Source: Rhodovulum bhavnagarense (GTDB lineage Bacteria > Pseudomonadota > Alphaproteobacteria > Rhodobacterales > Rhodobacteraceae). Taken from it: a stretch of 64,000 nt of DNA. The position numbers were made by a program, and so were the translations under genes. Below, one piece after another: positions 1 to 64,000 of this stretch. Numbering within the stretch: position 1 is the stretch's first letter; every line of letters starts with the position of its first letter. Below the pieces are notes generated by a model that did no database searches, had not been told where the DNA came from, and was given only the letters and a program-made list of their open reading frames with translations. The DNA is taken from contig NZ_SLXU01000006.1 of the NCBI RefSeq assembly GCF_004343505.1, positions 62,001 through 126,000 on the forward strand, written 5' to 3'.

Positions 1-867
1 GGCCATGGCGAAAATCACCGGGTTGTCAGCCATGGATTTGACCATTTCGGGCGTAACCGCGCCCTTGACCGACACGCCCAGGAACACGTCGGCACCCATC
101 ATCGCCTCTTCGAGGGTGCGGGCCTCGGTTTTCGCGGCGTGGGCCGATTTCCACTGGTTCATCCCTTCGGTACGGCCCTGGTAGATGACCCCCTTGGAAT
201 CGCAGGCGATGCAGTTGTCATGCTGCGCGCCCATGGCCTTGATCAGTTCCAGGCAGGCAATGCCCGCGGCGCCCGCGCCGTTCAGCACGATCTTGCAATC
301 CTCGATCTTCTTGCCCGAGATATGCAGCGCGTTGATCAGCCCCGCCGCACAGATCACGGCGGTGCCGTGCTGGTCGTCGTGGAAAACGGGAATGTCCATC
401 TCTTCCTTGAGCCGCTGCTCGATGATGAAACATTCCGGTGCCTTGATATCCTCAAGGTTCACACCACCAAAGGTCGGCCCCATCAGGCGCACCGCCTTGA
501 TGATTTCCTCGGGGTCTTCGGTATCCAGTTCGATGTCGACCGCGTTTACATCGGCGAACCGCTTGAACAGGACCGACTTGCCCTCCATCACCGGCTTTGA
601 CGCCAGCGCGCCCAGGTTGCCCATCCCCAGGATCGCCGTGCCGTTCGAAATGACCGCGACCATGTTCCCCTTGGTGGTATAGTCATAGGCGGCCTCGGGC
701 GTGTCCGCGATGGCCTGCACCGGAACGGCAACACCGGGCGAATAGGCAAGACTGAGGTCTCGCTGGGTGGTCATCGGCTTGGTCGCCACGATCTCGTATT
801 TCCCCGGCACCGGGTCAATGTGATAGCTCAGCGCCTCTTCGGGTGTGATCTTGGAATTGTCGGCCAT
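1..867 (-). CDS. maeB: NADP-dependent malic enzyme (MaeB type), partial
   Basis: Oxidatively decarboxylates malate to pyruvate in the cytoplasm. The 289 visible residues are the malic enzyme N-terminal half and the beginning of the NAD(P)-binding domain: SPGVAVPV, a glycine-rich [12 protein letters not shown] stretch, FHDDQHGTA, and the nucleotide-binding [13 protein letters not shown]. The reading frame runs off the left edge, so the rest of the enzyme is not visible; the family often carries a phosphotransacetylase-like C-terminal domain, giving about 750 residues. The ATG at 867 is chosen because AGGAG lies 11 bases upstream and the protein then begins [13 protein letters not shown]. It is divergent from mutS. 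The NADP rather than NAD preference is inferred from family resemblance. Confidence 0.9.
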
Positions 868-1001
868 GTCGCGGGTATCTCCTGATGCTTGGTCGCGTCA
901 TAGCGGGCGGAACGCCCAGTCTCAACAGAATTGGGATTTGCCGCTTTTCGCCGTCAGGCACGGTTTGTAAGGTCCGGGGACCAGCAAACAGGGGGGCATG
1001 C

Positions 1002-3662
1002 GTGAGCGCGGCGAACGGGTCCGTCACACCGATGATGGCACAATACCTGGAGATCAAGGCCGCCCATCCGGGCGCGCTGTTGTTCTACAGGATGGGCGAT
1101 TTCTACGAGATGTTCTTTGACGACGCGGTTGCGGCGGCCGAAGCGCTGGATATCGCCCTGACCAGGCGCGGCAAGCACCAGGGCGAGGACATCCCGATGT
1201 GCGGCGTGCCGGTGCATTCCGCCGAGAGCTACCTGTTGACCCTGATCCGCAAGGGATTCCGAGTTGCCGTCTGCGAACAGCTCGAAGATCCCGCCGAGGC
1301 CAGGAAACGCGGATCGAAATCGGTCGTGAAACGCGATGTCGTAAGGCTGGTGACACCGGGCACCCTGACCGAAGAGGCCCTGCTGGAAGCGCGGCGCCAC
1401 AACTTCCTGGCGGCCTTTGCCGAGGTACGGGACGTGGGCGCGCTGGCCTGGGTCGATATCTCGACGGGCGCGTTCCGGGTGGTGCCCTGCCCCGGCGTGC
1501 GACTGGGCCCCGAACTGGCCCGGCTGACCCCGCGCGAGGTTCTTCTGTCAGAGGCACAAGAGGCAGATTGGGCCGAAACAGTCACGGAATCGGGCGCGGC
1601 CTTGACGCCCTTATCGCGCGCCAGCTTTGACAGCGCCTCGGCCGAGGCCCGGCTGACCGCGTTGTTCGGCGTCGACACGATGGAAGGTTTTGCAGCCTTT
1701 ACCCGCGCCGAACTGTCCGCGCTGGGGGCCATCGTCGATTACCTCGACATCACGCAAAAGGGCAAACTGCCCCTGCTTCGCCCGCCTGTGCGAGAGGCTA
1801 GTGGCGGAACGCTTCAGATCGATGCGGCCACGCGGCGCAATCTTGAACTGACTGCCAGCCTGACGGGCGGACGCGAAGGCAGCCTGCTGGCCACCATCGA
1901 CCGCACCGTGACGGCCCCCGGCGCGCGCCTTTTGGAACGGCGGATTTCCAGCCCGTCGCGCGATTTGCCCACGATCCACGGTCGCCTGGCAGCCATCCGG
2001 GCCCTGGTCGAGGATGCGGCCCTGTGCGACGGCCTGCGGATCGCCTTGCGAAAATGCCCCGACATGGATCGCGCGCTGTCGCGCCTGGCATTGGACAGGG
2101 GCGGGCCACGCGACCTCGCTGCGATCAGGGGCGGGTTGGCGCAGGCCGACACTCTGGCCCAAGCACTGAACGGCGACGGCCTGCCCGAGTTGATTGCCGG
2201 GGCGCGCGACGCGCTGATCGGGCATGAACAGACCCTAAATCTGCTGGACCAGGCGCTTGTGGCCGAACCACCACTGATGGTGCGCGATGGCGGGTTCATC
2301 GCAACGGGCTTTGACCCCGACCTGGACGAGGCGCGCACCCTGCGCGACGAGGGGCGCAGCGTGATCGCGGGCATGCAGGCCGGTTTCGTGGAGCAGGCCG
2401 GAATTTCCTCTTTGAAAATCAAGCACAACAACGTCCTGGGCTATTTCATCGAGGTGACCGCGACCCATGCCGACAGGATGCTCTCACCGCCGCTCTCTGA
2501 CATTTTCATCCATCGCCAGACCACCGCCAATGCGCTGCGCTTTACGACGGTGGAGCTATCCGAGCTGGAAACCCGCATCCTGAATGCGGGAAACCGGGCG
2601 ATCGAGATTGAAAAGCGGCTCTATGACAGCCTGAAAACCGCCATTCTGGAGCGTGCAGGCCCCATCGGGCAAGCCGCCGCCGCCCTGGCAGAGATCGACC
2701 TTGCCGCCGCGTTGGCCGACCTGGCGCGCGGCGAGAGCTGGTGCGAACCCATGGTCGATGAAAGCCGAAGCTTTCACATCGAGGGCGGTCGGCATCCGGT
2801 GGTAGAGGCGAGCCTGCGCAAGCAGGGCACGGGACCCTTCATCGCCAATGATTGCGACCTGTCAAACGGGGCCGATCACGCCGCGATCTGGCTGTTGACC
2901 GGGCCGAACATGGCGGGCAAGTCGACATTCCTGCGCCAGAACGCGTTGATCGCACTGCTGGCACAGGCGGGCAGTTACGTACCGGCAACCCGCGCCCATA
3001 TCGGTCTGGTCTCGCAATTGTTCAGCCGTGTTGGTGCCTCTGACGACCTGGCGCGGGGGCGGTCCACCTTCATGGTGGAAATGGTGGAAACCGCCGCGAT
3101 CCTGAACCAGGCCGATGACCGCGCGCTGGTCATCCTCGACGAGATCGGCCGCGGCACGGCCACCTATGACGGCCTGTCCATCGCCTGGGCGACGCTGGAA
3201 TATCTGCACGATGTGAACCGGTGCCGGGGGCTGTTCGCCACCCATTACCACGAAATGACCGCGTTGGCGCACAAGCTGACCGGCGTGGAAAACGCCACCG
3301 TCGCGGTCAAGGAATGGCGGGGCGAGGTGATCTTCATGCACGAGGTCCGAAAGGGCGCGGCTGACCGGTCCTACGGGGTGCAGGTCGCGCGGCTTGCCGG
3401 GCTGCCCGCATCGGTCGTGGAACGCGCCCGCATCGTGCTGGAGGCGCTGGAAAAGGGCGAGCGCGAGGGCGGGCGCCCGCAGAAAACTCTGATCGACGAC
3501 CTACCGCTGTTTTCGGCGGTGAAAGAGCCGGTTTCTGCAACTGCGCCGCGGTCCGCGTCGATGCTTGAGGACATGCTCGCCGGGATACATCCCGACGAGC
3601 TGTCACCGAAACAGGCGCTGGAGCTGATCTATGATCTGAAGGCCCTCACCCGGCCCGATTAG
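1002..3662 (+). CDS. mutS: DNA mismatch repair protein MutS
   Basis: Recognises mismatched or looped bases and starts methyl- or nick-directed mismatch repair. The protein has 886 residues, normal for MutS. The mismatch-reading motif GDFYEMF is at about residues 32-38, the Walker A loop GPNMAGKST at about 634-642 and the Walker B DEIGRGT near 713. I chose the GTG at 1002, which has a GGGGGG ribosome site eight bases upstream; an in-frame ATG at 885 would add 39 residues with no MutS similarity and would overlap the maeB leader. The stop overlaps the convergent grpE stop by four bases. No mutL is visible nearby. Confidence 0.96.
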
Positions 3663-4219
3663 GAGGCCGGCGTAGATGACACGCCGACCTGCGCCGGGCG
3701 CAGCAGCCGATCATGCAGCATGAAACCCACCGCCATTACCTGGATGATATCGCCGGCGCGGGTCTCGGGAACGGGGGCTTCGAACATCGCCTGGTGCAGC
3801 AACGGGTCAAAGGCATCGCCCACCGCTGGCGCGATCCGTTCGATCCCGTGCTTGGAAAAGACATTGGACAGCTCTCGCAAGGTCAGTTCGATCCCTTCGA
3901 GGAGGGCCTTGTTCGCCTCGCGCTGCTCATCCGTCACAACATCCAGCGCCCGAGACAGGTTGTCATAAACCGGCAACAGGTCGCGCGCGAGTTTCGAGCC
4001 ACCGTATTGTTCGGCTTCGCGGCGGTCGCGCTCGCTGCGCTTGCGGGCGTTTTCCGCATCGGCCAGCGCGCGCAGGAAACGGTCGCGCAACTCGTCACGC
4101 TCGGCGCGCAACGCATCAAGATCGCCTTCGGGGAGATCTGTGCCTGCCTCGGCGGGTTGTTCGGCCTCGGTGCTGACGGTTTGCTCGGTCTCGATCTCGT
4201 TCTTTTCAGGTTCTGCCAT
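3659..4219 (-). CDS. grpE: Heat-shock nucleotide exchange factor GrpE
   Basis: Releases ADP from DnaK during the chaperone cycle. The 186-residue protein starts with an acidic low-complexity tail (about residues 1-40). A long helical coiled coil rich in R/E/A follows ([19 protein letters not shown]), then the GrpE head ending in [14 protein letters not shown], the usual C-terminal signature. The ATG at 4219 is favoured over an ATG six bases earlier because AAGGG is then six bases upstream. It begins two bases after the hrcA stop, so the two genes form one hrcA-grpE heat-shock operon. The 3' end overlaps mutS convergently. Confidence 0.95.
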
Positions 4220-4221
4220 GG

Positions 4222-5292
4222 TCATCCCTTGCCCCGGTCGGAAATCAGTTTGCCGACCACCTGAGCCGTGTAATCCACGATCGGCACGATCCGCCCGTAA
4301 TTCAGCCGGGTCGGCCCGATCACGCCCACGGCGCCGATGATCTTTCGATCCGCGTTCATATAGGGAGAGACCACCAGAGAGGAACCAGAAAGTGAAAAAA
4401 GCTTGTTCTCGGAGCCTATGAAAATGCGCACCCCGTCGCCCTCTTCGGTGCGTTCGAGAAACTCGACGATATCGCGCTTGCGTTCGAGATCGTCAAAGAG
4501 GCTGCGGATGCGTTCCAGTTCGGCGCTTTCGGCGCTGTCCTCCAGAAGATTGGACCGCCCGCGAACGATCAGCCTGGCCTGAGTTTCACCCTCGTTCTCC
4601 CAAACAGCAAGGCCCGACTCGACCATGGACCTTGCGCGCTCGTCCAGTTCCTGGCGGTGTCGGGTGACCTCCACGGCCATCGCCTCGCGCAATTCGCTCA
4701 GCGTCTTGCCTTCGGCCAGCGCATTCAGGAAATTCGCGGCCTCCCGCATGGAGGACGGGGTCTGCCCCGGCGCAGGCCGGAACACGCGGTTTTCAAGGTG
4801 CCCATCGGCAAAGACCAGAACCGCCAGCGCCCTGTCCGGCGCCAGGTTGACGAAATCGATATGCCTGATCGGCGCCTCGTGCTTGGGCGCCAGGACGAGG
4901 CTGGCCCCCCGCGTCACGCCCGACAAGGCCGCGCCGATCTTGTCCAGCATCGACCCCACGTCACGGGCATTGCTGCCCACGGTCGCGTCGATCTTTTCAC
5001 GATCTCCCGGCTCCAGTTCCTGGATCTCTAGCAGCCCATCGACGAACATCCGCAGACCCAATTGTGTCGGCACCCGCCCCGCCGACACGTGCGGGCTGTC
5101 CAGAAGCCCCAGGAATTCGAGATCCTGCATCACGTTCCGGATCGTGGCGGCACTGACCTTTTCGGTCATCGACCGTGTCAGGGTCCGCGATCCCACCGGA
5201 TCGCCGGTCGCGAGATAGCCCTCGACCACGCGGCGAAAGACCTCGCGCGAGCGGTCGCTCATCTCTCCAAGCATGTTCGGACTCTGGTTCAC
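4222..5292 (-). CDS. hrcA: Heat-inducible transcription repressor HrcA
   Basis: HrcA is a GroE-dependent repressor that binds CIRCE operators in front of chaperone operons. The 356-residue protein has the winged-helix N terminus ([24 protein letters not shown], about residues 14-37), a GAF-like central region, and the C-terminal conserved stretch [20 protein letters not shown]. The start is uncertain: GTG at 5292 gives the usual short N-terminal extension, and ATG codons at 5274 and 5262 are alternatives. It is the first gene of the hrcA-grpE unit. No CIRCE inverted repeat is visible in its own leader, so autoregulation through CIRCE is not supported here. Confidence 0.95.
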
Positions 5293-5319
5293 GTCTGTGG
5301 TTCTCTACACAAGCGGGGC

Positions 5320-5348
5320 CATTAAAAACGAGGATTCGCGCAGGTCAA
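5320..5348 (-). promoter_or_regulatory. Candidate promoter for hrcA-grpE
   Basis: Read on the minus strand there is TTGACC, a 17-base spacer and TTAATG, close to a housekeeping -35/-10 pair. It sits about 28 bases before the hrcA GTG in the 118-bp gap shared with divergent rph. This is a motif match only. Confidence 0.35.
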
Positions 5349-5410
5349 TCGGGGTTGCATCGGCGCGTCGGTCATGTGAGCAAAGCGCCAAGCCGCAGAA
5401 AGGATGTTCC

Positions 5411-6127
5411 ATGCGCCCCTCTGGACGTGATGTAAGTGAAATGCGCCCGGTTTCAATCGAGACCGGGGTAACCAAACATGCCGAAGGGTCGTGCCTGATC
5501 CGCATCGGCGATACCCATGTCCTTTGTACCGCGTCCCTGGAACCGCGCGTACCTCCATTTCTGAAAAACTCGGGCCTTGGCTGGGTAACCGCCGAATACG
5601 GGATGCTGCCGCGGGCCACGACAACCCGTATGCGGCGCGAGGCCACGGCGGGAAAACAGGGCGGGCGCACCGTCGAAATCCAGCGCCTGATCGGGCGATC
5701 CTTGCGTGCCGGTGTCGATCGCGTCGCGTTGGGGGAACGCCAGATCACCGTGGATTGCGACGTGATCCAGGCCGATGGCGGCACGCGTTGCGCGGCGATT
5801 ACCGGGGGATGGGTTGCCCTGCGCCTGGCCGTGAACAAGCTGTTGAAGACCGGCGAGGTCCTTTCGGACCCGCTGATCGATCCGGTGGCGGCGGTTTCTT
5901 GTGGCATCTATGCCGGACAACCCGTTCTTGATCTCGATTACCCCGAGGATAGCGAGGCAGGTGTCGACGGGAATTTCGTGATGACCGGAAGTGGCCGTTT
6001 GATCGAGGTGCAGATGTCGGCCGAGGGCGGCACCTTTACCCGCGTCCAGATGGACAAGTTGATGGAGCTTGCCGAGAAGGGCGTGACCGATCTTGTCGCC
6101 GCCCAAAAGGCAGCGGTGGAGGCATAG
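5411..6127 (+). CDS. rph: Ribonuclease PH
   Basis: Phosphorolytic 3'-5' exoribonuclease that trims tRNA 3' ends. The 238-residue length is typical. Family landmarks are the N-terminal MRPSGR, the EPRVPPFL and [14 protein letters not shown] stretches, [12 protein letters not shown] with catalytic-core arginines, and [17 protein letters not shown] with the acidic active-site residues. The start at 5411 fits the conserved MRPSGR N terminus and has AAGGA upstream; the frame is open upstream to 5273 but that extension has no family similarity. It is followed after three bases by rdgB and then hemW, forming a rightward unit divergent from hrcA. Confidence 0.96.
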
Positions 6128-6130
6128 ACG

Positions 6131-6739
6131 ATGCGACCCTTTGCCGGTGACAGGCTGTTGGTAGCGAGCCACAATATCGGCAAGCTGGAAGAGATCGCGC
6201 ATCTTCTTGAACCCTACGGGGTCAGCGTCGTCGGTGCCGCCGAGATGCAACTGCCCGAACCGGCCGAGACCGAAACCACCTTTGTCGGAAATGCCCGCAT
6301 CAAGGCCCATGCCGCCGCCCGCGCCACGGGCCTGCCTGCGCTGGCCGATGACAGTGGGCTGGCGGTCGAGGCCCTGGGCGGCGCACCCGGCGTCTATACC
6401 GCCGATTGGGCCGAAACCGGCAATGGCCGCGACTTTGTCATGGCCATGGAGCGGGTCTGGCATGAACTTGAGGCTGCGAACGCCGCCGAGCCGCGCAAGG
6501 CCACCTTTTGCTGCACCTTCGTGATGGCCTGGCCCGACGGCCATGACGAGGTGTTCGAGGGCCGAATGCCCGGCCGCATCGTCTGGCCGATGCGCGGCGA
6601 CCGGGGTCATGGATATGATCCGATCTTTCAACCTGACGGCTATGACGTGACCTTTGCCGAAATGGATCGCTGGGAAAAGAACAAGATCAGCCACCGCGCA
6701 CGCGCGTTTGAAAAACTGGTGGAGATCTTTGACCGCTGA
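6131..6739 (+). CDS. rdgB: XTP/dITP pyrophosphatase (RdgB/HAM1)
   Basis: Hydrolyses non-canonical purine triphosphates such as dITP and XTP to monophosphates, cleaning the nucleotide pool. The 202-residue protein has the HAM1 landmarks: an N-terminal LLVASHNIGKLEEI substrate loop, TFVGNARIKA, the active-site LADDSGLAVEALGGAPGVYTA region (cited in part), GHGYDPIF and the C-terminal KNKISHRARA. It starts three bases after rph, and its last 11 bases overlap the TTG start of hemW, so all three genes are probably cotranscribed. Confidence 0.96.
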   Translation: MRPFAGDRLLVASHNIGKLEEIAHLLEPYGVSVVGAAEMQLPEPAETETTFVGNARIKAHAAARATGLPALADDSGLAVEALGGAPGVYTADWAETGNGRDFVMAMERVWHELEAANAAEPRKATFCCTFVMAWPDGHDEVFEGRMPGRIVWPMRGDRGHGYDPIFQPDGYDVTFAEMDRWEKNKISHRARAFEKLVEIFDR

Positions 6740-7892
6740 GGATTGGCGCGCGGGTGGCTTTGGCCTTTACCTGCACTGGCCGTTTTGCCTGGCCAAATGC
6801 CCCTATTGCGATTTCAACAGCCATGTCGCGGCAGATATCGACATGCAAGCCTGGCGGGCGGCCTATCTGTCCGAGATCCGTCGGATCGGGGCCGAAACCG
6901 GCCCACGCGTGCTGACTTCGGTCTTTTTCGGGGGCGGCACGCCCAGCCTGATGTCGCCCGACCTGGTCGATGCGATCATGATCGCAATCCGCGCAACTTG
7001 GCCCTGCGCCAATGACCTTGAGGTGACACTAGAGGCCAATCCGACCTCGGTCGAGGCCGGACGGTTCGCAGGCTATGCCGCCGCCGGGGTCAACCGCGTC
7101 TCGCTCGGGGTGCAGGCGCTCAACGATGCCGATTTGCGGCGCTTGGGGCGGATGCACACGGCCGCCGAGGCCCGTGCCGCCTACGATATCGCGCGGCGAC
7201 AGTTTTCAAGAGTCAGCTTTGATCTGATCTACGCGCGCCAGGATCAACCCCTTGCCGCCTGGCGGGCCGAACTGCACGAGGCGATGGCGATGGCGGTCGA
7301 TCACCTATCACTTTACCAACTGACGATCGAACCCGGCACCGCCTTTGGCGACCGCCTGGCGCGTGGTGGTTTGCGAGGGCTGCCCGATGAAGATCTGGGT
7401 GCCGATCTCTATGCCGCGACCCAAGACATCTGCGCGGCCGGTGGATTACCGGCCTACGAGGTCTCTAACCATGCCAAACCGGGCGCCGAGTCGCGGCATA
7501 ACCTGGTTTACTGGCGCGCTGGCGATTACGCGGGAATCGGGCCCGGCGCGCATGGCCGTCTGACACTGGATGGTCATCGCTGGGGCACCGCCACGCCCCG
7601 CGCGCCCCAAGCGTGGCTGAACCAGATCGCACGCGACGGTCACGGGGAGATTCCACGCACGCGGCTGGATGCCGCCGACCAGGCGCTGGAATACCTGATG
7701 ATGGGGCTGCGCCTGGTCGAGGGCATTTCCCCGGATCGTTATCACCGGATCGCGGGAAAACCCTTAAACACTTTTAAAATCAATTACTTGGTTGATGATG
7801 GCCTGCTTGTCACCGAGGCGGATGCCCTGCGCTGTACCCCGCGCGGCCATAGCTTGTTGAATGCCGTCCTGCGAGAGCTGATTCCTGACTGA
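6729..7892 (+). CDS. hemW: Radical SAM family heme chaperone HemW
   Basis: HemW binds heme and a 4Fe-4S cluster and delivers heme to target proteins; it was formerly called an oxygen-independent coproporphyrinogen oxidase-like protein. The 387-residue frame has the radical SAM motif CLAKCPYC (CxxxCxxC) near residue 20, the SAM-contacting VFFGGGTPSLM, and SLGVQALNDADLRRLGR. The C-terminal HemW domain ends in a winged-helix-like RGHSLLNAVL. No ATG precedes the conserved N terminus, so I take TTG at 6729, which overlaps the rdgB end by 11 bases and has GGAG upstream. The stop is only six bases from the convergent parB stop. Confidence 0.92.
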   Translation: MTAEDWRAGGFGLYLHWPFCLAKCPYCDFNSHVAADIDMQAWRAAYLSEIRRIGAETGPRVLTSVFFGGGTPSLMSPDLVDAIMIAIRATWPCANDLEVTLEANPTSVEAGRFAGYAAAGVNRVSLGVQALNDADLRRLGRMHTAAEARAAYDIARRQFSRVSFDLIYARQDQPLAAWRAELHEAMAMAVDHLSLYQLTIEPGTAFGDRLARGGLRGLPDEDLGADLYAATQDICAAGGLPAYEVSNHAKPGAESRHNLVYWRAGDYAGIGPGAHGRLTLDGHRWGTATPRAPQAWLNQIARDGHGEIPRTRLDAADQALEYLMMGLRLVEGISPDRYHRIAGKPLNTFKINYLVDDGLLVTEADALRCTPRGHSLLNAVLRELIPD

Positions 7893-7898
7893 GCCGGA

Positions 7899-8810
7899 TC
7901 AGCCGTAGTCACCGCCAGCGCCAAGCACGGCACACAGCCGGTCGAGCGCATCAAGATCCTTGTAGGATATCGTTACCCGACCCGTCCCATCCGCACAATG
8001 ATCGATCGACACATCCATACCCAGCGCGGCCGCTAGGTCCTGTTCCAAGGCACGGGTATCGGCATCCTTTTCCAGCGCCTTTGACCGCGGGGCCGTGGGG
8101 GCCGCATCACGGGGTTTCGGCTTTGCCAATTTCTCGGTCTCGCGCACCGATAACCGCCCCTGGATCACCCTGCGCGCCAATGCAACCGGGTCATCGGTGG
8201 TGACCAGCGCGCGGGCATGTCCCATGCTGAGCAACCCTTCCCGCAAATAGCCCAGGACCTCGTCGGGCAGTTGCAACAGGCGTAACAGGTTCGCGATATG
8301 GCTGCGGCTTTTGCCCAGGGCCTCGGCCAGCTTTTCCTGGGTATGGCCAAACCGTTCCATCAACTGGCGATAACCTGCCGCCTCTTCAACGGGGTTCAGG
8401 TCTGCGCGCTGGATATTCTCGATGATCGCGATTTCCAGGACTTCGGTATCGTCGAGGCTCCGCACCAATACCGGAACCTCGTGCTGTTGCGCCATTTGCG
8501 CGGCACGCCAACGCCGCTCGCCAGCCACGATTTCAAACCGGCCCTGCGATGTCTTGCTCGGCCGCACGATCAGCGGCTGGATCACGCCCTTGACGCGAAT
8601 CGACTCTGACAATTCCCTTAACGCATCCTCGGAAAACTGGCGGCGTGGCTGATCAGGGTTTGGTTCCAGCAGGTCGAGCGCCATCATCTGATCGGGCCTC
8701 GAGCGCGGCGCATCACTGCCTGTTTCAGGGGCGGACGCCAAATTGACATCGGCCATCAACGCCGAAAGACCCCGCCCCAAGCCCCGTTTTTCCGGTTTCT
8801 TGCTTGTCAT
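7899..8810 (-). CDS. parB: Chromosome partitioning protein ParB
   Basis: ParB binds parS, spreads as a CTP-dependent clamp and works with ParA to segregate the origin. The 303-residue protein begins with a basic tail. The conserved N-terminal nuclease-like domain carries GERRWRAAQ and the ENIQRADLNPVEEA box. The helix-turn-helix is TQEKLAEALGKSRSHIANLL, and a short C-terminal dimerisation domain follows. The ATG at 8810 has an AGG upstream. It follows parA after a 13-bp gap. Two exact parS matches lie 1.4 and 3.3 kb away inside rsmG and mnmG, so its targets are in the same locus. Confidence 0.97.
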   Translation of the reverse strand: MTSKKPEKRGLGRGLSALMADVNLASAPETGSDAPRSRPDQMMALDLLEPNPDQPRRQFSEDALRELSESIRVKGVIQPLIVRPSKTSQGRFEIVAGERRWRAAQMAQQHEVPVLVRSLDDTEVLEIAIIENIQRADLNPVEEAAGYRQLMERFGHTQEKLAEALGKSRSHIANLLRLLQLPDEVLGYLREGLLSMGHARALVTTDDPVALARRVIQGRLSVRETEKLAKPKPRDAAPTAPRSKALEKDADTRALEQDLAAALGMDVSIDHCADGTGRVTISYKDLDALDRLCAVLGAGGDYG

Positions 8811-8823
8811 TGCCTGTCCCTTT

Positions 8824-9633
8824 TCATGCCGTTGCCGGAACCTTGGAGTTCAGCATCTCGCGCGCCAGGTCACGATAGGCAAGCGCACCTTTCGAATTCG
8901 GGTCATAATCCAGAACCGGCATCGCGTAGGACGGCGCCTCTGACAGGCGGACATTCCGGGGGATCACCGTCTGGAAAACCAGTTCGCCCAAATAGGCACG
9001 GGCATCGGTTTCCACTTGTTGCGACAGGTTGTTGCGCATGTCCGCCATGGTCAGAACAACGCCCTCTATCCGCAGGCCGGGATTGGCCGTTTGCCGCAGT
9101 TCGCGTATCGTCAGCAAGAGTTGCGAAAGGCCCTCTAGCGCGAAAAACTCGCTTTGCAGCGGAACCAGCACAGAATGGGCGGCGACCATCGCGTTGACGG
9201 TCAAAAGGCTCAGCGCCGGTGGACAGTCGATAAGGATGAAGTCGAACCCGTACACGTCGATCGCAGGCTGGCGCAGCGCATCGTGCAAAAGGAAGCTGCG
9301 TTTTTCCGTTGCCACCATTTCGATATCGGCTGAACTGAGATCGGTCGTTGCCGGCGCGATCATCAAACCGGCCACCCCGGTCGGCAAGATCACCTCGGCC
9401 AACGGAGCATCCTCCAATAGCAGGTCATAGGTCGTTTTCTTGCGCTGTTCCTTGTCGACGCCCAGCCCCGTCGACGCATTCCCCTGCGGATCGATATCCA
9501 CGATCAGCACCTTGCGCCCCTCTTTCACGAGCGCGGCACCCAGGTTGATGGCTGTCGTGGTCTTTCCGACGCCGCCCTTCTGGTTGGCAACGGCGATTAT
9601 TTTCGGGCCCTTGGGGCGGGTGGGGTCAGACAC
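8824..9633 (-). CDS. parA: Chromosome partitioning ATPase ParA
   Basis: A deviant Walker-type ATPase that forms gradients on the nucleoid and pulls ParB-parS complexes apart. The 269-residue protein has the deviant Walker A KGGVGKTTTA at about 19-28, the DIDPQGNAS Walker A' region, and the Walker B-like FDFILIDCPPALSLL stretch. It starts at GTG 9633, inside the last codons of rsmG (8-base overlap), with a strong GGAGG nine bases upstream. This is the chromosomal Soj type and lacks the N-terminal helix-turn-helix of plasmid ParA proteins. Confidence 0.97.
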   Translation of the reverse strand: MSDPTRPKGPKIIAVANQKGGVGKTTTAINLGAALVKEGRKVLIVDIDPQGNASTGLGVDKEQRKKTTYDLLLEDAPLAEVILPTGVAGLMIAPATTDLSSADIEMVATEKRSFLLHDALRQPAIDVYGFDFILIDCPPALSLLTVNAMVAAHSVLVPLQSEFFALEGLSQLLLTIRELRQTANPGLRIEGVVLTMADMRNNLSQQVETDARAYLGELVFQTVIPRNVRLSEAPSYAMPVLDYDPNSKGALAYRDLAREMLNSKVPATA

Positions 9634-10234
9634 GCGCGATGCCTCCGAGTTTCAGAATGACGGCTTGGGGATCGGTCTTGCTGGCGATTTTCTGAACGTT
9701 GAACGTCCAGGTTGCAAGCGCGGCCTGCAATTCTTCGGCATGGCGCGCACCCTTGGGGAAAAGGGCGATCCCATGCGGCGCGAGATGTCGTTCGCCAAAG
9801 GCCAAGAGATCGGACAGGGCGGCCAGGGCACGGGCCGACAAAACGTCGGCACCCTGCGGCGGAACAGCCTCGATCCGGTCATTTATCACGGTGACGTTGA
9901 GCAATCCGAGTTCACGCGCAACCGTGCGCAGAAAAGTTGCCTTGCGCTGATCGCTTTCAATCAGCGTGATACGCATCCCGGGCGCATCATCGACCGCCAG
10001 GATCGCGATGACGAGGCCCGGGAAGCCGCCGCCACTTCCCAGATCAACCCAGTGGCACGCATCGTCGGGCCGCAAATCGAAGAGTTGGGCCGAATCGGCA
10101 ATATGGCGGCTTTCAAGCTCATCCAGCGTCTTGCGCGACACGAGGTTGATCGCCGGGTTCCACTTGCGCAACAAAGCAGCGTAGGCGGCCAGCCTGTCCG
10201 ATGTTTCACGTGGAACATCTTGCAGACGACTCAT
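9626..10234 (-). CDS. rsmG: 16S rRNA (guanine527-N7)-methyltransferase RsmG
   Basis: Methylates G527 of 16S rRNA using SAM (old name GidB). The 202-residue protein has the family N terminus with [11 protein letters not shown], the SAM-binding loop [12 protein letters not shown] near residue 70, and [15 protein letters not shown]. Its ATG overlaps the mnmG stop in an ATGA arrangement, suggesting translational coupling. The codons for residues 6-11 (DVPRET) are part of a 16-bp parS site, so this gene encodes both a protein and a centromere site. Confidence 0.96.
10202..10217. other. parS: parS centromere site within rsmG
   Basis: The 16 bases TGTTTCACGTGGAACA match the bacterial parS consensus (TGTTnCACGTGnAACA) in full. 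The site lies in the first codons of rsmG, 0.6 kb from parA and 1.4 kb from parB. Binding by the ParB encoded here is inferred from the match. Confidence 0.93.
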
Positions 10235-12105
10235 GCCGTCCGCCGCTCGATCTGGCGCAAGCGCGCGAGAATCAGCGTCAAGGCCGCAGGCGTCATCCCG
10301 TCGATCCGACCGGCCTGCGCCAAGGTTTCCGGCCGCGCCGAGACGAGTTTGGCCTTGAGTTCGTTCGACAAGCCCTCGATAGCGGCATAGGGGAAGTCTT
10401 TCGGCAACACCTGCGCCTCGTCCCGACGCATCGCGGCGACATCCAGTTCCTGACGCTTGATGTAATTGGCATAAAGCGCGTCACGAGAAATCTGCGCGCG
10501 CGCCTCTGCATCCACATCGGCAAGCGTGGGATCAAGCGCAACAAGATCATCGAATCCGACATCAGGGAAGGCCAGAAGGTCGATACCGCTGCGTCTTTGG
10601 CCATCCGCGTTTACCTTGATACCTGCCGCAGCAATCTGTCGCGGTGTCAGCGACATCCCCTCTAACCGCGTGCGGGCGGACTTGATTCGCGACATCTTGT
10701 CCTCGAATATCGCACAACGCGCCTCGCCCACACAGCCAAGCCGAATCCCCATCGGCGTCAGGCGCTGGTCGGCATTATCGGCCCTGAGCGACAGACGAAA
10801 CTCTGCGCGCGAGGTAAACATGCGATAAGGCTCGCTAACCCCGCGCGTGACCAGGTCATCGATCATCACACCAATATAGCTATCGGTCCGATGAAATTGT
10901 ACCGGCCCCTGCCCCGCTGCGAATCGTGCGGCGTTCAAACCGGCGACCAGGCCCTGGGCGGCGGCCTCTTCATAGCCGGTTGTGCCATTGATCTGCCCGG
11001 CAAGCCAAAGCCCCGGGACGTCGCGCAATTCCAGTGTCGCGGACAAGGCTCGCGGATCGACGTAATCGTATTCTATGGCATAGCCCGGTTGCAGGATCGA
11101 AGCCTGTTCCAACCCGAGGATGGAATGAACGTAATCCGCCTGAACGTCCTCGGGCAGTGAGCTGGAAATCCCGTTCGGATAGACCGTCGGATCATCCAGC
11201 CCTTCGGGTTCAAGGAATATCTGGTGCGACTCCTTGTCGGCAAACCGAACGATCTTGTCCTCGATCGAGGGACAATATCGTGGGCCGACGCCCTCTATAT
11301 GTCCGCCATACATTGCCGAACGACCGAGATTGGCGCGAATGATGTCATGGGTCCGAGGGTTGGTATGGGTGATCCCGCAGGCGATCTGGCGCACGAAAAC
11401 GCCCTTGGACAAAAACGAGAACATCACCGGATCGTCGTCGCCCGGCTGATTGTCCAACCTGTCCCAATCAATCGTCCGCCCATCCAGACGCGGCGGCGTG
11501 CCTGTTTTCAGACGCCCGAGAGGCAGGTTGAAATCACGCATGCGCGCAGCCAGCCTTATCGAGGGGCGGTCCCCCATCCGCCCCCCCGCGATCTGGCGAT
11601 CGCCTATATGAATGACACCGTTCAGAAAGGTGCCGGTGGTCAAAATAACCGCACTCGCGGCAATCTCGGTCCCGTCGGCCATTACGACGCCGTTCAGTCG
11701 ATGCCCGTCCTGCCGCAGGTCCGCAGCCTCGCCCTCGATGATCGCCAGGTTCGGCATCTCGGCCAACATCGCCTGGACCGCACGGGCATAAAGCTTGCGA
11801 TCGGCCTGCGCACGCGGCCCCTGAACGGCAGGCCCCTTACGACGATTCAAAAGCCGAAACTGGATGCCTGCCCGATCTGCCGCCTGACCCATCACGCCGT
11901 CCAGCGCGTCAACCTCGCGCACCAGATGGCCCTTGCCCAGACCACCGATGGCCGGATTGCAGGACATCACCCCGATATCCCGGCGCCGCAACGTGACCAG
12001 CGCCACGCGCGCGCCCAGCCGGGCGACGGCATGGGCCGCCTCGGCCCCGGCGTGACCGCCGCCAACAACAACGACATCAAAGGCGCGATGTTCCACGTGA
12101 AACAT
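10231..12105 (-). CDS. mnmG: tRNA uridine-34 modification enzyme MnmG (GidA)
   Basis: With MnmE it installs the carboxymethylaminomethyl (or aminomethyl) group at wobble uridine 34 of tRNA. The 624-residue length is typical. It begins MFHVEH and then the FAD-binding [15 protein letters not shown]. Further landmarks are [20 protein letters not shown], the [13 protein letters not shown] region, [14 protein letters not shown], and the GidA C-terminal domain near [15 protein letters not shown]. The first codons overlap a parS site, which explains the MFHVEH N terminus. It lies between mnmE (three bases upstream) and rsmG (4-base overlap). Confidence 0.97.
12089..12104. other. parS: parS centromere site within mnmG
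   Basis: The 16 bases TGTTCCACGTGAAACA on the plus strand match the parS consensus in full. They encode the MFHVEH start of mnmG on the other strand. Together with the site in rsmG this makes a two-site parS cluster 1.9 kb apart. Confidence 0.93.
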
Positions 12106-12108
12106 TCC

Positions 12109-13398
12109 TCATTTGCCCAGACAGAAGCGCGCGAAGATCTCGTCCAGCACATGCTCGACATCGACACGGCCAACCAGCGAATCCAGCGCGCGGATCGCGC
12201 GGCGCAGATCCTCGGCCGCCAGTTCCGCAACCTCCATCCCTAGAGATAGCTGATTCTGAGCCTCGCCGATAGCGCCCTGCGCCACGATCATCGCCTGCCT
12301 GTGTCTGGCCCGCGTCGCCGTGACCGCCCGCGCTGCCCGCTGCTCCAGAACCGAGGTAATGCGCGCCACCAGTTCCGCAACCCCCTGCCCCGTCTTGCCG
12401 GACACAGCCAGCCCGTCGCCCCCGGCCAGATCCGCCTTGCCCCGGACCACGATATCCTCGGCCAAGGGGGCCAACCCCTGGGTTTCGCCGCTATCGTCCA
12501 GCAGGAAGATCCGCAGATCCGCCGCCTTCGCCCGGTCGATCGCGCGAGCGATGCCGATGGTTTCCACCGCGTCGGCACTGTCGCGCAGGCCCGCCGTATC
12601 CAGGATCGTCACCGGCAACCCGTGCAGATCCATCCGAACCTCGATCACGTCGCGGGTTGTGCCCGCATGTTCCGAGGTGATCGCGGCCTCGCGCCCCGCC
12701 AAATGGTTCAGCAGCGTGGATTTTCCTGCATTGGGCGGCCCGACGATGGCCACCTCGAACCCCTCGCGGATGCGTTCGGCTACGGCCACGCCATCTATCT
12801 CTGCTGTCAGTTCGCAAAGCATTGCATCCAACAGCGCGCCAACCTCGCCTGTCACATCAACGGGAACCTCTTCATCAGCGAAGTCTATCGTCGCCTCCAA
12901 CAGGGCTGCGGCACGAATCAGGTTCGACCGCCAGCTTTCAGCCCGATCCCCCAATGCACCAGACAATACGCGCAATGCCTGGCGCCGCTGCGCCTCGGTC
13001 TCGGCCTCCAACAGGTCGCCAAGCCCCTCGACCTGGGCAAGATCCATAACCCCGTTTTCCAACGCGCGGCGCGTGAATTCGCCCGGCTCGGCCATACGCA
13101 TCCCGGGCAGACGGCCCAGTGCGGCCAGCACCGCCGCCACAGTGGCCGGGCTACCATGGCATTGAAACTCAACCACTTTTTCGCCGGTGAAACTGGCGCC
13201 CTCATCAAAGGCCAGCACCAGGGCCTCATCCAGAAGACCCCCCTCGCCATCGTGCAAGCGGCGCAGCCCCGCCACCCGCGACGCGGGCAAGGACCCCGCC
13301 AGCGCTTGCCCCGCCTCAGCCGCGCGCGGCCCGGAGATGCGAATGACGGCGACGCCGGCCTTCCCGCGCGCCGTGGCCAGGGCAAAGATCGTGTCCAC
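12109..13398 (-). CDS. mnmE: tRNA modification GTPase MnmE (TrmE)
   Basis: Partner of MnmG in wobble-uridine modification. The 429-residue protein has the tetrahydrofolate-binding N-terminal domain ([20 protein letters not shown]), a helical domain, and a Ras-like G domain with [20 protein letters not shown] and DTAGLRD. The C-terminal cysteine motif is FCLGK, where C451-type catalysis is expected; the usual CFGK reads CLGK here. Two tandem GTG codons could start it; 13398 gives the family N terminus and a seven-base spacing from GAGG, whereas 13401 adds one residue. Three bases separate it from mnmG. Confidence 0.95.
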
Positions 13399-13422
13399 CA
13401 CTCATCCTCGGGCGTGTCCGCC

Positions 13423-14694
13423 TCAGGTATTCATCGAATCGAAGAAATCCGAATTTGTCTTGGTCTGCTTGAGCTTGGAAATCAGGAACTCGATCGCATC
13501 GGTCGTGCCCATCGGGTTCAAGATGCGGCGCAAGACGAAGGTCTTTTGCAAATCGCCCTTGTCGACCAGCAGATCCTCTTTCCGCGTGCCGGACTTGAGG
13601 ATGTCCATCGCCGGGAAGACGCGCTTGTCCGCGACCTTGCGGTCCAGCACGATTTCGCTGTTCCCGGTGCCCTTGAATTCCTCGAAGATGACCTCGTCCA
13701 TGCGCGAGCCGGTGTCGATCAGCGCGGTTGCGATGATGGTCAGCGATCCGCCCTCCTCGATGTTCCGGGCCGCGCCAAAGAACCGTTTCGGCCGCTGCAG
13801 CGCGTTGGCATCCACACCGCCGGTCAGAACCTTGCCCGAGGACGGAACCACCGTGTTATAGGCCCGGCCCAAGCGCGTGATCGAGTCCAGCAGGATCACC
13901 ACGTCGCGCTTGTGTTCAACCAGGCGTTTTGCCTTTTCGATCACCATTTCGGCCACCGCAACGTGCCGCGTCGCCGGTTCGTCGAAGGTCGAGGAGATCA
14001 CCTCGCCCTTCACCGACCGCTGCATGTCGGTCACCTCTTCGGGCCGTTCGTCGATCAGCAGGACGATCAAGTAGCATTCGGGGTGGTTGGTCTCGATCGA
14101 GTGGGCGATATTTTGCAACAGCACCGTCTTACCGGTGCGCGGCGGCGCGACGATCAGCGCGCGCTGGCCCTTCCCGATGGGCGAAACCAGATCGATGATC
14201 CGCGCCGAACGGTCCCTGATCGTCGGGTCCTCGATTTCCATTTTCAACCGCTGATCGGGATAAAGCGGCGTAAGGTTGTCGAAGTTGATCTTGTGCCTGG
14301 CTTTTTCAGGCTCCTGGAAATTGATCGCCGTGACCTTGGTGATCGCGAAGTAGCGCTCATTCTCGCGGGGGGCCTGCATCACGCCCTCAACCGTGTCGCC
14401 GGTCCTCAAGCTATGCTGCCGGATCATGTCGGGCGAGACATAGATATCGTCCGGACCCGGTAGATAATTGGCCTCGGGCGAACGCAAGAAGCCAAAGCCA
14501 TCCTGCAACACCTCGAGAACCCCGTCACCGGCAACCTCCCAGCCCTCTTCGGCGCGCTCCTTCAGGATGGCGAACATCATGTCGCCCTTGCGCATGGTTG
14601 AGGCGTTCTCGATCTCAAGTTCCTCGGCCATTGCCAGGAGGTCCTTGGGGCTTTTCGCCTTGAGATCGGCGAGATTGAGGCTTTCGTCGGTCAT
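13423..14694 (-). CDS. rho: Transcription termination factor Rho
   Basis: Hexameric RNA helicase that ends transcription at Rho-dependent sites. The 423-residue protein has the N-terminal Rho domain ([20 protein letters not shown]), the cold-shock-like RNA-binding fold with DGFGFLRSP and [14 protein letters not shown], and the ATPase core with Walker [14 protein letters not shown]. Walker B is [16 protein letters not shown], and the Q-/R-loop region is [20 protein letters not shown]. It follows hemJ by 120 bp, which show no gene or clear terminator, and is probably read together with the downstream mnmE-mnmG-rsmG-parAB chain. Confidence 0.97.
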
Positions 14695-14814
14695 GGGATG
14701 CTTTGCAAAACGGGCGCCCTGAATGGCGCGACCTGTAAAATAGGGGAAAGACGCGGACCGGACGGCCCGCGTTGACCCCGCTGCATAGAGCCGGCGCTAC
14801 GTTCTGTCAATCTC

Positions 14815-15276
14815 TCAGAACTTGAAGATCACAGAGAACACGATGACCAGCATCAACAGCGTCGGCAATTCGTTCATCATGCGGAACGCCTTGCCACTGC
14901 GCGTGTTCGTGCCGGCGATGAACTCTTTGCGGCGCGCACCCAGCCACATGTGGAACCAGGTCATAGCGATGATCGCTGCACCCTTGGTGTAAGGCCATAT
15001 CGTCAACCAGTCGACGATGCCCGGCGTGAACACCAGCATCAACCCGAAAATCCAGACCGCGATCACCGACGGATTCATGATGTAGCGATAAAGTTTCATC
15101 TCCATCACCTGGAAAATCTCGTCGGCCTGGTCACCCACGCTGGAACGCTCAACATGGTAGACAAAGATGCGCGGCAGGTAGAACAGGCCCGCCATCCAGG
15201 TCAACACCGCGATGATGTGCAGCGATTTGGTCCAAGGATAGGCTGCGGCCAGGAAATCAAGGATCGGATCAAACAT
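14815..15276 (-). CDS. hemJ: Protoporphyrinogen IX oxidase HemJ
   Basis: HemJ is the membrane-bound, heme-containing protoporphyrinogen oxidase used by most alphaproteobacteria in the penultimate step of heme synthesis. The 153-residue protein is strongly hydrophobic, with about four membrane helices. It has the family N terminus WTKSLHIIAVLTWMAGLFYLP (cited in part) with its conserved histidine and tryptophan, and FHMWLGARRKEF later. ATG 15276 gives the conserved MFDPILDF beginning; the longer frame to 15381 would run into the AT-rich origin region. It is the first leftward gene beside the putative origin. Confidence 0.92.
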   Translation of the reverse strand: MFDPILDFLAAAYPWTKSLHIIAVLTWMAGLFYLPRIFVYHVERSSVGDQADEIFQVMEMKLYRYIMNPSVIAVWIFGLMLVFTPGIVDWLTIWPYTKGAAIIAMTWFHMWLGARRKEFIAGTNTRSGKAFRMMNELPTLLMLVIVFSVIFKF

Positions 15277-15358
15277 CTGGGGCCTCGCTGTTGGGCAATC
15301 ACCTGCCCTTCTATGGAAAAATGAAATGAAAAGAAAAGATGATGATGTTGGTTGGGCC

Positions 15359-15367
15359 TGTGAATAA
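15359..15367 (-). other. DnaA box (one mismatch)
   Basis: Minus strand reads TTATTCACA, one base from the TTATCCACA consensus and a commonly bound variant. Confidence 0.6.
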
Positions 15368-15413
15368 CGGGGATTACCCATTCATCCCGAGAGTCATGCA
15401 CAGCCTATCGTAT

Positions 15414-15422
15414 TGTGGATAA
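15414..15422 (-). other. DnaA box (perfect)
   Basis: Minus strand reads TTATCCACA, the full DnaA-box consensus, next to an AT-rich tract. Confidence 0.8.
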
Positions 15423-15509
15423 TTATGTTGATAATTGTAACCATCATGTGAGAACTCGAAAAAACCGTTTAATTGCAATATATTATATCTTATTCCTTGG
15501 GTGTTACCC

Positions 15510-15518
15510 TGTGGATGA
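15510..15518 (-). other. DnaA box-like (one mismatch)
   Basis: Minus strand reads TCATCCACA, one base from consensus, on the right flank of the AT-rich tract. Confidence 0.5.
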
Positions 15519-15677
15519 TGTTGAATATTTTGCGGTTTTGTGGTTTCTTCACATGATCTGCCTGCGACGATCCACCGTGTATCGACCTGTCGGTTGGCTT
15601 GACTTTTCCCATGTGTCCGTCAACTCGGGGCGCCGTAGCCCGGTTTTGTCCCGTTCTGTCCTCGGCTTTTCTTGGTT

Positions 15678-15686
15678 TTATTCACA
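15678..15686 (+). other. DnaA box (one mismatch)
   Basis: Plus strand reads TTATTCACA, in inverted orientation to the other three sites and 12 bases before the maf start codon. Confidence 0.6.
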
Positions 15687-15697
15687 GGTTTTCCCCC

Positions 15698-16297
15698 ATG
15701 GCCCAGCGCATCATCCTCGCATCCGGTTCCGTCATCCGTCGCCAGTTGCTGGCCCGGTCCGGCCTCGTCTTTGACGCGGTGCCCGCGCGCGTCGACGAAG
15801 AGGCGATCCGCCAGGGGCTGGAGGCCGAACATGCCGGGCCCGAGGACATCGCCGAGGCACTGGCCACGTTCAAGGCACGGAAAGTAGCCGAGAAAGACCC
15901 ATCTGCGTTGGTGATCGGTTGCGATCAGATCCTGGTCCACCGTGGCACGATCCTGGGAAAACCGGGATCGTTGGACGAGGCCAGGGCACAGCTGTGCCGC
16001 TTGCGTGGCGGGCAGCATCAGCTTTTGTCGGCGGTGGTGATCTATGATGACTTGCAACCGCTCTGGCGGCATATTGGCACGGTAACGCTGACCATGCGGC
16101 CGTTTTCCGATGCATTTGTAGAAGCCTACCTTGATCGGAACTGGGCCAGTGTTCGAGATGCCGTCGGTGCCTACAAACTGGAAGAGGAAGGTGTGCGCCT
16201 TTTCACTTCCATCGAAGGGGATTATTTTGATGTTCTGGGAATTCCGCTCTTGCCGCTTTTGACCTTCATGATCACCCGCGGGGCTTTGCAGGCATGA
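15698..16297 (+). CDS. Maf-family nucleoside triphosphate pyrophosphatase
   Basis: Maf proteins hydrolyse modified or canonical nucleoside triphosphates and are linked to house-cleaning and division arrest. The 199-residue protein starts MAQRIILASGSVIRRQLL, matching the Maf SxxRxxLL signature. It has a VPARVDEEAIRQG substrate loop, the IGCDQILVHRGTILGKP core with its catalytic aspartate, and RDAVGAYKLEEEG near the end, the GxYxxE-type loop. ATG 15698 fits the conserved N terminus; the longer open frame would cross a DnaA box. It is the first rightward gene after the putative origin and overlaps aroE by four bases. Which Maf substrate subclass it belongs to is not clear. Confidence 0.9.
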   Translation: MAQRIILASGSVIRRQLLARSGLVFDAVPARVDEEAIRQGLEAEHAGPEDIAEALATFKARKVAEKDPSALVIGCDQILVHRGTILGKPGSLDEARAQLCRLRGGQHQLLSAVVIYDDLQPLWRHIGTVTLTMRPFSDAFVEAYLDRNWASVRDAVGAYKLEEEGVRLFTSIEGDYFDVLGIPLLPLLTFMITRGALQA

Positions 16298-17127
16298 CAG
16301 ACAAGATACCGCTGGCCGGTGTTATTGGCTCACCCGTCGCGCATTCGAAATCACCAGCGCTGCATGGTCACTGGCTGCGTCGACACGGGATAAGGGGCTA
16401 TTATATCCCGATGGACGTGGCCCGTGACGATCTGAAATCAGCGTTGGAAACCCTGCCAAGGCTGGGATTTGTCGGGGTCAACGTGACAATCCCCCATAAA
16501 GAGGCGGTTCTTGCGCTGGCAGATCTCGTGTCTGACCGCGCGGCATTGATCGGTGCGGCGAACACGTTGATCTTTCGGCCCGATGGCAAGGTCCATGCCG
16601 ATAATACCGATGGTATCGGATTTATCGAAAACCTGCGCCAGGGGGCGCCCGGCTGGGACCCGGTTGCGGGGCCCGCGGCGGTTCTGGGGGCGGGTGGTGC
16701 CGCACGGGCGATCGTGACTGCGCTGGCTGAACAGGGTGTGCGCGAGATCCGTCTGTCAAACCGCACCCGCGCGCGCGCCGAGGCCCTGCGCGCAGAGTTC
16801 GGCCCCAAGATCGTCGTCTATGATTGGGTGCAGGCCGGCAACATGCTGGACGGCGCGGCCACGGTGGTCAACACGACCTCTCTGGGCATGGTGGGCAAAC
16901 CGGAATTCCGTGTCCCGCTGGACGGTTTGTCGCGCGAGGCAGTGGTGACCGATATCGTCTATGCCCCTCTACAGACATCCCTTTTGAAAGAGGCCCGTGC
17001 CCGTGGATGTGTGACGGTCGACGGTCTGGGCATGCTGTTGCACCAGGCGGTTCCGGGTTTCGAACGATGGTTCGGCGTTCGTCCCGAGGCCGATGCCGCC
17101 GCACGCGCCGTGGTTCTGGAGGAATGA
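16294..17127 (+). CDS. aroE: Shikimate dehydrogenase
   Basis: Reduces 3-dehydroshikimate to shikimate with NADPH, a step of aromatic amino acid synthesis. The 277-residue protein has the substrate-binding GVIGSPVAHSKSPALH near the N terminus, the catalytic-lysine motif VNVTIPHKEAVL, DNTDGIGF, the NADP-binding GAGGAARAIV followed by LSNRTRARAEAL, and the C-terminal DGLGMLLHQAVPGF. It overlaps maf by four bases and coaE by four bases (ATGA), so maf-aroE-coaE-dnaQ look like one operon leaving the origin. Confidence 0.97.
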   Translation: MTDKIPLAGVIGSPVAHSKSPALHGHWLRRHGIRGYYIPMDVARDDLKSALETLPRLGFVGVNVTIPHKEAVLALADLVSDRAALIGAANTLIFRPDGKVHADNTDGIGFIENLRQGAPGWDPVAGPAAVLGAGGAARAIVTALAEQGVREIRLSNRTRARAEALRAEFGPKIVVYDWVQAGNMLDGAATVVNTTSLGMVGKPEFRVPLDGLSREAVVTDIVYAPLQTSLLKEARARGCVTVDGLGMLLHQAVPGFERWFGVRPEADAAARAVVLEE

Positions 17128-17723
17128 CGGCGAGGTCTTTCCTGTTGGGCCTGACCGGGTCGATCGGCATGGGAAAATCGACGACGGCTATGTTCTTTCA
17201 AGAGGCCGGCGTCCCGGTCTGGGATGCGGATGCGGCGGTGCATCGGCTTTATGGTCCGGGCGGTGCGGCGGTCGCGGCCATCGCGGCGCTCTGTCCCGAG
17301 GCCATACGGGATGACGCGGTGGATCGCGATGTTCTGAAACGCTGGATTGCCAGTGATCCCTGCGCCCTGTCCCGTATCGAGGCTGCGGTTCATCCGCTTG
17401 TAGCACAAGACCGGGCGGCGTTTGTTGCGCGCCATTCCGACGCACCGCTTGTCGTGCTGGATATTCCGCTGTTGTTCGAAACCGGCGCAACGGGCGGGAT
17501 GGACGCGGTTCTTGTCGTCAGTGCTCCGCCAGAGGTTCAGCGCGCCCGTGTCCTGGCCCGTCCCGGCATGACCGCGGCCCAGTTCGAAACGATACATGCC
17601 CGCCAGATGCCGGATACGGAAAAGCGCGCCCGCGCCGATTACGTTATCGAAACGCAGTCGCTTGAACAGACCCGCGCCGAGGTGCAAGCCTTGGTGCAAA
17701 AGCTGGGGGCTACGCATGCGTGA
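17124..17723 (+). CDS. coaE: Dephospho-CoA kinase
   Basis: Phosphorylates dephospho-CoA in the last step of coenzyme A synthesis. The 199-residue protein begins with the P-loop [13 protein letters not shown], then [12 protein letters not shown] with the acidic active-site residues, and [11 protein letters not shown], the CoA-binding lid region. ATG 17124 overlaps the aroE stop by four bases; the frame is open further upstream inside aroE but has no family similarity there. Its 3' end overlaps dnaQ by eight bases. Confidence 0.96.
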
Positions 17724-18459
17724 AATCGTTCTGGATACCGAAACCACGGGTTTCGAACCCTCCGAGGGGCATCGTATTGTTGAAATTGGCGCGGTCGAGT
17801 TATGGAATCACCTGCCCACCGGCAAGACGTTTCACCAGTATATCAACCCTGAACGCGGAATGCCGGACGAGGCGTTCGGCGTTCACGGAATCGGCCCCGA
17901 TCTGCTGACGCAGCCGCGTGCCCCCAGGCCCGGCGAAATCACGCTGCGCGACAAGCCGGTCTTTTCGCTCGTGGCGCGGAATTTTCTCGATTTCGTGGGC
18001 GATGCGAAACTGGTGATTCACAACGCCACCTTCGATATGAAATTCCTGAACGCCGAGCTGGGCTGGCTGGGCTTGCCGGCCTTGCCCTTGGAACAGTCGA
18101 TCGACACGCTGGCCATGGCGCGAAAGAAATTTCCTGGCTCGCCTGCCACGCTGGACGCGCTTTGCCGTCGTTTCTCGGTCGATAACTCGTCCCGTGACAA
18201 GCACGGCGCGCTTCTGGATTCGGAAATCCTTGCAGAGGTCTACCTGGAGCTGATCGGCGGGCGTCAGCCCGACCTCGTCCTGGCCTCGGGTTCGAGGGGC
18301 ACTACCGGGCCATCAGGTCGCTCCGGGGCCGGGTCTGAGTGGCGCCCGCGACCTCGTCCGACCGCCTTGCCGTCGCGCCTGACACAAGAAGAAACCGCCG
18401 CCCATGCCGCCTTTGTCGAGGGGTTGGGCGACGGTGCGCTCTGGAAAGAGTTCAGCTAG
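17716..18459 (+). CDS. dnaQ: DNA polymerase III epsilon subunit
   Basis: Provides the 3'-5' proofreading exonuclease of the replicative polymerase. The 247-residue protein has the three exonuclease motifs: [10 protein letters not shown] (Exo I) near residue 6, [11 protein letters not shown] (Exo II) near residue 100, and [16 protein letters not shown] (Exo III, His-x5-Asp) near 162. The C-terminal 60 residues are low-complexity and then helical, in the place where the polymerase alpha-binding tail is found. ATG 17716 overlaps coaE by eight bases. The stop is seven bases from the convergent secB stop. Confidence 0.95.
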
Positions 18460-18465
18460 AACCGC

Positions 18466-18972
18466 TCAGGCGGTCCCGGCGGTTTCTTGCTGTTGCTGTT
18501 GCTGCTGGGCGCGGCGCATCAATTCCTGGCGGTAGAGCGCGACGAAATCCACCGGTTCGAGGTTGACAGGCGGAAATCCGCCATCGCGCGTCATGTCGGA
18601 CACGATCCGGCGCACGAAGGGGAACAACAGCCGCGGCCCCTCGATCAGAAGGAAAGGGTGCAACTGGTCCTCGGGCAGGTTTTCCACCTGGAGGATGCCA
18701 GCATATTCCAGCTCCATCAGAAAAATCTCTGTGCCATCAGCCTTGTTCTTTGACGTGATCTTGTACTTGTTGATCACCTCGTACTGGTTTTCGGTCTGGC
18801 GCTTGCGCGCATCCATGCCGACCTCGACCGCGATTTCGGGGGTCACATCGCCCTGAATGCCTTTTTGAACAAGGATGTTCTCGAAGGACAGGTCACGGAT
18901 ATACTGGGTCAGCACGCGCAATTTCACTTGCGGCTGCTGGTCTGCGGCGCCGTTGCCTTGGGTCTCGCTCAT
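18466..18972 (-). CDS. secB: Protein-export chaperone SecB
   Basis: Keeps preproteins unfolded and hands them to SecA. The 168-residue protein has the SecB core: LTQYIRDLSFENI, PEIAVEVGMDARK, LELEYAGI-type strand ELEYAGILQVENLP, and the C-terminal LLFPFVRRIVSDMTRDGGFP with PVNLEPVDFVALY. The tail is a run of glutamines from about residue 155, a common feature in this order. It is convergent with dnaQ, and its 5' neighbour fxsA is separated by 58 bp. Confidence 0.96.
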   Translation of the reverse strand: MSETQGNGAADQQPQVKLRVLTQYIRDLSFENILVQKGIQGDVTPEIAVEVGMDARKRQTENQYEVINKYKITSKNKADGTEIFLMELEYAGILQVENLPEDQLHPFLLIEGPRLLFPFVRRIVSDMTRDGGFPPVNLEPVDFVALYRQELMRRAQQQQQQQETAGTA

Positions 18973-19030
18973 GGCATGCTCCTGCCGGGGTTTATGTCGG
19001 GTGGCTGTTTAGCAGCTTGGGCTGGCGGCC

Positions 19031-19516
19031 TCAATGCCGCGTCCAGCCCGACTGGCCGTCCGGCTGGTTACCTGCGGGGTTCAGTGGCTCATACTCGCCC
19101 TCGATGATGTCGGGGTTGTTCCGATCATGGGGGCGGGGCCCCGGCGACGTGCCGAAGGTGACGGTCTGCATGACAATGCGCCGCGACAGCCAGCGATAGG
19201 CGGCGCTGCGCACCGGGGCGAATAAAAGGGCAAAGCCCACCGTGTCGGTAAAGAAACCTGGCGTCAGCAACAGCGCACCGGAAAACAGGATCATCGCGCC
19301 ATGGGCCAAGGGTTCTGCCGGGTCGCGCAGCTCGTGAAATGATCGGCGCAGGTCGTTCATCGCAATGGCCCCCTGTCGCCGCAGCATGGCCGTGCCCAGG
19401 GCGGCCGTCGCGATCACGATGGCCAGCGTCGGCCAAAGCCCGATCAGGTCGCCCACCTGGATGAACAGAGCGATCTCGATCAGCGGAACCGATAGCAACA
19501 CAAGGAAAAGCCACAT
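19031..19516 (-). CDS. fxsA: FxsA family membrane protein
   Basis: Small inner-membrane protein; the E. coli homologue relieves F-exclusion of phage T7, and its normal role is unclear. The 161-residue protein begins MWLFLVLLSVPLIEIALFI, the usual FxsA opening, and has hydrophobic helices at about 1-20, 25-45 and 75-100. The conserved ALLLTPGFFTDTVGFALL stretch leads into a polar, charged C-terminal tail. It is divergent from the Tim44-like gene; the 108-bp gap would hold both promoters. Confidence 0.85.
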   Translation of the reverse strand: MWLFLVLLSVPLIEIALFIQVGDLIGLWPTLAIVIATAALGTAMLRRQGAIAMNDLRRSFHELRDPAEPLAHGAMILFSGALLLTPGFFTDTVGFALLFAPVRSAAYRWLSRRIVMQTVTFGTSPGPRPHDRNNPDIIEGEYEPLNPAGNQPDGQSGWTRH

Positions 19517-19624
19517 GACGAAACCCCTCTCGACTGGTGCGGGTAGGTGGACTTGATCCCGGCCCTGCCTTACATATGTCCGGTGACGAGCTGTTACAAA
19601 CCCTTCGGCCGGCGCGAGGTTTCC

Positions 19625-20293
19625 ATGAATTCAGCCATTATACAGCTATTGGTCCTTGCGGGGATCGCGGTTTTCCTGGTCCTGCGCCTGAAATCGGTGC
19701 TTGGCACGCGCGAGGGTTTCGAAAAACCACCCGTCGCCATGCCCGACCCCTCGGGGCGGCGCACGGCGGGGCGGCGCGATTTCGAGGTGATAGATGGTGG
19801 TGTGGATAGCGATATCACCGATCACGTCCCCGATGGCAGCGAGGCCGCAAAGGCGCTGGCGGCGATGAAACTGGCAGAGCCCGGTTTTTCTGTCGGCGAA
19901 TTCCTGCATGGGGCGCGCGGTGCCTACGAGATGATCATCATGGCTTTCGAGAACGGGACGCTTGACGATGTGGCAGGTTTCCTCGGGCCCGATGTCCAGG
20001 CCAGCTTTGCCGAGGTGATCGCCTTGCGCGAACAGCAGGGGCTTTCGGTCGAGGCGAACTTTGTTGGCCTGCGTGAGTTGAGCCTCAAGGATGCGACCTT
20101 TGATCGCCGCACCGGCGAGGCCGAGCTGACCGTCAAATTCGTGGGCGAACTCACCTCTGCCGTGCGCAACCAGGCCGGCGATATCGTCGAGGGCAGCCCC
20201 ACAGATATCAAGCGTCAGCGCGACGTCTGGACCTTTGCCCGCAGGATGGGTGCAGACGACCCGAACTGGCAACTGGTCGCCACCGGCGAATGA
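19625..20293 (+). CDS. timA: Tim44/TimA-like domain protein
   Basis: A membrane-anchored relative of mitochondrial Tim44, found widely in alphaproteobacteria. The 222-residue protein has one N-terminal membrane helix (about 4-22, IIQLLVLAGIAVFLVLRL), a charged linker, and then a C-terminal Tim44 domain with FLHGARGAYEMIIMAFENG, LREQQGLSVEANFVGLRE and VDVWTFAR-type ending RDVWTFARRMG. ATG 19625 has GAGG upstream; an upstream in-frame start at 19547 would put the helix out of place. It overlaps mltA by four bases. Its role in protein translocation is inferred only from the mitochondrial relative. Confidence 0.85.
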   Translation: MNSAIIQLLVLAGIAVFLVLRLKSVLGTREGFEKPPVAMPDPSGRRTAGRRDFEVIDGGVDSDITDHVPDGSEAAKALAAMKLAEPGFSVGEFLHGARGAYEMIIMAFENGTLDDVAGFLGPDVQASFAEVIALREQQGLSVEANFVGLRELSLKDATFDRRTGEAELTVKFVGELTSAVRNQAGDIVEGSPTDIKRQRDVWTFARRMGADDPNWQLVATGE

Positions 20294-21327
20294 TCCGTGC
20301 GCTGGGCGCCGCGCTTTGCCTTGTGCTGGGCATGAGCGGGCCGGGCGCACGCGCCGATGTGCCGGTCGAAATCCTGTCTTTCGAGGAATTGAAAGGCTGG
20401 GCCGCCGATGATCATGGGGCGGCCCTGTCGGTTTTCCAGGAAACCTGCCCCGATCTCGACGATCCCGACTGGGCCACAATCTGTGCATTGGCAAGCCAGC
20501 AGACGGCGCAGACGGCGCGTCAGTTTTTCGAGCTGTTTTTTCGTCCCGTCCTGATCGGCGGGCAAGAGCCTGCGTTGTTTACCGGCTATTACGAACCGGA
20601 ATTGCAAGGTGCGCGCACCCCGGATGCCCGGTTTCGTTATCCGATCTATCGTAAACCGCCCGAAATTGGCGCAGGCGTACGCTGGCACTCGCGTCGTGAC
20701 ATAGAGGAACAGCGTCTTCTCGAAGGGCGCGGCCTTGAAATAGCCTGGCTTGAAGATCCGGTCGACGTGTTCTTCTTGCAAGTGCAGGGGTCGGGTCGCA
20801 TCCGCCTGCGTGACGGGCATTCGATCCGCGTTGGATATGGTGGCAAGAACGGCCATGAATACCGCTCTGTCGGACAGGAACTGGTGCGCCGCGGGATTTA
20901 CCGCCCGCACCAGGTTTCGGCCGATGTGATCCGGTCATGGGTGAGACGCAACCCGCAAGAGGGGCGGGAATTGCTGCATCACAACCCCTCTTTCGTGTTT
21001 TTCCGCATCGTCGACGACGTGCCCGAGGATCGCGGACCACTGGGTGCGATGAATCGGTCCATCACAGCGATGCGGACGGTTGCGATCGACCCCGGATTCA
21101 CGCCACTGGGTGCGCCGGTCTGGATTGAAAAGGGCGGTCGCGCGCCGCTGCACCGGCTCATGGTGGCGCAGGATACCGGCTCTGCCATCAAGGGTCCGCA
21201 GCGCGCCGATATTTTCTACGGCACCGGCGCTGGCGCTGGCCGTGCGGCAGGGACGGTTCGCGATGGCGGGCGGCTTATGGTTCTCATGCCGATCGACCGG
21301 GCGCTTGCGCTGGCCGGGGCGGGCTAG
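20290..21327 (+). CDS. mltA: Membrane-bound lytic murein transglycosylase A (MltA)
   Basis: Cleaves the glycan strands of peptidoglycan between MurNAc and GlcNAc, leaving 1,6-anhydro ends. The 345-residue protein has a signal peptide of about 22 residues (cleavage near GARADVP). No lipobox cysteine is evident at the cleavage site, so it may be soluble in the periplasm. The MltA domain shows LFTGYYEPELQGA, VFFLQVQGSGRIRL and YRSVGQELVRRG. The C-terminal 3D domain has VAIDPGFTPLGAPVWI and VAQDTGSAIKGPQRADIF with the catalytic-type aspartates. It overlaps timA by four bases and is followed by smr after three bases. Confidence 0.93.
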   Translation: MIRALGAALCLVLGMSGPGARADVPVEILSFEELKGWAADDHGAALSVFQETCPDLDDPDWATICALASQQTAQTARQFFELFFRPVLIGGQEPALFTGYYEPELQGARTPDARFRYPIYRKPPEIGAGVRWHSRRDIEEQRLLEGRGLEIAWLEDPVDVFFLQVQGSGRIRLRDGHSIRVGYGGKNGHEYRSVGQELVRRGIYRPHQVSADVIRSWVRRNPQEGRELLHHNPSFVFFRIVDDVPEDRGPLGAMNRSITAMRTVAIDPGFTPLGAPVWIEKGGRAPLHRLMVAQDTGSAIKGPQRADIFYGTGAGAGRAAGTVRDGGRLMVLMPIDRALALAGAG

Positions 21328-21330
21328 GGC

Positions 21331-21897
21331 ATGACCAGGCGGCGCAAACATCTTAGCCCCGAGGACAGGGCGCTGTGGGATCATGTCGCGCGACAGGTCC
21401 AGCCGTTGCATCCGCGCCGTCCCGTCGCAGTGACAGATGTCGAAAAGGGTCTGCCAAGGCCGTCACCCCCTGAAATGCCGCGGGTTGCCTTTACCATCGG
21501 CGCGCGTGCGGCTGGACCCGATGCCGACAAGGCAGCGCCCGCACCGACCGTGCGGATGGACCACAAGGCCTATAACCGGCTCAGGGCCGGCAAGCTGCGC
21601 CCCGAGGCGCGGATCGATCTGCACGGCATGACGCTGGCCCAGGCCCATCCGGCGCTGACCCGGTTCATCCTGGACAGCCAGGCCCATGGCAGGCGGCTGG
21701 TTCTGGTCATTACCGGCAAGGGCAGCAGCGCCGCCGATGATGGGCCGATCCCGGAACGGCGCGGTGTTCTGCGTCGGCAGGTTCCGCATTGGCTGGGCCA
21801 GCCGCCACTGGCCGCCGCCGTCTTGCAGACCAGCGCCGCGCATCGCCGTCACGGGGGCGAGGGCGCGCTTTATGTCTATCTTCGAAAACTGAAATAG
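21331..21897 (+). CDS. Smr domain protein
   Basis: Smr domains are small nucleic-acid endonuclease or binding modules related to the MutS2 C terminus. The 188-residue protein has a variable, proline-rich first half. The Smr domain starts near residue 90: ARIDLHGMTLAQAHPAL (the DxH motif), LVLVITGKG, VPHWL, and the closing GGEGALYVYLRK. It is three bases after mltA and convergent with hslU across a 127-bp gap that shows only a weak hairpin. Its exact substrate is unknown. Confidence 0.88.
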   Translation: MTRRRKHLSPEDRALWDHVARQVQPLHPRRPVAVTDVEKGLPRPSPPEMPRVAFTIGARAAGPDADKAAPAPTVRMDHKAYNRLRAGKLRPEARIDLHGMTLAQAHPALTRFILDSQAHGRRLVLVITGKGSSAADDGPIPERRGVLRRQVPHWLGQPPLAAAVLQTSAAHRRHGGEGALYVYLRKLK

Positions 21898-22024
21898 TCC
21901 GTATCGCCGCGATGGATGACAGGATGATCGCGGCCCCGGCCGGCGCGGGGTTTCGCCGACAGGGGCGCAAGGTGGCGCGGGCCGAAACATGACAAGCTTG
22001 TCGAGGTTACGCGGGAACTGTGAC

Positions 22025-23335
22025 CTAGAGAATATAGCGCGTCATGTCGGTCGAGCGGGTCAATTCACCGAGGTTCTTTTCAACGAAACCGGCATTTACC
22101 TCGACCGCCTCGCCCGGTCGGTCCGGGGCGGTAAAGCTCAGTTCCTCGAAAACCCGTTCCATCACCGTATAGAGCCGCCTCGCCCCGATATTCTCTATGC
22201 TTTCGTTGACCTGTGCGGCGATCCGGGCAAGGGCCGCGATCCCGTCCTCGGTAAAGGTGACGGCCACTTTTTCGGTGCCCATCAGGGCCGAATATTGCCG
22301 GGTCAGGGCATTGTCGGTTTCTGTCAGGATACGAACGAAATCGGCCTCGGTCAGCGCCCGTAACTCGACCCGGATCGGCAAGCGACCCTGAAGTTCGGGC
22401 AACAGATCAGAGGGCTTGGCAATGTGGAATGCGCCGCTTGCGATGAACAGGATGTGGTCAGTCTTGACCGGGCCATACTTGGTGGAAACTGTCGTTCCCT
22501 CGATCAGCGGCAGCAGGTCACGCTGCACGCCTTCGCGGCTGACATCGGCACCGCGCGCATCCGCGCGGGCACAGACCTTGTCGATTTCGTCGAGGAAAAC
22601 AATCCCGTTTTCCTGCACCGCCTCAAGCGCGGTTCGGGTCACGGCCTCATCATCCAACAGCTTGTCCGCCTCTTCGGAAATCAACACTTCGTAGCTGTCG
22701 GCGACGGTCATTCTCCGTTTGACCATCCGCGCGCCGAAGGCTTTGCCGAACAGGTCGCCCAGGCTCATCATGCCGCCTTGTTGACCCGGTGGCATACCTG
22801 GGATGTCCATCATCGGCAGCGGGTTCGAACTGTCCTGCAATTCCAGTTCGATCACCGTATCGTCCAACTCGCCCTTCTTCAGCTTCGTTCTGAACATCTC
22901 GCGCGTCTGTTCGCGGGCATCCGTTCCGGCAATGGCCGCGATCACGCGGTCCTCGGCGGCCTGGCGCGCGGCGGCCTTGACCTCTTCGCGCATCCAGTCG
23001 CGGGTCTGGTTGATCGCGGCCTCGACCAGGTCGCGGATGATCTGTTCCACGTCCCGGCCAACATAGCCGACCTCGGTGAACTTGGTGGCCTCGACCTTGA
23101 TGAACGGCGCGCGGGCCAGTTTCGCCAGTCGGCGCGAAATCTCGGTCTTGCCGACGCCGGTGGGGCCGATCATCAGGATGTTCTTGGGATAGACCTCTTC
23201 GCGCAGGTCGTCGGGCAATTGCTTGCGCCGCCAGCGATTGCGTAGCGCCACGGCGACAGCGCGCTTGGCATCCGCCTGCCCGATGATGAAGCGGTCGAGT
23301 TCGGATACGATTTCGCGGGGTGTCAGGTCGGTCAT
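22025..23335 (-). CDS. hslU: HslUV protease ATPase subunit HslU
   Basis: Unfolds substrates and feeds them to the HslV peptidase. The 436-residue protein has the AAA+ Walker [16 protein letters not shown] at about 57, the [17 protein letters not shown] pore-loop region (GYVG), a family-specific I domain (about 110-240), Walker [12 protein letters not shown], and a C-terminal TRYIL tail of the kind that docks in HslV. The start overlaps the hslV stop by four bases. Both are heat-shock proteins in most proteobacteria. Confidence 0.97.
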
Positions 23336-23892
23336 TTCGAAATCGTCTCCACAGTGAGGTTGCCATTGGTGAACACGCAGATGTCAGAGGCGATCGCCAT
23401 GGCCTTGCGCGCGATGTCCTCGGCCGAGAGATCGGTCTTTTCCATCAGGCCGCGCGCGGCGGCCAGCGCATAGTTTCCGCCCGACCCGATCGCGGCCACG
23501 TCATGTTCGGGGGCCAGCACGTCACCCGCGCCGGTGATGACATAGATTTCCGCGCCATCTGAAACGATCAGCATCGCCTCAAGTTTTTGCAGGTACTTGT
23601 CGGTGCGCCAGTCCTTGGCCAACTCGACGGCGGCGCGCTGTAACTGGCCCGGCATGGCCTCAAGCCGTGCCTCAAGCCGCTCCAGCAGGGTAAAGGCGTC
23701 TGCGGTGGACCCGGCAAAGCCTGCCACCACGTCGTAGCCGCCGGGCGACAGGCGCCGTACCTTGCGCGCCGTGCCCTTGATGACGGTATTTCCCAGGCTC
23801 ACCTGTCCGTCGCCGGCGATCACCACCTCTGATCCGCGTTTGACGCCGATGATCGTGGTGCCGTGCCAGCCGGGAAAATCGTTCTCTGCCAT
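23332..23892 (-). CDS. hslV: HslUV protease peptidase subunit HslV
   Basis: Proteasome-beta-like peptidase forming a double hexamer. The 186-residue protein has a short propeptide and the catalytic threonine at about residue 12 within [12 protein letters not shown]. Further family stretches are [31 protein letters not shown] and [19 protein letters not shown] 23892 gives the normal 11-residue propeptide; the frame extends to 23973 without similarity. hslV-hslU overlap by four bases and probably share a heat-shock promoter upstream. Confidence 0.97.
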
Positions 23893-23921
23893 GGGATGTC
23901 TCCGTCTGCGCCTCGGGGCCG

Positions 23922-23949
23922 ATATATGAAAGGAATGCTGCCTCACAAG
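23922..23949 (-). promoter_or_regulatory. Candidate RpoH (sigma-32) promoter for hslVU
   Basis: On the minus strand CTTG is followed by 17 bases and CATATAT, resembling alphaproteobacterial RpoH promoters (CTTG at -35, CyTATnT-like at -10). It ends about 30 bases before the hslV ATG. Motif match plus the known heat-shock class of hslVU; not tested. Confidence 0.45.
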
Positions 23950-23956
23950 GCGTGCA

Positions 23957-23985
23957 ACAAAAAGGGGCGCCATGGGCGCCCCTTT
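23957..23985 (-). terminator. Rho-independent terminator of trxA
   Basis: An eight-pair perfect GC stem (GGGGCGCC / GGCGCCCC) with a three-base loop at 23964-23982 is followed on the minus strand by TTTTTG. It lies 24 bp after the trxA stop and separates trxA from hslVU. Confidence 0.85.
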
Positions 23986-24008
23986 GTCTCAGCCCCCTGC
24001 CACGAGGG

Positions 24009-24329
24009 TCAGATTGATTCCTCGATCCAGCCTTTCAGCGCGGCCTTGGGCGCGGCCCCGATCTTGCTGGATACGACCTGGCCGTCCTTGAACATGAACA
24101 GCGCAGGGATGCCGCGCACGCCCATCTGTGCCGGGCTGGAGGGGTTGTCGTCCACGTTCACCTTGACGATCTTGACGCGCCCGGCAAATTCCTCGGACAG
24201 CTCCTCGAGCGAGGGACCGATTTGCTTGCAGGGGCCGCACCACTCGGCCCAGAAATCGACGACCACGGGAATTTCGGAATCGCGCACCTCGGCGTCGAAG
24301 GTGTCGTCGCTCACGGCTAGGGTTGCCAT
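24009..24329 (-). CDS. trxA: Thioredoxin
   Basis: General cytoplasmic disulfide reductant. The 106-residue protein has the active site [10 protein letters not shown] with cysteines 31 and 34, then [20 protein letters not shown] with the cis-proline, and the closing beta strand FMFKDGQ. It lies 59 bp after the addA stop and has a strong terminator behind it, so it can be a separate unit or the last gene of the addBA chain. Reduced thioredoxin also serves ribonucleotide reductase. Confidence 0.97.
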
Positions 24330-24388
24330 CTGGTCTCTCCTTGGAACCTCTTTTCAGTGCCGGAACGTAAGGAGCGTGCCCTACTCCG

Positions 24389-27300
24389 TCAAGGCAGGCT
24401 TGCCCGACTCAGCGCCGCCGCCGACAACGCGGACGGAACCGTCATCAATCGCCCCGCCCGTGTCCAAAGGATCGCGGTTTCGACCTCGCGGCCTGGGTAG
24501 ACCTGCGCAAGTGCAGCTGCGTAGGCCCCCATCTGGCGCAACAGGCCCTCGGGCGTGTCCTCCGGCCGGTCGGGGATCAACGCGTTGGTCTTGAAGTCGA
24601 CCGCCAGCACCCTGTCAGGCCCGACGATGAGCCGGTCGACGGTGCCGCGCAGCGTTCGGCCAAGAACCTGTGCGTTCAGGGCGACCTCTGCAAGGGTGCC
24701 GGGGGCAAAGACCGGGGCAAGCGCCGGCTCTGACAAAAGCGTCTCTGCCTCGGCCAAAAGGGGCGTAATCCTGTCCTCGGGGGCGGGCGGATCGCAGGCA
24801 GAAAGCAACCAGCGCGCCAGGACGGGGCGGTGCGCGGCAGGTGTCTGGGGCAGGTATTCCAGCAACAGGTGCAACCATGTGCCCCTTGCCCTGGCGGATT
24901 CGGGATCGGTATCCTCGGTTTCGCCGGGCAGAACCTTTGCCCCGCCAAGGTCCGAGGGTGAAATCGGCTCATCATGGCGATGGGGCGCGGGGGCCTTGCA
25001 AGATGCCCAATCCGGCAGGACGGGCAGGGGGGGCGCATCGCCGCCGGGCCGTATCGGTGCGGCGGTGGCCCAATCTCCCTGTTCCACCCGCAGGCCGGTG
25101 CCAAACCCAAAGTCATGCGCATGCGCGCCGCGCCGCTCCATTCCGGCGCGTATCCGGCTATACCAGTCGTCCCCCTCTTTCGAAAGCGGCCCGGCCGCCG
25201 CCACGATCAGCCATTGTTCTGCGCGCGTCATGGCAACGTATAACAGGCGTGAGCGTTCCTCGGTTTCGCGGGCAACACGGGCCTGGTGTGCGGCCTCGAG
25301 CATGGGCGGGCGGGCATCGGCGGGGGTTTTCCATACCATTCCCGGCCCGTTCAGCGGGTAAAGATGGTCGCGGATGTCAATCTTGCGCTGGGCGGTATCG
25401 GGCAGGATCACGATAGGCGCCTCCAGGCCCTTGGCCCCGTGTACGGTCATCACCCGCAACCGATTGCCGCCTGAATCGAGCTGGCGCTTTATCTCGACCT
25501 CGTCACTGGCGATCCAGGCCAGGAATCCGGTCAGCGAGGGTATTTCGACCCGCTCATAGGCCAGCGCCTGGGACAGCAGCGCGTCGATACCGTCCTCGGC
25601 CTCTTCGCCCAGCCGCGCCACCAGGCGACGGCGCCCGTCATGGCGGGTCAAGATACGCTCCAGCATCTCGTAGGGACGCAGGAAATCGGCGACAGATCGC
25701 AGGTCGTCAAGGATGGTCTTCGTGCCTGTATCGGCCCAATCGGCCTCTCGCAGGGCCTCTGACAAGTAGCGCGCCCCGCGCTTGGCCGCCAGCCGGTAAA
25801 GCATCGCCTCGTCCCAGCTAAAAAGGGGCGAGCGCAGGGCACAAGCCAGCGACAGGTCATCCTCTGGCAGCGCAAGGAACGACATCAATGCCGTCAGGTC
25901 GCGCACCGCCAGTTCGCCACCGATCTTGAGCCGGTCCGCGCCCGCGACTTCTAGACTCTCGGCCTTGCAGGCGCGGATGATCTCGTGAAACAGGGCCGAG
26001 CGGCGCTGAACCAGGATCAGGAAATCGCCCTCTGACACGGGTTGACGCGTCAGCCGCCCGTCATGCGATTTTTTCAACAGGGTCTCGCCCCTGTCGATCA
26101 TCGCCCGGATTTCCTTGGCCAGCCGTCGGGCAAGTTGAACGCTGTGATGGGTATCGGCGCGGCTGTCCACGGGGTCGGCCCAATGGCCAGGCTCGGGGGG
26201 CGGGGTTTCCTCGATCGCAGGCCAAAGGTCCACCCGCCCTGCCAATTCTGCCTGAAAGGCCAGGTGCCGCATGTCCTGATCAAGGCCGTCGCGCGTGCCG
26301 GGAGGAAAGGTCTGATCCACCACGTCCAGGATCGCGGGTGCAGAGCGAAAGGAATATTCAAGGCTCAACGCTTTCAGCGATCGGCCGATACCGTTCAGCC
26401 GTTCGGAAAAAACCTGCCTCATTCGGTCGAACCCGTCAGGATCGGCCCCTTGGAATGAATAGATCGACTGTTTCTTGTCACCGACAACGAAAATCGTCCG
26501 CTCGACATCGGCGCGGGCGCCTTGCCCGGCGGTGAATTCCTGTGCCAGCAACTCGATCACTGCCCATTGCGGCGGGCTGGTATCCTGGGCCTCGTCCACC
26601 AGGATATGATCAAGCCCGCCGTCCAGCCGAAACAGAACCCATTGCGCAACGCCGGGATCGGTCAGCAGGGCGCGCGCCTTGAGGATCAGGTCGTCGAAAT
26701 CAAGCCAGCCGAGAGCCTGTTTTCGCGCAGCGTAGCGCGGCAGGAACACGCCCGCAAAACGGTGCAATGCCAGCGTTCGTTCGGCTGCGGCCAGCGCCAG
26801 GCGCTGCGGGCGGGCCGTTTCCACCCGGCACATCAGATCCTCCAGCGCGGTCAGGTCCGGGCCCAGCGCCGTGCGCGTGTTTTTGGTAGGAAAGGCCCCG
26901 ATCTTGGCCGAGAAAGGCTCTGACTTCGTGGCGGACGCCCCGTAAAGGAATGGCCCCTCCAGCGCCTCCAGCACACCAAGGTCGGGCGCGTCGAAATCCA
27001 GCGCGGCCAGTTTCGCGGCGTCCTTCTGATCGGTCTTGGTCCCGGCGCGCAGCGCCGCGATCACCCGGTCCATCAGCGCTGCCTCGTCCCCCTGAAACAC
27101 CCCCCTCAGGATCGCCCCCGTATCCGTTCCCCGCGGCAGGCCAAAGGCGGTCCAGATCGCATCCGCATCCACGGGCAGGGGGATCGTGTCGCGGTGGCTG
27201 GCGATCTCGGCGGTCAGCCCGGCCAGGTCGTCGCCGGTATATAGCCGGGCGAGCCCATCAAGGGCCGGGCGATCCGGCCCGTCCGCGATGTCTTCGATGA

Positions 27301-27775
27301 TTTCTGCGCGCAGGCGTTTCGCGGCGCGGCCGTCCATTTCGATGAACTGGGGCGATACGCCGGATTCCAGCGGAAAACGCCGTAAAAGGCCCGCACAGAA
27401 AGAATGGATAGTCTGGATTTTAAGCCCGCCCGGCGTCTCGATGGCGCGTGCGAAAAGGCGCCGGGCCCCGCGCAGGGTGGCGGGCGCGATAGGGCCGTCC
27501 ATCCCCAGAAGGCGCAATTCTTTTCCCAATGCGTCGTCTTCCAGCATTGCCCAACCGCCCAGCCGCTGGAACAGGCGGTTCTGCATCTCGCTGGCGGCGG
27601 CCTTGGTATAGGTCAGGCACAGGATGCGTTGCGGCGCCACACCGTTCAGCAAAAGCCGCGCAACGCGGTCGGTCAATACCCGCGTCTTGCCTGAGCCCGC
27701 ATTCGCCCCCAGCCAGGTCGACTCGGCGGGGTCGGCGGCCTGTACCTGACGCGTGCTCGCCGGATCGCGTCTCAT
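24389..27775 (-). CDS. addA: Double-strand break repair helicase-nuclease AddA
   Basis: AddA with AddB processes double-strand ends and loads RecA, replacing RecBCD in alphaproteobacteria. The 1128-residue protein has the UvrD-type Walker A GANAGSGKTRVL near 23, LCLTYTKAAASEM (motif Ia), the helicase stretch ILVDEAQDTSPPQW (motif II), FVVGDKKQSIYSFQGADP (motif III), VMTVHGAKGLEAPIVIL (motif V) and LLYVAMTRAEQWL (motif VI). A RecB-type nuclease with VDFKTN lies near residue 1060. Its ATG overlaps the addB stop by four bases. Confidence 0.96.
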   Translation of the reverse strand: MRRDPASTRQVQAADPAESTWLGANAGSGKTRVLTDRVARLLLNGVAPQRILCLTYTKAAASEMQNRLFQRLGGWAMLEDDALGKELRLLGMDGPIAPATLRGARRLFARAIETPGGLKIQTIHSFCAGLLRRFPLESGVSPQFIEMDGRAAKRLRAEIIEDIADGPDRPALDGLARLYTGDDLAGLTAEIASHRDTIPLPVDADAIWTAFGLPRGTDTGAILRGVFQGDEAALMDRVIAALRAGTKTDQKDAAKLAALDFDAPDLGVLEALEGPFLYGASATKSEPFSAKIGAFPTKNTRTALGPDLTALEDLMCRVETARPQRLALAAAERTLALHRFAGVFLPRYAARKQALGWLDFDDLILKARALLTDPGVAQWVLFRLDGGLDHILVDEAQDTSPPQWAVIELLAQEFTAGQGARADVERTIFVVGDKKQSIYSFQGADPDGFDRMRQVFSERLNGIGRSLKALSLEYSFRSAPAILDVVDQTFPPGTRDGLDQDMRHLAFQAELAGRVDLWPAIEETPPPEPGHWADPVDSRADTHHSVQLARRLAKEIRAMIDRGETLLKKSHDGRLTRQPVSEGDFLILVQRRSALFHEIIRACKAESLEVAGADRLKIGGELAVRDLTALMSFLALPEDDLSLACALRSPLFSWDEAMLYRLAAKRGARYLSEALREADWADTGTKTILDDLRSVADFLRPYEMLERILTRHDGRRRLVARLGEEAEDGIDALLSQALAYERVEIPSLTGFLAWIASDEVEIKRQLDSGGNRLRVMTVHGAKGLEAPIVILPDTAQRKIDIRDHLYPLNGPGMVWKTPADARPPMLEAAHQARVARETEERSRLLYVAMTRAEQWLIVAAAGPLSKEGDDWYSRIRAGMERRGAHAHDFGFGTGLRVEQGDWATAAPIRPGGDAPPLPVLPDWASCKAPAPHRHDEPISPSDLGGAKVLPGETEDTDPESARARGTWLHLLLEYLPQTPAAHRPVLARWLLSACDPPAPEDRITPLLAEAETLLSEPALAPVFAPGTLAEVALNAQVLGRTLRGTVDRLIVGPDRVLAVDFKTNALIPDRPEDTPEGLLRQMGAYAAALAQVYPGREVETAILWTRAGRLMTVPSALSAAALSRASLP

Positions 27776-30711
27776 TGTCCGACCTCCATCGGTTGGGCGG
27801 GGTCGGTTTCATCCCATTCGCCATGGCGCGACAGCAGGTCGTAATCGGTCACGTCCTCGCGCCGTTGCAAGCGGGCGCGTGCGGTATAGCCCTGATCGGG
27901 CTCGCCATAGCGTGCGATCAGGGTTGTCAGCGCCTCCCAGGTCTGGGTGGTCAGGTCGTCTGCCAGCGGGTTGGTCACGGTTTTCGGCGGATTGCCCAGC
28001 CCGATATAGGCGACGTGATCCACCGGGGCCGGGGCGATGCCCTGGAAACCGCCGCGCTCGGCGATGCAGGCTTCCAGCAGGAGCTGCTTGTCGAACAGTT
28101 CCATGGATTTCAACGTCGGTGGCATGCCAGTCTTGTAGTCATAGACGATCAGGCCACCATCCGGTCGCAGGTCGATCCGGTCGGCCTGCGCGGTCAGGGT
28201 GAAGCCGTCGGGCAGCGCGACCCGCCCGTCGCGTTCGCGGGCCACGCAGCGGGCCTGCGCCTGGCGCGCGATCTCGTCCTGCACGAAATGATCGGCCACC
28301 CGTGCCATCCTGGCCCGCCACAAAACCCGCGCGGCGGGCCAGGGGGCGTGCCCGGCCAGGACGGTGTCGGTCAATGCCATCAACCGGTCGCGCGCCTGGG
28401 CCGGGTCAGGCTCGATCGGGCGGTCGAGGAAGATTTCCAGAACCTTGTGCAGGATCGTTCCGCGTAGCGGCGCATCTGCCTCTTGCACCAGGGGGTCCAG
28501 CGGGTTGAGGCGCAGGATATAGCGGGCATAAACCGCGTAGGGATCGCGTATCAGGCGTTCCACCGCCGTGACGGAGAGTTGCCGCGGCCGGTCGGATAGC
28601 GGCGGTCGTGGCGCGGGGCGTGGCGCGCGCGGCAAGGCCATGTCGGGGCGGTCCAGCATCCGCGCCCGCGCCAGCCAATCCCGCCCGCGCGCCCGCATTG
28701 CCCCGAGCGCGTCTGGCCCGCCCTGTCCGGGCAGGCCGGCCATCAGGTTCGTCAACCGGTTCAGCCAACGCGCCGGAACGGTCTGGGCCTCGGAATCGCG
28801 GACCGCGCGCGTCAGCACCACGCGCGGCGCGGCGATGGCCTGTTGAAAGTCGTGGGCGGCCAGTCCGATCTGGCGTTCGGGCAGCAACAGTCCCACATCG
28901 GCCCGCATCTGGCGGTTCAGCCACGGGTCGGGGGCGGGCGCCTTTGGCCATGTGCCCTCGTTCAGGCCGGCCATGATGACAATGTCGGCCCCTTGGACGC
29001 GGGCTTCGAGCGTGCCCCAGATCATCACGTCCGGGTGCGCCCCGACCGGGTCCCGGACATCGTATTCCTGCGCGATTCCGTGGAAAAGGTCACTGTATTC
29101 CGCCGGCGTCATCGTACCGCCGGCACTGGCCTCGGCCAACAGCGCGTCACAGGCATTGCGGGCCTGTTGGCCGGCGGATTCGGACCACAGCGCGCCGCTG
29201 CCGGCCACGTCCGGCCCCGCGGCAAGGCGTTCGGCCAGGGCAATGTGTCGTGCAGCATGGGTCGACAGGGGCGCGGCGCACGAGTCTCCGAGCCCCGAAA
29301 GACATGCGGCCAGCCACCCGGCCCAGTCCGCCCGCCCGTCGCCGGGCCCGGTTGCGGCCCAGCCGGTCAGCGCGGCGCCGTCCGGAAAGGCCGGCCCGTT
29401 CCGGCGCAGCGCCAGTTCCAATTCGCGCGTCCAAAGAAGATGCTGCCCGCGCCCCGCGCTGCCAGAGGCGGTCAGCGGGTGTTTCAGCAATGCCAATAAT
29501 GCGCCAATGGTCAGTTTTTGCCCGAACAGTGCCGCAACCTGACGCAGGAAACGCCCCGGCGGGGATAGCGGCAGGGGCAGGCCCGCGCTGTCATCGGGCC
29601 GGATGCCCCAACGATCAAGCGCCGCGGTCACCTGCCGGGTCAACATTCGGTCAGGCGTAATCAGTGCGGCACGCGTCTGCGTTTCGGCCGCCTCGCGCAG
29701 GATCAGCGCGATCGCGGTGGCCTCGGCCCGAGGCGATGGCGCCTCGATCAGGGTCAGATCGGCGGTCGCCGCCACCAGCGTGGGCAGGGCGGGGCCTTCC
29801 TGCATCCACTGGTCGGTGACAGGGGCCGGGCGCAGGGCCAGCGAAACCAGCCTGTTTCGAGCCTTGCTGGGGGGCTGTGGCGCACCGGGCCAAGGCTGAA
29901 CGGCGTCGGGCCCGGTCTCCAGCATGTCGAACAGCCGCCGAAACCGGAATTGCGGGTGATCCTCGGCGGTCAGCACATCCTCAAGCCGGTCCCAGACCGC
30001 CCCCGGCATGTCGAAGTCATAACCGGGCAGGACCACCGCGCCCCGTGGCAATCGCGCCACCGCGGCCATCAACAGCGCAGTTGCCCCGCGCGACCCGGTA
30101 GATCCCGCGACGATCACCGGATGATCGGGTGGTGCCTCTTGCCACCGCGCCGCAAGTCGTTCTGCCGCGAGACGCTGGCGTGCCCCCGCGCCCGGATTGC
30201 GCGAAAGGTCGGTGCCAAGATAGGTCTCGACAAGCGTCACGAATTCCCGCGCTCGCGCCCAATGAGCAGAGAGGTTGCCCATGTCGAGATCATGAAGCCT
30301 GCCCGGCTCGACGCCCTCGGACTGCATCTCGTCCATCAACTCGGCCAGGCTGTCGGCGAGTGTGTAAAGAGAGCTGCGCGGGGCAAGATCGGGCGCCTTG
30401 TCCAACAGCGCGGCGACAAGACGGGCGAGGTCAAGCCGACGGCGCAGGGGCGGTGCCGGCGGGGGCAGGTCCGCCAGAATCGGGTGGTTTGCCAACTCTG
30501 TCACCAGGCGGATACGGGGCCACAGCCGCGGTGGACCGCCCGCCAAAAGATCCTGAAGCCGGCGGCGCATCCGCTGGGTGTTGATCCAGATCTCGACCTT
30601 GGCCCAGTCCTCGGGCGGCTGGTCGACAAGGCTCTGTTCCAGCCCGATCAACAGCGCGCGGGGAAAGTCCACACCGGGCGGCAGCCCGAACAGGCGCGGC
30701 GCCTCACTCAT
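27772..30711 (-). CDS. addB: Double-strand break repair protein AddB
   Basis: Partner of AddA; a helicase-like scaffold with a second nuclease domain. The 979-residue protein has a poorly conserved inactivated helicase core: no clear Walker A at its N terminus, unlike Bacillus AddB, as is usual for the alphaproteobacterial form. A RecB-like nuclease near residue 850 contains LIVYDYKTGMPP. ATG 30711 overlaps murU by eight bases; an open frame to 30798 lies inside murU and is not supported. Identity is strengthened by the 4-base overlap with addA. Confidence 0.93.
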   Translation of the reverse strand: MSEAPRLFGLPPGVDFPRALLIGLEQSLVDQPPEDWAKVEIWINTQRMRRRLQDLLAGGPPRLWPRIRLVTELANHPILADLPPPAPPLRRRLDLARLVAALLDKAPDLAPRSSLYTLADSLAELMDEMQSEGVEPGRLHDLDMGNLSAHWARAREFVTLVETYLGTDLSRNPGAGARQRLAAERLAARWQEAPPDHPVIVAGSTGSRGATALLMAAVARLPRGAVVLPGYDFDMPGAVWDRLEDVLTAEDHPQFRFRRLFDMLETGPDAVQPWPGAPQPPSKARNRLVSLALRPAPVTDQWMQEGPALPTLVAATADLTLIEAPSPRAEATAIALILREAAETQTRAALITPDRMLTRQVTAALDRWGIRPDDSAGLPLPLSPPGRFLRQVAALFGQKLTIGALLALLKHPLTASGSAGRGQHLLWTRELELALRRNGPAFPDGAALTGWAATGPGDGRADWAGWLAACLSGLGDSCAAPLSTHAARHIALAERLAAGPDVAGSGALWSESAGQQARNACDALLAEASAGGTMTPAEYSDLFHGIAQEYDVRDPVGAHPDVMIWGTLEARVQGADIVIMAGLNEGTWPKAPAPDPWLNRQMRADVGLLLPERQIGLAAHDFQQAIAAPRVVLTRAVRDSEAQTVPARWLNRLTNLMAGLPGQGGPDALGAMRARGRDWLARARMLDRPDMALPRAPRPAPRPPLSDRPRQLSVTAVERLIRDPYAVYARYILRLNPLDPLVQEADAPLRGTILHKVLEIFLDRPIEPDPAQARDRLMALTDTVLAGHAPWPAARVLWRARMARVADHFVQDEIARQAQARCVARERDGRVALPDGFTLTAQADRIDLRPDGGLIVYDYKTGMPPTLKSMELFDKQLLLEACIAERGGFQGIAPAPVDHVAYIGLGNPPKTVTNPLADDLTTQTWEALTTLIARYGEPDQGYTARARLQRREDVTDYDLLSRHGEWDETDPAQPMEVGQ

Positions 30712-31396
30712 CGCCTGCCCCCGCCAAAAGCTCCTCGGCCTGGGCGATCCCGCCGGGATGCCCGACATCGCACCAACAACCCTGGTGATACGCGCCAAAG
30801 AGCCGTCCCTCTGTCAGCATCAAGTCCCACAGCCGGTTCAACGAAAAGGCCCGTTCTGATATGGTATCGAGACGATCGGTACGAATGATCTGGGCGCCCG
30901 AATAGACGGCGCCGGGACCACGGCGCAGCCGCCCGGCCGCGTCGAGCGTGAAATCGCCCTTGTTGGCATGGCCGTGCGCCCGCGTCTTTGGCACCAGCAA
31001 CAGCAAGCCGTCCATCTGTTCGGGCCGCCATGCTGCAAGCAATTGCGCCAGGGGATTGGCCCCGGTCCAGATTGCGTCACTGTTCAGGCTGAAAACTGGT
31101 CCTGGGCCGAGCCACGGCAGGGCGTGGCGCAGGCCCCCGCCGGTGTCCAGGATATCCGGGCTTTCGTGCGAAATGACGATGCCGCGCCTGTTGGCGAGAT
31201 GGGCGTGGACCTGGTCGGCGAGGTAATGGGTATTGACCACGACTTGCGCGATCCCGGCCTCTTGGCAAAGGTCCAGAGCGTGGTCGATCAGAGGCCGTCC
31301 GGCCACGGGAACCAGGGGTTTCGGGCGGGTTCGGGTCAGATCGCCCATTCTCGTCCCGAACCCGGCGGCAAACAGCATCAGGGATGTGGGGTGCAT
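30704..31396 (-). CDS. murU: N-acetylmuramate alpha-1-phosphate uridylyltransferase (MurU-type)
   Basis: MurU converts MurNAc-1-phosphate to UDP-MurNAc in the peptidoglycan recycling shortcut that bypasses MurA and fosfomycin. The 230-residue protein has the nucleotidyltransferase signature LFAAGFGTRMGDLTRTRPKPL (cited in part, G-x-G-T-R), PLIDHALD, and SLNSDAIW with the metal-binding aspartate. ATG 31396 is inside the end of amgK (19-base overlap). The pairing with the kinase AmgK is the reason for choosing MurU over a generic sugar-1-phosphate transferase; this is inference from context. Confidence 0.88.
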   Translation of the reverse strand: MHPTSLMLFAAGFGTRMGDLTRTRPKPLVPVAGRPLIDHALDLCQEAGIAQVVVNTHYLADQVHAHLANRRGIVISHESPDILDTGGGLRHALPWLGPGPVFSLNSDAIWTGANPLAQLLAAWRPEQMDGLLLLVPKTRAHGHANKGDFTLDAAGRLRRGPGAVYSGAQIIRTDRLDTISERAFSLNRLWDLMLTEGRLFGAYHQGCWCDVGHPGGIAQAEELLAGAGDE

Positions 31397-32391
31397 CGGT
31401 GGGCAATCCCCTGGCAAAGTGTCCATGTCGGCTCGGGCAGGTTGTGCAGAACGCGCGCGCGCAACTCCACGAGGTCGGGATGGGCAAGATCGCGCATCAG
31501 GTGGCCCCAGACGCGTGGCATCAACGATAAATAACCTGGCTTGCCGTCGCGCAGGCAAAGCCGCGCGAAAACCCCGAGAATTCGAAGGTTGCGCTGGGCC
31601 CCAAGCAGCGCGTAGGCGCGGACAAAGCTCTCGGGGTCGGTGTCGCTGGCCGTGATGTAACGGTCCAACATCTGGGCCTGCAAAACCGGCGAGACATCGC
31701 GGCGCGCATCCTCGAGAAGGGACACGAGATCATAGGCCGGATGACCAACCATGGCGTCCTGGAAATCCAGAAGCCCCACGCGCGCCGCGCCGCGACGGTC
31801 CGGCAACCAGATCAGGTTCTCGGCATGGAAATCCCGCAGAACCAGGACCGAGGGTGTCGCGTGCCGGGTCAAAAGAGTCTCTATTTCGGCACGAAACGCG
31901 ACCTTTTCCTCGTCGGGTGCAGGATGGCCTATCGCCGGCAAATACCACTCGAACGGCAGGCAGGCGAGCTCCGCCATCAATGGCGCGCCGTAGGCGGCAA
32001 GATTGGCGGGTGGCGCGGCGCGATGAAGCCGGGCCAACAGGTCGACGGCAGATGCGTATAGCGCGGGCTCGGCCTCGGGATCGTCCTGGGTGACACGGGC
32101 GAACAGCGCATCGCCCAGATCCTCAAGCAAAAGGAATCCGGCCTCGGGATCTTCGGCCAGGATTTCGGGCGCTGACAGGCCGAGGCCGTGCAGGTGGCGC
32201 GCAATGGCGATAAAGGGGCGCACGTCCTCGCCGCGGTCTGGGGGCGCATCCATCAGCACCGCGCCGCCGTCCCCCGGCCCGCCGGTCAGCCGGTCATAGC
32301 GGCGATTGGATGCGTCGCCCGCAAGTGGCGCGCGATTGGCCGCGCCCCAACCTGCGCGATCCAGAAAGGCGGCGATACTGCGCTCAGCCAT
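31378..32391 (-). CDS. amgK: Aminoglycoside phosphotransferase-fold sugar kinase (AmgK-type)
   Basis: AmgK phosphorylates the anomeric OH of MurNAc and GlcNAc, supplying MurU. The 337-residue protein has the APH fold: LAGDASNRRYDRL (nucleotide-binding turn), FLLLEDLGDALFA, the catalytic loop VLRDFHAENLIWL near residue 195, and LLDFQDAMVGHPAYDLVSLLED, with the metal-binding aspartate. ATG 32391 overlaps the tsaE end by eight bases. The five genes tsaE-amgK-murU-addB-addA all overlap, indicating one transcript. COG3178 proteins of this type were earlier called predicted phosphotransferases. Confidence 0.9.
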   Translation of the reverse strand: MAERSIAAFLDRAGWGAANRAPLAGDASNRRYDRLTGGPGDGGAVLMDAPPDRGEDVRPFIAIARHLHGLGLSAPEILAEDPEAGFLLLEDLGDALFARVTQDDPEAEPALYASAVDLLARLHRAAPPANLAAYGAPLMAELACLPFEWYLPAIGHPAPDEEKVAFRAEIETLLTRHATPSVLVLRDFHAENLIWLPDRRGAARVGLLDFQDAMVGHPAYDLVSLLEDARRDVSPVLQAQMLDRYITASDTDPESFVRAYALLGAQRNLRILGVFARLCLRDGKPGYLSLMPRVWGHLMRDLAHPDLVELRARVLHNLPEPTWTLCQGIAHRCTPHP

Positions 32392-32884
32392 GGGTGACGC
32401 CGCGCGCCAGGGCAGGGGCAAGCCGCGTTGACCAGTCAGGATCATCAAAGCTGAACGTCGCGATGCGACTATCCTCGGTCGGGCCCTGCGCCAGCCGCAG
32501 GGTCAGCGCCCCCTCGGGCGCCAGATCGCCCAGCCGGTCGGGCCACTCGATCAGGCACAGCGCGGTTGAAAACGCCTCGTCCAGACCCAGTTCCAGCACC
32601 TCGTCGGGCCTGGTCAGGCGGTAAAGATCGGCATGCCAGATTTCCAGCGGCCCGGCGGCATAGGTCTGGACCAGCGTAAAGGTGGGCGAGGGCACGTCCT
32701 CTGGGGCGGTGGCGGCGCGGGTCTGTGCGGCATGAATAAGCGCGCGCGCCAGCGCGGTCTTGCCCGCGCCGATCGGCCCCTCGATAAGCAGCGTGTCGCC
32801 CACGCCAAGGATGCCCGCCAGGGCATCGGCCAGGGCGCGGGTCTCGACCTCGTCGGCCAGGGTCAGGGTGACGGGCTTTGGCAT
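32384..32884 (-). CDS. tsaE: tRNA threonylcarbamoyladenosine ATPase TsaE
   Basis: ATPase that resets the TsaBD complex during t6A37 modification of tRNAs. The 166-residue protein has the N-terminal ADEVETRALADALAGIL helix, Walker A GPIGAGKTALARAL near 36, PSPTFTLVQTY, the WHADLYRL strand with its conserved aspartate, and LIEWPDRLG, the Walker B-like end. The partner TsaD is encoded at about 43.4 kb, outside this operon. It is the first gene of the tsaE-amgK-murU-addBA unit, 42 bp after the PAS gene. Confidence 0.95.
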   Translation of the reverse strand: MPKPVTLTLADEVETRALADALAGILGVGDTLLIEGPIGAGKTALARALIHAAQTRAATAPEDVPSPTFTLVQTYAAGPLEIWHADLYRLTRPDEVLELGLDEAFSTALCLIEWPDRLGDLAPEGALTLRLAQGPTEDSRIATFSFDDPDWSTRLAPALARGVTHG

Positions 32885-32926
32885 GGCCCGAGTTTTATCG
32901 TTGCCCGCGCCCCCTGCAAGGGCCGA

Positions 32927-34462
32927 TCAGCCGGTGGCGCGCGAAACCGGCAGGGATGCGCGGGCCTCGGCGGTGACGGGACGGAACCCGACCAGGACCG
33001 CGCCCCCCGCGATTGGCGCGACCCGGCACCGCAGGCGCAGCCCGTCACGATGCACCATTTCGCCCGACCAGCTTTGGCGGCGGCGGATCTGACGGCCGAG
33101 GTCGGGGGCCTGGGCGCCGTTTTCGATCGGCAGGCATTGCGCCTGCCACAAGGCGGTGGCCCCTGCGATATCGCCCGGCCCCAGCAACAGCATCTGATCG
33201 TCGCCCCAGAGGTCGGAATAGGCTGCGTTGGACAGCGTCAACAGGCCCCCGGTCGAGAATACCGCAATCGCCTCGTCCAGACTGTCGATCACGGCCTGTC
33301 CGGTCTCAAGCTCGCTTCTGAACCGGCGGGTCAGGGACATCTCGGCGCTGATATCCTCGATCAGAAAGGCGACCGCACCATCGGGATGCGGCCGGCCGGT
33401 GATGCGGTAAACCTGCCCCGAGGGCAATGTCCAGGTGTCGGAATAGACCCCGTCCGCCGCGTCGCGTTCCAGCCGCTCGATGGCCTCGCGCCAGGTACGG
33501 TAATCCTTGGGTTCCGGCATCATGCGGTTTTCGCGCAGATGGTCCAGCAGGTTGCGCAGGCTGGGCCGGGCGATCAGGAATTCGGGGTCCAGGTTGAACA
33601 GCTCTGACATTGCCGGGTTGAACAGCACAAGTTCGCGCGCGCGGTTGAACACGGCCAGGCCAATCGGCAATTCGGCAAAGGTCTTGGTCAGCGTCTGCAT
33701 GAAATTGCCAAGCGTGGTTTCAGCCCGCACCGCCGCATCGGCCGGCAGTGCGCAGTGAACCGCCGCGGCGCCGGACCCGGTCGAGATGCAGTCATACCAG
33801 TGCATGTCGCCCATACCGTCACGCAGCGCCGCCCGGATCGGCCCGACAGCCTGTGGAAACAGCGCGGGCAGGGGCCAGGACAGGGGCGTTTCGGCCTCTG
33901 TTTCATCGTGGATCAGGCCGATATAGGCGCGGTTTGCCCAAGTGATACCGTGTTCCGTGTCGCCCTGCCAGACCGGGATCGGTAGCGCGTCGGCCACCGT
34001 GCGATGCGAGGCCAGTTCCTCGGTCAGGGCGGAAAGATCGAGATCGCTTGCCGCGTGGGCACGGGTCGCCGTGCGCGGTATCTGAAGCGTGATCCGGGCC
34101 ACCCCGTTCAGCCATGTGGCGCCAAGTTGGGCGTGGCCGCCCGCCTCTGTCATGAAGGCGCTGCCATCCTGGGCCAAGCGTGCCATGCGCTGTGCAAAGC
34201 CGGGAAAGCGAGGCGCCAGAAGCGCGCATAGCCGCTGCCAGTCTGACAGGCCGACGGGCCCGTCGGCGATGAAACGCAACGCTTCCGGCGTGGCATCAAG
34301 TAGCGTTTCATCATCGAAAAGAAACACCATTTCCATTGCCGGGCGCGCGGTTGACAGCATGTGCCGCGCGCGTGGCAGGTATGGCAACAACAACAGCGCC
34401 GCAACCACAGAGCCTAAAGAGGTCGCTGCCAGAACCAGCGCAAATGCCCAATCCAGATCCAT
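32927..34462 (-). CDS. Membrane-anchored multi-PAS protein without kinase domain
   Basis: The 511-residue protein has one N-terminal membrane helix (about 5-29) and up to four PAS-like modules: about 43-130, 155-245, 263-372 and 390-500. Landmarks are LPIPVW, ITWANRAYIG, LPIGLAVFNRARELVLFNP, LPSGQVYRITGRPHPDG, FLIEDISAEMSLTRRFRSEL (20 residues) and VIDSLDEAIAVFSTGGL. This resembles the sensory half of DivL-type or PAS_7 histidine kinases, but the protein stops before any H-box or ATPase domain. Two perfect CtrA boxes lie 52-92 bp upstream. I prefer ATG 34462 to a TTG at 34477. Its function is unknown; a regulatory role in the CckA-ChpT-CtrA pathway is only a hypothesis. It is 42 bp from tsaE and 117 bp after regB. 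Confidence 0.8.
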   Translation of the reverse strand: MDLDWAFALVLAATSLGSVVAALLLLPYLPRARHMLSTARPAMEMVFLFDDETLLDATPEALRFIADGPVGLSDWQRLCALLAPRFPGFAQRMARLAQDGSAFMTEAGGHAQLGATWLNGVARITLQIPRTATRAHAASDLDLSALTEELASHRTVADALPIPVWQGDTEHGITWANRAYIGLIHDETEAETPLSWPLPALFPQAVGPIRAALRDGMGDMHWYDCISTGSGAAAVHCALPADAAVRAETTLGNFMQTLTKTFAELPIGLAVFNRARELVLFNPAMSELFNLDPEFLIARPSLRNLLDHLRENRMMPEPKDYRTWREAIERLERDAADGVYSDTWTLPSGQVYRITGRPHPDGAVAFLIEDISAEMSLTRRFRSELETGQAVIDSLDEAIAVFSTGGLLTLSNAAYSDLWGDDQMLLLGPGDIAGATALWQAQCLPIENGAQAPDLGRQIRRRQSWSGEMVHRDGLRLRCRVAPIAGGAVLVGFRPVTAEARASLPVSRATG

Positions 34463-34513
34463 CCCGATCCTATCCAAGGTCCTCTACCCCGGCTCGATCA
34501 GGACGAGAAAAAG

Positions 34514-34528
34514 TTAACCTTGGGTTAA
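34514..34528. promoter_or_regulatory. CtrA box upstream of the PAS gene (perfect)
   Basis: TTAA-CCTTGGG-TTAA matches the TTAA-N7-TTAA CtrA consensus exactly, 52 bp before the PAS gene ATG, at a spacing like that of the flagellar CtrA boxes in this window. Confidence 0.72.
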
Positions 34529-34539
34529 TCAAGAGATAA

Positions 34540-34554
34540 TTAAATCGCCTTTAA
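34540..34554. promoter_or_regulatory. Second CtrA box upstream of the PAS gene (perfect)
   Basis: TTAA-ATCGCCT-TTAA is a second exact match, 26 bp from the first. Both lie in the 117-bp gap between the regB stop and the PAS gene start. Confidence 0.7.
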
Positions 34555-34579
34555 CGCGAGTGATTGCTTCCGGTCGTGT

Positions 34580-35977
34580 TCAGGCGTCGATCGGGACGTT
34601 CTCGCCCAATGCGGCAAGCTGGGATTCGGGGCTGACGCCGATCCTGGCGACTGGCCATTCGACCTCGACAACGGCGCCGCGCCGTTCATTCCGGGCAATG
34701 CCTGTCACCACGGGATCAGACCCGTTGGCAAAGCTCAGCCGTGCGCCCGACCGTTCCAGCAACGTCTTTGCGATGAAAAGGCCAAGGCCCATCCCTTCGT
34801 ATTCGGGCCGCTCTTTCTGCGGTACTTCCGGGCCGCGCCGTTTGCGCACGAAAGGATCGCCGATCCGGCCCAAAAGGTGCGGCGGATAGCCCGGCCCGTC
34901 ATCCATGATGCGGATCGTGATGTCATGGCCCGACCATTGTGCCACCACCCAGACCCGCGTTTCGGCAAAATCCACCGCGTTCTGGATCAGGTTGCGCAGC
35001 CCGTGGATGATCTCGGGGCGACGGTGGATGACGGGCATCCGGCTGCTGCCGCCATGGATCGGCTCGGCGGTAAAGACCACTTCCTTGCCGCGGTTGCGAT
35101 GGGGCTCGGCGGCCTCGTTTACTACCGCCTCTAGTGGCGCGGTGCGCATATGCAGGTCATCCTTGCCCGCCCGGCCCATCGACCGCAGGATATCGCGGCA
35201 CCGGTCGGCCTGGTCGCGAATGAGTTCGACATCGTCGCGCTGGTCCGGCCGGTCCGACAGATCGTCCAGCAATTCGGAACTGACCAGCTTGATCGTGGCC
35301 AGCGGCGTGCCCAGCTCATGCGCGTAGGCGGCCACAACGCCACCCAGGTCGGTCAGCTTCTGTTCACGTGCCAGTGCCATTTGCGTGGCCAACAGGGCCT
35401 CGGACATCTTGTTCATCTCTGACGTCACGCGGCCGGCATAGAGGCTCAGAAACGAGATTCCGATCACCATCGCGACCCAGAACCCGAACAGGAAAATGTC
35501 GGGCAAGGCCAGGATCGTGCCATCCGCGCGCACGAGTGGAAGGTGATAAAACGCTACGATGGTGACAAGGACATAGGCCACATGCGCGAGAAACAGGGTC
35601 GATCTTGGCCCAAGTGCGGTGGCCGATATCGTGACCGGCGTCAGGATCAAAAGTGCAAAGGGATTGTTCAAACCACCCGTCAGGAACAACAGTGCCGCAA
35701 GCTGGACCACGTCGAACAACAGTGTCAGCATTGTTTCTGTTTCGGAAAGACGACGGTTTTCGGGATAGATCGCCGCGGCAATCACATTGGCCAGAACCGC
35801 GGTTGCCACGACCAGCAGACACAGGCCCAGCTCTAGCCTGATGTGGAAATAGAACTCGGCTACCGCGATGGCGACCAGTTGCCCTGCCACGGCGGCCCAG
35901 CGTAACAGCGTCAGCGTTTGCAGCCTGATCCAGTGGCTGCGCTCTGTCGGCGTGGGAAGGCCGGCGGTTTCGGGCAT
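34580..35977 (-). CDS. regB: Redox-sensing histidine kinase RegB (PrrB/ActS)
   Basis: RegB autophosphorylates under low oxygen and passes phosphate to RegA to control photosynthesis, respiration and carbon or nitrogen fixation genes. The 465-residue protein has about six membrane helices (25-180), the quinone-sensing heptad GGLNNPF at 101-107, and the H-box AYAHELGTPLATIKLV with histidine 220. The redox-active cysteine is Cys260 in DQADRCRDIL. ATPase boxes are NLIQNAVD, DDGPGYP and GMGLGLF. I use ATG 35977 with AGG upstream rather than TTG 35995. It is divergent from senC-regA. Confidence 0.95.
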   Translation of the reverse strand: MPETAGLPTPTERSHWIRLQTLTLLRWAAVAGQLVAIAVAEFYFHIRLELGLCLLVVATAVLANVIAAAIYPENRRLSETETMLTLLFDVVQLAALLFLTGGLNNPFALLILTPVTISATALGPRSTLFLAHVAYVLVTIVAFYHLPLVRADGTILALPDIFLFGFWVAMVIGISFLSLYAGRVTSEMNKMSEALLATQMALAREQKLTDLGGVVAAYAHELGTPLATIKLVSSELLDDLSDRPDQRDDVELIRDQADRCRDILRSMGRAGKDDLHMRTAPLEAVVNEAAEPHRNRGKEVVFTAEPIHGGSSRMPVIHRRPEIIHGLRNLIQNAVDFAETRVWVVAQWSGHDITIRIMDDGPGYPPHLLGRIGDPFVRKRRGPEVPQKERPEYEGMGLGLFIAKTLLERSGARLSFANGSDPVVTGIARNERRGAVVEVEWPVARIGVSPESQLAALGENVPIDA

Positions 35978-36062
35978 GGTCACACCTGTTGGCAAGGTTT
36001 ACCCTTGTTAATGCGCGCCGTTCGACCGATCAATGCAAGAGGACCAACCTGCGAGAGGTTCC

Positions 36063-36689
36063 ATGACGCGCGGCCTGATGACCGCCCTTGGCCTGGGGGT
36101 CGCCGTGGCGGCCCTGGCGGGGCTTTATCTTTCGGGTGTTCTTTCCCCCGGCAGGGAAGATCGTTTTGCCCGGTGCCGTACCGACCAGTCCGCGATTGGC
36201 GGGGGGCAGATTGGCGGTCCCTTCTCTCTGGTCAGCGAGACCGGCGAGGCGGTCACCGATGCCGATATCATTATCGGGCCGACGCTGATCTATTTCGGCT
36301 ATACCTTTTGCCCCGACGTCTGCCCGCTGGACAATACCCGCAACGCACAGGCGATCTACCTGCTGGACGAACGCGGTTATGACGTGACGCCGGTCTTTAT
36401 CTCTATCGATCCGGCACGCGACACACCCGAACTTCTGGCCCGGTTCACCGAATACATGCATCCGCGCATGATCGGGTTGACCGGCACGCCAGAGCAGGTG
36501 GCCGCGGCCAGCCGTGCCTATCGCACCTTTTTCAAGGTTCAGGACCCCGACGAGGAATATTACCTCATCGATCATTCGACGCTCAGCTATCTCGTGGTGC
36601 CCGGCCTGGGTTTCGTCGAGTATTTCAAGCGCGACATGACGCCCGAAGAGATGGCCGAGCGAATTGCATGTTTTGTCGATTCGCTATGA
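36063..36689 (+). CDS. senC: SCO1/SenC/PrrC-family copper chaperone
   Basis: Membrane-anchored thioredoxin-fold protein needed for copper delivery to cytochrome c oxidase; in Rhodobacter it is PrrC or SenC in the same cluster. The 208-residue protein has an N-terminal membrane anchor (about 7-28), the copper motif TFCPDVCP with cysteines 83 and 87, and histidine 171 in LIDHST, the third copper ligand. ATG 36063 has GAGAGG upstream. It lies between divergent regB (85 bp) and regA (69 bp downstream), probably cotranscribed with regA. Confidence 0.94.
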   Translation: MTRGLMTALGLGVAVAALAGLYLSGVLSPGREDRFARCRTDQSAIGGGQIGGPFSLVSETGEAVTDADIIIGPTLIYFGYTFCPDVCPLDNTRNAQAIYLLDERGYDVTPVFISIDPARDTPELLARFTEYMHPRMIGLTGTPEQVAAASRAYRTFFKVQDPDEEYYLIDHSTLSYLVVPGLGFVEYFKRDMTPEEMAERIACFVDSL

Positions 36690-36758
36690 GGTAAATTGAC
36701 CCGCTGCGCGTAACGTCCTAGAAAACCGGGAACAACAGAACAAAGCTGGAGGGTGCCC

Positions 36759-37313
36759 ATGGCCGACCGCGAACTGAAAGAGATCGGGGAAGACCCGTCT
36801 CTGTTGATCGTGGACGATGACGAGCCATTCCTGCGCCGGCTTGCCCGCGCGATGGAAAAGCGCGGCTTTCAGCCCGAAATGGCCGAAACCGTCGCTGCCG
36901 GAAAGGCCATCGTGACCGCCCGCCCCCCGGCCTATGCGGTAGTCGATCTGCGGCTTGAGGATGGCAACGGCCTGGACGTTGTCGAGGTGCTGCGCGAAAA
37001 GCGGCCCGATGCCAAGATCGTTGTTTTGACCGGCTATGGCGCGATTGCCACGGCGGTTGCGGCGGTAAAGGTAGGCGCCACGGATTACCTGTCGAAACCC
37101 GCCGATGCGAATGACGTGATGGCCGCGCTCTTGGCCGATGGCGAGGCTTTGCCGCCGCCGCCGGAAAACCCGATGTCGGCCGATCGCGTGCGCTGGGAAC
37201 ATATCCAGCGCGTCTATGAACAGTGCGACCGCAACGTGTCAGAAACCGCGCGCCGGCTGAACATGCACCGCCGCACCCTGCAGCGGATTCTGGCCAAACG
37301 CAGTCCGCGGTGA
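36759..37313 (+). CDS. regA: Redox response regulator RegA (PrrA/ActR)
   Basis: Global DNA-binding response regulator phosphorylated by RegB. The 184-residue protein has the receiver domain with the acidic pocket IVDDDEPF, the phosphorylation site Asp63 in VVDLRLEDGNGLDV, VLTGYGAIATAV and the lysine in YLSKPAD. After a short polyproline linker comes the Fis-type helix-turn-helix NVSETARRLNMHRRTLQRIL, the family hallmark. ATG 36759 has GGAGGG upstream. Its stop overlaps the start of the small lipoprotein gene by four bases. Confidence 0.97.
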   Translation: MADRELKEIGEDPSLLIVDDDEPFLRRLARAMEKRGFQPEMAETVAAGKAIVTARPPAYAVVDLRLEDGNGLDVVEVLREKRPDAKIVVLTGYGAIATAVAAVKVGATDYLSKPADANDVMAALLADGEALPPPPENPMSADRVRWEHIQRVYEQCDRNVSETARRLNMHRRTLQRILAKRSPR

Positions 37314-37642
37314 GGCGGGGGGCCGCCTTGCTGGCCCTTGTCGGTCTGGCGGCCTGCGCCCCGGTACCGCCTGACCGGACCGGCGTTGCCTTTCGTCCCG
37401 ATGCCGGTGGCCTCGCGGTGCCCGAAACCGGGCGGCGTGTCGATTTCGGGCGGGCCCCGGCGGGCGTCGTCGCGCCCTTGACCCGCGAGCTGGGCCCCTT
37501 TGACCCCCTTCCGCTTGCGACCTGCCCTGACGCGATCACGCAGCGCCTGCGCTGGGGCGATCTGGAACTGACCTTCACGCAAGAACGGTTTGTCGGCTGG
37601 CGGCAGGGCGCCGAGCGGGCCGGGCAGGTCTGCGGCGGCTAA
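37310..37642 (+). CDS. Small lipoprotein of unknown function
   Basis: A 110-residue protein beginning at GTG 37310, overlapping the regA stop by four bases. The N terminus [15 protein letters not shown] is a lipoprotein signal with lipobox LAAC, so mature protein would start at about Cys17. The rest is proline- and glycine-rich with two further cysteines (ATCPDAI and QVCGG), which might pair in the periplasm. I do not recognise a family. The overlap with regA suggests cotranslation. The stop overlaps that of the convergent HD-domain gene. Confidence 0.72.
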
Positions 37643-38229
37643 AGCTGCGCCAGCAGAGCGGCATGGCGCGCGGTGTAGGCGGCGCGCACCTCGACCGGCG
37701 GCCGCAAGTGGAGGGCCAGCCCCTCGATCAGCTCGGGTTTCGGTTTGCCGAAAAAGCGGTTGGCCTCGGCCACGTCGAACCCCGCGATCTGCGTGGCCTC
37801 CAACCAGGCCGACAGCTTGTCGGCGCGCTTGATCTTCTGTTTTACGGTGGCGGGCACCTTGGCGGGCAGGCCGAACCGGATATGGATCGCCGCCGACAGC
37901 CGGTCGTCGAGCCGTTCGTATTCCGGGCCCACCGCCGCCTTGACCGGGGAAATCATGTCGCCAATCACGTATTCCGGCGCATCGTGCAACAACGCGGCCA
38001 GCCGCCATTTCACCGGTGCAAGTGGGTCGATCCGGGCATATATTTCCTCGACAAGCAGGGAATGCTCTGCCACCGAATAGGCGTAATCTCCCCGCGTCTG
38101 CCCGTTCCAGCGCGCGACAAAGGCCAGCCCGTGGGCGATATCCTCGATCTCGATATCCACCGGGGTCGGGTCGAGCAGGTCCAGCCGTCGTCCCGAAAGC
38201 ATCCGTTGCCATGCGCGCGGTTGTTTCAT
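37639..38229 (-). CDS. HD-domain hydrolase (YfbR-like 5'-nucleotidase family)
   Basis: HD-fold metal-dependent phosphohydrolase, related to deoxyribonucleoside 5'-monophosphatases (COG1896). The 196-residue protein has the metal-binding histidines in [10 protein letters not shown], the HD pair in [13 protein letters not shown] (near residue 81), and a conserved aspartate in [10 protein letters not shown] near residue 136. ATG 38229 gives [11 protein letters not shown]; the same frame is open to 39492 only because it lies antisense to ahcY. The exact nucleotide substrate is not predictable from sequence alone. Confidence 0.85.
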
Positions 38230-38337
38230 TCCAAGCCCCCCTCGCCCGCCGCTTGCCACGGGACGCGCGCATTGTCGAGCCGCCGCCTTGGTGCTAAGTC
38301 CACCACCAACCGCACAAACACGCAGGAGAGCGGCGCC

Positions 38338-39732
38338 ATGGCGCAGGACTATATCGTAAAGGACATTTCGCTTGCAGGCTTCGGCCGCAAGGAACTGGAT
38401 ATCGCCGAAACCGAGATGCCGGGCCTGATGGCGCTGCGGGCCGAATATGGCGACGCTCAGCCCCTGAAAGGCGCGCGTATCGCCGGCAGCCTGCACATGA
38501 CCATCCAGACCGCCGTGCTGATCGAGACCCTGACCGCGCTGGGCGCCGATGTGCGCTGGGCCTCGTGCAACATCTTCTCCACCCAGGACCACGCGGCCGC
38601 CGCGATCGCCGAGGCCGGCGTGCCGGTCTTCGCCATCAAGGGCGAAACGCTGGAGGAATACTGGGACTATGCCGACCGGATCTTCCAGTTCCCCGAGGGC
38701 GGCGCGAACATGATCCTCGACGATGGCGGCGACGCGACTCTTTACATCCTGCTGGGCGCGCGCGTCGAAAACGGCGAGGACGATCTGATCGCCGTGCCCA
38801 CCTCGGAAGAGGAAGAGGCGCTGTTCGCCCAGATCCGCAAGCGCATGGCCGAGTCCCCGGGCTGGTTCACCAAGCAGCGCGACATGATCAAGGGTGTCAG
38901 CGAGGAAACCACCACCGGCGTGCATCGCCTGTACGAGCTGATGAACAAGGGCCTGCTGCCCTTCCCGGCGATCAACGTGAACGACAGCGTCACCAAGTCG
39001 AAATTCGACAACAAGTACGGCTGCAAGGAAAGCCTCGTCGACGGCATCCGTCGCGCCACCGACACCATGATGGCCGGCAAGGTCGCCGTGGTCTGCGGCT
39101 ATGGCGATGTGGGCAAGGGATCGGCCGCGTCGCTGCGCGGTGCCGGCGCCCGCGTGAAGGTGACCGAGGCCGATCCGATCTGCGCGTTGCAGGCCGCGAT
39201 GGACGGGTTCGAGGTCGTTCTGCTGGAGGACGTGATCGGCAGCGCCGACATCTTCATCACCACCACCGGCAACAAGGACGTGATCCGCATCGAGCATATG
39301 CGCGAGATGAAGGACATGGCGATCGTCGGCAATATCGGCCATTTCGACAATGAAATTCAGGTCGCCGCGCTCAAGAACCACAAGTGGACCAACATCAAGG
39401 ACCAGGTGGACATGATCGAGATGCCCTCGGGCGCGCGGATCATCCTGCTGTCCGAGGGGCGCCTGCTGAACCTCGGCAACGCCACCGGCCACCCGTCCTT
39501 CGTGATGTCGGCCTCATTTACCAACCAGGTGCTGGCCCAGATCGAGCTGTTCACCAAGGGCGAGCAGTACGAAAACAAGGTCTACATCCTGCCCAAGCAC
39601 CTGGATGAAAAAGTTGCCCGCCTGCACCTGGACAAGATCGGCGTGAAACTGACCCAACTGACCCCGGAACAGGCCGCCTATATCGGCGTGACGCCCGAGG
39701 GGCCGTTCAAGCCGGAACATTACCGTTACTGA
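38338..39732 (+). CDS. ahcY: S-adenosylhomocysteine hydrolase
   Basis: Hydrolyses SAH to adenosine and homocysteine, removing the product inhibitor of methyltransferases. The 464-residue protein has [30 protein letters not shown], the [11 protein letters not shown] insert region typical of the bacterial long form, the NAD-binding [15 protein letters not shown], and the C-terminal FKPEHYRY end. ATG 38338 has AGGAG upstream. The 108-bp leader shows no recognisable SAH riboswitch. A strong terminator follows 22 bp after the stop. Confidence 0.97.
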
Positions 39733-39754
39733 AACGCGGCTCTGTTAACCGCCG

Positions 39755-39785
39755 CCGCCGCCCGGCCTATCCGGGCGGCGGTTTG
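39755..39785. terminator. Bidirectional terminator between ahcY and trpB
   Basis: Eleven perfect GC pairs (39755-39765 with 39771-39781) around a five-base loop are followed by TTTG on the plus strand. It sits between the convergent stops of ahcY and the trpB-like gene. The U-tract is short and is missing on the minus strand, so ending of trpB transcripts here is less certain. Confidence 0.7.
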
Positions 39786-39795
39786 CGTTCCGGGG

Positions 39796-41001
39796 TTACA
39801 ACCCCTCGCCCATCCCGAAGGTGTCGACCACATAGTCGATATCCTTGTCGCCCCGGCCGGACAGGTTGATCAGGATCGACTTGCCCGGATGGTTCGCCGC
39901 CTCGCGCATGGCAAAGGCGACGGCATGGGCGGATTCCAGCGCGGGAATGATCCCCTCGTGCCGCGACAGGGCGTAGAATGCCTTCAACGCCTCCTTGTCG
40001 TCGGCGGCGGTGTAGGTGACGCGCCCGGTCTTGTGCAGATGGGCGTGTTCCGGGCCGACGCCGGGGTAATCCAGCCCCGAGGCCACGGTATGCACCGGCG
40101 CCGGTTCGCCGTTCTCATCGGTCAGCACCAGCGTGCGGAAGCCGTGGATATCGCCGTCATGGCCATAGGTGATCGTCGCCGCGTGATCGCCCAGGTTGGA
40201 CGACGTGCCGTGCGGTTCCACGCCGTACAGCGCCACGTCATCGTCGATGAATCCCGAAAACAGCCCCAGCGCGTTCGATCCGCCGCCGACGCAGGCGGCG
40301 ACCATGTCGGGCAGTTCCCCGGTCATTTCCAGGAACTGCTCGCGCGCCTCGACGCCCACGACATGCTGAAAGTTGCGCACCATCATCGGGAAGGGGTGCG
40401 GCCCCACCACGGACCCGATGGCAAACAGCGCCGTGTCGGCCTGTTCCAGATAGCTGCCGAAACAGCTATCCACCGCCTCTTTCAGCGACCGCCCGCCGAA
40501 GGAGACCGGCACGACCTGCGCCCCCAGAAGTTTCATCCGGGTGACGTTCGGCGCCTCCTTGGCGATGTCGATCTCGCCCATGTGGATTTCGCACTCCATG
40601 CCGAAATAGGCCGCCGCCGTGGCCAGCGCCACGCCGTGCTGGCCCGCGCCGGTTTCGGCCATCAGCTTGGTCTTGCCCATGTATTTGGCCAGCAGCGCCT
40701 CGGCCATGCAGTGGTTCAGCTTGTGCGCGCCGGTGTGGTTCAGATCCTCGCGCTTGGCATAGATCTGCGCGCCGCCGCACATGGCGGACAGGTTCTTGAA
40801 ATGCGACACCGGCGTCGGGCGGCCCTGGAAATGCTTGCGGATATAGCGCAGCTCTCGGATGAATTCGGCCGATTTGGAAATCGTTTCATAGGCCTCGCGG
40901 ATCGCCTTGAAGTGGGGCTCCAGCGGCGGCGGCAGCATCGCGCCCCCGTAGTCCCCGAAATAGCCGTCCTTGTCGGGCATGGACTTGAGATAGGCCGTCA
41001 T
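39796..41001 (-). CDS. Tryptophan synthase beta chain homologue, divergent and unlinked
   Basis: PLP enzyme joining indole and serine to make tryptophan, by family. The 401-residue protein keeps the PLP lysine (K94 in [10 protein letters not shown]), the catalytic glutamate (E116 in AETGAGQHG), the [10 protein letters not shown] phosphate-binding loop, and the SGRGDKD end. Around these it departs from the standard sequence: [15 protein letters not shown] where HKINN followed by GQ is usual, and [19 protein letters not shown]. No trpA, trpF or other trp gene is adjacent. ATG 41001 with AGGAAAG upstream is preferred over ATG 41028. It may be a second TrpB with an altered role. Confidence 0.85.
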
Positions 41002-41167
41002 GGTGTCCCTTTCCTGCTGATCGGTCATGCGGGATTTGAGGGTTTTCCGTGCCGCGGCTCAAGACGCGAAAGCGACACAGGCCGGGTGGTTTTCCCTTTG
41101 TGGTTAAACGTATTGCCCCTAAAGTCTTGTCATTGCGAATGGCTCTGGTTCGAGTGAGGGAGAGAGA

Positions 41168-41509
41168 ATGGGCAAGCAGGACGACCTGATCGAGAAATAC
41201 GCGCATGATCTGCGTGAAAAATGCGGGATAGAGCCCGATATGGACCTTTTGCGCAAGGTCACCATCGGATGTGGCCCGGCGATCTATGACCCCGATGCCG
41301 AAACCGTCGCCGCAACCCAGCCTGCGGAATTGGAAACGGTCAAACAGAACTTCCTGATCAGGAAGCTGGGCCTCGCCGACGGCCCCGAATTGATGGAGGC
41401 GATCGACGCGGTGATCGAGATCTACGGTCGGTCCGAGAGGAACAAGTACCGTGCCGTGGTCTATTACATGCTGACCAAGCATTTCGGCAAAGAGCACATC
41501 TACGGCTGA
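41168..41509 (+). CDS. DUF2853 family protein
   Basis: Small soluble protein of unknown function, 113 residues, mostly helical and charged. It carries the family pattern: an N-terminal LIEKYAHDL, DLLRKVTIGCGPAIYDPDAE, NFLIRKLGL and the closing YYMLTKHFGKEHIY. GAGGGAGAG lies upstream of the ATG at 41168. It is monocistronic by position, divergent from the trpB-like gene (166 bp) and followed by a 205-bp gap with a strong terminator. Confidence 0.78.
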   Translation: MGKQDDLIEKYAHDLREKCGIEPDMDLLRKVTIGCGPAIYDPDAETVAATQPAELETVKQNFLIRKLGLADGPELMEAIDAVIEIYGRSERNKYRAVVYYMLTKHFGKEHIYG

Positions 41510-41587
41510 TATAGGTGCACGGCATTTGAACCGAATGCGCCGCACTTGGGTTTTGCCCCGGCGTCAAGGCCCCGCTAGTCTAGAGCA

Positions 41588-41691
41588 TGCCGCCGATATG
41601 GCCGACCCCCATGGACCTGGTTTCACGTGCGGTGCGCAGGGTGCGCGTGGGAGGATGGGGGGCTCGGATCGTCAGGGCCCCCCATCTTTTT
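41588..41691 (+). ncRNA. Candidate small RNA ending at a strong terminator
   Basis: The strong terminator at 41654-41691 lies 145 bp beyond the DUF2853 stop, with no gene between. A weak promoter-like pair, TTGCCC (41553) and TAGTCT (41576) spaced by 17 bases, would give an RNA of about 100 nt. I recognise no known RNA family. It could equally be only the 3' UTR and terminator of the DUF2853 mRNA. Confidence 0.25.
41654..41691 (+). terminator. Strong Rho-independent terminator
   Basis: Ten perfect pairs, GATGGGGGGC (41654-41663) with GCCCCCCATC (41677-41686), close a 13-base loop and are followed by TTTTT on the plus strand. It faces the convergent EVE-domain gene, whose stop is 24 bp away. 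Confidence 0.88.
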
Positions 41692-41714
41692 CCGATCCGG
41701 CCGGGCGCCGCGGG

Positions 41715-42128
41715 TCAAAGCCCGCCCATCGTGCAAATGATATCCCATTCTTCCCGCGTGACGGGTTGAACGGACAGGCGTGAATTGTTGACCAGGACCA
41801 TGTCCGAAAGCCGCGAATCCGACTTGCACATGTCCAGCGTCACCGGCCGAGGCAGCGATTTTACCGCCTTGATATCAACGCATTCCCAGCGCGGATCGTT
41901 GGCCTTGCTGTCGGGATGCGCCTCGGCGATCACCTCGACGATGCCGACGATCGCCTTTTCCTTGAGAGAGTGATAGAAGAATCCCCGATCGCCGATCTTC
42001 ATCGCCCGCATGTTGTTGCGCGCCTGGTAATTGCGCACCCCGTCCCACTCCTCGCCCGTATCGCCCCGTGCGACCTGGTCATTCCAGCCCCAGGTGCCCG
42101 GTTCGGACTTGAACAGCCAATGGCGCAT
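41715..42128 (-). CDS. EVE domain protein
   Basis: EVE domains are PUA-like folds that bind modified bases in nucleic acids; the bacterial stand-alone form has no settled function. The 137-residue protein starts MRHWLFKSEPGTWGW, the typical opening, and continues with EEWDGVRNYQARNNMRAM, GDRGFFYHSLKEKAIVGI and a closing LSVQPVTREEWDII. ATG 42128 shares one base with the YciI stop (TGATG), so it is the last gene of the tsaD-gpsA-yciI-EVE chain. Confidence 0.9.
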   Translation of the reverse strand: MRHWLFKSEPGTWGWNDQVARGDTGEEWDGVRNYQARNNMRAMKIGDRGFFYHSLKEKAIVGIVEVIAEAHPDSKANDPRWECVDIKAVKSLPRPVTLDMCKSDSRLSDMVLVNNSRLSVQPVTREEWDIICTMGGL

Positions 42129-42403
42129 CAGCCGACCACCCGTTTCCAGGTCTGGATGGTGACGTTTTCGAACAGTCCGGCACGCGCATAGGGATCGTTT
42201 TCCGCCCATGCCTCGGCCGTGGCGCGATCGGCCACGTCCAGAACCACCAGCGATCCGCACATCGCGCCGTCATCATCGAGGAATGGTCCGGCAAGCGTGA
42301 CCACCCCGGTTTCGGCCACATAGGCGAGGTGCGCCTCGCGGTTGGCGGTGCGGGTGTCCAGGTGACCGGGCTTGTCGCGGCAAATCAGGGCGAACAGGGG
42401 CAT
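42128..42403 (-). CDS. YciI family protein
   Basis: Small dimeric ferredoxin-like-fold protein; the family may include enzymes with a His-Asp pair but the physiological role is unknown. The 91-residue protein has the N-terminal MPLFALICRDKP, REAHLAYV with the conserved histidine, and LDVADRATAEAWAENDPYARAGLF (cited in part), the DP motif. ATG 42403 is chosen because AGGAGG is seven bases upstream; an ATG at 42409 would sit two bases behind it. It follows gpsA by two bases. Confidence 0.86.
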   Translation of the reverse strand: MPLFALICRDKPGHLDTRTANREAHLAYVAETGVVTLAGPFLDDDGAMCGSLVVLDVADRATAEAWAENDPYARAGLFENVTIQTWKRVVG

Positions 42404-42405
42404 TG

Positions 42406-43371
42406 TCATTCCTCCTTGAGGGGGCGGGAAAGCAGGGTTTTCACAGCCTCGGCAATGCTGCGCTGGCCGTCAATCACCTGTGCGACGCTTTGGGTCACGG
42501 GCATTTCGATGCCGCGGGCCTGGGCGATGGCGGCGACGGCGCGGGCGGTGGCCGCACCCTCGACCGTCACATCGGGGTCGAACCAGGCCCCTTTTCCCAG
42601 GGCCGCGCCATAGCGGAAATTGCGCGATTGCGCGCTGGTGCAGGTCAGCACGAGGTCACCGAACCCGGACAAGCCGGCCAGCGTTTCGGGCTCTGCGCCA
42701 TGGGCGCAGGCAAAACGTTGCATCTCGGCAAAGCCGCGCGTCATCAGCGCGGCGCGCGCGCTGTCGCCGAGCCCGGCACCGATCACGATGCCCGCGGCAA
42801 TCGCCATGATATTTTTCAGTGCCCCGCCCAGTTCCGCCCCGGTGATGTCGGTGCTGCGATACAGCCGCAAGGTCGGGGTCGATAGCCTTTCTTGCAATTC
42901 GGCGCCCCGCCGCGGGTCGCGACAGGCCAGCGTCAGCGCGGTGGGCAGGCCGCGCGCGATATCGGCGGCAAAGCTGGGACCGGTCAGGATCGCGGCGGTG
43001 GCGCGCGGGCAGGTTTCGGCGATGATCGCACTCGGCCCGCGCCCGGTTGCCATGTCCACGCCCTTGCAACAGGCGATCAGCGCCCGAGCGTCCAGTACCA
43101 TGGCGGCGCCCTTCAGGAACCCGGCCAATGCCTGCATCGGCACCGACAAAAGAACCGTTTCGCACCCGGCCAGCGGGTCGAGTTCGGCTGTGACGGTGAC
43201 CGGGTCGGGCAGGACAATGCCCGGCAGGCGGGGCGTTTCACGGCTCTGCATCATCCGGTCGGCAAAGACCGGGTCGCGAGCCCAAAGGGTGACGGGCCTG
43301 CCCGCGCTGGCCAGCGTCACGGCCAGCGCCGTGCCAAAAGCGCCCGCACCTGCGATGCCGATCCTGGTCAT
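42406..43371 (-). CDS. gpsA: Glycerol-3-phosphate dehydrogenase [NAD(P)+] GpsA
   Basis: Reduces dihydroxyacetone phosphate to glycerol-3-phosphate for phospholipid synthesis. The 321-residue protein has the Rossmann loop [27 protein letters not shown], the [18 protein letters not shown] region, and [23 protein letters not shown] (cited in part), with the catalytic lysine, then [14 protein letters not shown]. The start overlaps the tsaD stop by four bases, a pair often conserved in alphaproteobacteria. Confidence 0.97.
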
Positions 43372-44456
43372 GCCTTTGCTCCTTTCCTGCCGGCCCCGAC
43401 CAAGGCCGGGCTGGTCTGGTCAAGCGGCCAGCGGGGGCGGGCGGCAAGGGTCATGTCGTCCTGCTGGCCTGCGCGAAACCGTTCCAGACCCGCCCAGGCG
43501 ATCATCGCGGCATTGTCGGTGCAAAGACTCAAAGGTGGCGCGACGAACGGTAATGCGGCCTCGTCCGCCACCTCTTGAAGGGCGGCGCGGATGCTGCGGT
43601 TGGCGGCAACCCCGCCCGCCACTGCCAGCGCACTCAGCCCCTCGGGCGCGGCGGAAATGGCGCGCCGGGCCTTTCCCGCCAGCACGTCGCGCACCGCGGC
43701 CTGGAAGGAGGCGCACAGGTCCGCACGGTCTTGCACGGTGATGCCGCCCTGTTCCGCGATGAGGCTGTCGCGAGCGCGCAGCAGGGCGGTTTTCAACCCC
43801 GAAAACGACATGTCGCAGCCAGGCCGGTCCATCAGGGGGCGGGGGAAGGCGAACCGTTTCCCGTCGCCTTTTTCCGCCTCGGCCTCTACCGCGGGGCCGC
43901 CGGGCTGGGGCAGCGCCAGCAGTTTCGCGGTCTTGTCGAACGCCTCTCCGGGTGCGTCGTCGATGGTGCCGCCCAGCCGCGTGAAATCATCCACCCCGCG
44001 CACGGCAAGAAACTGGCAATGCCCGCCCGAGGCCAGCAGGATCAGGTAGGGAAAATCCAGCCCGTCGGTCAGGCGAGGTGTCAGCGCATGGCCCGCAAGG
44101 TGGTTTACCCCGACCAGCGGTTTGCCGGTCGCCGCCGCCAGGCCCTTGGCGCACATCACCCCCGACAGAACTCCGCCGATCAAACCCGGCCCGGCGGTTA
44201 CCGCGATGGCGTCCATGTCAGACAGGCCCAGCCCGGCACGGCGCAGCGCCTCTTCGACGCAAAGATCCAGTCGTTCGGCATGGGCGCGGGCGGCGATTTC
44301 CGGCACCACCCCCCCAAAAGCGGAATGCAGCGTGGTTTGTCCCCGCACGACGGAGGACAGGATTTCGGGTGCGCCGCCCGGCCCGGCGCGCACGACCGCG
44401 GCCCCTGTATCGTCACAGCTGCTTTCCAATCCGAGTATGGTCAGGGTGTCGCTCAT
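43368..44456 (-). CDS. tsaD: tRNA threonylcarbamoyltransferase TsaD
   Basis: Transfers the threonylcarbamoyl group to A37 of ANN-decoding tRNAs, together with TsaB and TsaE. The 362-residue protein has the actin-like ATPase start [16 protein letters not shown], the metal-binding HLAGH (HxxxH) near residue 115, [11 protein letters not shown], and the C-terminal [12 protein letters not shown] and [12 protein letters not shown] stretches. ATG 44456 fits the family N terminus; the open frame above it is antisense to hemD. It is divergent from hemD with a 75-bp gap. Confidence 0.97.
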
Positions 44457-44531
44457 GGCTCTGCCGTTGCGTCCAGTCTGGCTGGCAGGTAACACCAGCA
44501 CCAGCGCCGGCACAATCCCGCGAGGTTCCCC

Positions 44532-45254
44532 ATGTCCGACAGCTTGCCCCTGCTGCTGCTGACCCGTCCCCGAATGCAGGCCGACCGTTTTGCCCGGCAA
44601 TTCACCGAACGCTTCGGCAGTGACTTTGCCATCGCCATCGCGCCTGTCCTGGAAATCGTTCTGTATGATCGGCCCGTCAGCCTCGATGGGGTGGGCGGTG
44701 TCGTCTTTACCTCTGAAAACGGGGTGGCAGGGCTGGCAGCCGTGACCACGGACAGGACGCCGCATGCGTATTGCGTGGGCGACCGCACGGCCGATGCGGC
44801 GCGCGAGGCTGGGTTCCAGGCGCGGTCTGCCCGTGGCACGGCCGAGGAGCTGATCGAGGTGATCGCCGCCGATCCGCCCTCGGGCAGCCTGTTGCACCTG
44901 CGCGGCGAACATGTGCGCGGCGATATTTGCGGTGCGCTTTCCGCGCGTGGATTCGCGGCCACCGATTGCGTAGTTTACGATCAGCGCGCCTGCGAGATCC
45001 CTCAGCCGGTCAAGGATGCCGTGGCCGATGCAAGGCTGACTTACCTGCCGCTGTTTTCGCCCCGCTCTGCCCGGATCGTGTCTGCCGAACTGCGCGCCAG
45101 CCCGGCCCGCCTCGCGATCATCAGCATGAGTCCCGCTGTCACCGAGGCCTGGACTGGGCCCGCGCCCGAGTCCCTGGTCGAGGCCGCCTATCCCGACGGG
45201 GCAGGGATGTTGGACGCGTTCGAGACGCTGATTGCCGCATCGCGCGCGCCTTGA
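44532..45254 (+). CDS. hemD: Uroporphyrinogen-III synthase
   Basis: Closes and inverts ring D to form uroporphyrinogen III in tetrapyrrole synthesis. The 240-residue protein is poorly conserved, as is usual for HemD, but shows [14 protein letters not shown] at the start, [51 protein letters not shown] and FSPRSARIV with [13 protein letters not shown]. Its place before the Mic60 and HemY genes and opposite tsaD is the standard alphaproteobacterial arrangement and supports the call. Confidence 0.92.
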
Positions 45255-45336
45255 GGCCATCAAGACGACTCAGTAAGGTGCAAGCGATCACGCGAAGGTG
45301 TGACAATTTGCGTAGCGAATCGAAAGGCAGCGTCCC

Positions 45337-46524
45337 GTGGCAGATACCGACGACGACAAGAAGATCGACACCGCCGACGATCGGCCCGAAACCGGCGCTG
45401 CGCAAGAGGCCGACGCCCAGCAGGCCCGGATCGCAGAATCCGCAGACGATGAGGTGATCGAGGCGCAGGTCGAAGAGGCCGAGATCGTCGAGGACATCCC
45501 CGACCCCCAGCCAGAGCCGGTGGCGGAGACCGGACCCGCCCCGACGCCCGCGCCCCAGCCAAAGCGCAAGGGCGGGCTGTTTATTCCGCTGATCGGCGGC
45601 GTGCTGGCCGCGGGTATCGGCTATGGCGCGGCGCAATACATAAAGCCCGAGGGCTGGCCTTTCCCTGGCACCGCGACGGGCGCCGATGACGCGGCCCTGT
45701 CTGCCCTGTCCGACCGACTGGCCGCACTGGAAGGCCGGGTTGCCAACCTGCCGACCGAGCCTGCGCCGGGCCAGGCCCCGGACATGAGCGCCTATGACGA
45801 CCGGCTTGGCGCCTTGGCCAAACAGGTCGCCGCCCTCGAAACCGGGCTGGAAAATGCCCGGATTACCGGCGGTGGCGACGAGGCCGCCGCCGCGCTGGCC
45901 GCCTATCAGCAGGAACTGGAACAGATGCGCGCCGAACTGGCCACCCAGCGCGATGAAAACGCGCGCTTGGCCCAGTCGGTTGCCGCCGTGGCCGACGAGG
46001 CCGAGGCCGAGGTTGATGCCGCGATGGAACGCGCCGCCCTGATCGAGGCCCGCGCCGCGATCATGCGCATCGATGCCGCGCTGGCCAGCGGCGCCCCGTT
46101 CGCGGGTGCCCTTCCGCAGCTTGGCGAGATCGAGGTGCCTGCTGCGCTGGCCGATATCGCGGGGCAAGGGGTGGCGACGCTGGCCGCCCTGCAAGAGGAT
46201 TTCCCAACTGCCGCCCGCGCCGCGCTGGATGCCGCACTCAAGCAGCGTGCCGATGGTGACGTGGGCGATCGCGTCGGGGCGTTCCTGCGCAGCCAGCTTG
46301 GGGTTCGGTCCCTGACCCCGCGCGAGGGCGATGATGCCGACGCGGTGCTGTCGCGTGCCGAGGCCGCGCTGCGGCAGGGGGCGCTGGATGCCGCGCTTGC
46401 CGAACTCGATATGCTGCCCGATGCTGCGCGTGGTGAAATGGCCGGATGGATTGCCAGGGCCGTCGCCCGCCAACAGGCCGTGGCCGCCGCCCAGTCGATC
46501 GCGCAATCTCTGAACAGCAACTGA
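45337..46524 (+). CDS. Mitofilin-family protein (alphaproteobacterial Mic60)
   Basis: Homologue of the mitochondrial crista-junction protein Mic60, thought to shape inner-membrane invaginations. The 395-residue protein has a long acidic, proline-rich N-terminal part (1-77), one membrane helix (about 80-99, GLFIPLIGGVLAAGIGYGAA), a coiled coil (about 118-240), and a helical C-terminal mitofilin region. That region has FPTAARAALDAA and AALRQGALDAALAELDMLP. GTG 45337 follows an AAGG site. It is flanked by hemD and hemY, the conserved context of this family. Confidence 0.88.
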   Translation: MADTDDDKKIDTADDRPETGAAQEADAQQARIAESADDEVIEAQVEEAEIVEDIPDPQPEPVAETGPAPTPAPQPKRKGGLFIPLIGGVLAAGIGYGAAQYIKPEGWPFPGTATGADDAALSALSDRLAALEGRVANLPTEPAPGQAPDMSAYDDRLGALAKQVAALETGLENARITGGGDEAAAALAAYQQELEQMRAELATQRDENARLAQSVAAVADEAEAEVDAAMERAALIEARAAIMRIDAALASGAPFAGALPQLGEIEVPAALADIAGQGVATLAALQEDFPTAARAALDAALKQRADGDVGDRVGAFLRSQLGVRSLTPREGDDADAVLSRAEAALRQGALDAALAELDMLPDAARGEMAGWIARAVARQQAVAAAQSIAQSLNSN

Positions 46525-46537
46525 GGACGCCCGCAAC

Positions 46538-47935
46538 ATGCTTTGGTCCCTTGTCAAGATTCTCGTCTTCGTTCTCCTCGTTGCTGCGCTGAGCTATGGC
46601 GCCACCGTTCTGATGGAAACCGGCCCCGGACTGCGTGTCGCGGTGGGTGAAGTGGAATTCGTTCTCGGACCGCTTCAGGCGGTTATCGTGGCCTTGATCC
46701 TGTTCGCCGCCGTCTGGATCGTTCTCAAGATCGCCGGTCTGCTGGTGGCGGTTCTGCGTTTTCTGAATGGCGATGAAACCGCGATCTCGCGCTACTTCTC
46801 GCGCTCGCGCGAACGGCGTGGATTCCAGGCGCTGGCCGACGGGATGATTGCGCTGGCATCGGGCGAGGCCCGGCTGGCGATGTCGAACGCGACCAAGGCG
46901 GAGCGTTATCTGCGCCGGCCGGAACTGACCAACATCCTGGCGGCCCAGGCAGCCGAGATGCTGGGCGACAAGAAACGCGCCACCGAAACCTACAAAAAGA
47001 TGGTGACGATCGATCAGACCCGGTTTGTCGGTGTCTGCGGGCTGATGAAACAGAAGCTCGCGGAGGGCGATACCGAAACCGCGATGAAACTGGCCGAAAA
47101 GGCCTTTGCCCTGAAACCCCGCCACGGCGAGACCCAGGACACGTTGTTGCGATTGCAGGCCCAGGCCGAGGACTGGAAAGGCGCACGCGCAACGCTGAAT
47201 GCAAAATTGCGCCATGGCAACCTGCCGCGCGACGTGCACAAGCGGCGCGATGCCGTGCTGGCTCTGTGCGAGGCGCGCGATTGCGCGGTGGACGGAAACG
47301 CCGCCAAGTCGCATGAGCTTGCGCTTGAGGCCAACCGCCTGTCGCCCGATCTTGTGCCTGCCGCCGTCATGGCGGCGCGGGCCTATGTCGAACAGGGCAA
47401 GCCTAACCTCGCCTCTCGCCTGCTCAAGCGCGCATGGGAGGCTCAGCCGCATCCCGATCTTGCCGCGGGCTTTGCCGCGATCGTGCGCGACGAGACCCCG
47501 CAAGAGAGGCTTCAGAGGTTTGCCGAGTTGACCGCGCTGCGCGCGGATGATCGTGAAACCCGGATGCTTCTGGCCGAATTGAACATCGCGGCCGAGGATT
47601 TCAACGAAGCTCGCAGGGCGCTGGGCGATCTGCCCGAGACCGAGCCAACGGTGCGGGTGCTGGCACTCATGGCCGCGATCGAGCGCGGACTGGGCGCAGA
47701 GGACAGCGTGGTGCGCGGTTACCTCGCGTCGGCGCTCGGCGCGCCCGGCGGCCAGCAGTGGATCTGCGACAACTGCGGAACCATTCATGATGAATGGCGC
47801 CCGCTTTGCAGCAAATGCGGCGCCTTTGACGCCATCACCTGGAAATCCGCCCCGACTGCCCCGTTGACCCTGCCCGGTGGCGCCAACATGCTGCCGCTTC
47901 TGGTTGGCACGAGCGGGGAGGGCCAAAACGGCTGA
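46538..47935 (+). CDS. hemY: HemY-like membrane TPR protein
   Basis: Inner-membrane protein of the hemDXY type; a direct enzymatic role in heme synthesis is unproven. The 465-residue protein has two membrane helices (about 4-26 and 42-62), the conserved NGDETAISRYFSRSRERRG motif, tandem TPR-like helices through about residue 400, and a C-terminal zinc ribbon, CDNCGTIHDEWRPLCSKCG, with four cysteines. It lies 13 bp after the Mic60 gene. A GC hairpin without a U-tract follows the stop. Confidence 0.9.
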   Translation: MLWSLVKILVFVLLVAALSYGATVLMETGPGLRVAVGEVEFVLGPLQAVIVALILFAAVWIVLKIAGLLVAVLRFLNGDETAISRYFSRSRERRGFQALADGMIALASGEARLAMSNATKAERYLRRPELTNILAAQAAEMLGDKKRATETYKKMVTIDQTRFVGVCGLMKQKLAEGDTETAMKLAEKAFALKPRHGETQDTLLRLQAQAEDWKGARATLNAKLRHGNLPRDVHKRRDAVLALCEARDCAVDGNAAKSHELALEANRLSPDLVPAAVMAARAYVEQGKPNLASRLLKRAWEAQPHPDLAAGFAAIVRDETPQERLQRFAELTALRADDRETRMLLAELNIAAEDFNEARRALGDLPETEPTVRVLALMAAIERGLGAEDSVVRGYLASALGAPGGQQWICDNCGTIHDEWRPLCSKCGAFDAITWKSAPTAPLTLPGGANMLPLLVGTSGEGQNG

Positions 47936-47992
47936 AACCGAAAAAAGGGTCTACACACCCCCCGGCCGGGGTGCTAAAGACCCCGCCACAGC

Positions 47993-48068
47993 GCCGGTGT
48001 AGCTCAGCTGGTAGAGCACGTCATTCGTAATGATGGGGTCGGGGGTTCGAGTCCCTTCACCGGCACCA
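47993..48068 (+). tRNA. tRNA-Thr (anticodon CGT)
   Basis: A 76-nt cloverleaf with a seven-pair acceptor stem (GCCGGTG / CACCGGC), a D-arm AGCTCAGCTGGTAGAGC, an anticodon stem CGTCA / TGATG with one G-U pair around loop TTCGTAA, and a T-arm with GGTTCGAGTCC. The 3' CCA is encoded. Anticodon CGT reads ACG. Its 3' end borders a transposon scar, so it may be a former integration target. Confidence 0.97.
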
Positions 48069-48083
48069 CTGTCAAGCAGAAAA

Positions 48084-48120
48084 GTCCCGAGAAACCTTGG
48101 TTTCTTGGGGCTTTTGCTTT
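48084..48120 (+). terminator. Terminator after tRNA-Thr
   Basis: An imperfect stem (GTCCCGAGAAACC with GGTTTCTTGGGGC) is followed by TTTTGCTTTTT, 16 bp after the tRNA. Confidence 0.75.
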
Positions 48121-48135
48121 TTGAGGGCAGGATTT

Positions 48136-48156
48136 TGCCCCACAAACTGCCCCACA
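48136..48156. repeat. Short direct repeat beside tRNA-Thr
   Basis: TGCCCCACA occurs twice with a 12-base period (48136 and 48148). Such repeats flank integrase sites in some elements. No integrase gene is left here, so its meaning is uncertain. Confidence 0.35.
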
Positions 48157-48194
48157 CACCGCTCTCGAAAGGCTCGTGCCGAGGCGTAGCCCAT

Positions 48195-48224
48195 GGTAGT
48201 GTCAAAGATCTTTCGCACTTTCGA
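48195..48224. mobile_element. Probable outer end of a truncated IS256-family element
   Basis: The 30 bp between the transposase stop and unrelated DNA begin GGTAGTGTCAAAGATC, in the place where an IS256 terminal repeat would be. No inverted copy is found on the imuA side, as expected if that end of the element was deleted. Confidence 0.4.
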
Positions 48225-48608
48225 TCACGCGACGACGGCTCCCTGGGTTTGATCCGCAAACAGCGGGGTCATGTTCATGTACTTGCGGGTGGACCAGTGG
48301 GTCCCGGCGACGTGACGCAAGCGGGCCGCTGCCAGGTTGAGGCAGGACTTCCCGTCCGGAAATGCTCCGACGACCCGGGTGCGGCGGCGGATTTCCCGCA
48401 TGATGCGCTCCAGCGGGTTGTTGGTTTTCAGCTTGATCCAATGGCTATCCGGAAAGCCGTAGTAGGTCAGGGTCTCGTGGCCGCTCTCGTCGAGCAACTC
48501 AGCGGCCCTGGTCAGCTTCATGGCGCGCAGCTCGGCGATGACGGTCGTCATCTTCTCGGCCGCGGCCTTGCGGCTTTCCTGCGCATGGATCGCCTTCAGC
48601 ATCTTCGC
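48225..48608 (-). pseudogene. IS256-family transposase, C-terminal remnant
   Basis: About 127 residues survive of a protein normally near 400. They match the end of IS256 (mutator-type) transposases: MLKAIHAQESRKAA, MKLTRAAELL, YYGFPDSHWIKLKTNNPLER and IMREIRRRTRVVGAFPDG, which includes the last catalytic glutamate region. The two catalytic aspartates and the N-terminal half are gone. The frame is not closed upstream: it continues without a stop through a 52-codon stretch of unclear origin (48609-48764) into a truncated imuA, making one 317-codon chimeric frame from 49178. It cannot transpose on its own. Confidence 0.85.
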
Positions 48609-48764
48609 GATGTGACCACCACCGTTGAAATTCTCGGTCCCGGTCGAAAACCAGACACCGTCCTCTTGGCCCGTCGCCGGCCCACCGTAGGCAGACCCGG
48701 TCAGAGACGCCGAATGCAACAGAACGTTCTGTACGTCACGCCACCCCATCGGATTGCCGGCGGC

Positions 48765-49178
48765 ATCGGCGGCCACATGCCAGCGGGTCTCGGCGGCGTT
48801 CGATCCCATGCCCTCGGGGATTAGGCACAGCCCTGTCGTACCGCCCACCTTCGCCGCCAATTGCAACCTTCGCCCCTCGCGCAGGTTCAGCGCCCGGGTG
48901 ATCTCTAGGATGACAACGGGCAGCGCGCCGTCTTTCAGGGCCTCCTCGGCCACGGCCAGTGCATCGGTCTGATCCTTGGGGCGCGCCAGAAAAAGTCGCG
49001 CAGGATTGAGATAGCCCAGAAGCCCCTGCGGCATGATCGTGTCGCCGAGCCAGCCCTCCCGGATCCAGAGCGCCCCATCCCGCACGGACATCGCCGCAAA
49101 TCCCACCGCAACAGGCCCGCCGACCTCATGGACACGGGCGGGCCGGAGAGGAAAGAGATCTCGAAGATCGACTCGCAT
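48765..49178 (-). pseudogene. imuA: imuA (SOS mutagenesis cassette), 3'-truncated
   Basis: ImuA is the RecA-like partner in the LexA-controlled imuA-imuB-dnaE2 translesion mutagenesis cassette. The first 138 residues resemble ImuA: LFPLRPARVHEVGGP, GALWIREGW, LGYLNPARLFLARPKDQTDAL (cited in part), VAEEALKDGALPVVILE, RRLQLAAKVGGTTGLCLIP and NAAETRWH. Similarity then ends, and about the last third is missing; the frame runs on into IS256 transposase sequence. No imuB or dnaE2 follows. ATG 49178 lies just behind an intact LexA box, which supports both the start and the identity. The ImuA name is from family memory, not a search. Confidence 0.75.
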
Positions 49179-49184
49179 GAGTGA

Positions 49185-49199
49185 GAACGTAAGGCGAAC
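49185..49199 (-). promoter_or_regulatory. LexA (SOS) box upstream of truncated imuA
   Basis: Minus strand reads GTTC-GCCTTAC-GTTC, an exact alphaproteobacterial LexA operator (GTTC-N7-GTTC), ending seven bases before the imuA ATG. A damage-inducible promoter therefore probably survives although the gene is broken. Confidence 0.8.
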
Positions 49200-49434
49200 T
49201 CTGGGTCCGGGCAACGTCCGTATTTGTTTGCTGTGTTGCGGTGATAAACCAATCGCTTAACGACAGATTCGGGCCGGCCTCCGACGTCTGGTTGTTTCTG
49301 TTGGTTACCCGAAAGATCCCGCGTGGCATGGTTTCGCCGGGGCCCGCCCCCGCGCGCGCAGTGAATGGCAGTTCTGACAGGCCGCGCCGCCGCATGTCGC
49401 GTTTTGGGCGAACGGCAGGAAAGGGCGGGCGCGT

Positions 49435-51486
49435 TCAGGGCTTCGGCGATGGTTTCCTCATCGGGCGCGCATCCGGTCCCTTTGCTGCGCGCGTCTTGAT
49501 GCGTTTCGGCTTGTCGCTATCTGGTCGGCCTTTCTCGCGCTCGCGACGCGGTCCAAGCGGCTTGGATGGATCGGCGGCATTCTTGCGCTTTTTGTGGTCC
49601 TGTCCGGTGCCCTTGCCGTATGGCCTCTTTTCCCTGGTGCCTGCGCTTTTGGCCTGTGCGTGATCTGGCTTCGTGCGCTTTGGTCTTTTCGCCTTGTGTT
49701 TCCCTGGTCCGTCTTGCGGCGCATCGGGTTTTCCCTTGTGCGGCTCCGCCTGGACCGACCCGGCGGGTTCGGGTTCACCTGCATGCCCCCTGCCGGGGGA
49801 CGATGTATGGGATTCGCGCTTTTGGTGAGGCGCCTTTGGCGGAGACTTCGGCGTGGCCGGCGGGCCTTTCGGAGAGGCGTCAAGGTCCGGCATGCCCGGC
49901 AGTTCGGTCAGACGCGCGCCCTGTTCGATCTCCAGCTCGGGACCGAGTTCGGTTTTCATGGCGGGCACGGCAGCAGTCAGGATCTCGATGAAGGTTTCCT
50001 GGTATTGGACACGAATGGCCCCGATTGAGTCTTTTGACAGGCCTGCATTGCGGCACAGCATGGGAAGCAGCCACCGCGGCTCGGCGCGCTGCTTGCGCCC
50101 CAGGGACAGCGAAAACCAGGTACTTGGCCCGAATGCGGCCGGCTCGCGCGTCTTGCGCGCCCCCGGCTCGGGGATATCGCCGAGGATCTCCGGCGCAGAG
50201 TTGCGGTCGCGGTAGAGCCGCAGGTAGGCCGCCGCGATCTTCTCGGCCGAATGAACGTCCAACAGACGCTCGGCGAAGCTCTGTTCTTCCGGGCTGAGCG
50301 GGCGTTCCCACGAAGGATCAGACATCAGCCTGTCCTCGTCGCGCGCAAGGACCATTTCGGCCGACGGCGGCGTGCCCCATTCGGCGTCCAGGTTGGCGGA
50401 TCGCAAGAGGCGCTGCGCCTTCGACCTTTGGCGCCCCGGGACGATGAGTACCGAGGTTCCCTTGCGCCCGGCGCGCCCGGTCCGCCCGGACCGGTGCAAC
50501 AGCGATTCCGCGTTGGATGGCAGATCCGCGTGGATCACCAGTTCAAGACCGGGCAGGTCGATGCCGCGCGCGGCCACATCGGTGGCGATACAGACCCGCG
50601 CGCGACCATCGCGAAGGGCCTGCAAGGCGTGGGTGCGCTCCGACTGGCTCAACTCGCCGGAAAGGGCAACGACCGAAAACCCCCTGTTGGAGAACTTGGC
50701 CGTCAGCCGCGCCACCATTGACCGGGTATTGGCAAAGACGATCGCCGTTTGCGCGTCGTGATACCGGAGCAGGTTGATGATCGCCTTTTCGATATCCGAC
50801 GGGGCCACGGTCAGCGCAAGATAGGCGATGTCGGCGTGCTGCGCGTCCTTGTCGCCGACCTCGATCCGCCGCGCGTCTTCTTTCTGGTAGGTTTGCGCAA
50901 GCTTTGCGATTCCGCGCGGCACCGTCGCGGAGAAAAGCAGCGTGCGACGGCTGTCCGACGTGTGATCGAGGATGAATTCGAGATCCTCGGAAAACCCCAT
51001 GTCGAGCATTTCATCTGCTTCGTCGAGGACGACCGCCTTGACGTCGCCCAGGTCGATCACGCCCCGGGACACATGGTCCCTGAGGCGGCCGGGTGTTGCG
51101 ACGATGACATGCGCGCCGCGCTCGATCGCCCTGCGTTCGGTGCGTGCATCCATGCCGCCGACAGCAGACGCGGTCATGATCCCGGCCTCTGCGAACAGCC
51201 AGTCGAATTCGCGCTGGACCTGCATGGCCAATTCCCGCGTGGGCGCAATGATCAGGGCCAGCGGTGCCGCCGGGCGCGCGAATCGTCCGTCTGTGTCCAG
51301 CAGATCCTGCGCAAGCGCCAACCCGAAGCCGACCGTCTTCCCGGACCCGGTCTGCGCCGAAACGAGAAGGTCAAGCCCGGCCAAGTCCGGCTGTGTCACC
51401 GCCACTTGCACCGGCGTCGGTTCGAGGTAGCCTTTGGCGGCCAACGTCGTCGTCAGCGTTTCGGGCAGTCCGGAGAAATCCTGCAT
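49435..51486 (-). CDS. DEAD-box RNA helicase with basic C-terminal tail
   Basis: ATP-dependent RNA helicase, probably in ribosome assembly or RNA turnover. The 683-residue protein has all core motifs: Q motif YLEPTPVQ, AQTGSGKT (near 44), PTRELAMQV, TPGRLRDH, DEAD, SAT, IVFANTRS, ATDVAARGIDLPG and HRSGRTGRAGRKG. A C-terminal DbpA-like RNA-binding domain (about 455-525, WFSLSLGRKQRAEPRWLLPM) follows. From about 530 there is a 150-residue tail rich in K, R, P and G with no predicted fold. It is divergent from motB with a 311-bp gap. Confidence 0.93.
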   Translation of the reverse strand: MQDFSGLPETLTTTLAAKGYLEPTPVQVAVTQPDLAGLDLLVSAQTGSGKTVGFGLALAQDLLDTDGRFARPAAPLALIIAPTRELAMQVQREFDWLFAEAGIMTASAVGGMDARTERRAIERGAHVIVATPGRLRDHVSRGVIDLGDVKAVVLDEADEMLDMGFSEDLEFILDHTSDSRRTLLFSATVPRGIAKLAQTYQKEDARRIEVGDKDAQHADIAYLALTVAPSDIEKAIINLLRYHDAQTAIVFANTRSMVARLTAKFSNRGFSVVALSGELSQSERTHALQALRDGRARVCIATDVAARGIDLPGLELVIHADLPSNAESLLHRSGRTGRAGRKGTSVLIVPGRQRSKAQRLLRSANLDAEWGTPPSAEMVLARDEDRLMSDPSWERPLSPEEQSFAERLLDVHSAEKIAAAYLRLYRDRNSAPEILGDIPEPGARKTREPAAFGPSTWFSLSLGRKQRAEPRWLLPMLCRNAGLSKDSIGAIRVQYQETFIEILTAAVPAMKTELGPELEIEQGARLTELPGMPDLDASPKGPPATPKSPPKAPHQKRESHTSSPGRGHAGEPEPAGSVQAEPHKGKPDAPQDGPGKHKAKRPKRTKPDHAQAKSAGTREKRPYGKGTGQDHKKRKNAADPSKPLGPRREREKGRPDSDKPKRIKTRAAKGPDARPMRKPSPKP

Positions 51487-51797
51487 GCATCACCTGAAGG
51501 GGGAAAGACCTTTCACTTAAGGATGTTGACAGAGTTTGTATAGACCGCAGAGAGTACCTGATCCGATCTTGGTTGGCTCAAGAGAGGCCCATCTGTCTTG
51601 CACTGTTCACCACCACCCGCGCGCAAGGCCAAAATGTTTCCTGCTTATCTTGGCATCCCGCCCGGACCGGTCAAGCCGGGGCGGCCTGGCATCCGGCGGC
51701 TGTGAGTGGTGCAAATCGCGAGCATTTGAACTGTTAAGACCGCGTTCAGCCGATGCGCCCTATCCTTGTGCGCGGGTGGCAGATCGAGGGGACAGCG
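51487..51797. other. Gene-free gap between DEAD-box gene and motB
   Basis: No credible coding frame is seen in these 311 bp. They must hold the promoters of two divergent genes. A CtrA-like box at 51734-51748 is the only regulatory site I recognise. Confidence 0.6.
51734..51748. promoter_or_regulatory. CtrA-like box upstream of motB (one mismatch)
   Basis: TTAA-GACCGCG-TTCA differs from TTAA-N7-TTAA in one base and lies 50 bp before the motB ATG. Confidence 0.55.
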
Positions 51798-52661
51798 ATG
51801 GGCGAGGGCCGCAATGGACCTGTCATCATCAAGCGCAAGAAAATCGTGTCTGGCAGCGGGCATCACGGTGGCGCCTGGAAGGTTGCCTATGCCGATTTCG
51901 TCACCGCGATGATGGCCTTTTTTCTGTTGATGTGGCTGTTGAACGCCACGACAGAGAAACAGCGAAAAGGCATTGCCGACTATTTCAATCCAACCGTTCC
52001 GGTGACCAGGATATCGGGCGGCGGCGATGGAAATTTCGGCGGCGACAGCATCTTTACCGAAGAGTTGCTGGCCAAGATCGGAACCGGCGCGACTCGCGAC
52101 AATTCCAGCCCGGAACGCGCTGCACGTGGCGAAACGGGTCAGCTGCCTGAAAACACCGACGCGGCCGAAGCGGACGAAAACCGAGAGGCCCGCGCGATGC
52201 GCGACCTTGCCGACCGGCTGACCGGGCGCGGCGGTGAGGCAATGCTGAGCGTGCAGGCGCAACGCCATATCGTCACGCGGCTTACCGACGAAGGGCTGGT
52301 GATCGAGATTTTCGATCTGGACGAAGAGCCACTCTTTCAACCCGGCAGCGCCATGCCCCGCCCCATTTTGCGCGAGATTGCCGTGGCGATTTCCGACGTC
52401 TTTTCAGTGGTGCCCAATGGGGTATCCGTCGCGGGCCATGTCCGCGCGCGCCCTGTTGTGCTGGCGCATAACCCTGTCTGGGGTCTGTCGACCGACCGTG
52501 CCGATGTCATGCGCAGTCTGATGCAAGAGGCCCGTCTGGATCCTGCGCGCCTGCGCCGCGTGAGCGGCCATGCCGATCGCGAGCCGGCCAGCGCCCCGCC
52601 GATGGCGGTGCGCAACAACCGACTTGAGGTTGTTCTCTTGCGCTCTGACCTGTGGGAATAG
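51798..52661 (+). CDS. motB: Flagellar motor stator protein MotB
   Basis: Anchors the stator to peptidoglycan and carries the ion-binding aspartate. The 287-residue protein has a basic N-terminal stretch (PVIIKRKKIV), AWKVAYADFVTAMMAFFLLM with Asp33 at the membrane edge, a plug and linker region rich in charged residues, and a C-terminal OmpA-like domain. That domain shows NGVSVAGHVRARP, GLSTDRADVMR, GHADREPA and RNNRLEVVLL. ATG 51798 has GAGGGGA upstream. Unusually, its partner motA is 11 kb away in another flagellar unit. Confidence 0.92.
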   Translation: MGEGRNGPVIIKRKKIVSGSGHHGGAWKVAYADFVTAMMAFFLLMWLLNATTEKQRKGIADYFNPTVPVTRISGGGDGNFGGDSIFTEELLAKIGTGATRDNSSPERAARGETGQLPENTDAAEADENREARAMRDLADRLTGRGGEAMLSVQAQRHIVTRLTDEGLVIEIFDLDEEPLFQPGSAMPRPILREIAVAISDVFSVVPNGVSVAGHVRARPVVLAHNPVWGLSTDRADVMRSLMQEARLDPARLRRVSGHADREPASAPPMAVRNNRLEVVLLRSDLWE

Positions 52662-52676
52662 GGCGAATTTTATCCG

Positions 52677-52691
52677 TTAGCGGCCCGTTAA
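52677..52691. promoter_or_regulatory. CtrA-like box upstream of flgE (one mismatch)
   Basis: TTAG-CGGCCCG-TTAA, one base from consensus, lies 57 bp before flgE and after the motB stop, suggesting flgE can be transcribed separately from motB. Confidence 0.6.
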
Positions 52692-52748
52692 GTCGGGGCC
52701 GTTATGGCTTGGACAGATAGCGGGCTTGGGCCGCAGAGAGGTAAGCCA

Positions 52749-54050
52749 ATGACGATTTCTTCTTCGCTTAATGCCGGGGTGGCGGGCCTGAACGCGAATG
52801 CGTCGCGCCTTGCGACGATCTCGGACAATATTGCCAATTCCTCGACCTATGGATACCGGCGGGTGGAAACAGATTTCCATTCCATGGTCCTGTCCGGCGG
52901 TGCATCGGGGGGCTATTCGGCCGGTGGCGTGCGGACCTCGACCACGCGGCTGGTCGATAGCCCCGGCACGCTGGTCAGTACCGCTAACCCCACCGACCTG
53001 GCGCTGAACGGGCGCGGTATGTTCCCCGTGACCGACATCACCGCAGTCGAGCAGGGTGGGGAACTGCCGATGATGATGACGCCAACCGGCTCTTTCCGGC
53101 CCGATTCCAATGGTATCCTGCGCGATCCCGGCGGTCTTGTCCTGATGGGCTGGCCGGCCAATCCCGACGGCACCATCCCGCACTACCCGCGGGATACCGC
53201 CAATGGGCTTGAGCCGGTTCAGATCGGCCTGAACCAATATGCCGCCGACCCGACGACGGCGATCACGCTGGGTGTGAACCTGCCCGCGACCGCGACGGCC
53301 TTTGACGGCCCCGGCGATTCACAGGAACTGACCGTGGCCTATTACGACAATGTCGGCACCGATCAGCAGCTTGGCGTTACCTTTATCCCCACTGTGCCTG
53401 CCGCAGGGTCCAGCAATGAATGGACGATGCAGATCACGGATTCTGCCTCTGGTGGGGCGGTGGTCGGCGAATACTTGCTGACCTTTGACGCTAGTGCGGC
53501 CGCGGGCGGCACGCTCGCCTCGGTCGCGTCCTTGTCGGGGGGGGCCTATGACCCGGCGACCGGCGAAATGACGATCACCGTGAATGGCGGTACGATCGCG
53601 CTATCGATCGGGATGCCCGGCGATCCGGGGGGGATGACCCAGCTTTCAGATACCTTCGCGCCGACCTCGGTGGACAAGAATGGATCGCCCGTCGGCAACC
53701 TCGTAGCGGTCGAGGTCGATCCCGGCGGCATGGTCCAGGCGATCTATGATACCGGTTTCACCCGGACGATCTACCAGGTACCGATCGTCGACGTTCCAAA
53801 CCCCAACGGCCTGATCGCCCTAGACAACCAGGCCTATGCCATTTCGCCGGATAGCGGCGGCATGTTCCTTTGGGATGCGGGCACCGGTCCCACGGGCAGC
53901 GTCCAGGGCTATGCGCGCGCGGAATCCGCCACCGACATAGCGGCGGAGCTGACCCAGATGATCCAGACACAGCGGGCCTATTCCTCGAACGCCAAGATCA
54001 TCCAGACAGTCGACGAGATGTTGCAGGAAACCACCAACATCAAACGTTGA
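52749..54050 (+). CDS. flgE: Flagellar hook protein FlgE
   Basis: Polymerises into the hook joining basal body and filament. The 433-residue protein has the rod/hook N-terminal helix motif LNANASRLATISDNIANSST, a TYGYRRVETDFHSMV beginning, the flgE-type D1/D2 middle region rich in G, T and A, and the C-terminal motif ELTQMIQTQRAYSSNAKIIQ followed by TVDEML. ATG 52749 has GAGAGG upstream. It is followed by flgK after 22 bp. Confidence 0.95.
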   Translation: MTISSSLNAGVAGLNANASRLATISDNIANSSTYGYRRVETDFHSMVLSGGASGGYSAGGVRTSTTRLVDSPGTLVSTANPTDLALNGRGMFPVTDITAVEQGGELPMMMTPTGSFRPDSNGILRDPGGLVLMGWPANPDGTIPHYPRDTANGLEPVQIGLNQYAADPTTAITLGVNLPATATAFDGPGDSQELTVAYYDNVGTDQQLGVTFIPTVPAAGSSNEWTMQITDSASGGAVVGEYLLTFDASAAAGGTLASVASLSGGAYDPATGEMTITVNGGTIALSIGMPGDPGGMTQLSDTFAPTSVDKNGSPVGNLVAVEVDPGGMVQAIYDTGFTRTIYQVPIVDVPNPNGLIALDNQAYAISPDSGGMFLWDAGTGPTGSVQGYARAESATDIAAELTQMIQTQRAYSSNAKIIQTVDEMLQETTNIKR

Positions 54051-54072
54051 GTCACCTTCGGGGGCCTGAGCC

Positions 54073-55530
54073 ATGAGCCTGAGCGCGTCGCTTTCCAATG
54101 CACTGTCCGGTCTGAGCCTTGCAACCCGCGGGGCACAGGTGGTCTCTTTGAATGTCGCCAACGCCACGACCGCGGGCTACGGGCGGCGCGTGATCGAACC
54201 CACGGTCGCAACGCTGGACGGGTCCGGCGCCGGCGTGCGGATCGGGGATGTGCGGCGTGAAAGCGATCCGTTGCTGATCGCCTGGCGCCGCGATGCCGAG
54301 GCAGAGTCGCAACGGACTGAAATCCGCACTTCCGCTCTTGATACGCTCGAGGCCGCATTCGGCACGCCGGAGCAGGGCGATGGCCTGACCGCCCGGCTGG
54401 CCGATCTGGACAATGCATTGATCCTGGCCGCAAGCCGCCCCGACAGCGACACCCGGCTTGCCGATGTTCTGGCGGCGGCCCAGACCCTGGCGGAGAGTTT
54501 CAACACGGCCTCGGATCGGGTCCAGACCCTTCGTCAAGAGGCGGAAACCGCGATTGCCACCGAAATCGAACGCATGACCACGGCATTGGCGCGGATCGCC
54601 GATCTAAATGCCGGGATTGTTGCCGCCCAGGCCGGCGGGCGGGATGCCAATGCGCTTCTGGATCAGCGCCAGTCCTTGGTCGATACGCTGGCCGGGATCG
54701 TTCCTCTTCGTGAATATGCGCGCGATGGTGGCGCAATCGCTCTTTATTCCGCGTCAGGGGCGACCCTGCTTGATGGCGAAGCGGCGGTGCTGGACTTTGC
54801 CGCCGTCAATACCGTCACCGCCGACATGACCTTGGCCTCGGGTGCGCTGTCGCATCCGACCCTGAACGGCACACCGGCCCCTGTCACCGGCCCGACAGGA
54901 CCGCTCTGTGGCGGGCGGCTAGAGGCGCTGTTCGATCAGCGCGACCGGCTCGCGCCCACCGCGCAGGTTGCTCTCGACGCTCTGGCCCAGACCCTGGTCG
55001 AACGGTTCTCGGCCGCGGGGCTCGATCCGACCGTTTCAACCGGCGCGCCCGGCCTGTTCACCGATGCCGGTGCCGCACCTGGGCCAGGCCCTGCGCCCGG
55101 CCTTTCCGGCCGGCTTGCTGTCAATGCGGCCGCGGACCCGGGTGAGGGCGGCGCGCTCTGGCGGTTGCGCGATGGTCTCGGCGCGGTGTCGGCGGGGCCC
55201 GTCGGCGACGGTCGCCTGCTGTCGGCGATGGCCGACCGTCTATCAACCGCGCAGACAGTCCTGTCTGGCCCCCATGCCGGGCGCAGCCTGTCCTTGCACG
55301 CCCTCGCCGGTGAAAGTGCTGGTCACCAGTCGGTTCAGGCCGCGGCCGCGGCCGATGATGCCGCCTTTGCCGCCGCCCGCACCGCCTCCTTGCGCATGCA
55401 AGAGGCCAGCCTCGGCGTCGACAGCGATGCCGAGCTTCAGTCGCTCCTGCAATTCGAGAAACTCTATTCCGCGAATGCCCGGGTGCTTCAGGTGGTCAAT
55501 GACATGTTCGAAAAGATATTGGGAATTTGA
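54073..55530 (+). CDS. flgK: Flagellar hook-associated protein 1 FlgK
   Basis: First hook-filament junction protein. The 485-residue protein has the N-terminal LSLATRGAQVVSLNVANATT motif with TAGYGRRVIEPTV, a domain rich in coiled coil (LRQEAETAIATEIERMTTAL), and DANALLDQRQSLVDTLAGIVP, which is diagnostic of FlgK. The C-terminal helix is LLQFEKLYSANARVLQVVND. Three bases separate it from flgL. Confidence 0.94.
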   Translation: MSLSASLSNALSGLSLATRGAQVVSLNVANATTAGYGRRVIEPTVATLDGSGAGVRIGDVRRESDPLLIAWRRDAEAESQRTEIRTSALDTLEAAFGTPEQGDGLTARLADLDNALILAASRPDSDTRLADVLAAAQTLAESFNTASDRVQTLRQEAETAIATEIERMTTALARIADLNAGIVAAQAGGRDANALLDQRQSLVDTLAGIVPLREYARDGGAIALYSASGATLLDGEAAVLDFAAVNTVTADMTLASGALSHPTLNGTPAPVTGPTGPLCGGRLEALFDQRDRLAPTAQVALDALAQTLVERFSAAGLDPTVSTGAPGLFTDAGAAPGPGPAPGLSGRLAVNAAADPGEGGALWRLRDGLGAVSAGPVGDGRLLSAMADRLSTAQTVLSGPHAGRSLSLHALAGESAGHQSVQAAAAADDAAFAAARTASLRMQEASLGVDSDAELQSLLQFEKLYSANARVLQVVNDMFEKILGI

Positions 55531-55533
55531 CGC

Positions 55534-56547
55534 ATGGAGATGTCTTCGATCGGTGATCTTTCGCGCGGCCTGATGATGCGCCGCCAACAGTCTGCCCTGA
55601 AAACAGAAATTTCCGCCTTGTCCGCGGCGCTTGCAACCGGGCAGAAACAGGATTTACGCTCCGATCTTCGGGGCGATTTCGGTCCCCTTGCCGCCATGAA
55701 CCAGAGGCTGGGCGTGCTTGACGCCTACGATCATGCAGTCGGCGAGGCGGCCGCGTTCTTCGGGACCGTACAGGCCGCGCTTGGTGCTTTGGGCGATGGC
55801 GCACAGGAAGTCGGGCGGGCTCTTGCCGCTTCGGGCGGGTCGTTGACGCCGTCGACGCTTGATATCCATGCCGATCAGGCCAACAGCCTGTTCGATCAGG
55901 CCGTTGGCTGGTTGAATACCCAGGTTGCCGGGCGGTCGCTCTTTGCCGGGGCGGCAACTGACGGGCCCGCCCTAGAACCCGCCGCCGATATCCGGGCCGC
56001 CCTGGCCGCCGAGGTCGCCGGCCTGACAACTGCCGGTGATATCCGTGACGCCGTCCGCGGGTGGTTTCACACCCCCGGCGGCGGGTTCGAAACGCTGGCC
56101 TATCGAGGCAGCCCTCAGCCCGCCGGACCTTTGGTCTTGGCGCTGGGCGAAAAGGTCGAACAGCCCGTTCTGGCAAGTGATCCTGCGCTGCGCGAGCTTT
56201 TGTGCGGTCTCGCGCTTGCCTCTTTCGTGGGCGAGGATGGCGGCCTGGGGCTGGGTGCGGGTGAACGATCCGCCTTGGCGGGCATGGCCGGGAACACCGT
56301 GCTAGACGCGGCGCAGGGGGTCATCCTGCTCGGTGCCAGTGTCGGTATGGGCGAGGCTCTGATCGAAAGTATCGGCGCCGCCAACGCGGCCGAACGTGTC
56401 AGCCTGCAAGCTGCGCGCAATCGGCTCACCGCGGCCGATCCCTATGAAACCGCCACCGCGCTGGAACAGGCGCAAACCCGTCTTGAAACGCTTTACGCGA
56501 TCACGGCGCGGCTGTCGCGGCTCAGCCTTGCGGATTACCTGTCATGA
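55534..56547 (+). CDS. flgL: Flagellar hook-associated protein 3 FlgL
   Basis: Second hook-filament junction protein, related to flagellin. The 337-residue protein opens with SSIGDLSRGLMMRRQQSALK and has the flagellin-like LFDQAVGWLNTQVAGRSLFA (20 residues) stretch. Its C-terminal helices ALEQAQTRLETLYAITARLSR resemble the flagellin D0 region. Its N terminus lacks the longer flagellin signature, fitting FlgL. It overlaps flgI by four bases (ATGA). An ATG at 55540 is a less likely start because GGAG would touch it. Confidence 0.88.
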   Translation: MEMSSIGDLSRGLMMRRQQSALKTEISALSAALATGQKQDLRSDLRGDFGPLAAMNQRLGVLDAYDHAVGEAAAFFGTVQAALGALGDGAQEVGRALAASGGSLTPSTLDIHADQANSLFDQAVGWLNTQVAGRSLFAGAATDGPALEPAADIRAALAAEVAGLTTAGDIRDAVRGWFHTPGGGFETLAYRGSPQPAGPLVLALGEKVEQPVLASDPALRELLCGLALASFVGEDGGLGLGAGERSALAGMAGNTVLDAAQGVILLGASVGMGEALIESIGAANAAERVSLQAARNRLTAADPYETATALEQAQTRLETLYAITARLSRLSLADYLS

Positions 56548-57647
56548 TCGGCCGGGTGCTGATGCTGGTCCTGGCGTTCCTGGCCGCGTGGCCGGTGGCT
56601 GCGGCGCCGATCCGCATCAAGGATCTCGTCGAATTCGACGGGGTGCGTGGCAACGACCTCGTCGGTTACGGGTTGGTCGTGGGCCTGAACGGGACGGGTG
56701 ACGGGATTCGTAACGCGCCGTTTACCGAAGAGATCATGTCGACCATCCTTGAACGGCTGGGCGTGAATGTCGCCGGCGAACAGTTTCGACCACGCAATGT
56801 CGCGGCGGTGTTCGTGACGGCCAGCTTGCCGCCCTTTTCCCGTGCGGGGTCGCAGATCGACGTTACCGTTTCTGCCATCGGCGACGCGAAAAGCCTTTTG
56901 GGTGGAACTCTCGTGATGACACCGCTCAACGCGGCGGATGGTCAGATCTACGCCGTGGCTCAAGGGTCGATCATCGCCGGGGGTGCCGCCGCCGAAGGGG
57001 CGGCCGCGACTGTCGTGCAGGGCGTTCCGACCTCTGGTACGATTCCGTCCGGCGCGCGGGTCGAGCGAGAGGTCGGTTTCGATTTTGCCAACCTGTCGCG
57101 CGTGCGCCTGGCCCTGCGGACGCCAGATTTCACGACGGCCGACCGGATCGAACGCGCGATCAATCGTGATTTTGGCCACCGGGTCGCACAGATGTTGGAT
57201 GCCGGGACCGTGACCCTCGATATCGGCGCGACCCGCGCGCGCTCTCCCGCCCACGCGCTGAGCCGGGTCGAGAACATCACCGTCGAACCAGAGCGCAAGG
57301 CCCGCGTCGTCGTGGATCAGCGATCGGGAACGATCGTGATGGGCGACAATGTCCGGATCTCGCGCGTGGCGGTGTCGCAGGGCAACCTGACGCTTCGGAT
57401 CGAGGAACAACCGCTCGTGGTTCAGCCCAACCCGTTCTCTGAGGGCGAGACGGTCGTGGTCCCGCGCACCCGGGCCGCCCTGGACGAAGAACCGGGCATC
57501 GGTCTCGCCGAGGTTCCGGGGGGAACCTCGTTGTCTCAGGTCGTGTCGGGGCTGAATGCATTGGGCGTGGCACCGCGCGACATGATCGACATCCTCAAGA
57601 GCATAAAGGCGGCTGGCGCGTTGCACGCGGAATTCATCGTGCGTTAA
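56544..57647 (+). CDS. flgI: Flagellar P-ring protein FlgI
   Basis: Builds the P ring around the rod in the peptidoglycan layer. The 367-residue protein has a signal peptide (about 1-20, ending in VAAAP), then IRIKDLVEFDGVRGNDLVGY and GLVVGLNGTGDG, NVAAVFVTASLPPFSRAGSQ (20 residues), the DVTVSAIGDAKSLLGGTLV stretch, and the C-terminal LNALGVAPRDMIDILKSIK. It closes the motB-to-flgI rightward unit. A 368-bp gap separates it from convergent fliP. Confidence 0.96.
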   Translation: MIGRVLMLVLAFLAAWPVAAAPIRIKDLVEFDGVRGNDLVGYGLVVGLNGTGDGIRNAPFTEEIMSTILERLGVNVAGEQFRPRNVAAVFVTASLPPFSRAGSQIDVTVSAIGDAKSLLGGTLVMTPLNAADGQIYAVAQGSIIAGGAAAEGAAATVVQGVPTSGTIPSGARVEREVGFDFANLSRVRLALRTPDFTTADRIERAINRDFGHRVAQMLDAGTVTLDIGATRARSPAHALSRVENITVEPERKARVVVDQRSGTIVMGDNVRISRVAVSQGNLTLRIEEQPLVVQPNPFSEGETVVVPRTRAALDEEPGIGLAEVPGGTSLSQVVSGLNALGVAPRDMIDILKSIKAAGALHAEFIVR

Positions 57648-58015
57648 TGCCGGGGTGCGTTATACTTCTCCGCCCGGACCGCCCCGATCGATCCGTCGCA
57701 TGCACCATCTGCGCGATGCCCTGTTCTCGCGCGCCGAGTCAGGCCGGGCATTCGCGCCCGGACATGATGGCGTGATCTTGGCCACGCTTGCCTTGACCGC
57801 CAATAGTGCAGGTCAATCGGTCTGAAATGACGGGGCGTCAATGGCGGCGGTGCCCCGCTCCGGGTGTTGTCCGGTGGTAGGCGTATGGCCAACTCTGCCC
57901 TCTCGCCAATTCGCGATCCGGTTCGCCCACGCGGGGGATCGTCATCCTGTCGTCTTTCACGACCCATGTGACGGTGGGGCGTGCCCTCGCTTTCGGGGCC
58001 CGGGTTGAACCGATC
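57648..58015. other. Gap between convergent flgI and fliP
   Basis: No strong gene is seen. A 41-codon frame at 57700-57825 on the plus strand (starting MHHLRDALFSRAESGRAF) has no clear ribosome site and is only a weak candidate. No terminator with a good U-tract is visible on either strand. A CtrA-like match at its right end overlaps the fliP stop and is probably chance. Confidence 0.5.
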
Positions 58016-58750
58016 TTAACCTGCCGGGAAATAGCCCCGCACCAGCGCCTCCGAAATCAGCCTCCAGCCGTCGGCGACCACGAAAAAGGCAAGCTTGAAA
58101 GGCAGTGCCACCATTACGGGTGGTACCATCATCATGCCCATCGACATCAGAACGGCCGCAACCACGAGGTCGATGATCAGGAAGGGCAGAAAGATCAGGA
58201 ACCCGATCTGGAAGGCGCGCGCGATCTCTGTCAACAGGAAGGATGGCACCAGAACAGAAAGCGGTACGGCCTCGGCCGTGATCGGCGGCGCCTCGGGGCG
58301 AAGACTGGCCATCGCGGCCAGTGTTTCTGGTTCGGTCCGGGCAATCATGAAGATGCGGAACGGCTTGACGACAAGGGGGATCGCGGCATCGACGGGCAGC
58401 GTTTCTTGGACCATCGGCTGGATGCCTTGTGTCCAGGCCTGGTTAAAGGTTGGCTCCATCACGAAATAGGTCAGGAACAGCGCCAGGCTCACAAGCAACA
58501 TGTTGGGTGGCGATTGCTGCAACCCGATCGCCTGTCGCAGAATCGAAAGGACCGTGACGATGAAGGGAAAACAGGTCACCATGATCGCAAGCCCCGGCGC
58601 AAGGCTGAGCACAGTGACCAGCAGGATCAATTGCACCCCGCGCCCGGCCAGTGACCCGCCCTCGCCCAGCGAGATCGAGATTTCCTGGGCGGGGGCGGGC
58701 AGGGTCATGAGGCCAAGGAAAAGAGCGGCAAAGGCCAGGCGCGCGCCCAT
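58016..58750 (-). CDS. fliP: Flagellar export gate protein FliP
   Basis: Core of the flagellar type III export gate in the inner membrane. The 244-residue protein has a cleavable signal (about 1-21), four membrane helices, FIVTVLSILRQAIGLQQSPP with the conserved QxPPN pattern, FLLTEIARAFQIGFLIFLPF (20 residues), and the C-terminal SMGMMMVPPVMVALPFKLAF. It is the last gene of the fliF-fliH-fliN-fliP unit. The partners FliQ and FliR are not in the window. Confidence 0.96.
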   Translation of the reverse strand: MGARLAFAALFLGLMTLPAPAQEISISLGEGGSLAGRGVQLILLVTVLSLAPGLAIMVTCFPFIVTVLSILRQAIGLQQSPPNMLLVSLALFLTYFVMEPTFNQAWTQGIQPMVQETLPVDAAIPLVVKPFRIFMIARTEPETLAAMASLRPEAPPITAEAVPLSVLVPSFLLTEIARAFQIGFLIFLPFLIIDLVVAAVLMSMGMMMVPPVMVALPFKLAFFVVADGWRLISEALVRGYFPAG

Positions 58751-58753
58751 CGT

Positions 58754-59035
58754 TCAACCCGCCGCGCGCGTGTCGAGAATCTCGGTCAGACGCACGGCGA
58801 TCTGGCCGGGATTGTTTTCGACCTCTTGCAGGGCGCCGCGGGCGATCAGCCGGTCACCGATGAAAAGTTCGACCGGGTCGTCGAGCTTGCGGTCGAGGGA
58901 CAGAATCGCGCCCTGTTCCATGCCCAGAAGGTCGCGCAAGAGCGGTCGCGCCTGACCGACCGAGACGGTTATTTCGACAGGCACCTGGTCCAGGAAAGAC
59001 GGGCCCAGTGCGGTATTGGGGGTGGGGTTAGCCAT
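58754..59035 (-). CDS. fliN: Flagellar switch protein FliN
   Basis: Component of the C ring that sets rotation direction. The 93-residue protein is a single SpoA/FliN domain: FLDQVPVEITVSVGQARPLL, LLGMEQGAILSLDRKLDDPV, and ELFIGDRLIARGALQEVENN followed by a short tail. ATG 59035 overlaps the fliH end by eight bases; an open frame upstream to 59173 lies inside fliH and is not supported. It stops three bases before fliP. Confidence 0.93.
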   Translation of the reverse strand: MANPTPNTALGPSFLDQVPVEITVSVGQARPLLRDLLGMEQGAILSLDRKLDDPVELFIGDRLIARGALQEVENNPGQIAVRLTEILDTRAAG

Positions 59036-59606
59036 GGCGGCGTGTCTCCTCTGTATTGGGGGCCAGAAAATCGTCGAGTGCCGTTCCCAGGTCGCGCAGC
59101 ATCGCATCCAGATCGATTTCGCGGGCCTGTCGCGGGGTGGACAAAAGTGCCTGGCCCGGGCCAAGCGAGTCATCCCTGATAAGTGTCAGGGGCAGGTTGG
59201 GCATATCCGCCAGCAAGGGTTCCAGCGCGGGGGCATTTTCCGGGCAAACGTGCAGTTCCAGCGGGCGGTCGGCCAGGTCCCGGGCAAGCGGTAAAACGCT
59301 GTCGGCCACGGTCCGGGCGAACCCCTTGGAGGCGAGCGTTGGCAAGACGCAATCCACCATCGCGCTCAGTAATGGGGCAAGGCCGCCCATGATATGCGCG
59401 CGCGCCTCGTGATAGCCAAAGGCCATGTCACCGAGTGTCTTGCCGAATTCGGCTGTGATGTGGTCCTGTGCCTGGGCCTCGGCGGCCGCCGCATCGTCCC
59501 ATCCGGCCTTGTAGCCTTCCTCGTAAGCGCGCAGCCGGTCCTCGGCCTGGGGCAGGGGTTCGTCATCGGCACGGGCGGCGAAATCTTCCAGTGGAAAAGC
59601 CCGCAT
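59028..59606 (-). CDS. fliH: FliH-like flagellar export regulator
   Basis: FliH binds and holds back the export ATPase FliI. The 192-residue protein has an N-terminal segment with LRAYEEGYKAGWDDAAAAEA, the typical glycine-spaced helix, a long helix to about 110, and a C-terminal domain with ADRPLELHVCPENAPALEPL. Sequence similarity is weak, as is normal for FliH, and the call rests on this pattern and on its place between fliF and fliN. The FliI gene is not in the window. Start and stop overlap fliF and fliN. Confidence 0.8.
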   Translation of the reverse strand: MRAFPLEDFAARADDEPLPQAEDRLRAYEEGYKAGWDDAAAAEAQAQDHITAEFGKTLGDMAFGYHEARAHIMGGLAPLLSAMVDCVLPTLASKGFARTVADSVLPLARDLADRPLELHVCPENAPALEPLLADMPNLPLTLIRDDSLGPGQALLSTPRQAREIDLDAMLRDLGTALDDFLAPNTEETRRHG

Positions 59607-61183
59607 CAGGCCCGCTCCGCGGTGTCTTCCATCCAGCTACGCAGGATGGCCATGCTTTCCTCGCGCCGCTCGGTGATGGCCTCGCGCAGGCGGGCAACGG
59701 GGTCTTCGCCGGGGGCGGGCAGGCTTGCCACCGCAAGTCCATCGGTATCATCCGGATGACCGCTATCGACAGGGTCGATTTCGCCGCTCAGCCAGGCCTG
59801 TGCCCCCGCGGGCCCGGTCGGGGCGGGCAGGCCGGGTGGCAATCGGTGCGACCCCGACAGGATCGGACGGATCACGAAAAGCCCGAGAACCATTGCCACG
59901 ATGGCCAGAATCGCAAGTTGAATCATCGTCATCGGGTCGAGGCGAAGCGGTTCAAACCAGGCGGTGCGCGGTCCGGTTCCGTCCTCTGCAGGTGCCTCAA
60001 GGGGCATGGATTTCAGCGTGATGACATCGCCGCGCGCCTCGTCATAGCCGACGGCGGATGCGATCAGGTCGCGCAGGTCCGATAACGCCTCCTCGGGCAG
60101 GGGCGCCCATATGGGTGTGCCATCCGGCCCCTGTTCGGTCGTCCCGCCGACCAGGACGGCGATGCTCAACCGGCGGATCGCGCCGGGCAGACGCAGGATC
60201 TCGCGCTCGGTCTCGGAAATGTCGTAATTGACGCGCTCGCGGGTTTCCGTTTCGCGCTGCTGGCTGCTGCGCGCGGTGCCGGCATCGCCGTCGGGAAGAT
60301 TGCTGGCAACGGTAACGGCGCCGCCGCCGGTATCGTTGGCGGTCGTCGCGCGTTCCTCGGTCTCGGCGCTGATGGCGACGCGTGCCTCGGGGTCGACACG
60401 GCGTTCGCGGATCGATTCCGTCTCTGTTTCGGTTTCTATGCTGATCTCGACCACGGCCCGGCCCGGTCCAAGGCGCGCGGTCAGGATCCGTTCCAGCCGC
60501 GCCTTGAGTGCGGCCTCGCGGCTATCGGCAAGAACGCCCTGCGCCGTGTCATCGGCAATGACGGTGCCGCGGTCGCCGTCGATCACCGAAACATCCTCGG
60601 GCGCAAGCCCCGCAACGCTTGAGGCCACCAGGTAGCGTAGCGCGCGCGCCTGCCGTGGTGCGATCCCGCTGCCGGCGGCGCGCACGGTCACCGCCGCGGA
60701 CGGGGCGATATCGCGGGCAAAGGGCCGGGACGAGGGCGTCGCGATATGTACCCGAGCCGCCCGATAGGCCGGGTTAGCCAGAATCGTGCGGGCGAGTTCA
60801 CCCTCTTTTGCGCGCCAATAGGCGGCATCGAACATCTGTGACGTGGTGGCAAACCCCGACAGCCCGTCCAGCAATTCATAGCCCGCCGGACCATTGGCCG
60901 GCAGCCCCTCGCTGGCCAGGGTCAGCCTCAGGCCATCGCGTTGCCGCGCATCGGCATAGATCGCGCTGCCGCGTACCTCGTAGGCGATGCCGCCCTGATC
61001 GAGGGCGCGCAGTATCTCGCCCGCGGCGGCGGGGTCGAGCCCTGAATAAAGAAGCGCCAGCCGCGGTGATCCGGCCATGCGCGACAGTCCCAGGACCGCC
61101 GCGAAAACGACAACTGTGGTGATCGCGACGATCACCTTCTGGCGATGTGTCAATCCATTCCAGACTGCGATGACCTGCTGCAC
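59606..61183 (-). CDS. fliF: Flagellar MS-ring protein FliF
   Basis: Forms the MS ring in the inner membrane, the base on which the flagellum is built. The 525-residue protein has membrane helices near residues 15-35 and 440-460, a PrgK/YscJ-type ring-building domain with LYSGLDPAAAGEILRALDQG (20 residues), ARVHIATPSSRPF and the VDGDRGTVI-like VIDGDRGTVI. The C-terminal FliG-binding tail contains EESMAILRSWMEDTAE. The GTG at 61183 has GGAG upstream. It begins the leftward unit divergent from fliL. Confidence 0.94.
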   Translation of the reverse strand: MQQVIAVWNGLTHRQKVIVAITTVVVFAAVLGLSRMAGSPRLALLYSGLDPAAAGEILRALDQGGIAYEVRGSAIYADARQRDGLRLTLASEGLPANGPAGYELLDGLSGFATTSQMFDAAYWRAKEGELARTILANPAYRAARVHIATPSSRPFARDIAPSAAVTVRAAGSGIAPRQARALRYLVASSVAGLAPEDVSVIDGDRGTVIADDTAQGVLADSREAALKARLERILTARLGPGRAVVEISIETETETESIRERRVDPEARVAISAETEERATTANDTGGGAVTVASNLPDGDAGTARSSQQRETETRERVNYDISETEREILRLPGAIRRLSIAVLVGGTTEQGPDGTPIWAPLPEEALSDLRDLIASAVGYDEARGDVITLKSMPLEAPAEDGTGPRTAWFEPLRLDPMTMIQLAILAIVAMVLGLFVIRPILSGSHRLPPGLPAPTGPAGAQAWLSGEIDPVDSGHPDDTDGLAVASLPAPGEDPVARLREAITERREESMAILRSWMEDTAERA

Positions 61184-61246
61184 CTCGACGTCTCCCGATC
61201 AGGGGGCACTTGCCCCGGTGGCAAGGCCAACCTGCGCTGGGGCGCC

Positions 61247-61261
61247 TTAAGATTCGGTTAG
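61247..61261. promoter_or_regulatory. CtrA-like box between fliF and fliL (one mismatch)
   Basis: TTAA-GATTCGG-TTAG lies in the 120-bp divergent gap, 42 bp before the fliL ATG and 63 bp before the fliF GTG. It could control both units. Confidence 0.6.
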
Positions 61262-61303
61262 TCCGCATCAGGCTATGCACAGCCATCGGAGAGGAGCCCG
61301 CCC

Positions 61304-61783
61304 ATGGCCGCAGACGACATGACCACGCCGGAAAACCCGTCGAAAAAACCACGCAAGCCCCTGATTTTAGGGCTTGTTCTTGCGATCTTGCTGGGCGGCG
61401 GCGGGTTCTACGCCGCCTATTCGGGCCTGATTCCCGCAGGCGGCCATGCCGCTGCGCCCACATCGGAGGACACGGCATTTGCCGATATCGCATTCCTGCC
61501 GCTTGATCCGCTGATCATCTCGCTCGGGGCGGATGCGGGCAGCCGCCACCTGCGATTCGCGGCAGAGCTCGAGGTGGATGCCGCCCGGCAGGCCGAGGTC
61601 GCGCATCTCAAGCCCAGGGTTCTTGACGTGCTTAACAGCTATTTGCGCGCCATCGATCTTGCGGAACTGGACGATCCCGGCGCGCTCATCCGGTTGCGGT
61701 CACAGATGCTGCGGCGTGTCCAGATGGTGACCGGTCCTGGCCGCGTGCGCGATCTGTTGGTGACCGAGTTCGTATTCAATTGA
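61304..61783 (+). CDS. fliL: Flagellar basal body-associated protein FliL
   Basis: Membrane protein around the stator that supports torque. The 159-residue protein has one membrane helix (about 20-40, LILGLVLAILLGGGGFYAAY), a short linker, and the FliL domain with FLPLDPLIISL, HLRFAAELEVD, VLDVLNSYLRAIDLAEL, and the closing VRDLLVTEFVFN. GAGAGGAG lies upstream of the ATG. It is the first gene of the rightward fliL-motA unit. Confidence 0.94.
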   Translation: MAADDMTTPENPSKKPRKPLILGLVLAILLGGGGFYAAYSGLIPAGGHAAAPTSEDTAFADIAFLPLDPLIISLGADAGSRHLRFAAELEVDAARQAEVAHLKPRVLDVLNSYLRAIDLAELDDPGALIRLRSQMLRRVQMVTGPGRVRDLLVTEFVFN

Positions 61784-61794
61784 GGAGTCAGGAA

Positions 61795-62169
61795 ATGACC
61801 TTGATCGCGGATGTTCTGCTTTTGGCGGGTGCGCTGGGCGCGACGTTATATTGTTTCGTACTGGCCCGGCGTTTGCGCCGGTTCACGGATCTGGAAACCG
61901 GGGTTGGGGGCGCGGTTGCCGTGCTTTCGGCGCAGGTGGACGAGATGACAAGGGCGTTGGCCGGGGCGCAGGAATCGGCCGAGGGCTCGACCGACAGTCT
62001 GGCCCGGCTGACCGGCCGCGCCGAAGAGGCCGCGCGCCGGTTGGAACTGCTGGTCGCTGCGCTTCATGATTTGCCCGCGGGGGCTGAATCCGCCACATCG
62101 GCATCACCCGTGCAAGAGACCCCGCAAATGCCAAGCTTTCGCCGTCACGGCGCAGAGCGTGCATCATGA
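61795..62169 (+). CDS. Flagellar-cluster membrane protein, DUF6468-like
   Basis: A 124-residue protein with one N-terminal membrane helix (about 2-22, IADVLLLAGALGATLYCFVL) and a long charged coiled coil after it (FTDLETGVGGAVAVLSAQVD, EEAARRLELLVAALHDL). The layout fits the DUF6468 / PflI group that is found next to fliL in alphaproteobacteria and has been linked to flagellar placement; this is resemblance only. ATG 61795 has GAGGAG eight bases upstream. It overlaps motE by four bases. Confidence 0.68.
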   Translation: MTLIADVLLLAGALGATLYCFVLARRLRRFTDLETGVGGAVAVLSAQVDEMTRALAGAQESAEGSTDSLARLTGRAEEAARRLELLVAALHDLPAGAESATSASPVQETPQMPSFRRHGAERAS

Positions 62170-62741
62170 CCGCCCGCGTGCTTCCGGTGGTGGCCGGCCT
62201 GTTCCTCGTCTCGGTCCTGTTCCGGCTGGGCGATGGCACGGCGCTGGCCTTGGCCGAGGGATTGCGCGACCATGCCACGTCGGTTCCGTCGACCGGACAG
62301 GCCCGTTCGTCACAGGTGGCCTGTCCCGAACCGCCCGACATGGCTGCGGCGCTTGCCGCGCTGCGCGCGCGCGAGGCCCGGATCGTTACCCTCGAAGAGG
62401 CCCTGGCGCAACGCGAGGCCACGCTCGACATTGCGCGCCAAGAGGTCGGACATCAGATATCGCGGCTTTCCCGCGCCGAGGAATCGTTGCGCGCCACGTT
62501 ATCGCTGGCCGACGAGGCCGCCGAGGCCGATCTCGCCACGCTGACCGATGTCTACCAAAGTATGAAACCCGAACAGGCCTCTGCGTTGTTCGCGCAGATG
62601 GCACCGGATTTCGCGGCGGGTTTCCTCGGCCGCATGCAGCCAGAGGCCGCCGCCGCGATCATGGCCGGGCTGGAACCGCAGGTTGCCTATTCGATCAGTG
62701 CCGTGCTGGCCGGACGAAATGCGCGCGCCCCCAAGCAGTGA
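62166..62741 (+). CDS. MotE-family flagellar protein (MgtE-N-like domain)
   Basis: MotE acts in the periplasm as a chaperone for the motility protein MotC in rhizobia. The 191-residue protein has a signal-like N terminus (about 3-24), a charged coiled coil (about 60-125), and a C-terminal MgtE_N/FliG-like helical repeat: VYQSMKPEQASALFAQMAP and AGFLGRMQPEAAAAIMAGL. The call rests on this domain order and on its position before motA. It could be an uncharacterised relative rather than a true MotE. Confidence 0.78.
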   Translation: MTARVLPVVAGLFLVSVLFRLGDGTALALAEGLRDHATSVPSTGQARSSQVACPEPPDMAAALAALRAREARIVTLEEALAQREATLDIARQEVGHQISRLSRAEESLRATLSLADEAAEADLATLTDVYQSMKPEQASALFAQMAPDFAAGFLGRMQPEAAAAIMAGLEPQVAYSISAVLAGRNARAPKQ

Positions 62742-62804
62742 TGAGGCTTTGTTAATGCTTTGCCGCCAGCGTCGCCGCACCGGCCCCCAAAAGGAGAGAC
62801 ACCC

Positions 62805-63674
62805 GTGATCGGTATCGTCGGCATCGTCGTCATCTTCGTAATGGTGTTCGGCGGCTACATTGCCGCCGGGGGCCACCTTGGGATCATCCTTCATGCCCTG
62901 CCTTATGAAATGGCGATCATCGGTGGCGCCGCCGTGGGGGCCTTTGCCATTGGCAACGACCTGGGAACGATTAAGCAAACGGCGAGATCGCTTTCGCGCG
63001 TCTTCAAGGGGGCGAAGTGGAAGCCGCAGGATTACAGCGATCTGCTATGCCTGCTATTCGAATTGATCCGGGTGGCCCGGCGCAACCCGGTCGACCTGGA
63101 ACCGCATATCGAGGCGCCGCAGGACTCGGTAATTTTCGCGCGGTACCCCCGAATCGCCGCCGATCATGAGGCCTTGTCGCTGATCTGTGACACGTTCCGG
63201 GCGGGGGGCATGAATTACGACGACCCGATTCAGGTCGAGGAAGTGCTGGAAAAGCGGCTTGAGGCCAGTCTGCACCACGCCTTGCATCCTAGCCACGCGC
63301 TTCAGACTCTGGCGGACGGTTTGCCAGCGCTGGGTATCGTCGCTGCCGTGCTGGGCGTGATCAAGACCATGAGTGCGATCGATCAGCCACCCGAAATCCT
63401 GGGTAAGCTGATCGGCGGTGCGTTGGTCGGCACGTTCCTGGGGGTGTTCCTTGCCTATGGCCTGGTCGGCCCCTTTGCGACCCGCCTGCGCGGTGTCGCC
63501 GAGGAGGACGCGCATTTCTATCACCTGATCCGCGAGGTTCTTGTCGCCAACCTGCACAACCACCCCCCGGGCATCTGCATAGAGGTCGGACGCCAGAACG
63601 CCCCCAGCCATTTCCGCCCCGGCTATGCCGAGCTCGAAGAGGCGCTCAAGGCCAGCAGGAGGGAGGCCGCGTGA
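62805..63674 (+). CDS. motA: Flagellar motor stator protein MotA
   Basis: Ion channel of the stator. The 289-residue protein has four membrane helices with the MotA motifs YIAAGGHLGIILHALPYEMA (20 residues), FAIGNDL, HPSHALQTLADGLPALGIVA, AAVLGVIKTMSAID and GALVGTFLGVFLAYGLVGP. Conserved prolines P173-type and the cytoplasmic loop arginine are in place. GTG 62805 has AAGGAGAG upstream; the frame begins at 62760 but without a ribosome site. It lacks an adjacent motB, which is at 51.8 kb. It is followed by an overlapping gene. Confidence 0.95.
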   Translation: MIGIVGIVVIFVMVFGGYIAAGGHLGIILHALPYEMAIIGGAAVGAFAIGNDLGTIKQTARSLSRVFKGAKWKPQDYSDLLCLLFELIRVARRNPVDLEPHIEAPQDSVIFARYPRIAADHEALSLICDTFRAGGMNYDDPIQVEEVLEKRLEASLHHALHPSHALQTLADGLPALGIVAAVLGVIKTMSAIDQPPEILGKLIGGALVGTFLGVFLAYGLVGPFATRLRGVAEEDAHFYHLIREVLVANLHNHPPGICIEVGRQNAPSHFRPGYAELEEALKASRREAA

Positions 63675-64000
63675 TGCCCCGCCTCCTGTTGGCACTGATC
63701 CTGTTGGTGTTTCCCGTGCTGGCGCCGGCACAGACCGTGCCGGTCCGGTCGGGCGAACATCCGGGGTTTACGCGCCTCGTCTTTGAAACGCCCGACCAGA
63801 CATCATGGGTGCTGGGCCGCGGGGCGGAGGGGTATGAGTTGCAATTGGAAAAGGAGGGCCTTCGAATCGACCTTGCGCGGGTGTTCGACAAGATCGGGCG
63901 CACCCGTCTGTCGGCGGTTTCTCTTGATGCGCCGGGCCGGATCGGGCTGTCGGTGCGCGATGGCGTACATGCGCATGCGTTCGACCTGCGCGCGGGGGTT
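63674..64000 (+). CDS. Exported protein of the flagellar cluster, partial
   Basis: The first 109 residues of a gene cut by the right edge. ATG 63674 overlaps the motA stop by one base (a GTG at 63671 is in the same frame). The N terminus is a signal peptide (LLLALILLVFPVLAPAQ, cleavage near residue 20). The mature part starts VPVRSGEHPGFTRLVF, an AMIN-like beta-strand pattern seen in exported peptidoglycan-binding or secretion proteins. I do not know its family. Coupling to motA suggests a flagellar role. Confidence 0.65.
   Translation, partial: MPRLLLALILLVFPVLAPAQTVPVRSGEHPGFTRLVFETPDQTSWVLGRGAEGYELQLEKEGLRIDLARVFDKIGRTRLSAVSLDAPGRIGLSVRDGVHAHAFDLRAGV

Follow-up and report, generated by a model that had tools for sequence, protein, structure and literature searches.

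What controls the gene for a kinase-less PAS protein that lies behind the sensor kinase gene regB in Rhodovulum bhavnagarense, and what are the two TTAA-type motifs in front of it? We analysed this locus within a 64-kb window, which is the whole stretch of DNA under study. The genes and motifs concerned are listed below.

34580..35974, minus strand: regB, sensor kinase gene, upstream of and collinear with divL (NCBIfam NF045988 RegB, E 1e-232)
34540..34554, minus strand: distal CtrA-like box, TTAAAGGCGATTTAA on the gene strand, exact, starting 92 bp before the divL ATG
34514..34528, minus strand: proximal CtrA box, TTAACCCAAGGTTAA on the gene strand, exact, starting 66 bp before the divL ATG
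32927..34462, minus strand: divL, short form, 511 aa, PAS domains only, without HisKA/HATPase
32384..32884, minus strand: tsaE, directly downstream of divL (Pfam TsaE, E 4e-32; NCBIfam T6A_YjeE above cut-off)

Two exact CtrA-type boxes lie between regB and divL

A preliminary description of this DNA had reported an exact pair of TTAA-N7-TTAA sites (34514-34528 and 34540-34554) 52-92 bp upstream of the ATG, and we confirmed the coordinates: the motif pair at divL is real and exact. The boxes are 26 bp apart, start to start, and both match the core of a CtrA site, TTAA-N7-TTAA, exactly. In the fuller consensus the second TTAA leads into C(CAT); in this place the proximal box has C and then TTTTT, and the distal box has T. 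The window contains only these two exact sites, both in the 117-bp regB-divL gap, and 100 shuffles of the whole window gave a mean of 0.01. The AT content is 52% in the gap versus 36% in the window, and dinucleotide shuffles of the gap (n=20,000) produced at least one site in 88 cases and two sites in 0.

On the scale of the whole genome (3.15 Mb, 51 contigs), 11 exact TTAA-N7-TTAA sites were found, 2 of them in the divL gap. The reversed control AATT-N7-AATT also occurred 11 times in this genome, so the genome-wide motif count, which the preliminary description had proposed to make, is uninformative and the placement of the sites alone is telling. Pairs of sites 5-35 bp apart numbered 17 in 16 of 149 family genomes (R. 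bhavnagarense included); the control motif gave 16 pairs, in 11 of the 149 genomes. Genome-wide counts were dropped as evidence: the reversed control occurs as often as the single sites and almost as often as the pairs. The suggestion that such a pair is improbable by chance stands for the gap itself; genome-wide there is no excess over the control.

The kinase-less PAS gene is a short divL

Pfam analysis showed that the 511-aa product contains PAS_8 and PAS_7, and neither a HisKA nor a HATPase domain was detected, in agreement with the PAS protein without kinase noticed before. Judged by its sequence, this gene is the short divL of Rhodobacterales. In this order, DivL has been reported to consist of the PAS part only, with DivK absent, and a few members have kept a long DivL whose kinase is degenerate (PMC9430884, available parts). 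The ATG at 34462 is backed by relatives whose alignments begin at that residue, and related proteins share 67% (Rhodovulum adriaticum) and 47-48% (Rhodobacter capsulatus) identity with the product. A PDB profile search with DivL returned one weak match, the BvgS sensor.

We built a profile from 18 short PAS-only relatives and searched 190 class-level genomes, of which 78 matched, 3 of the 78 (the own genome included) belonging to the family. The class-level loci scored were the 27 out-of-family matches with DNA, and their phosphoacceptor residue was Tyr in 25, Phe in 1 and without recognisable motif in 1. Tyr in place of the histidine kinase His is a hallmark of DivL. The short protein is homologous, along its PAS region, to these Tyr-type proteins from outside the family. 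The tsaE gene was found downstream in 5 of these 27 loci (directly adjacent in 4), many stretches ending too early to be scored. The gene order with regB and tsaE occurs in the window and in most family loci checked, and is our own observation, not a published definition.

The proximal box is strongly conserved upstream of divL

The proximal box is strongly conserved upstream of orthologous divL. In the record-titled sample (the best 80 of 120 loci encoding a relative, scanned from -300 to +60), 79 of 80 loci carried an exact box, at -52 to -95. All 16 genomes of the genus, the own one included, had it at -61 to -73. A family search at E 1e-20 matched 135 of 149 genomes, and 124 of the 134 non-own genomes were scored (109 + 15); the exact box was present in 104 and absent in 20. 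The 109 loci, which were anchored by tblastn (39 short stretches without a tblastn hit keep the first anchoring), comprised 96 with an exact box, 9 with one mismatch, 3 with no box and 1 mis-anchored inside regB (G035). The further 15 loci had an exact box in 8 and a non-exact one or none in 7. Because the record-titled and family samples share loci, their counts are not additive. Other spacings (N3-N6 and N8-N12) gave 0-3 sites each in the record-titled loci (81 with the window included; best 80 of 120) or the family set.

We aligned 170 different box-anchored sequences from both samples, in which the TTAA columns are invariant by construction, and found the flank TTAAC-N5-R-TTAACCATT. This family flank reproduces the CtrA consensus TTAACCAT. 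A second conserved element, AA-N2-TT, lies 12 bp downstream of the box, at positions +27 to +32 counted from its first T, and is probably part of the promoter. The window itself fits this pattern only partially: the sequence after the proximal box is TTAACTTTTT, not TTAACCATT, and the conserved downstream AA is missing.

The distal box appears peculiar to R. bhavnagarense

A second exact box was found neither in the other 15 genus genomes nor in the 80 record-titled loci (best 80 of 120). The box pair as a conserved feature was ruled out, since the proximal box alone is conserved. The preliminary description had made conservation of both boxes in close relatives a point to check, and the proximal box passed (79/80 of the best 80 of 120, 16/16 and 96/109), while the distal box did not (0 of the 15 other genus genomes). 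The doubled motif therefore looks peculiar to R. bhavnagarense, and the distal box was probably added recently, at the level of the species.

Two family genomes carry arrangements of their own at divL: a box pair in the distant G093 and two overlapping boxes in G041. The 26-bp start-to-start distance recurs in 5 of the 17 family pairs, the divL pair included, and some of these are perhaps not independent of one another. Like the window, L204 and L208 (family genomes G133 and G126) have two boxes separated by 26 bp, the L208 pair lying beside a gene that is terminase-like by eye.

CtrA-type sites also precede cckA and ctrA

The genome contains ctrA (NF045991 above cut-off), and GTAAC-N6-TTAAC, one mismatch from the box, lies 66 bp before its ATG. 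An exact box is located 65 bp upstream of the TTG taken as the start of cckA (L001 1501-1515; G000:C1:707402-707416). The locus stops within this gene, which explains why it matched the CckA models partially and with scores under their cut-offs. The distance from box to start is thus nearly equal for cckA (65 bp), divL (66 bp) and ctrA (66 bp). A chpT-like gene is present with a model score below cut-off, and no clear box of its own was found at it. The L007 box was considered as a chpT site and rejected: the chpT-like start is 246 bp away, with a small DUF3553-like gene (by eye) in between, and an acyltransferase-like gene (by eye) starts on the other side of the box.

Further exact sites precede a ParA-family ATPase gene, a PleD-like diguanylate cyclase gene and a terminase operon read as GTA-like; the remaining five exact-site loci have no assigned target or an unlikely one. 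The site at the terminase operon (L003 1501-1515; G000:C3:99797-99811) lies between an MltG-like gene (by eye) and this operon. In R. capsulatus, CtrA has been reported not to bind the GTA promoter (PMC6363796, available parts). Within the window, sites with one mismatch each lie at 51734, 52677 and 61247, before MotB-like, FlgE-type flagellar and FliL genes. The spacing at divL had been likened to these flagellar boxes at 51.7, 52.7 and 61.2 kb; this likeness brings no independent support, because those sites are mismatched and N7 is the pattern itself.

The gap is predicted to place divL in a CtrA feedback loop

The link from CtrA to divL is already known, since it has been predicted for Rhodobacterales and shown in ctrA mutants of relatives. 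The following reports are cited from the available parts of the papers. CtrA control of cckA and divL was predicted in Rhodobacterales cluster B, whose DivL lacks the kinase domain, a trait coupled to the absence of DivK (Brilli 2010, PMC2877005). In D. shibae, a CtrA site was described at divL, and divL was lower in ctrA, cckA and chpT mutants (Wang 2014, PMC4046655); a later D. shibae paper names predicted sites at ctrA and cckA and, in its available parts, none at divL (PMC6473078). In R. capsulatus, divL was down in ctrA knockouts and mildly up on ctrA overexpression (Fogg 2019, PMC6363796), and DivL stimulates the CckA kinase (Westbye 2018, via a citing paper). In P. inhibens, divL1 was repressed in ctrA and cckA mutants (PMC12363192), the available text leaving unstated whether this paralog is the short form.

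The earlier assignment of the PAS gene to the CtrA regulon is well supported by the conservation of the proximal box, the identity of the gene as divL and the ctrA-mutant data of D. shibae and R. capsulatus. We consider it highly likely that the gap is a CtrA-controlled divL promoter in a positive feedback loop through DivL, CckA, ChpT and CtrA, and this is very probably a feedback switch of the kind predicted and partly shown in related bacteria. The gap promoter would give divL its own transcription start inside the regB-divL-tsaE run; a promoter scan of the gap found no sigma-70-like promoter. By analogy with the promoter class, phosphorylated CtrA would bind the proximal box over the -35 region and activate divL. 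DivL would then feed the CckA-ChpT-CtrA relay, in which CckA is expected to phosphorylate CtrA via ChpT. Because boxes also precede cckA and ctrA, the loop would be closed: CtrA would raise DivL and CckA, which in turn would raise phosphorylated CtrA. The distal box probably raises the occupancy by CtrA.

The divL genes of other Rhodobacterales (Brilli cluster B; Dshi_3433 of D. shibae; rcc00042 of R. capsulatus) likewise encode a kinase-less DivL; a promoter CtrA site was predicted in cluster B and D. shibae, and the ctrA mutants studied in D. shibae and R. capsulatus had lower divL levels. They differ in that the available accounts describe no pair, whereas R. bhavnagarense has two exact boxes 26 bp apart. 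No tandem box at divL was seen in the parts of the literature available to us. New here are the family-wide conservation of the box and the tandem box. The R. capsulatus gafA promoter is similar in that its CtrA site usually lies 65-71 bases before the start codon and is conserved across 14 species despite divergent flanks (Fogg 2019, PMC6363796, available parts); it differs in that the target is a GTA activator, not a relay component, and the site is TTAAC-N6-GTAAC, one mismatch from TTAA-N7-TTAA. In Caulobacter, DivL also stimulates CckA and the relay phosphorylates CtrA, but this DivL has retained a pseudokinase, which interacts with DivK~P, whereas Rhodobacterales are without DivK, with rare exceptions (PMC9430884, available parts).

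In Rhodobacterales, motility, quorum sensing and gene transfer agents are under the control of the CtrA pathway, sometimes in only part of the population. The conserved divL box together with the cckA and ctrA boxes would make DivL a wired-in arm of positive feedback and a natural place to look for bistability.

Other readings of the boxes

Another regulator with a TTAA-type half-site, for example an Fnr/Dnr protein, might bind the boxes and make the resemblance to CtrA sites incidental. In R. capsulatus, FnrL binding next to divL has been reported from ChIP-seq and prediction, and the Dnr/Fnr site shares the TTAAC half-site (PMC7232146, available parts); for an sqrR mutant, one data set showed divL up and another showed no change (PMC9143464, available parts). 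Nevertheless, the N7 spacing is fixed, the flank is TTAACCATT, and according to the published data D. shibae and R. capsulatus express less divL when ctrA is mutated, which makes this reading very unlikely. Overlapping control of divL by CtrA and an Fnr/Dnr-type regulator is possible.

CtrA could also bind and repress divL or block read-through from regB, giving negative feedback. The placement of the boxes alone leaves the sign of regulation free, and read-through from regB into divL is possible because a terminator scan found no terminator-like site between the two genes. We regard repression as very unlikely, since the reported divL transcript falls, rather than rises, on loss of ctrA in R. 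capsulatus and D. shibae, and in the same genome the sites at cckA and ctrA lie at a matching distance from their start codons. That both boxes are chance motifs is hardly credible despite the AT-rich gap and the single and pair counts equal or near to the reversed controls, given the 0 of 20,000 gap shuffles with two sites and the persistence of the proximal box across the family, which refutes chance for that box; the distal box alone may be a chance motif.

Loss of the kinase domain and gain of the box share a branch

The presence of the box was set against the domain structure of DivL. Nine family proteins and the window protein were tested for HisKA by Pfam; the other family proteins were scored as kinase-less from frame length, and class-level proteins as kinase-bearing from motif and frame length. 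The exact box was present in 0 of the 5 family genomes whose DivL has HisKA, and in 4 of the 4 with a long DivL without HisKA. For the class-level long DivL it was found in 2 of 27 loci, among which L278 has no upstream DNA and L276 and L279 only about 200 bp.

A tree of 67 proteins places the loss of HisKA and the gain of the box on the same branch (34 rows, support 100), beyond which 32 of the 34 rows have the box (20 of 20 hand-picked rows and 12 of 14 others). L245 (G122) lies outside this clade on a long branch, and its gene runs off the contig; with it unscored, the tree needs 1 change for HisKA and 5 for the box. A Fisher test of kinase domain against box (p 7e-5) was dropped, as it ignored the relatedness of the genomes and scored L245, with its gene cut off at the contig end, as kinase-less. 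The tree offers 2 independent pairs for such a test, which is too few. Because this is one event, the coupling is suggestive only.

We tentatively propose, as a possibility that we hold to be less probable than not, that an ancestor within Rhodobacterales lost the DivL kinase domain and gained the CtrA box at about the same time, swapping the post-translational DivK input for transcriptional feedback, and that the second box in this species would make the switch steeper. In the available parts of a published species tree, DivK loss is placed before DivL truncation (PMC9430884). No mapping of the box against kinase loss within the family was seen in the parts of the literature available to us. 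The locus offers an example of a single branch that combines the loss of a protein domain with the gain of a promoter site. In L235, L236 and L240 (family genomes G004, G083 and G101), the HisKA-bearing DivL has His (ISHRLRTPL, ISHQMRTPL) where the class-level proteins have Tyr, and the family may therefore hold a His-type DivL.
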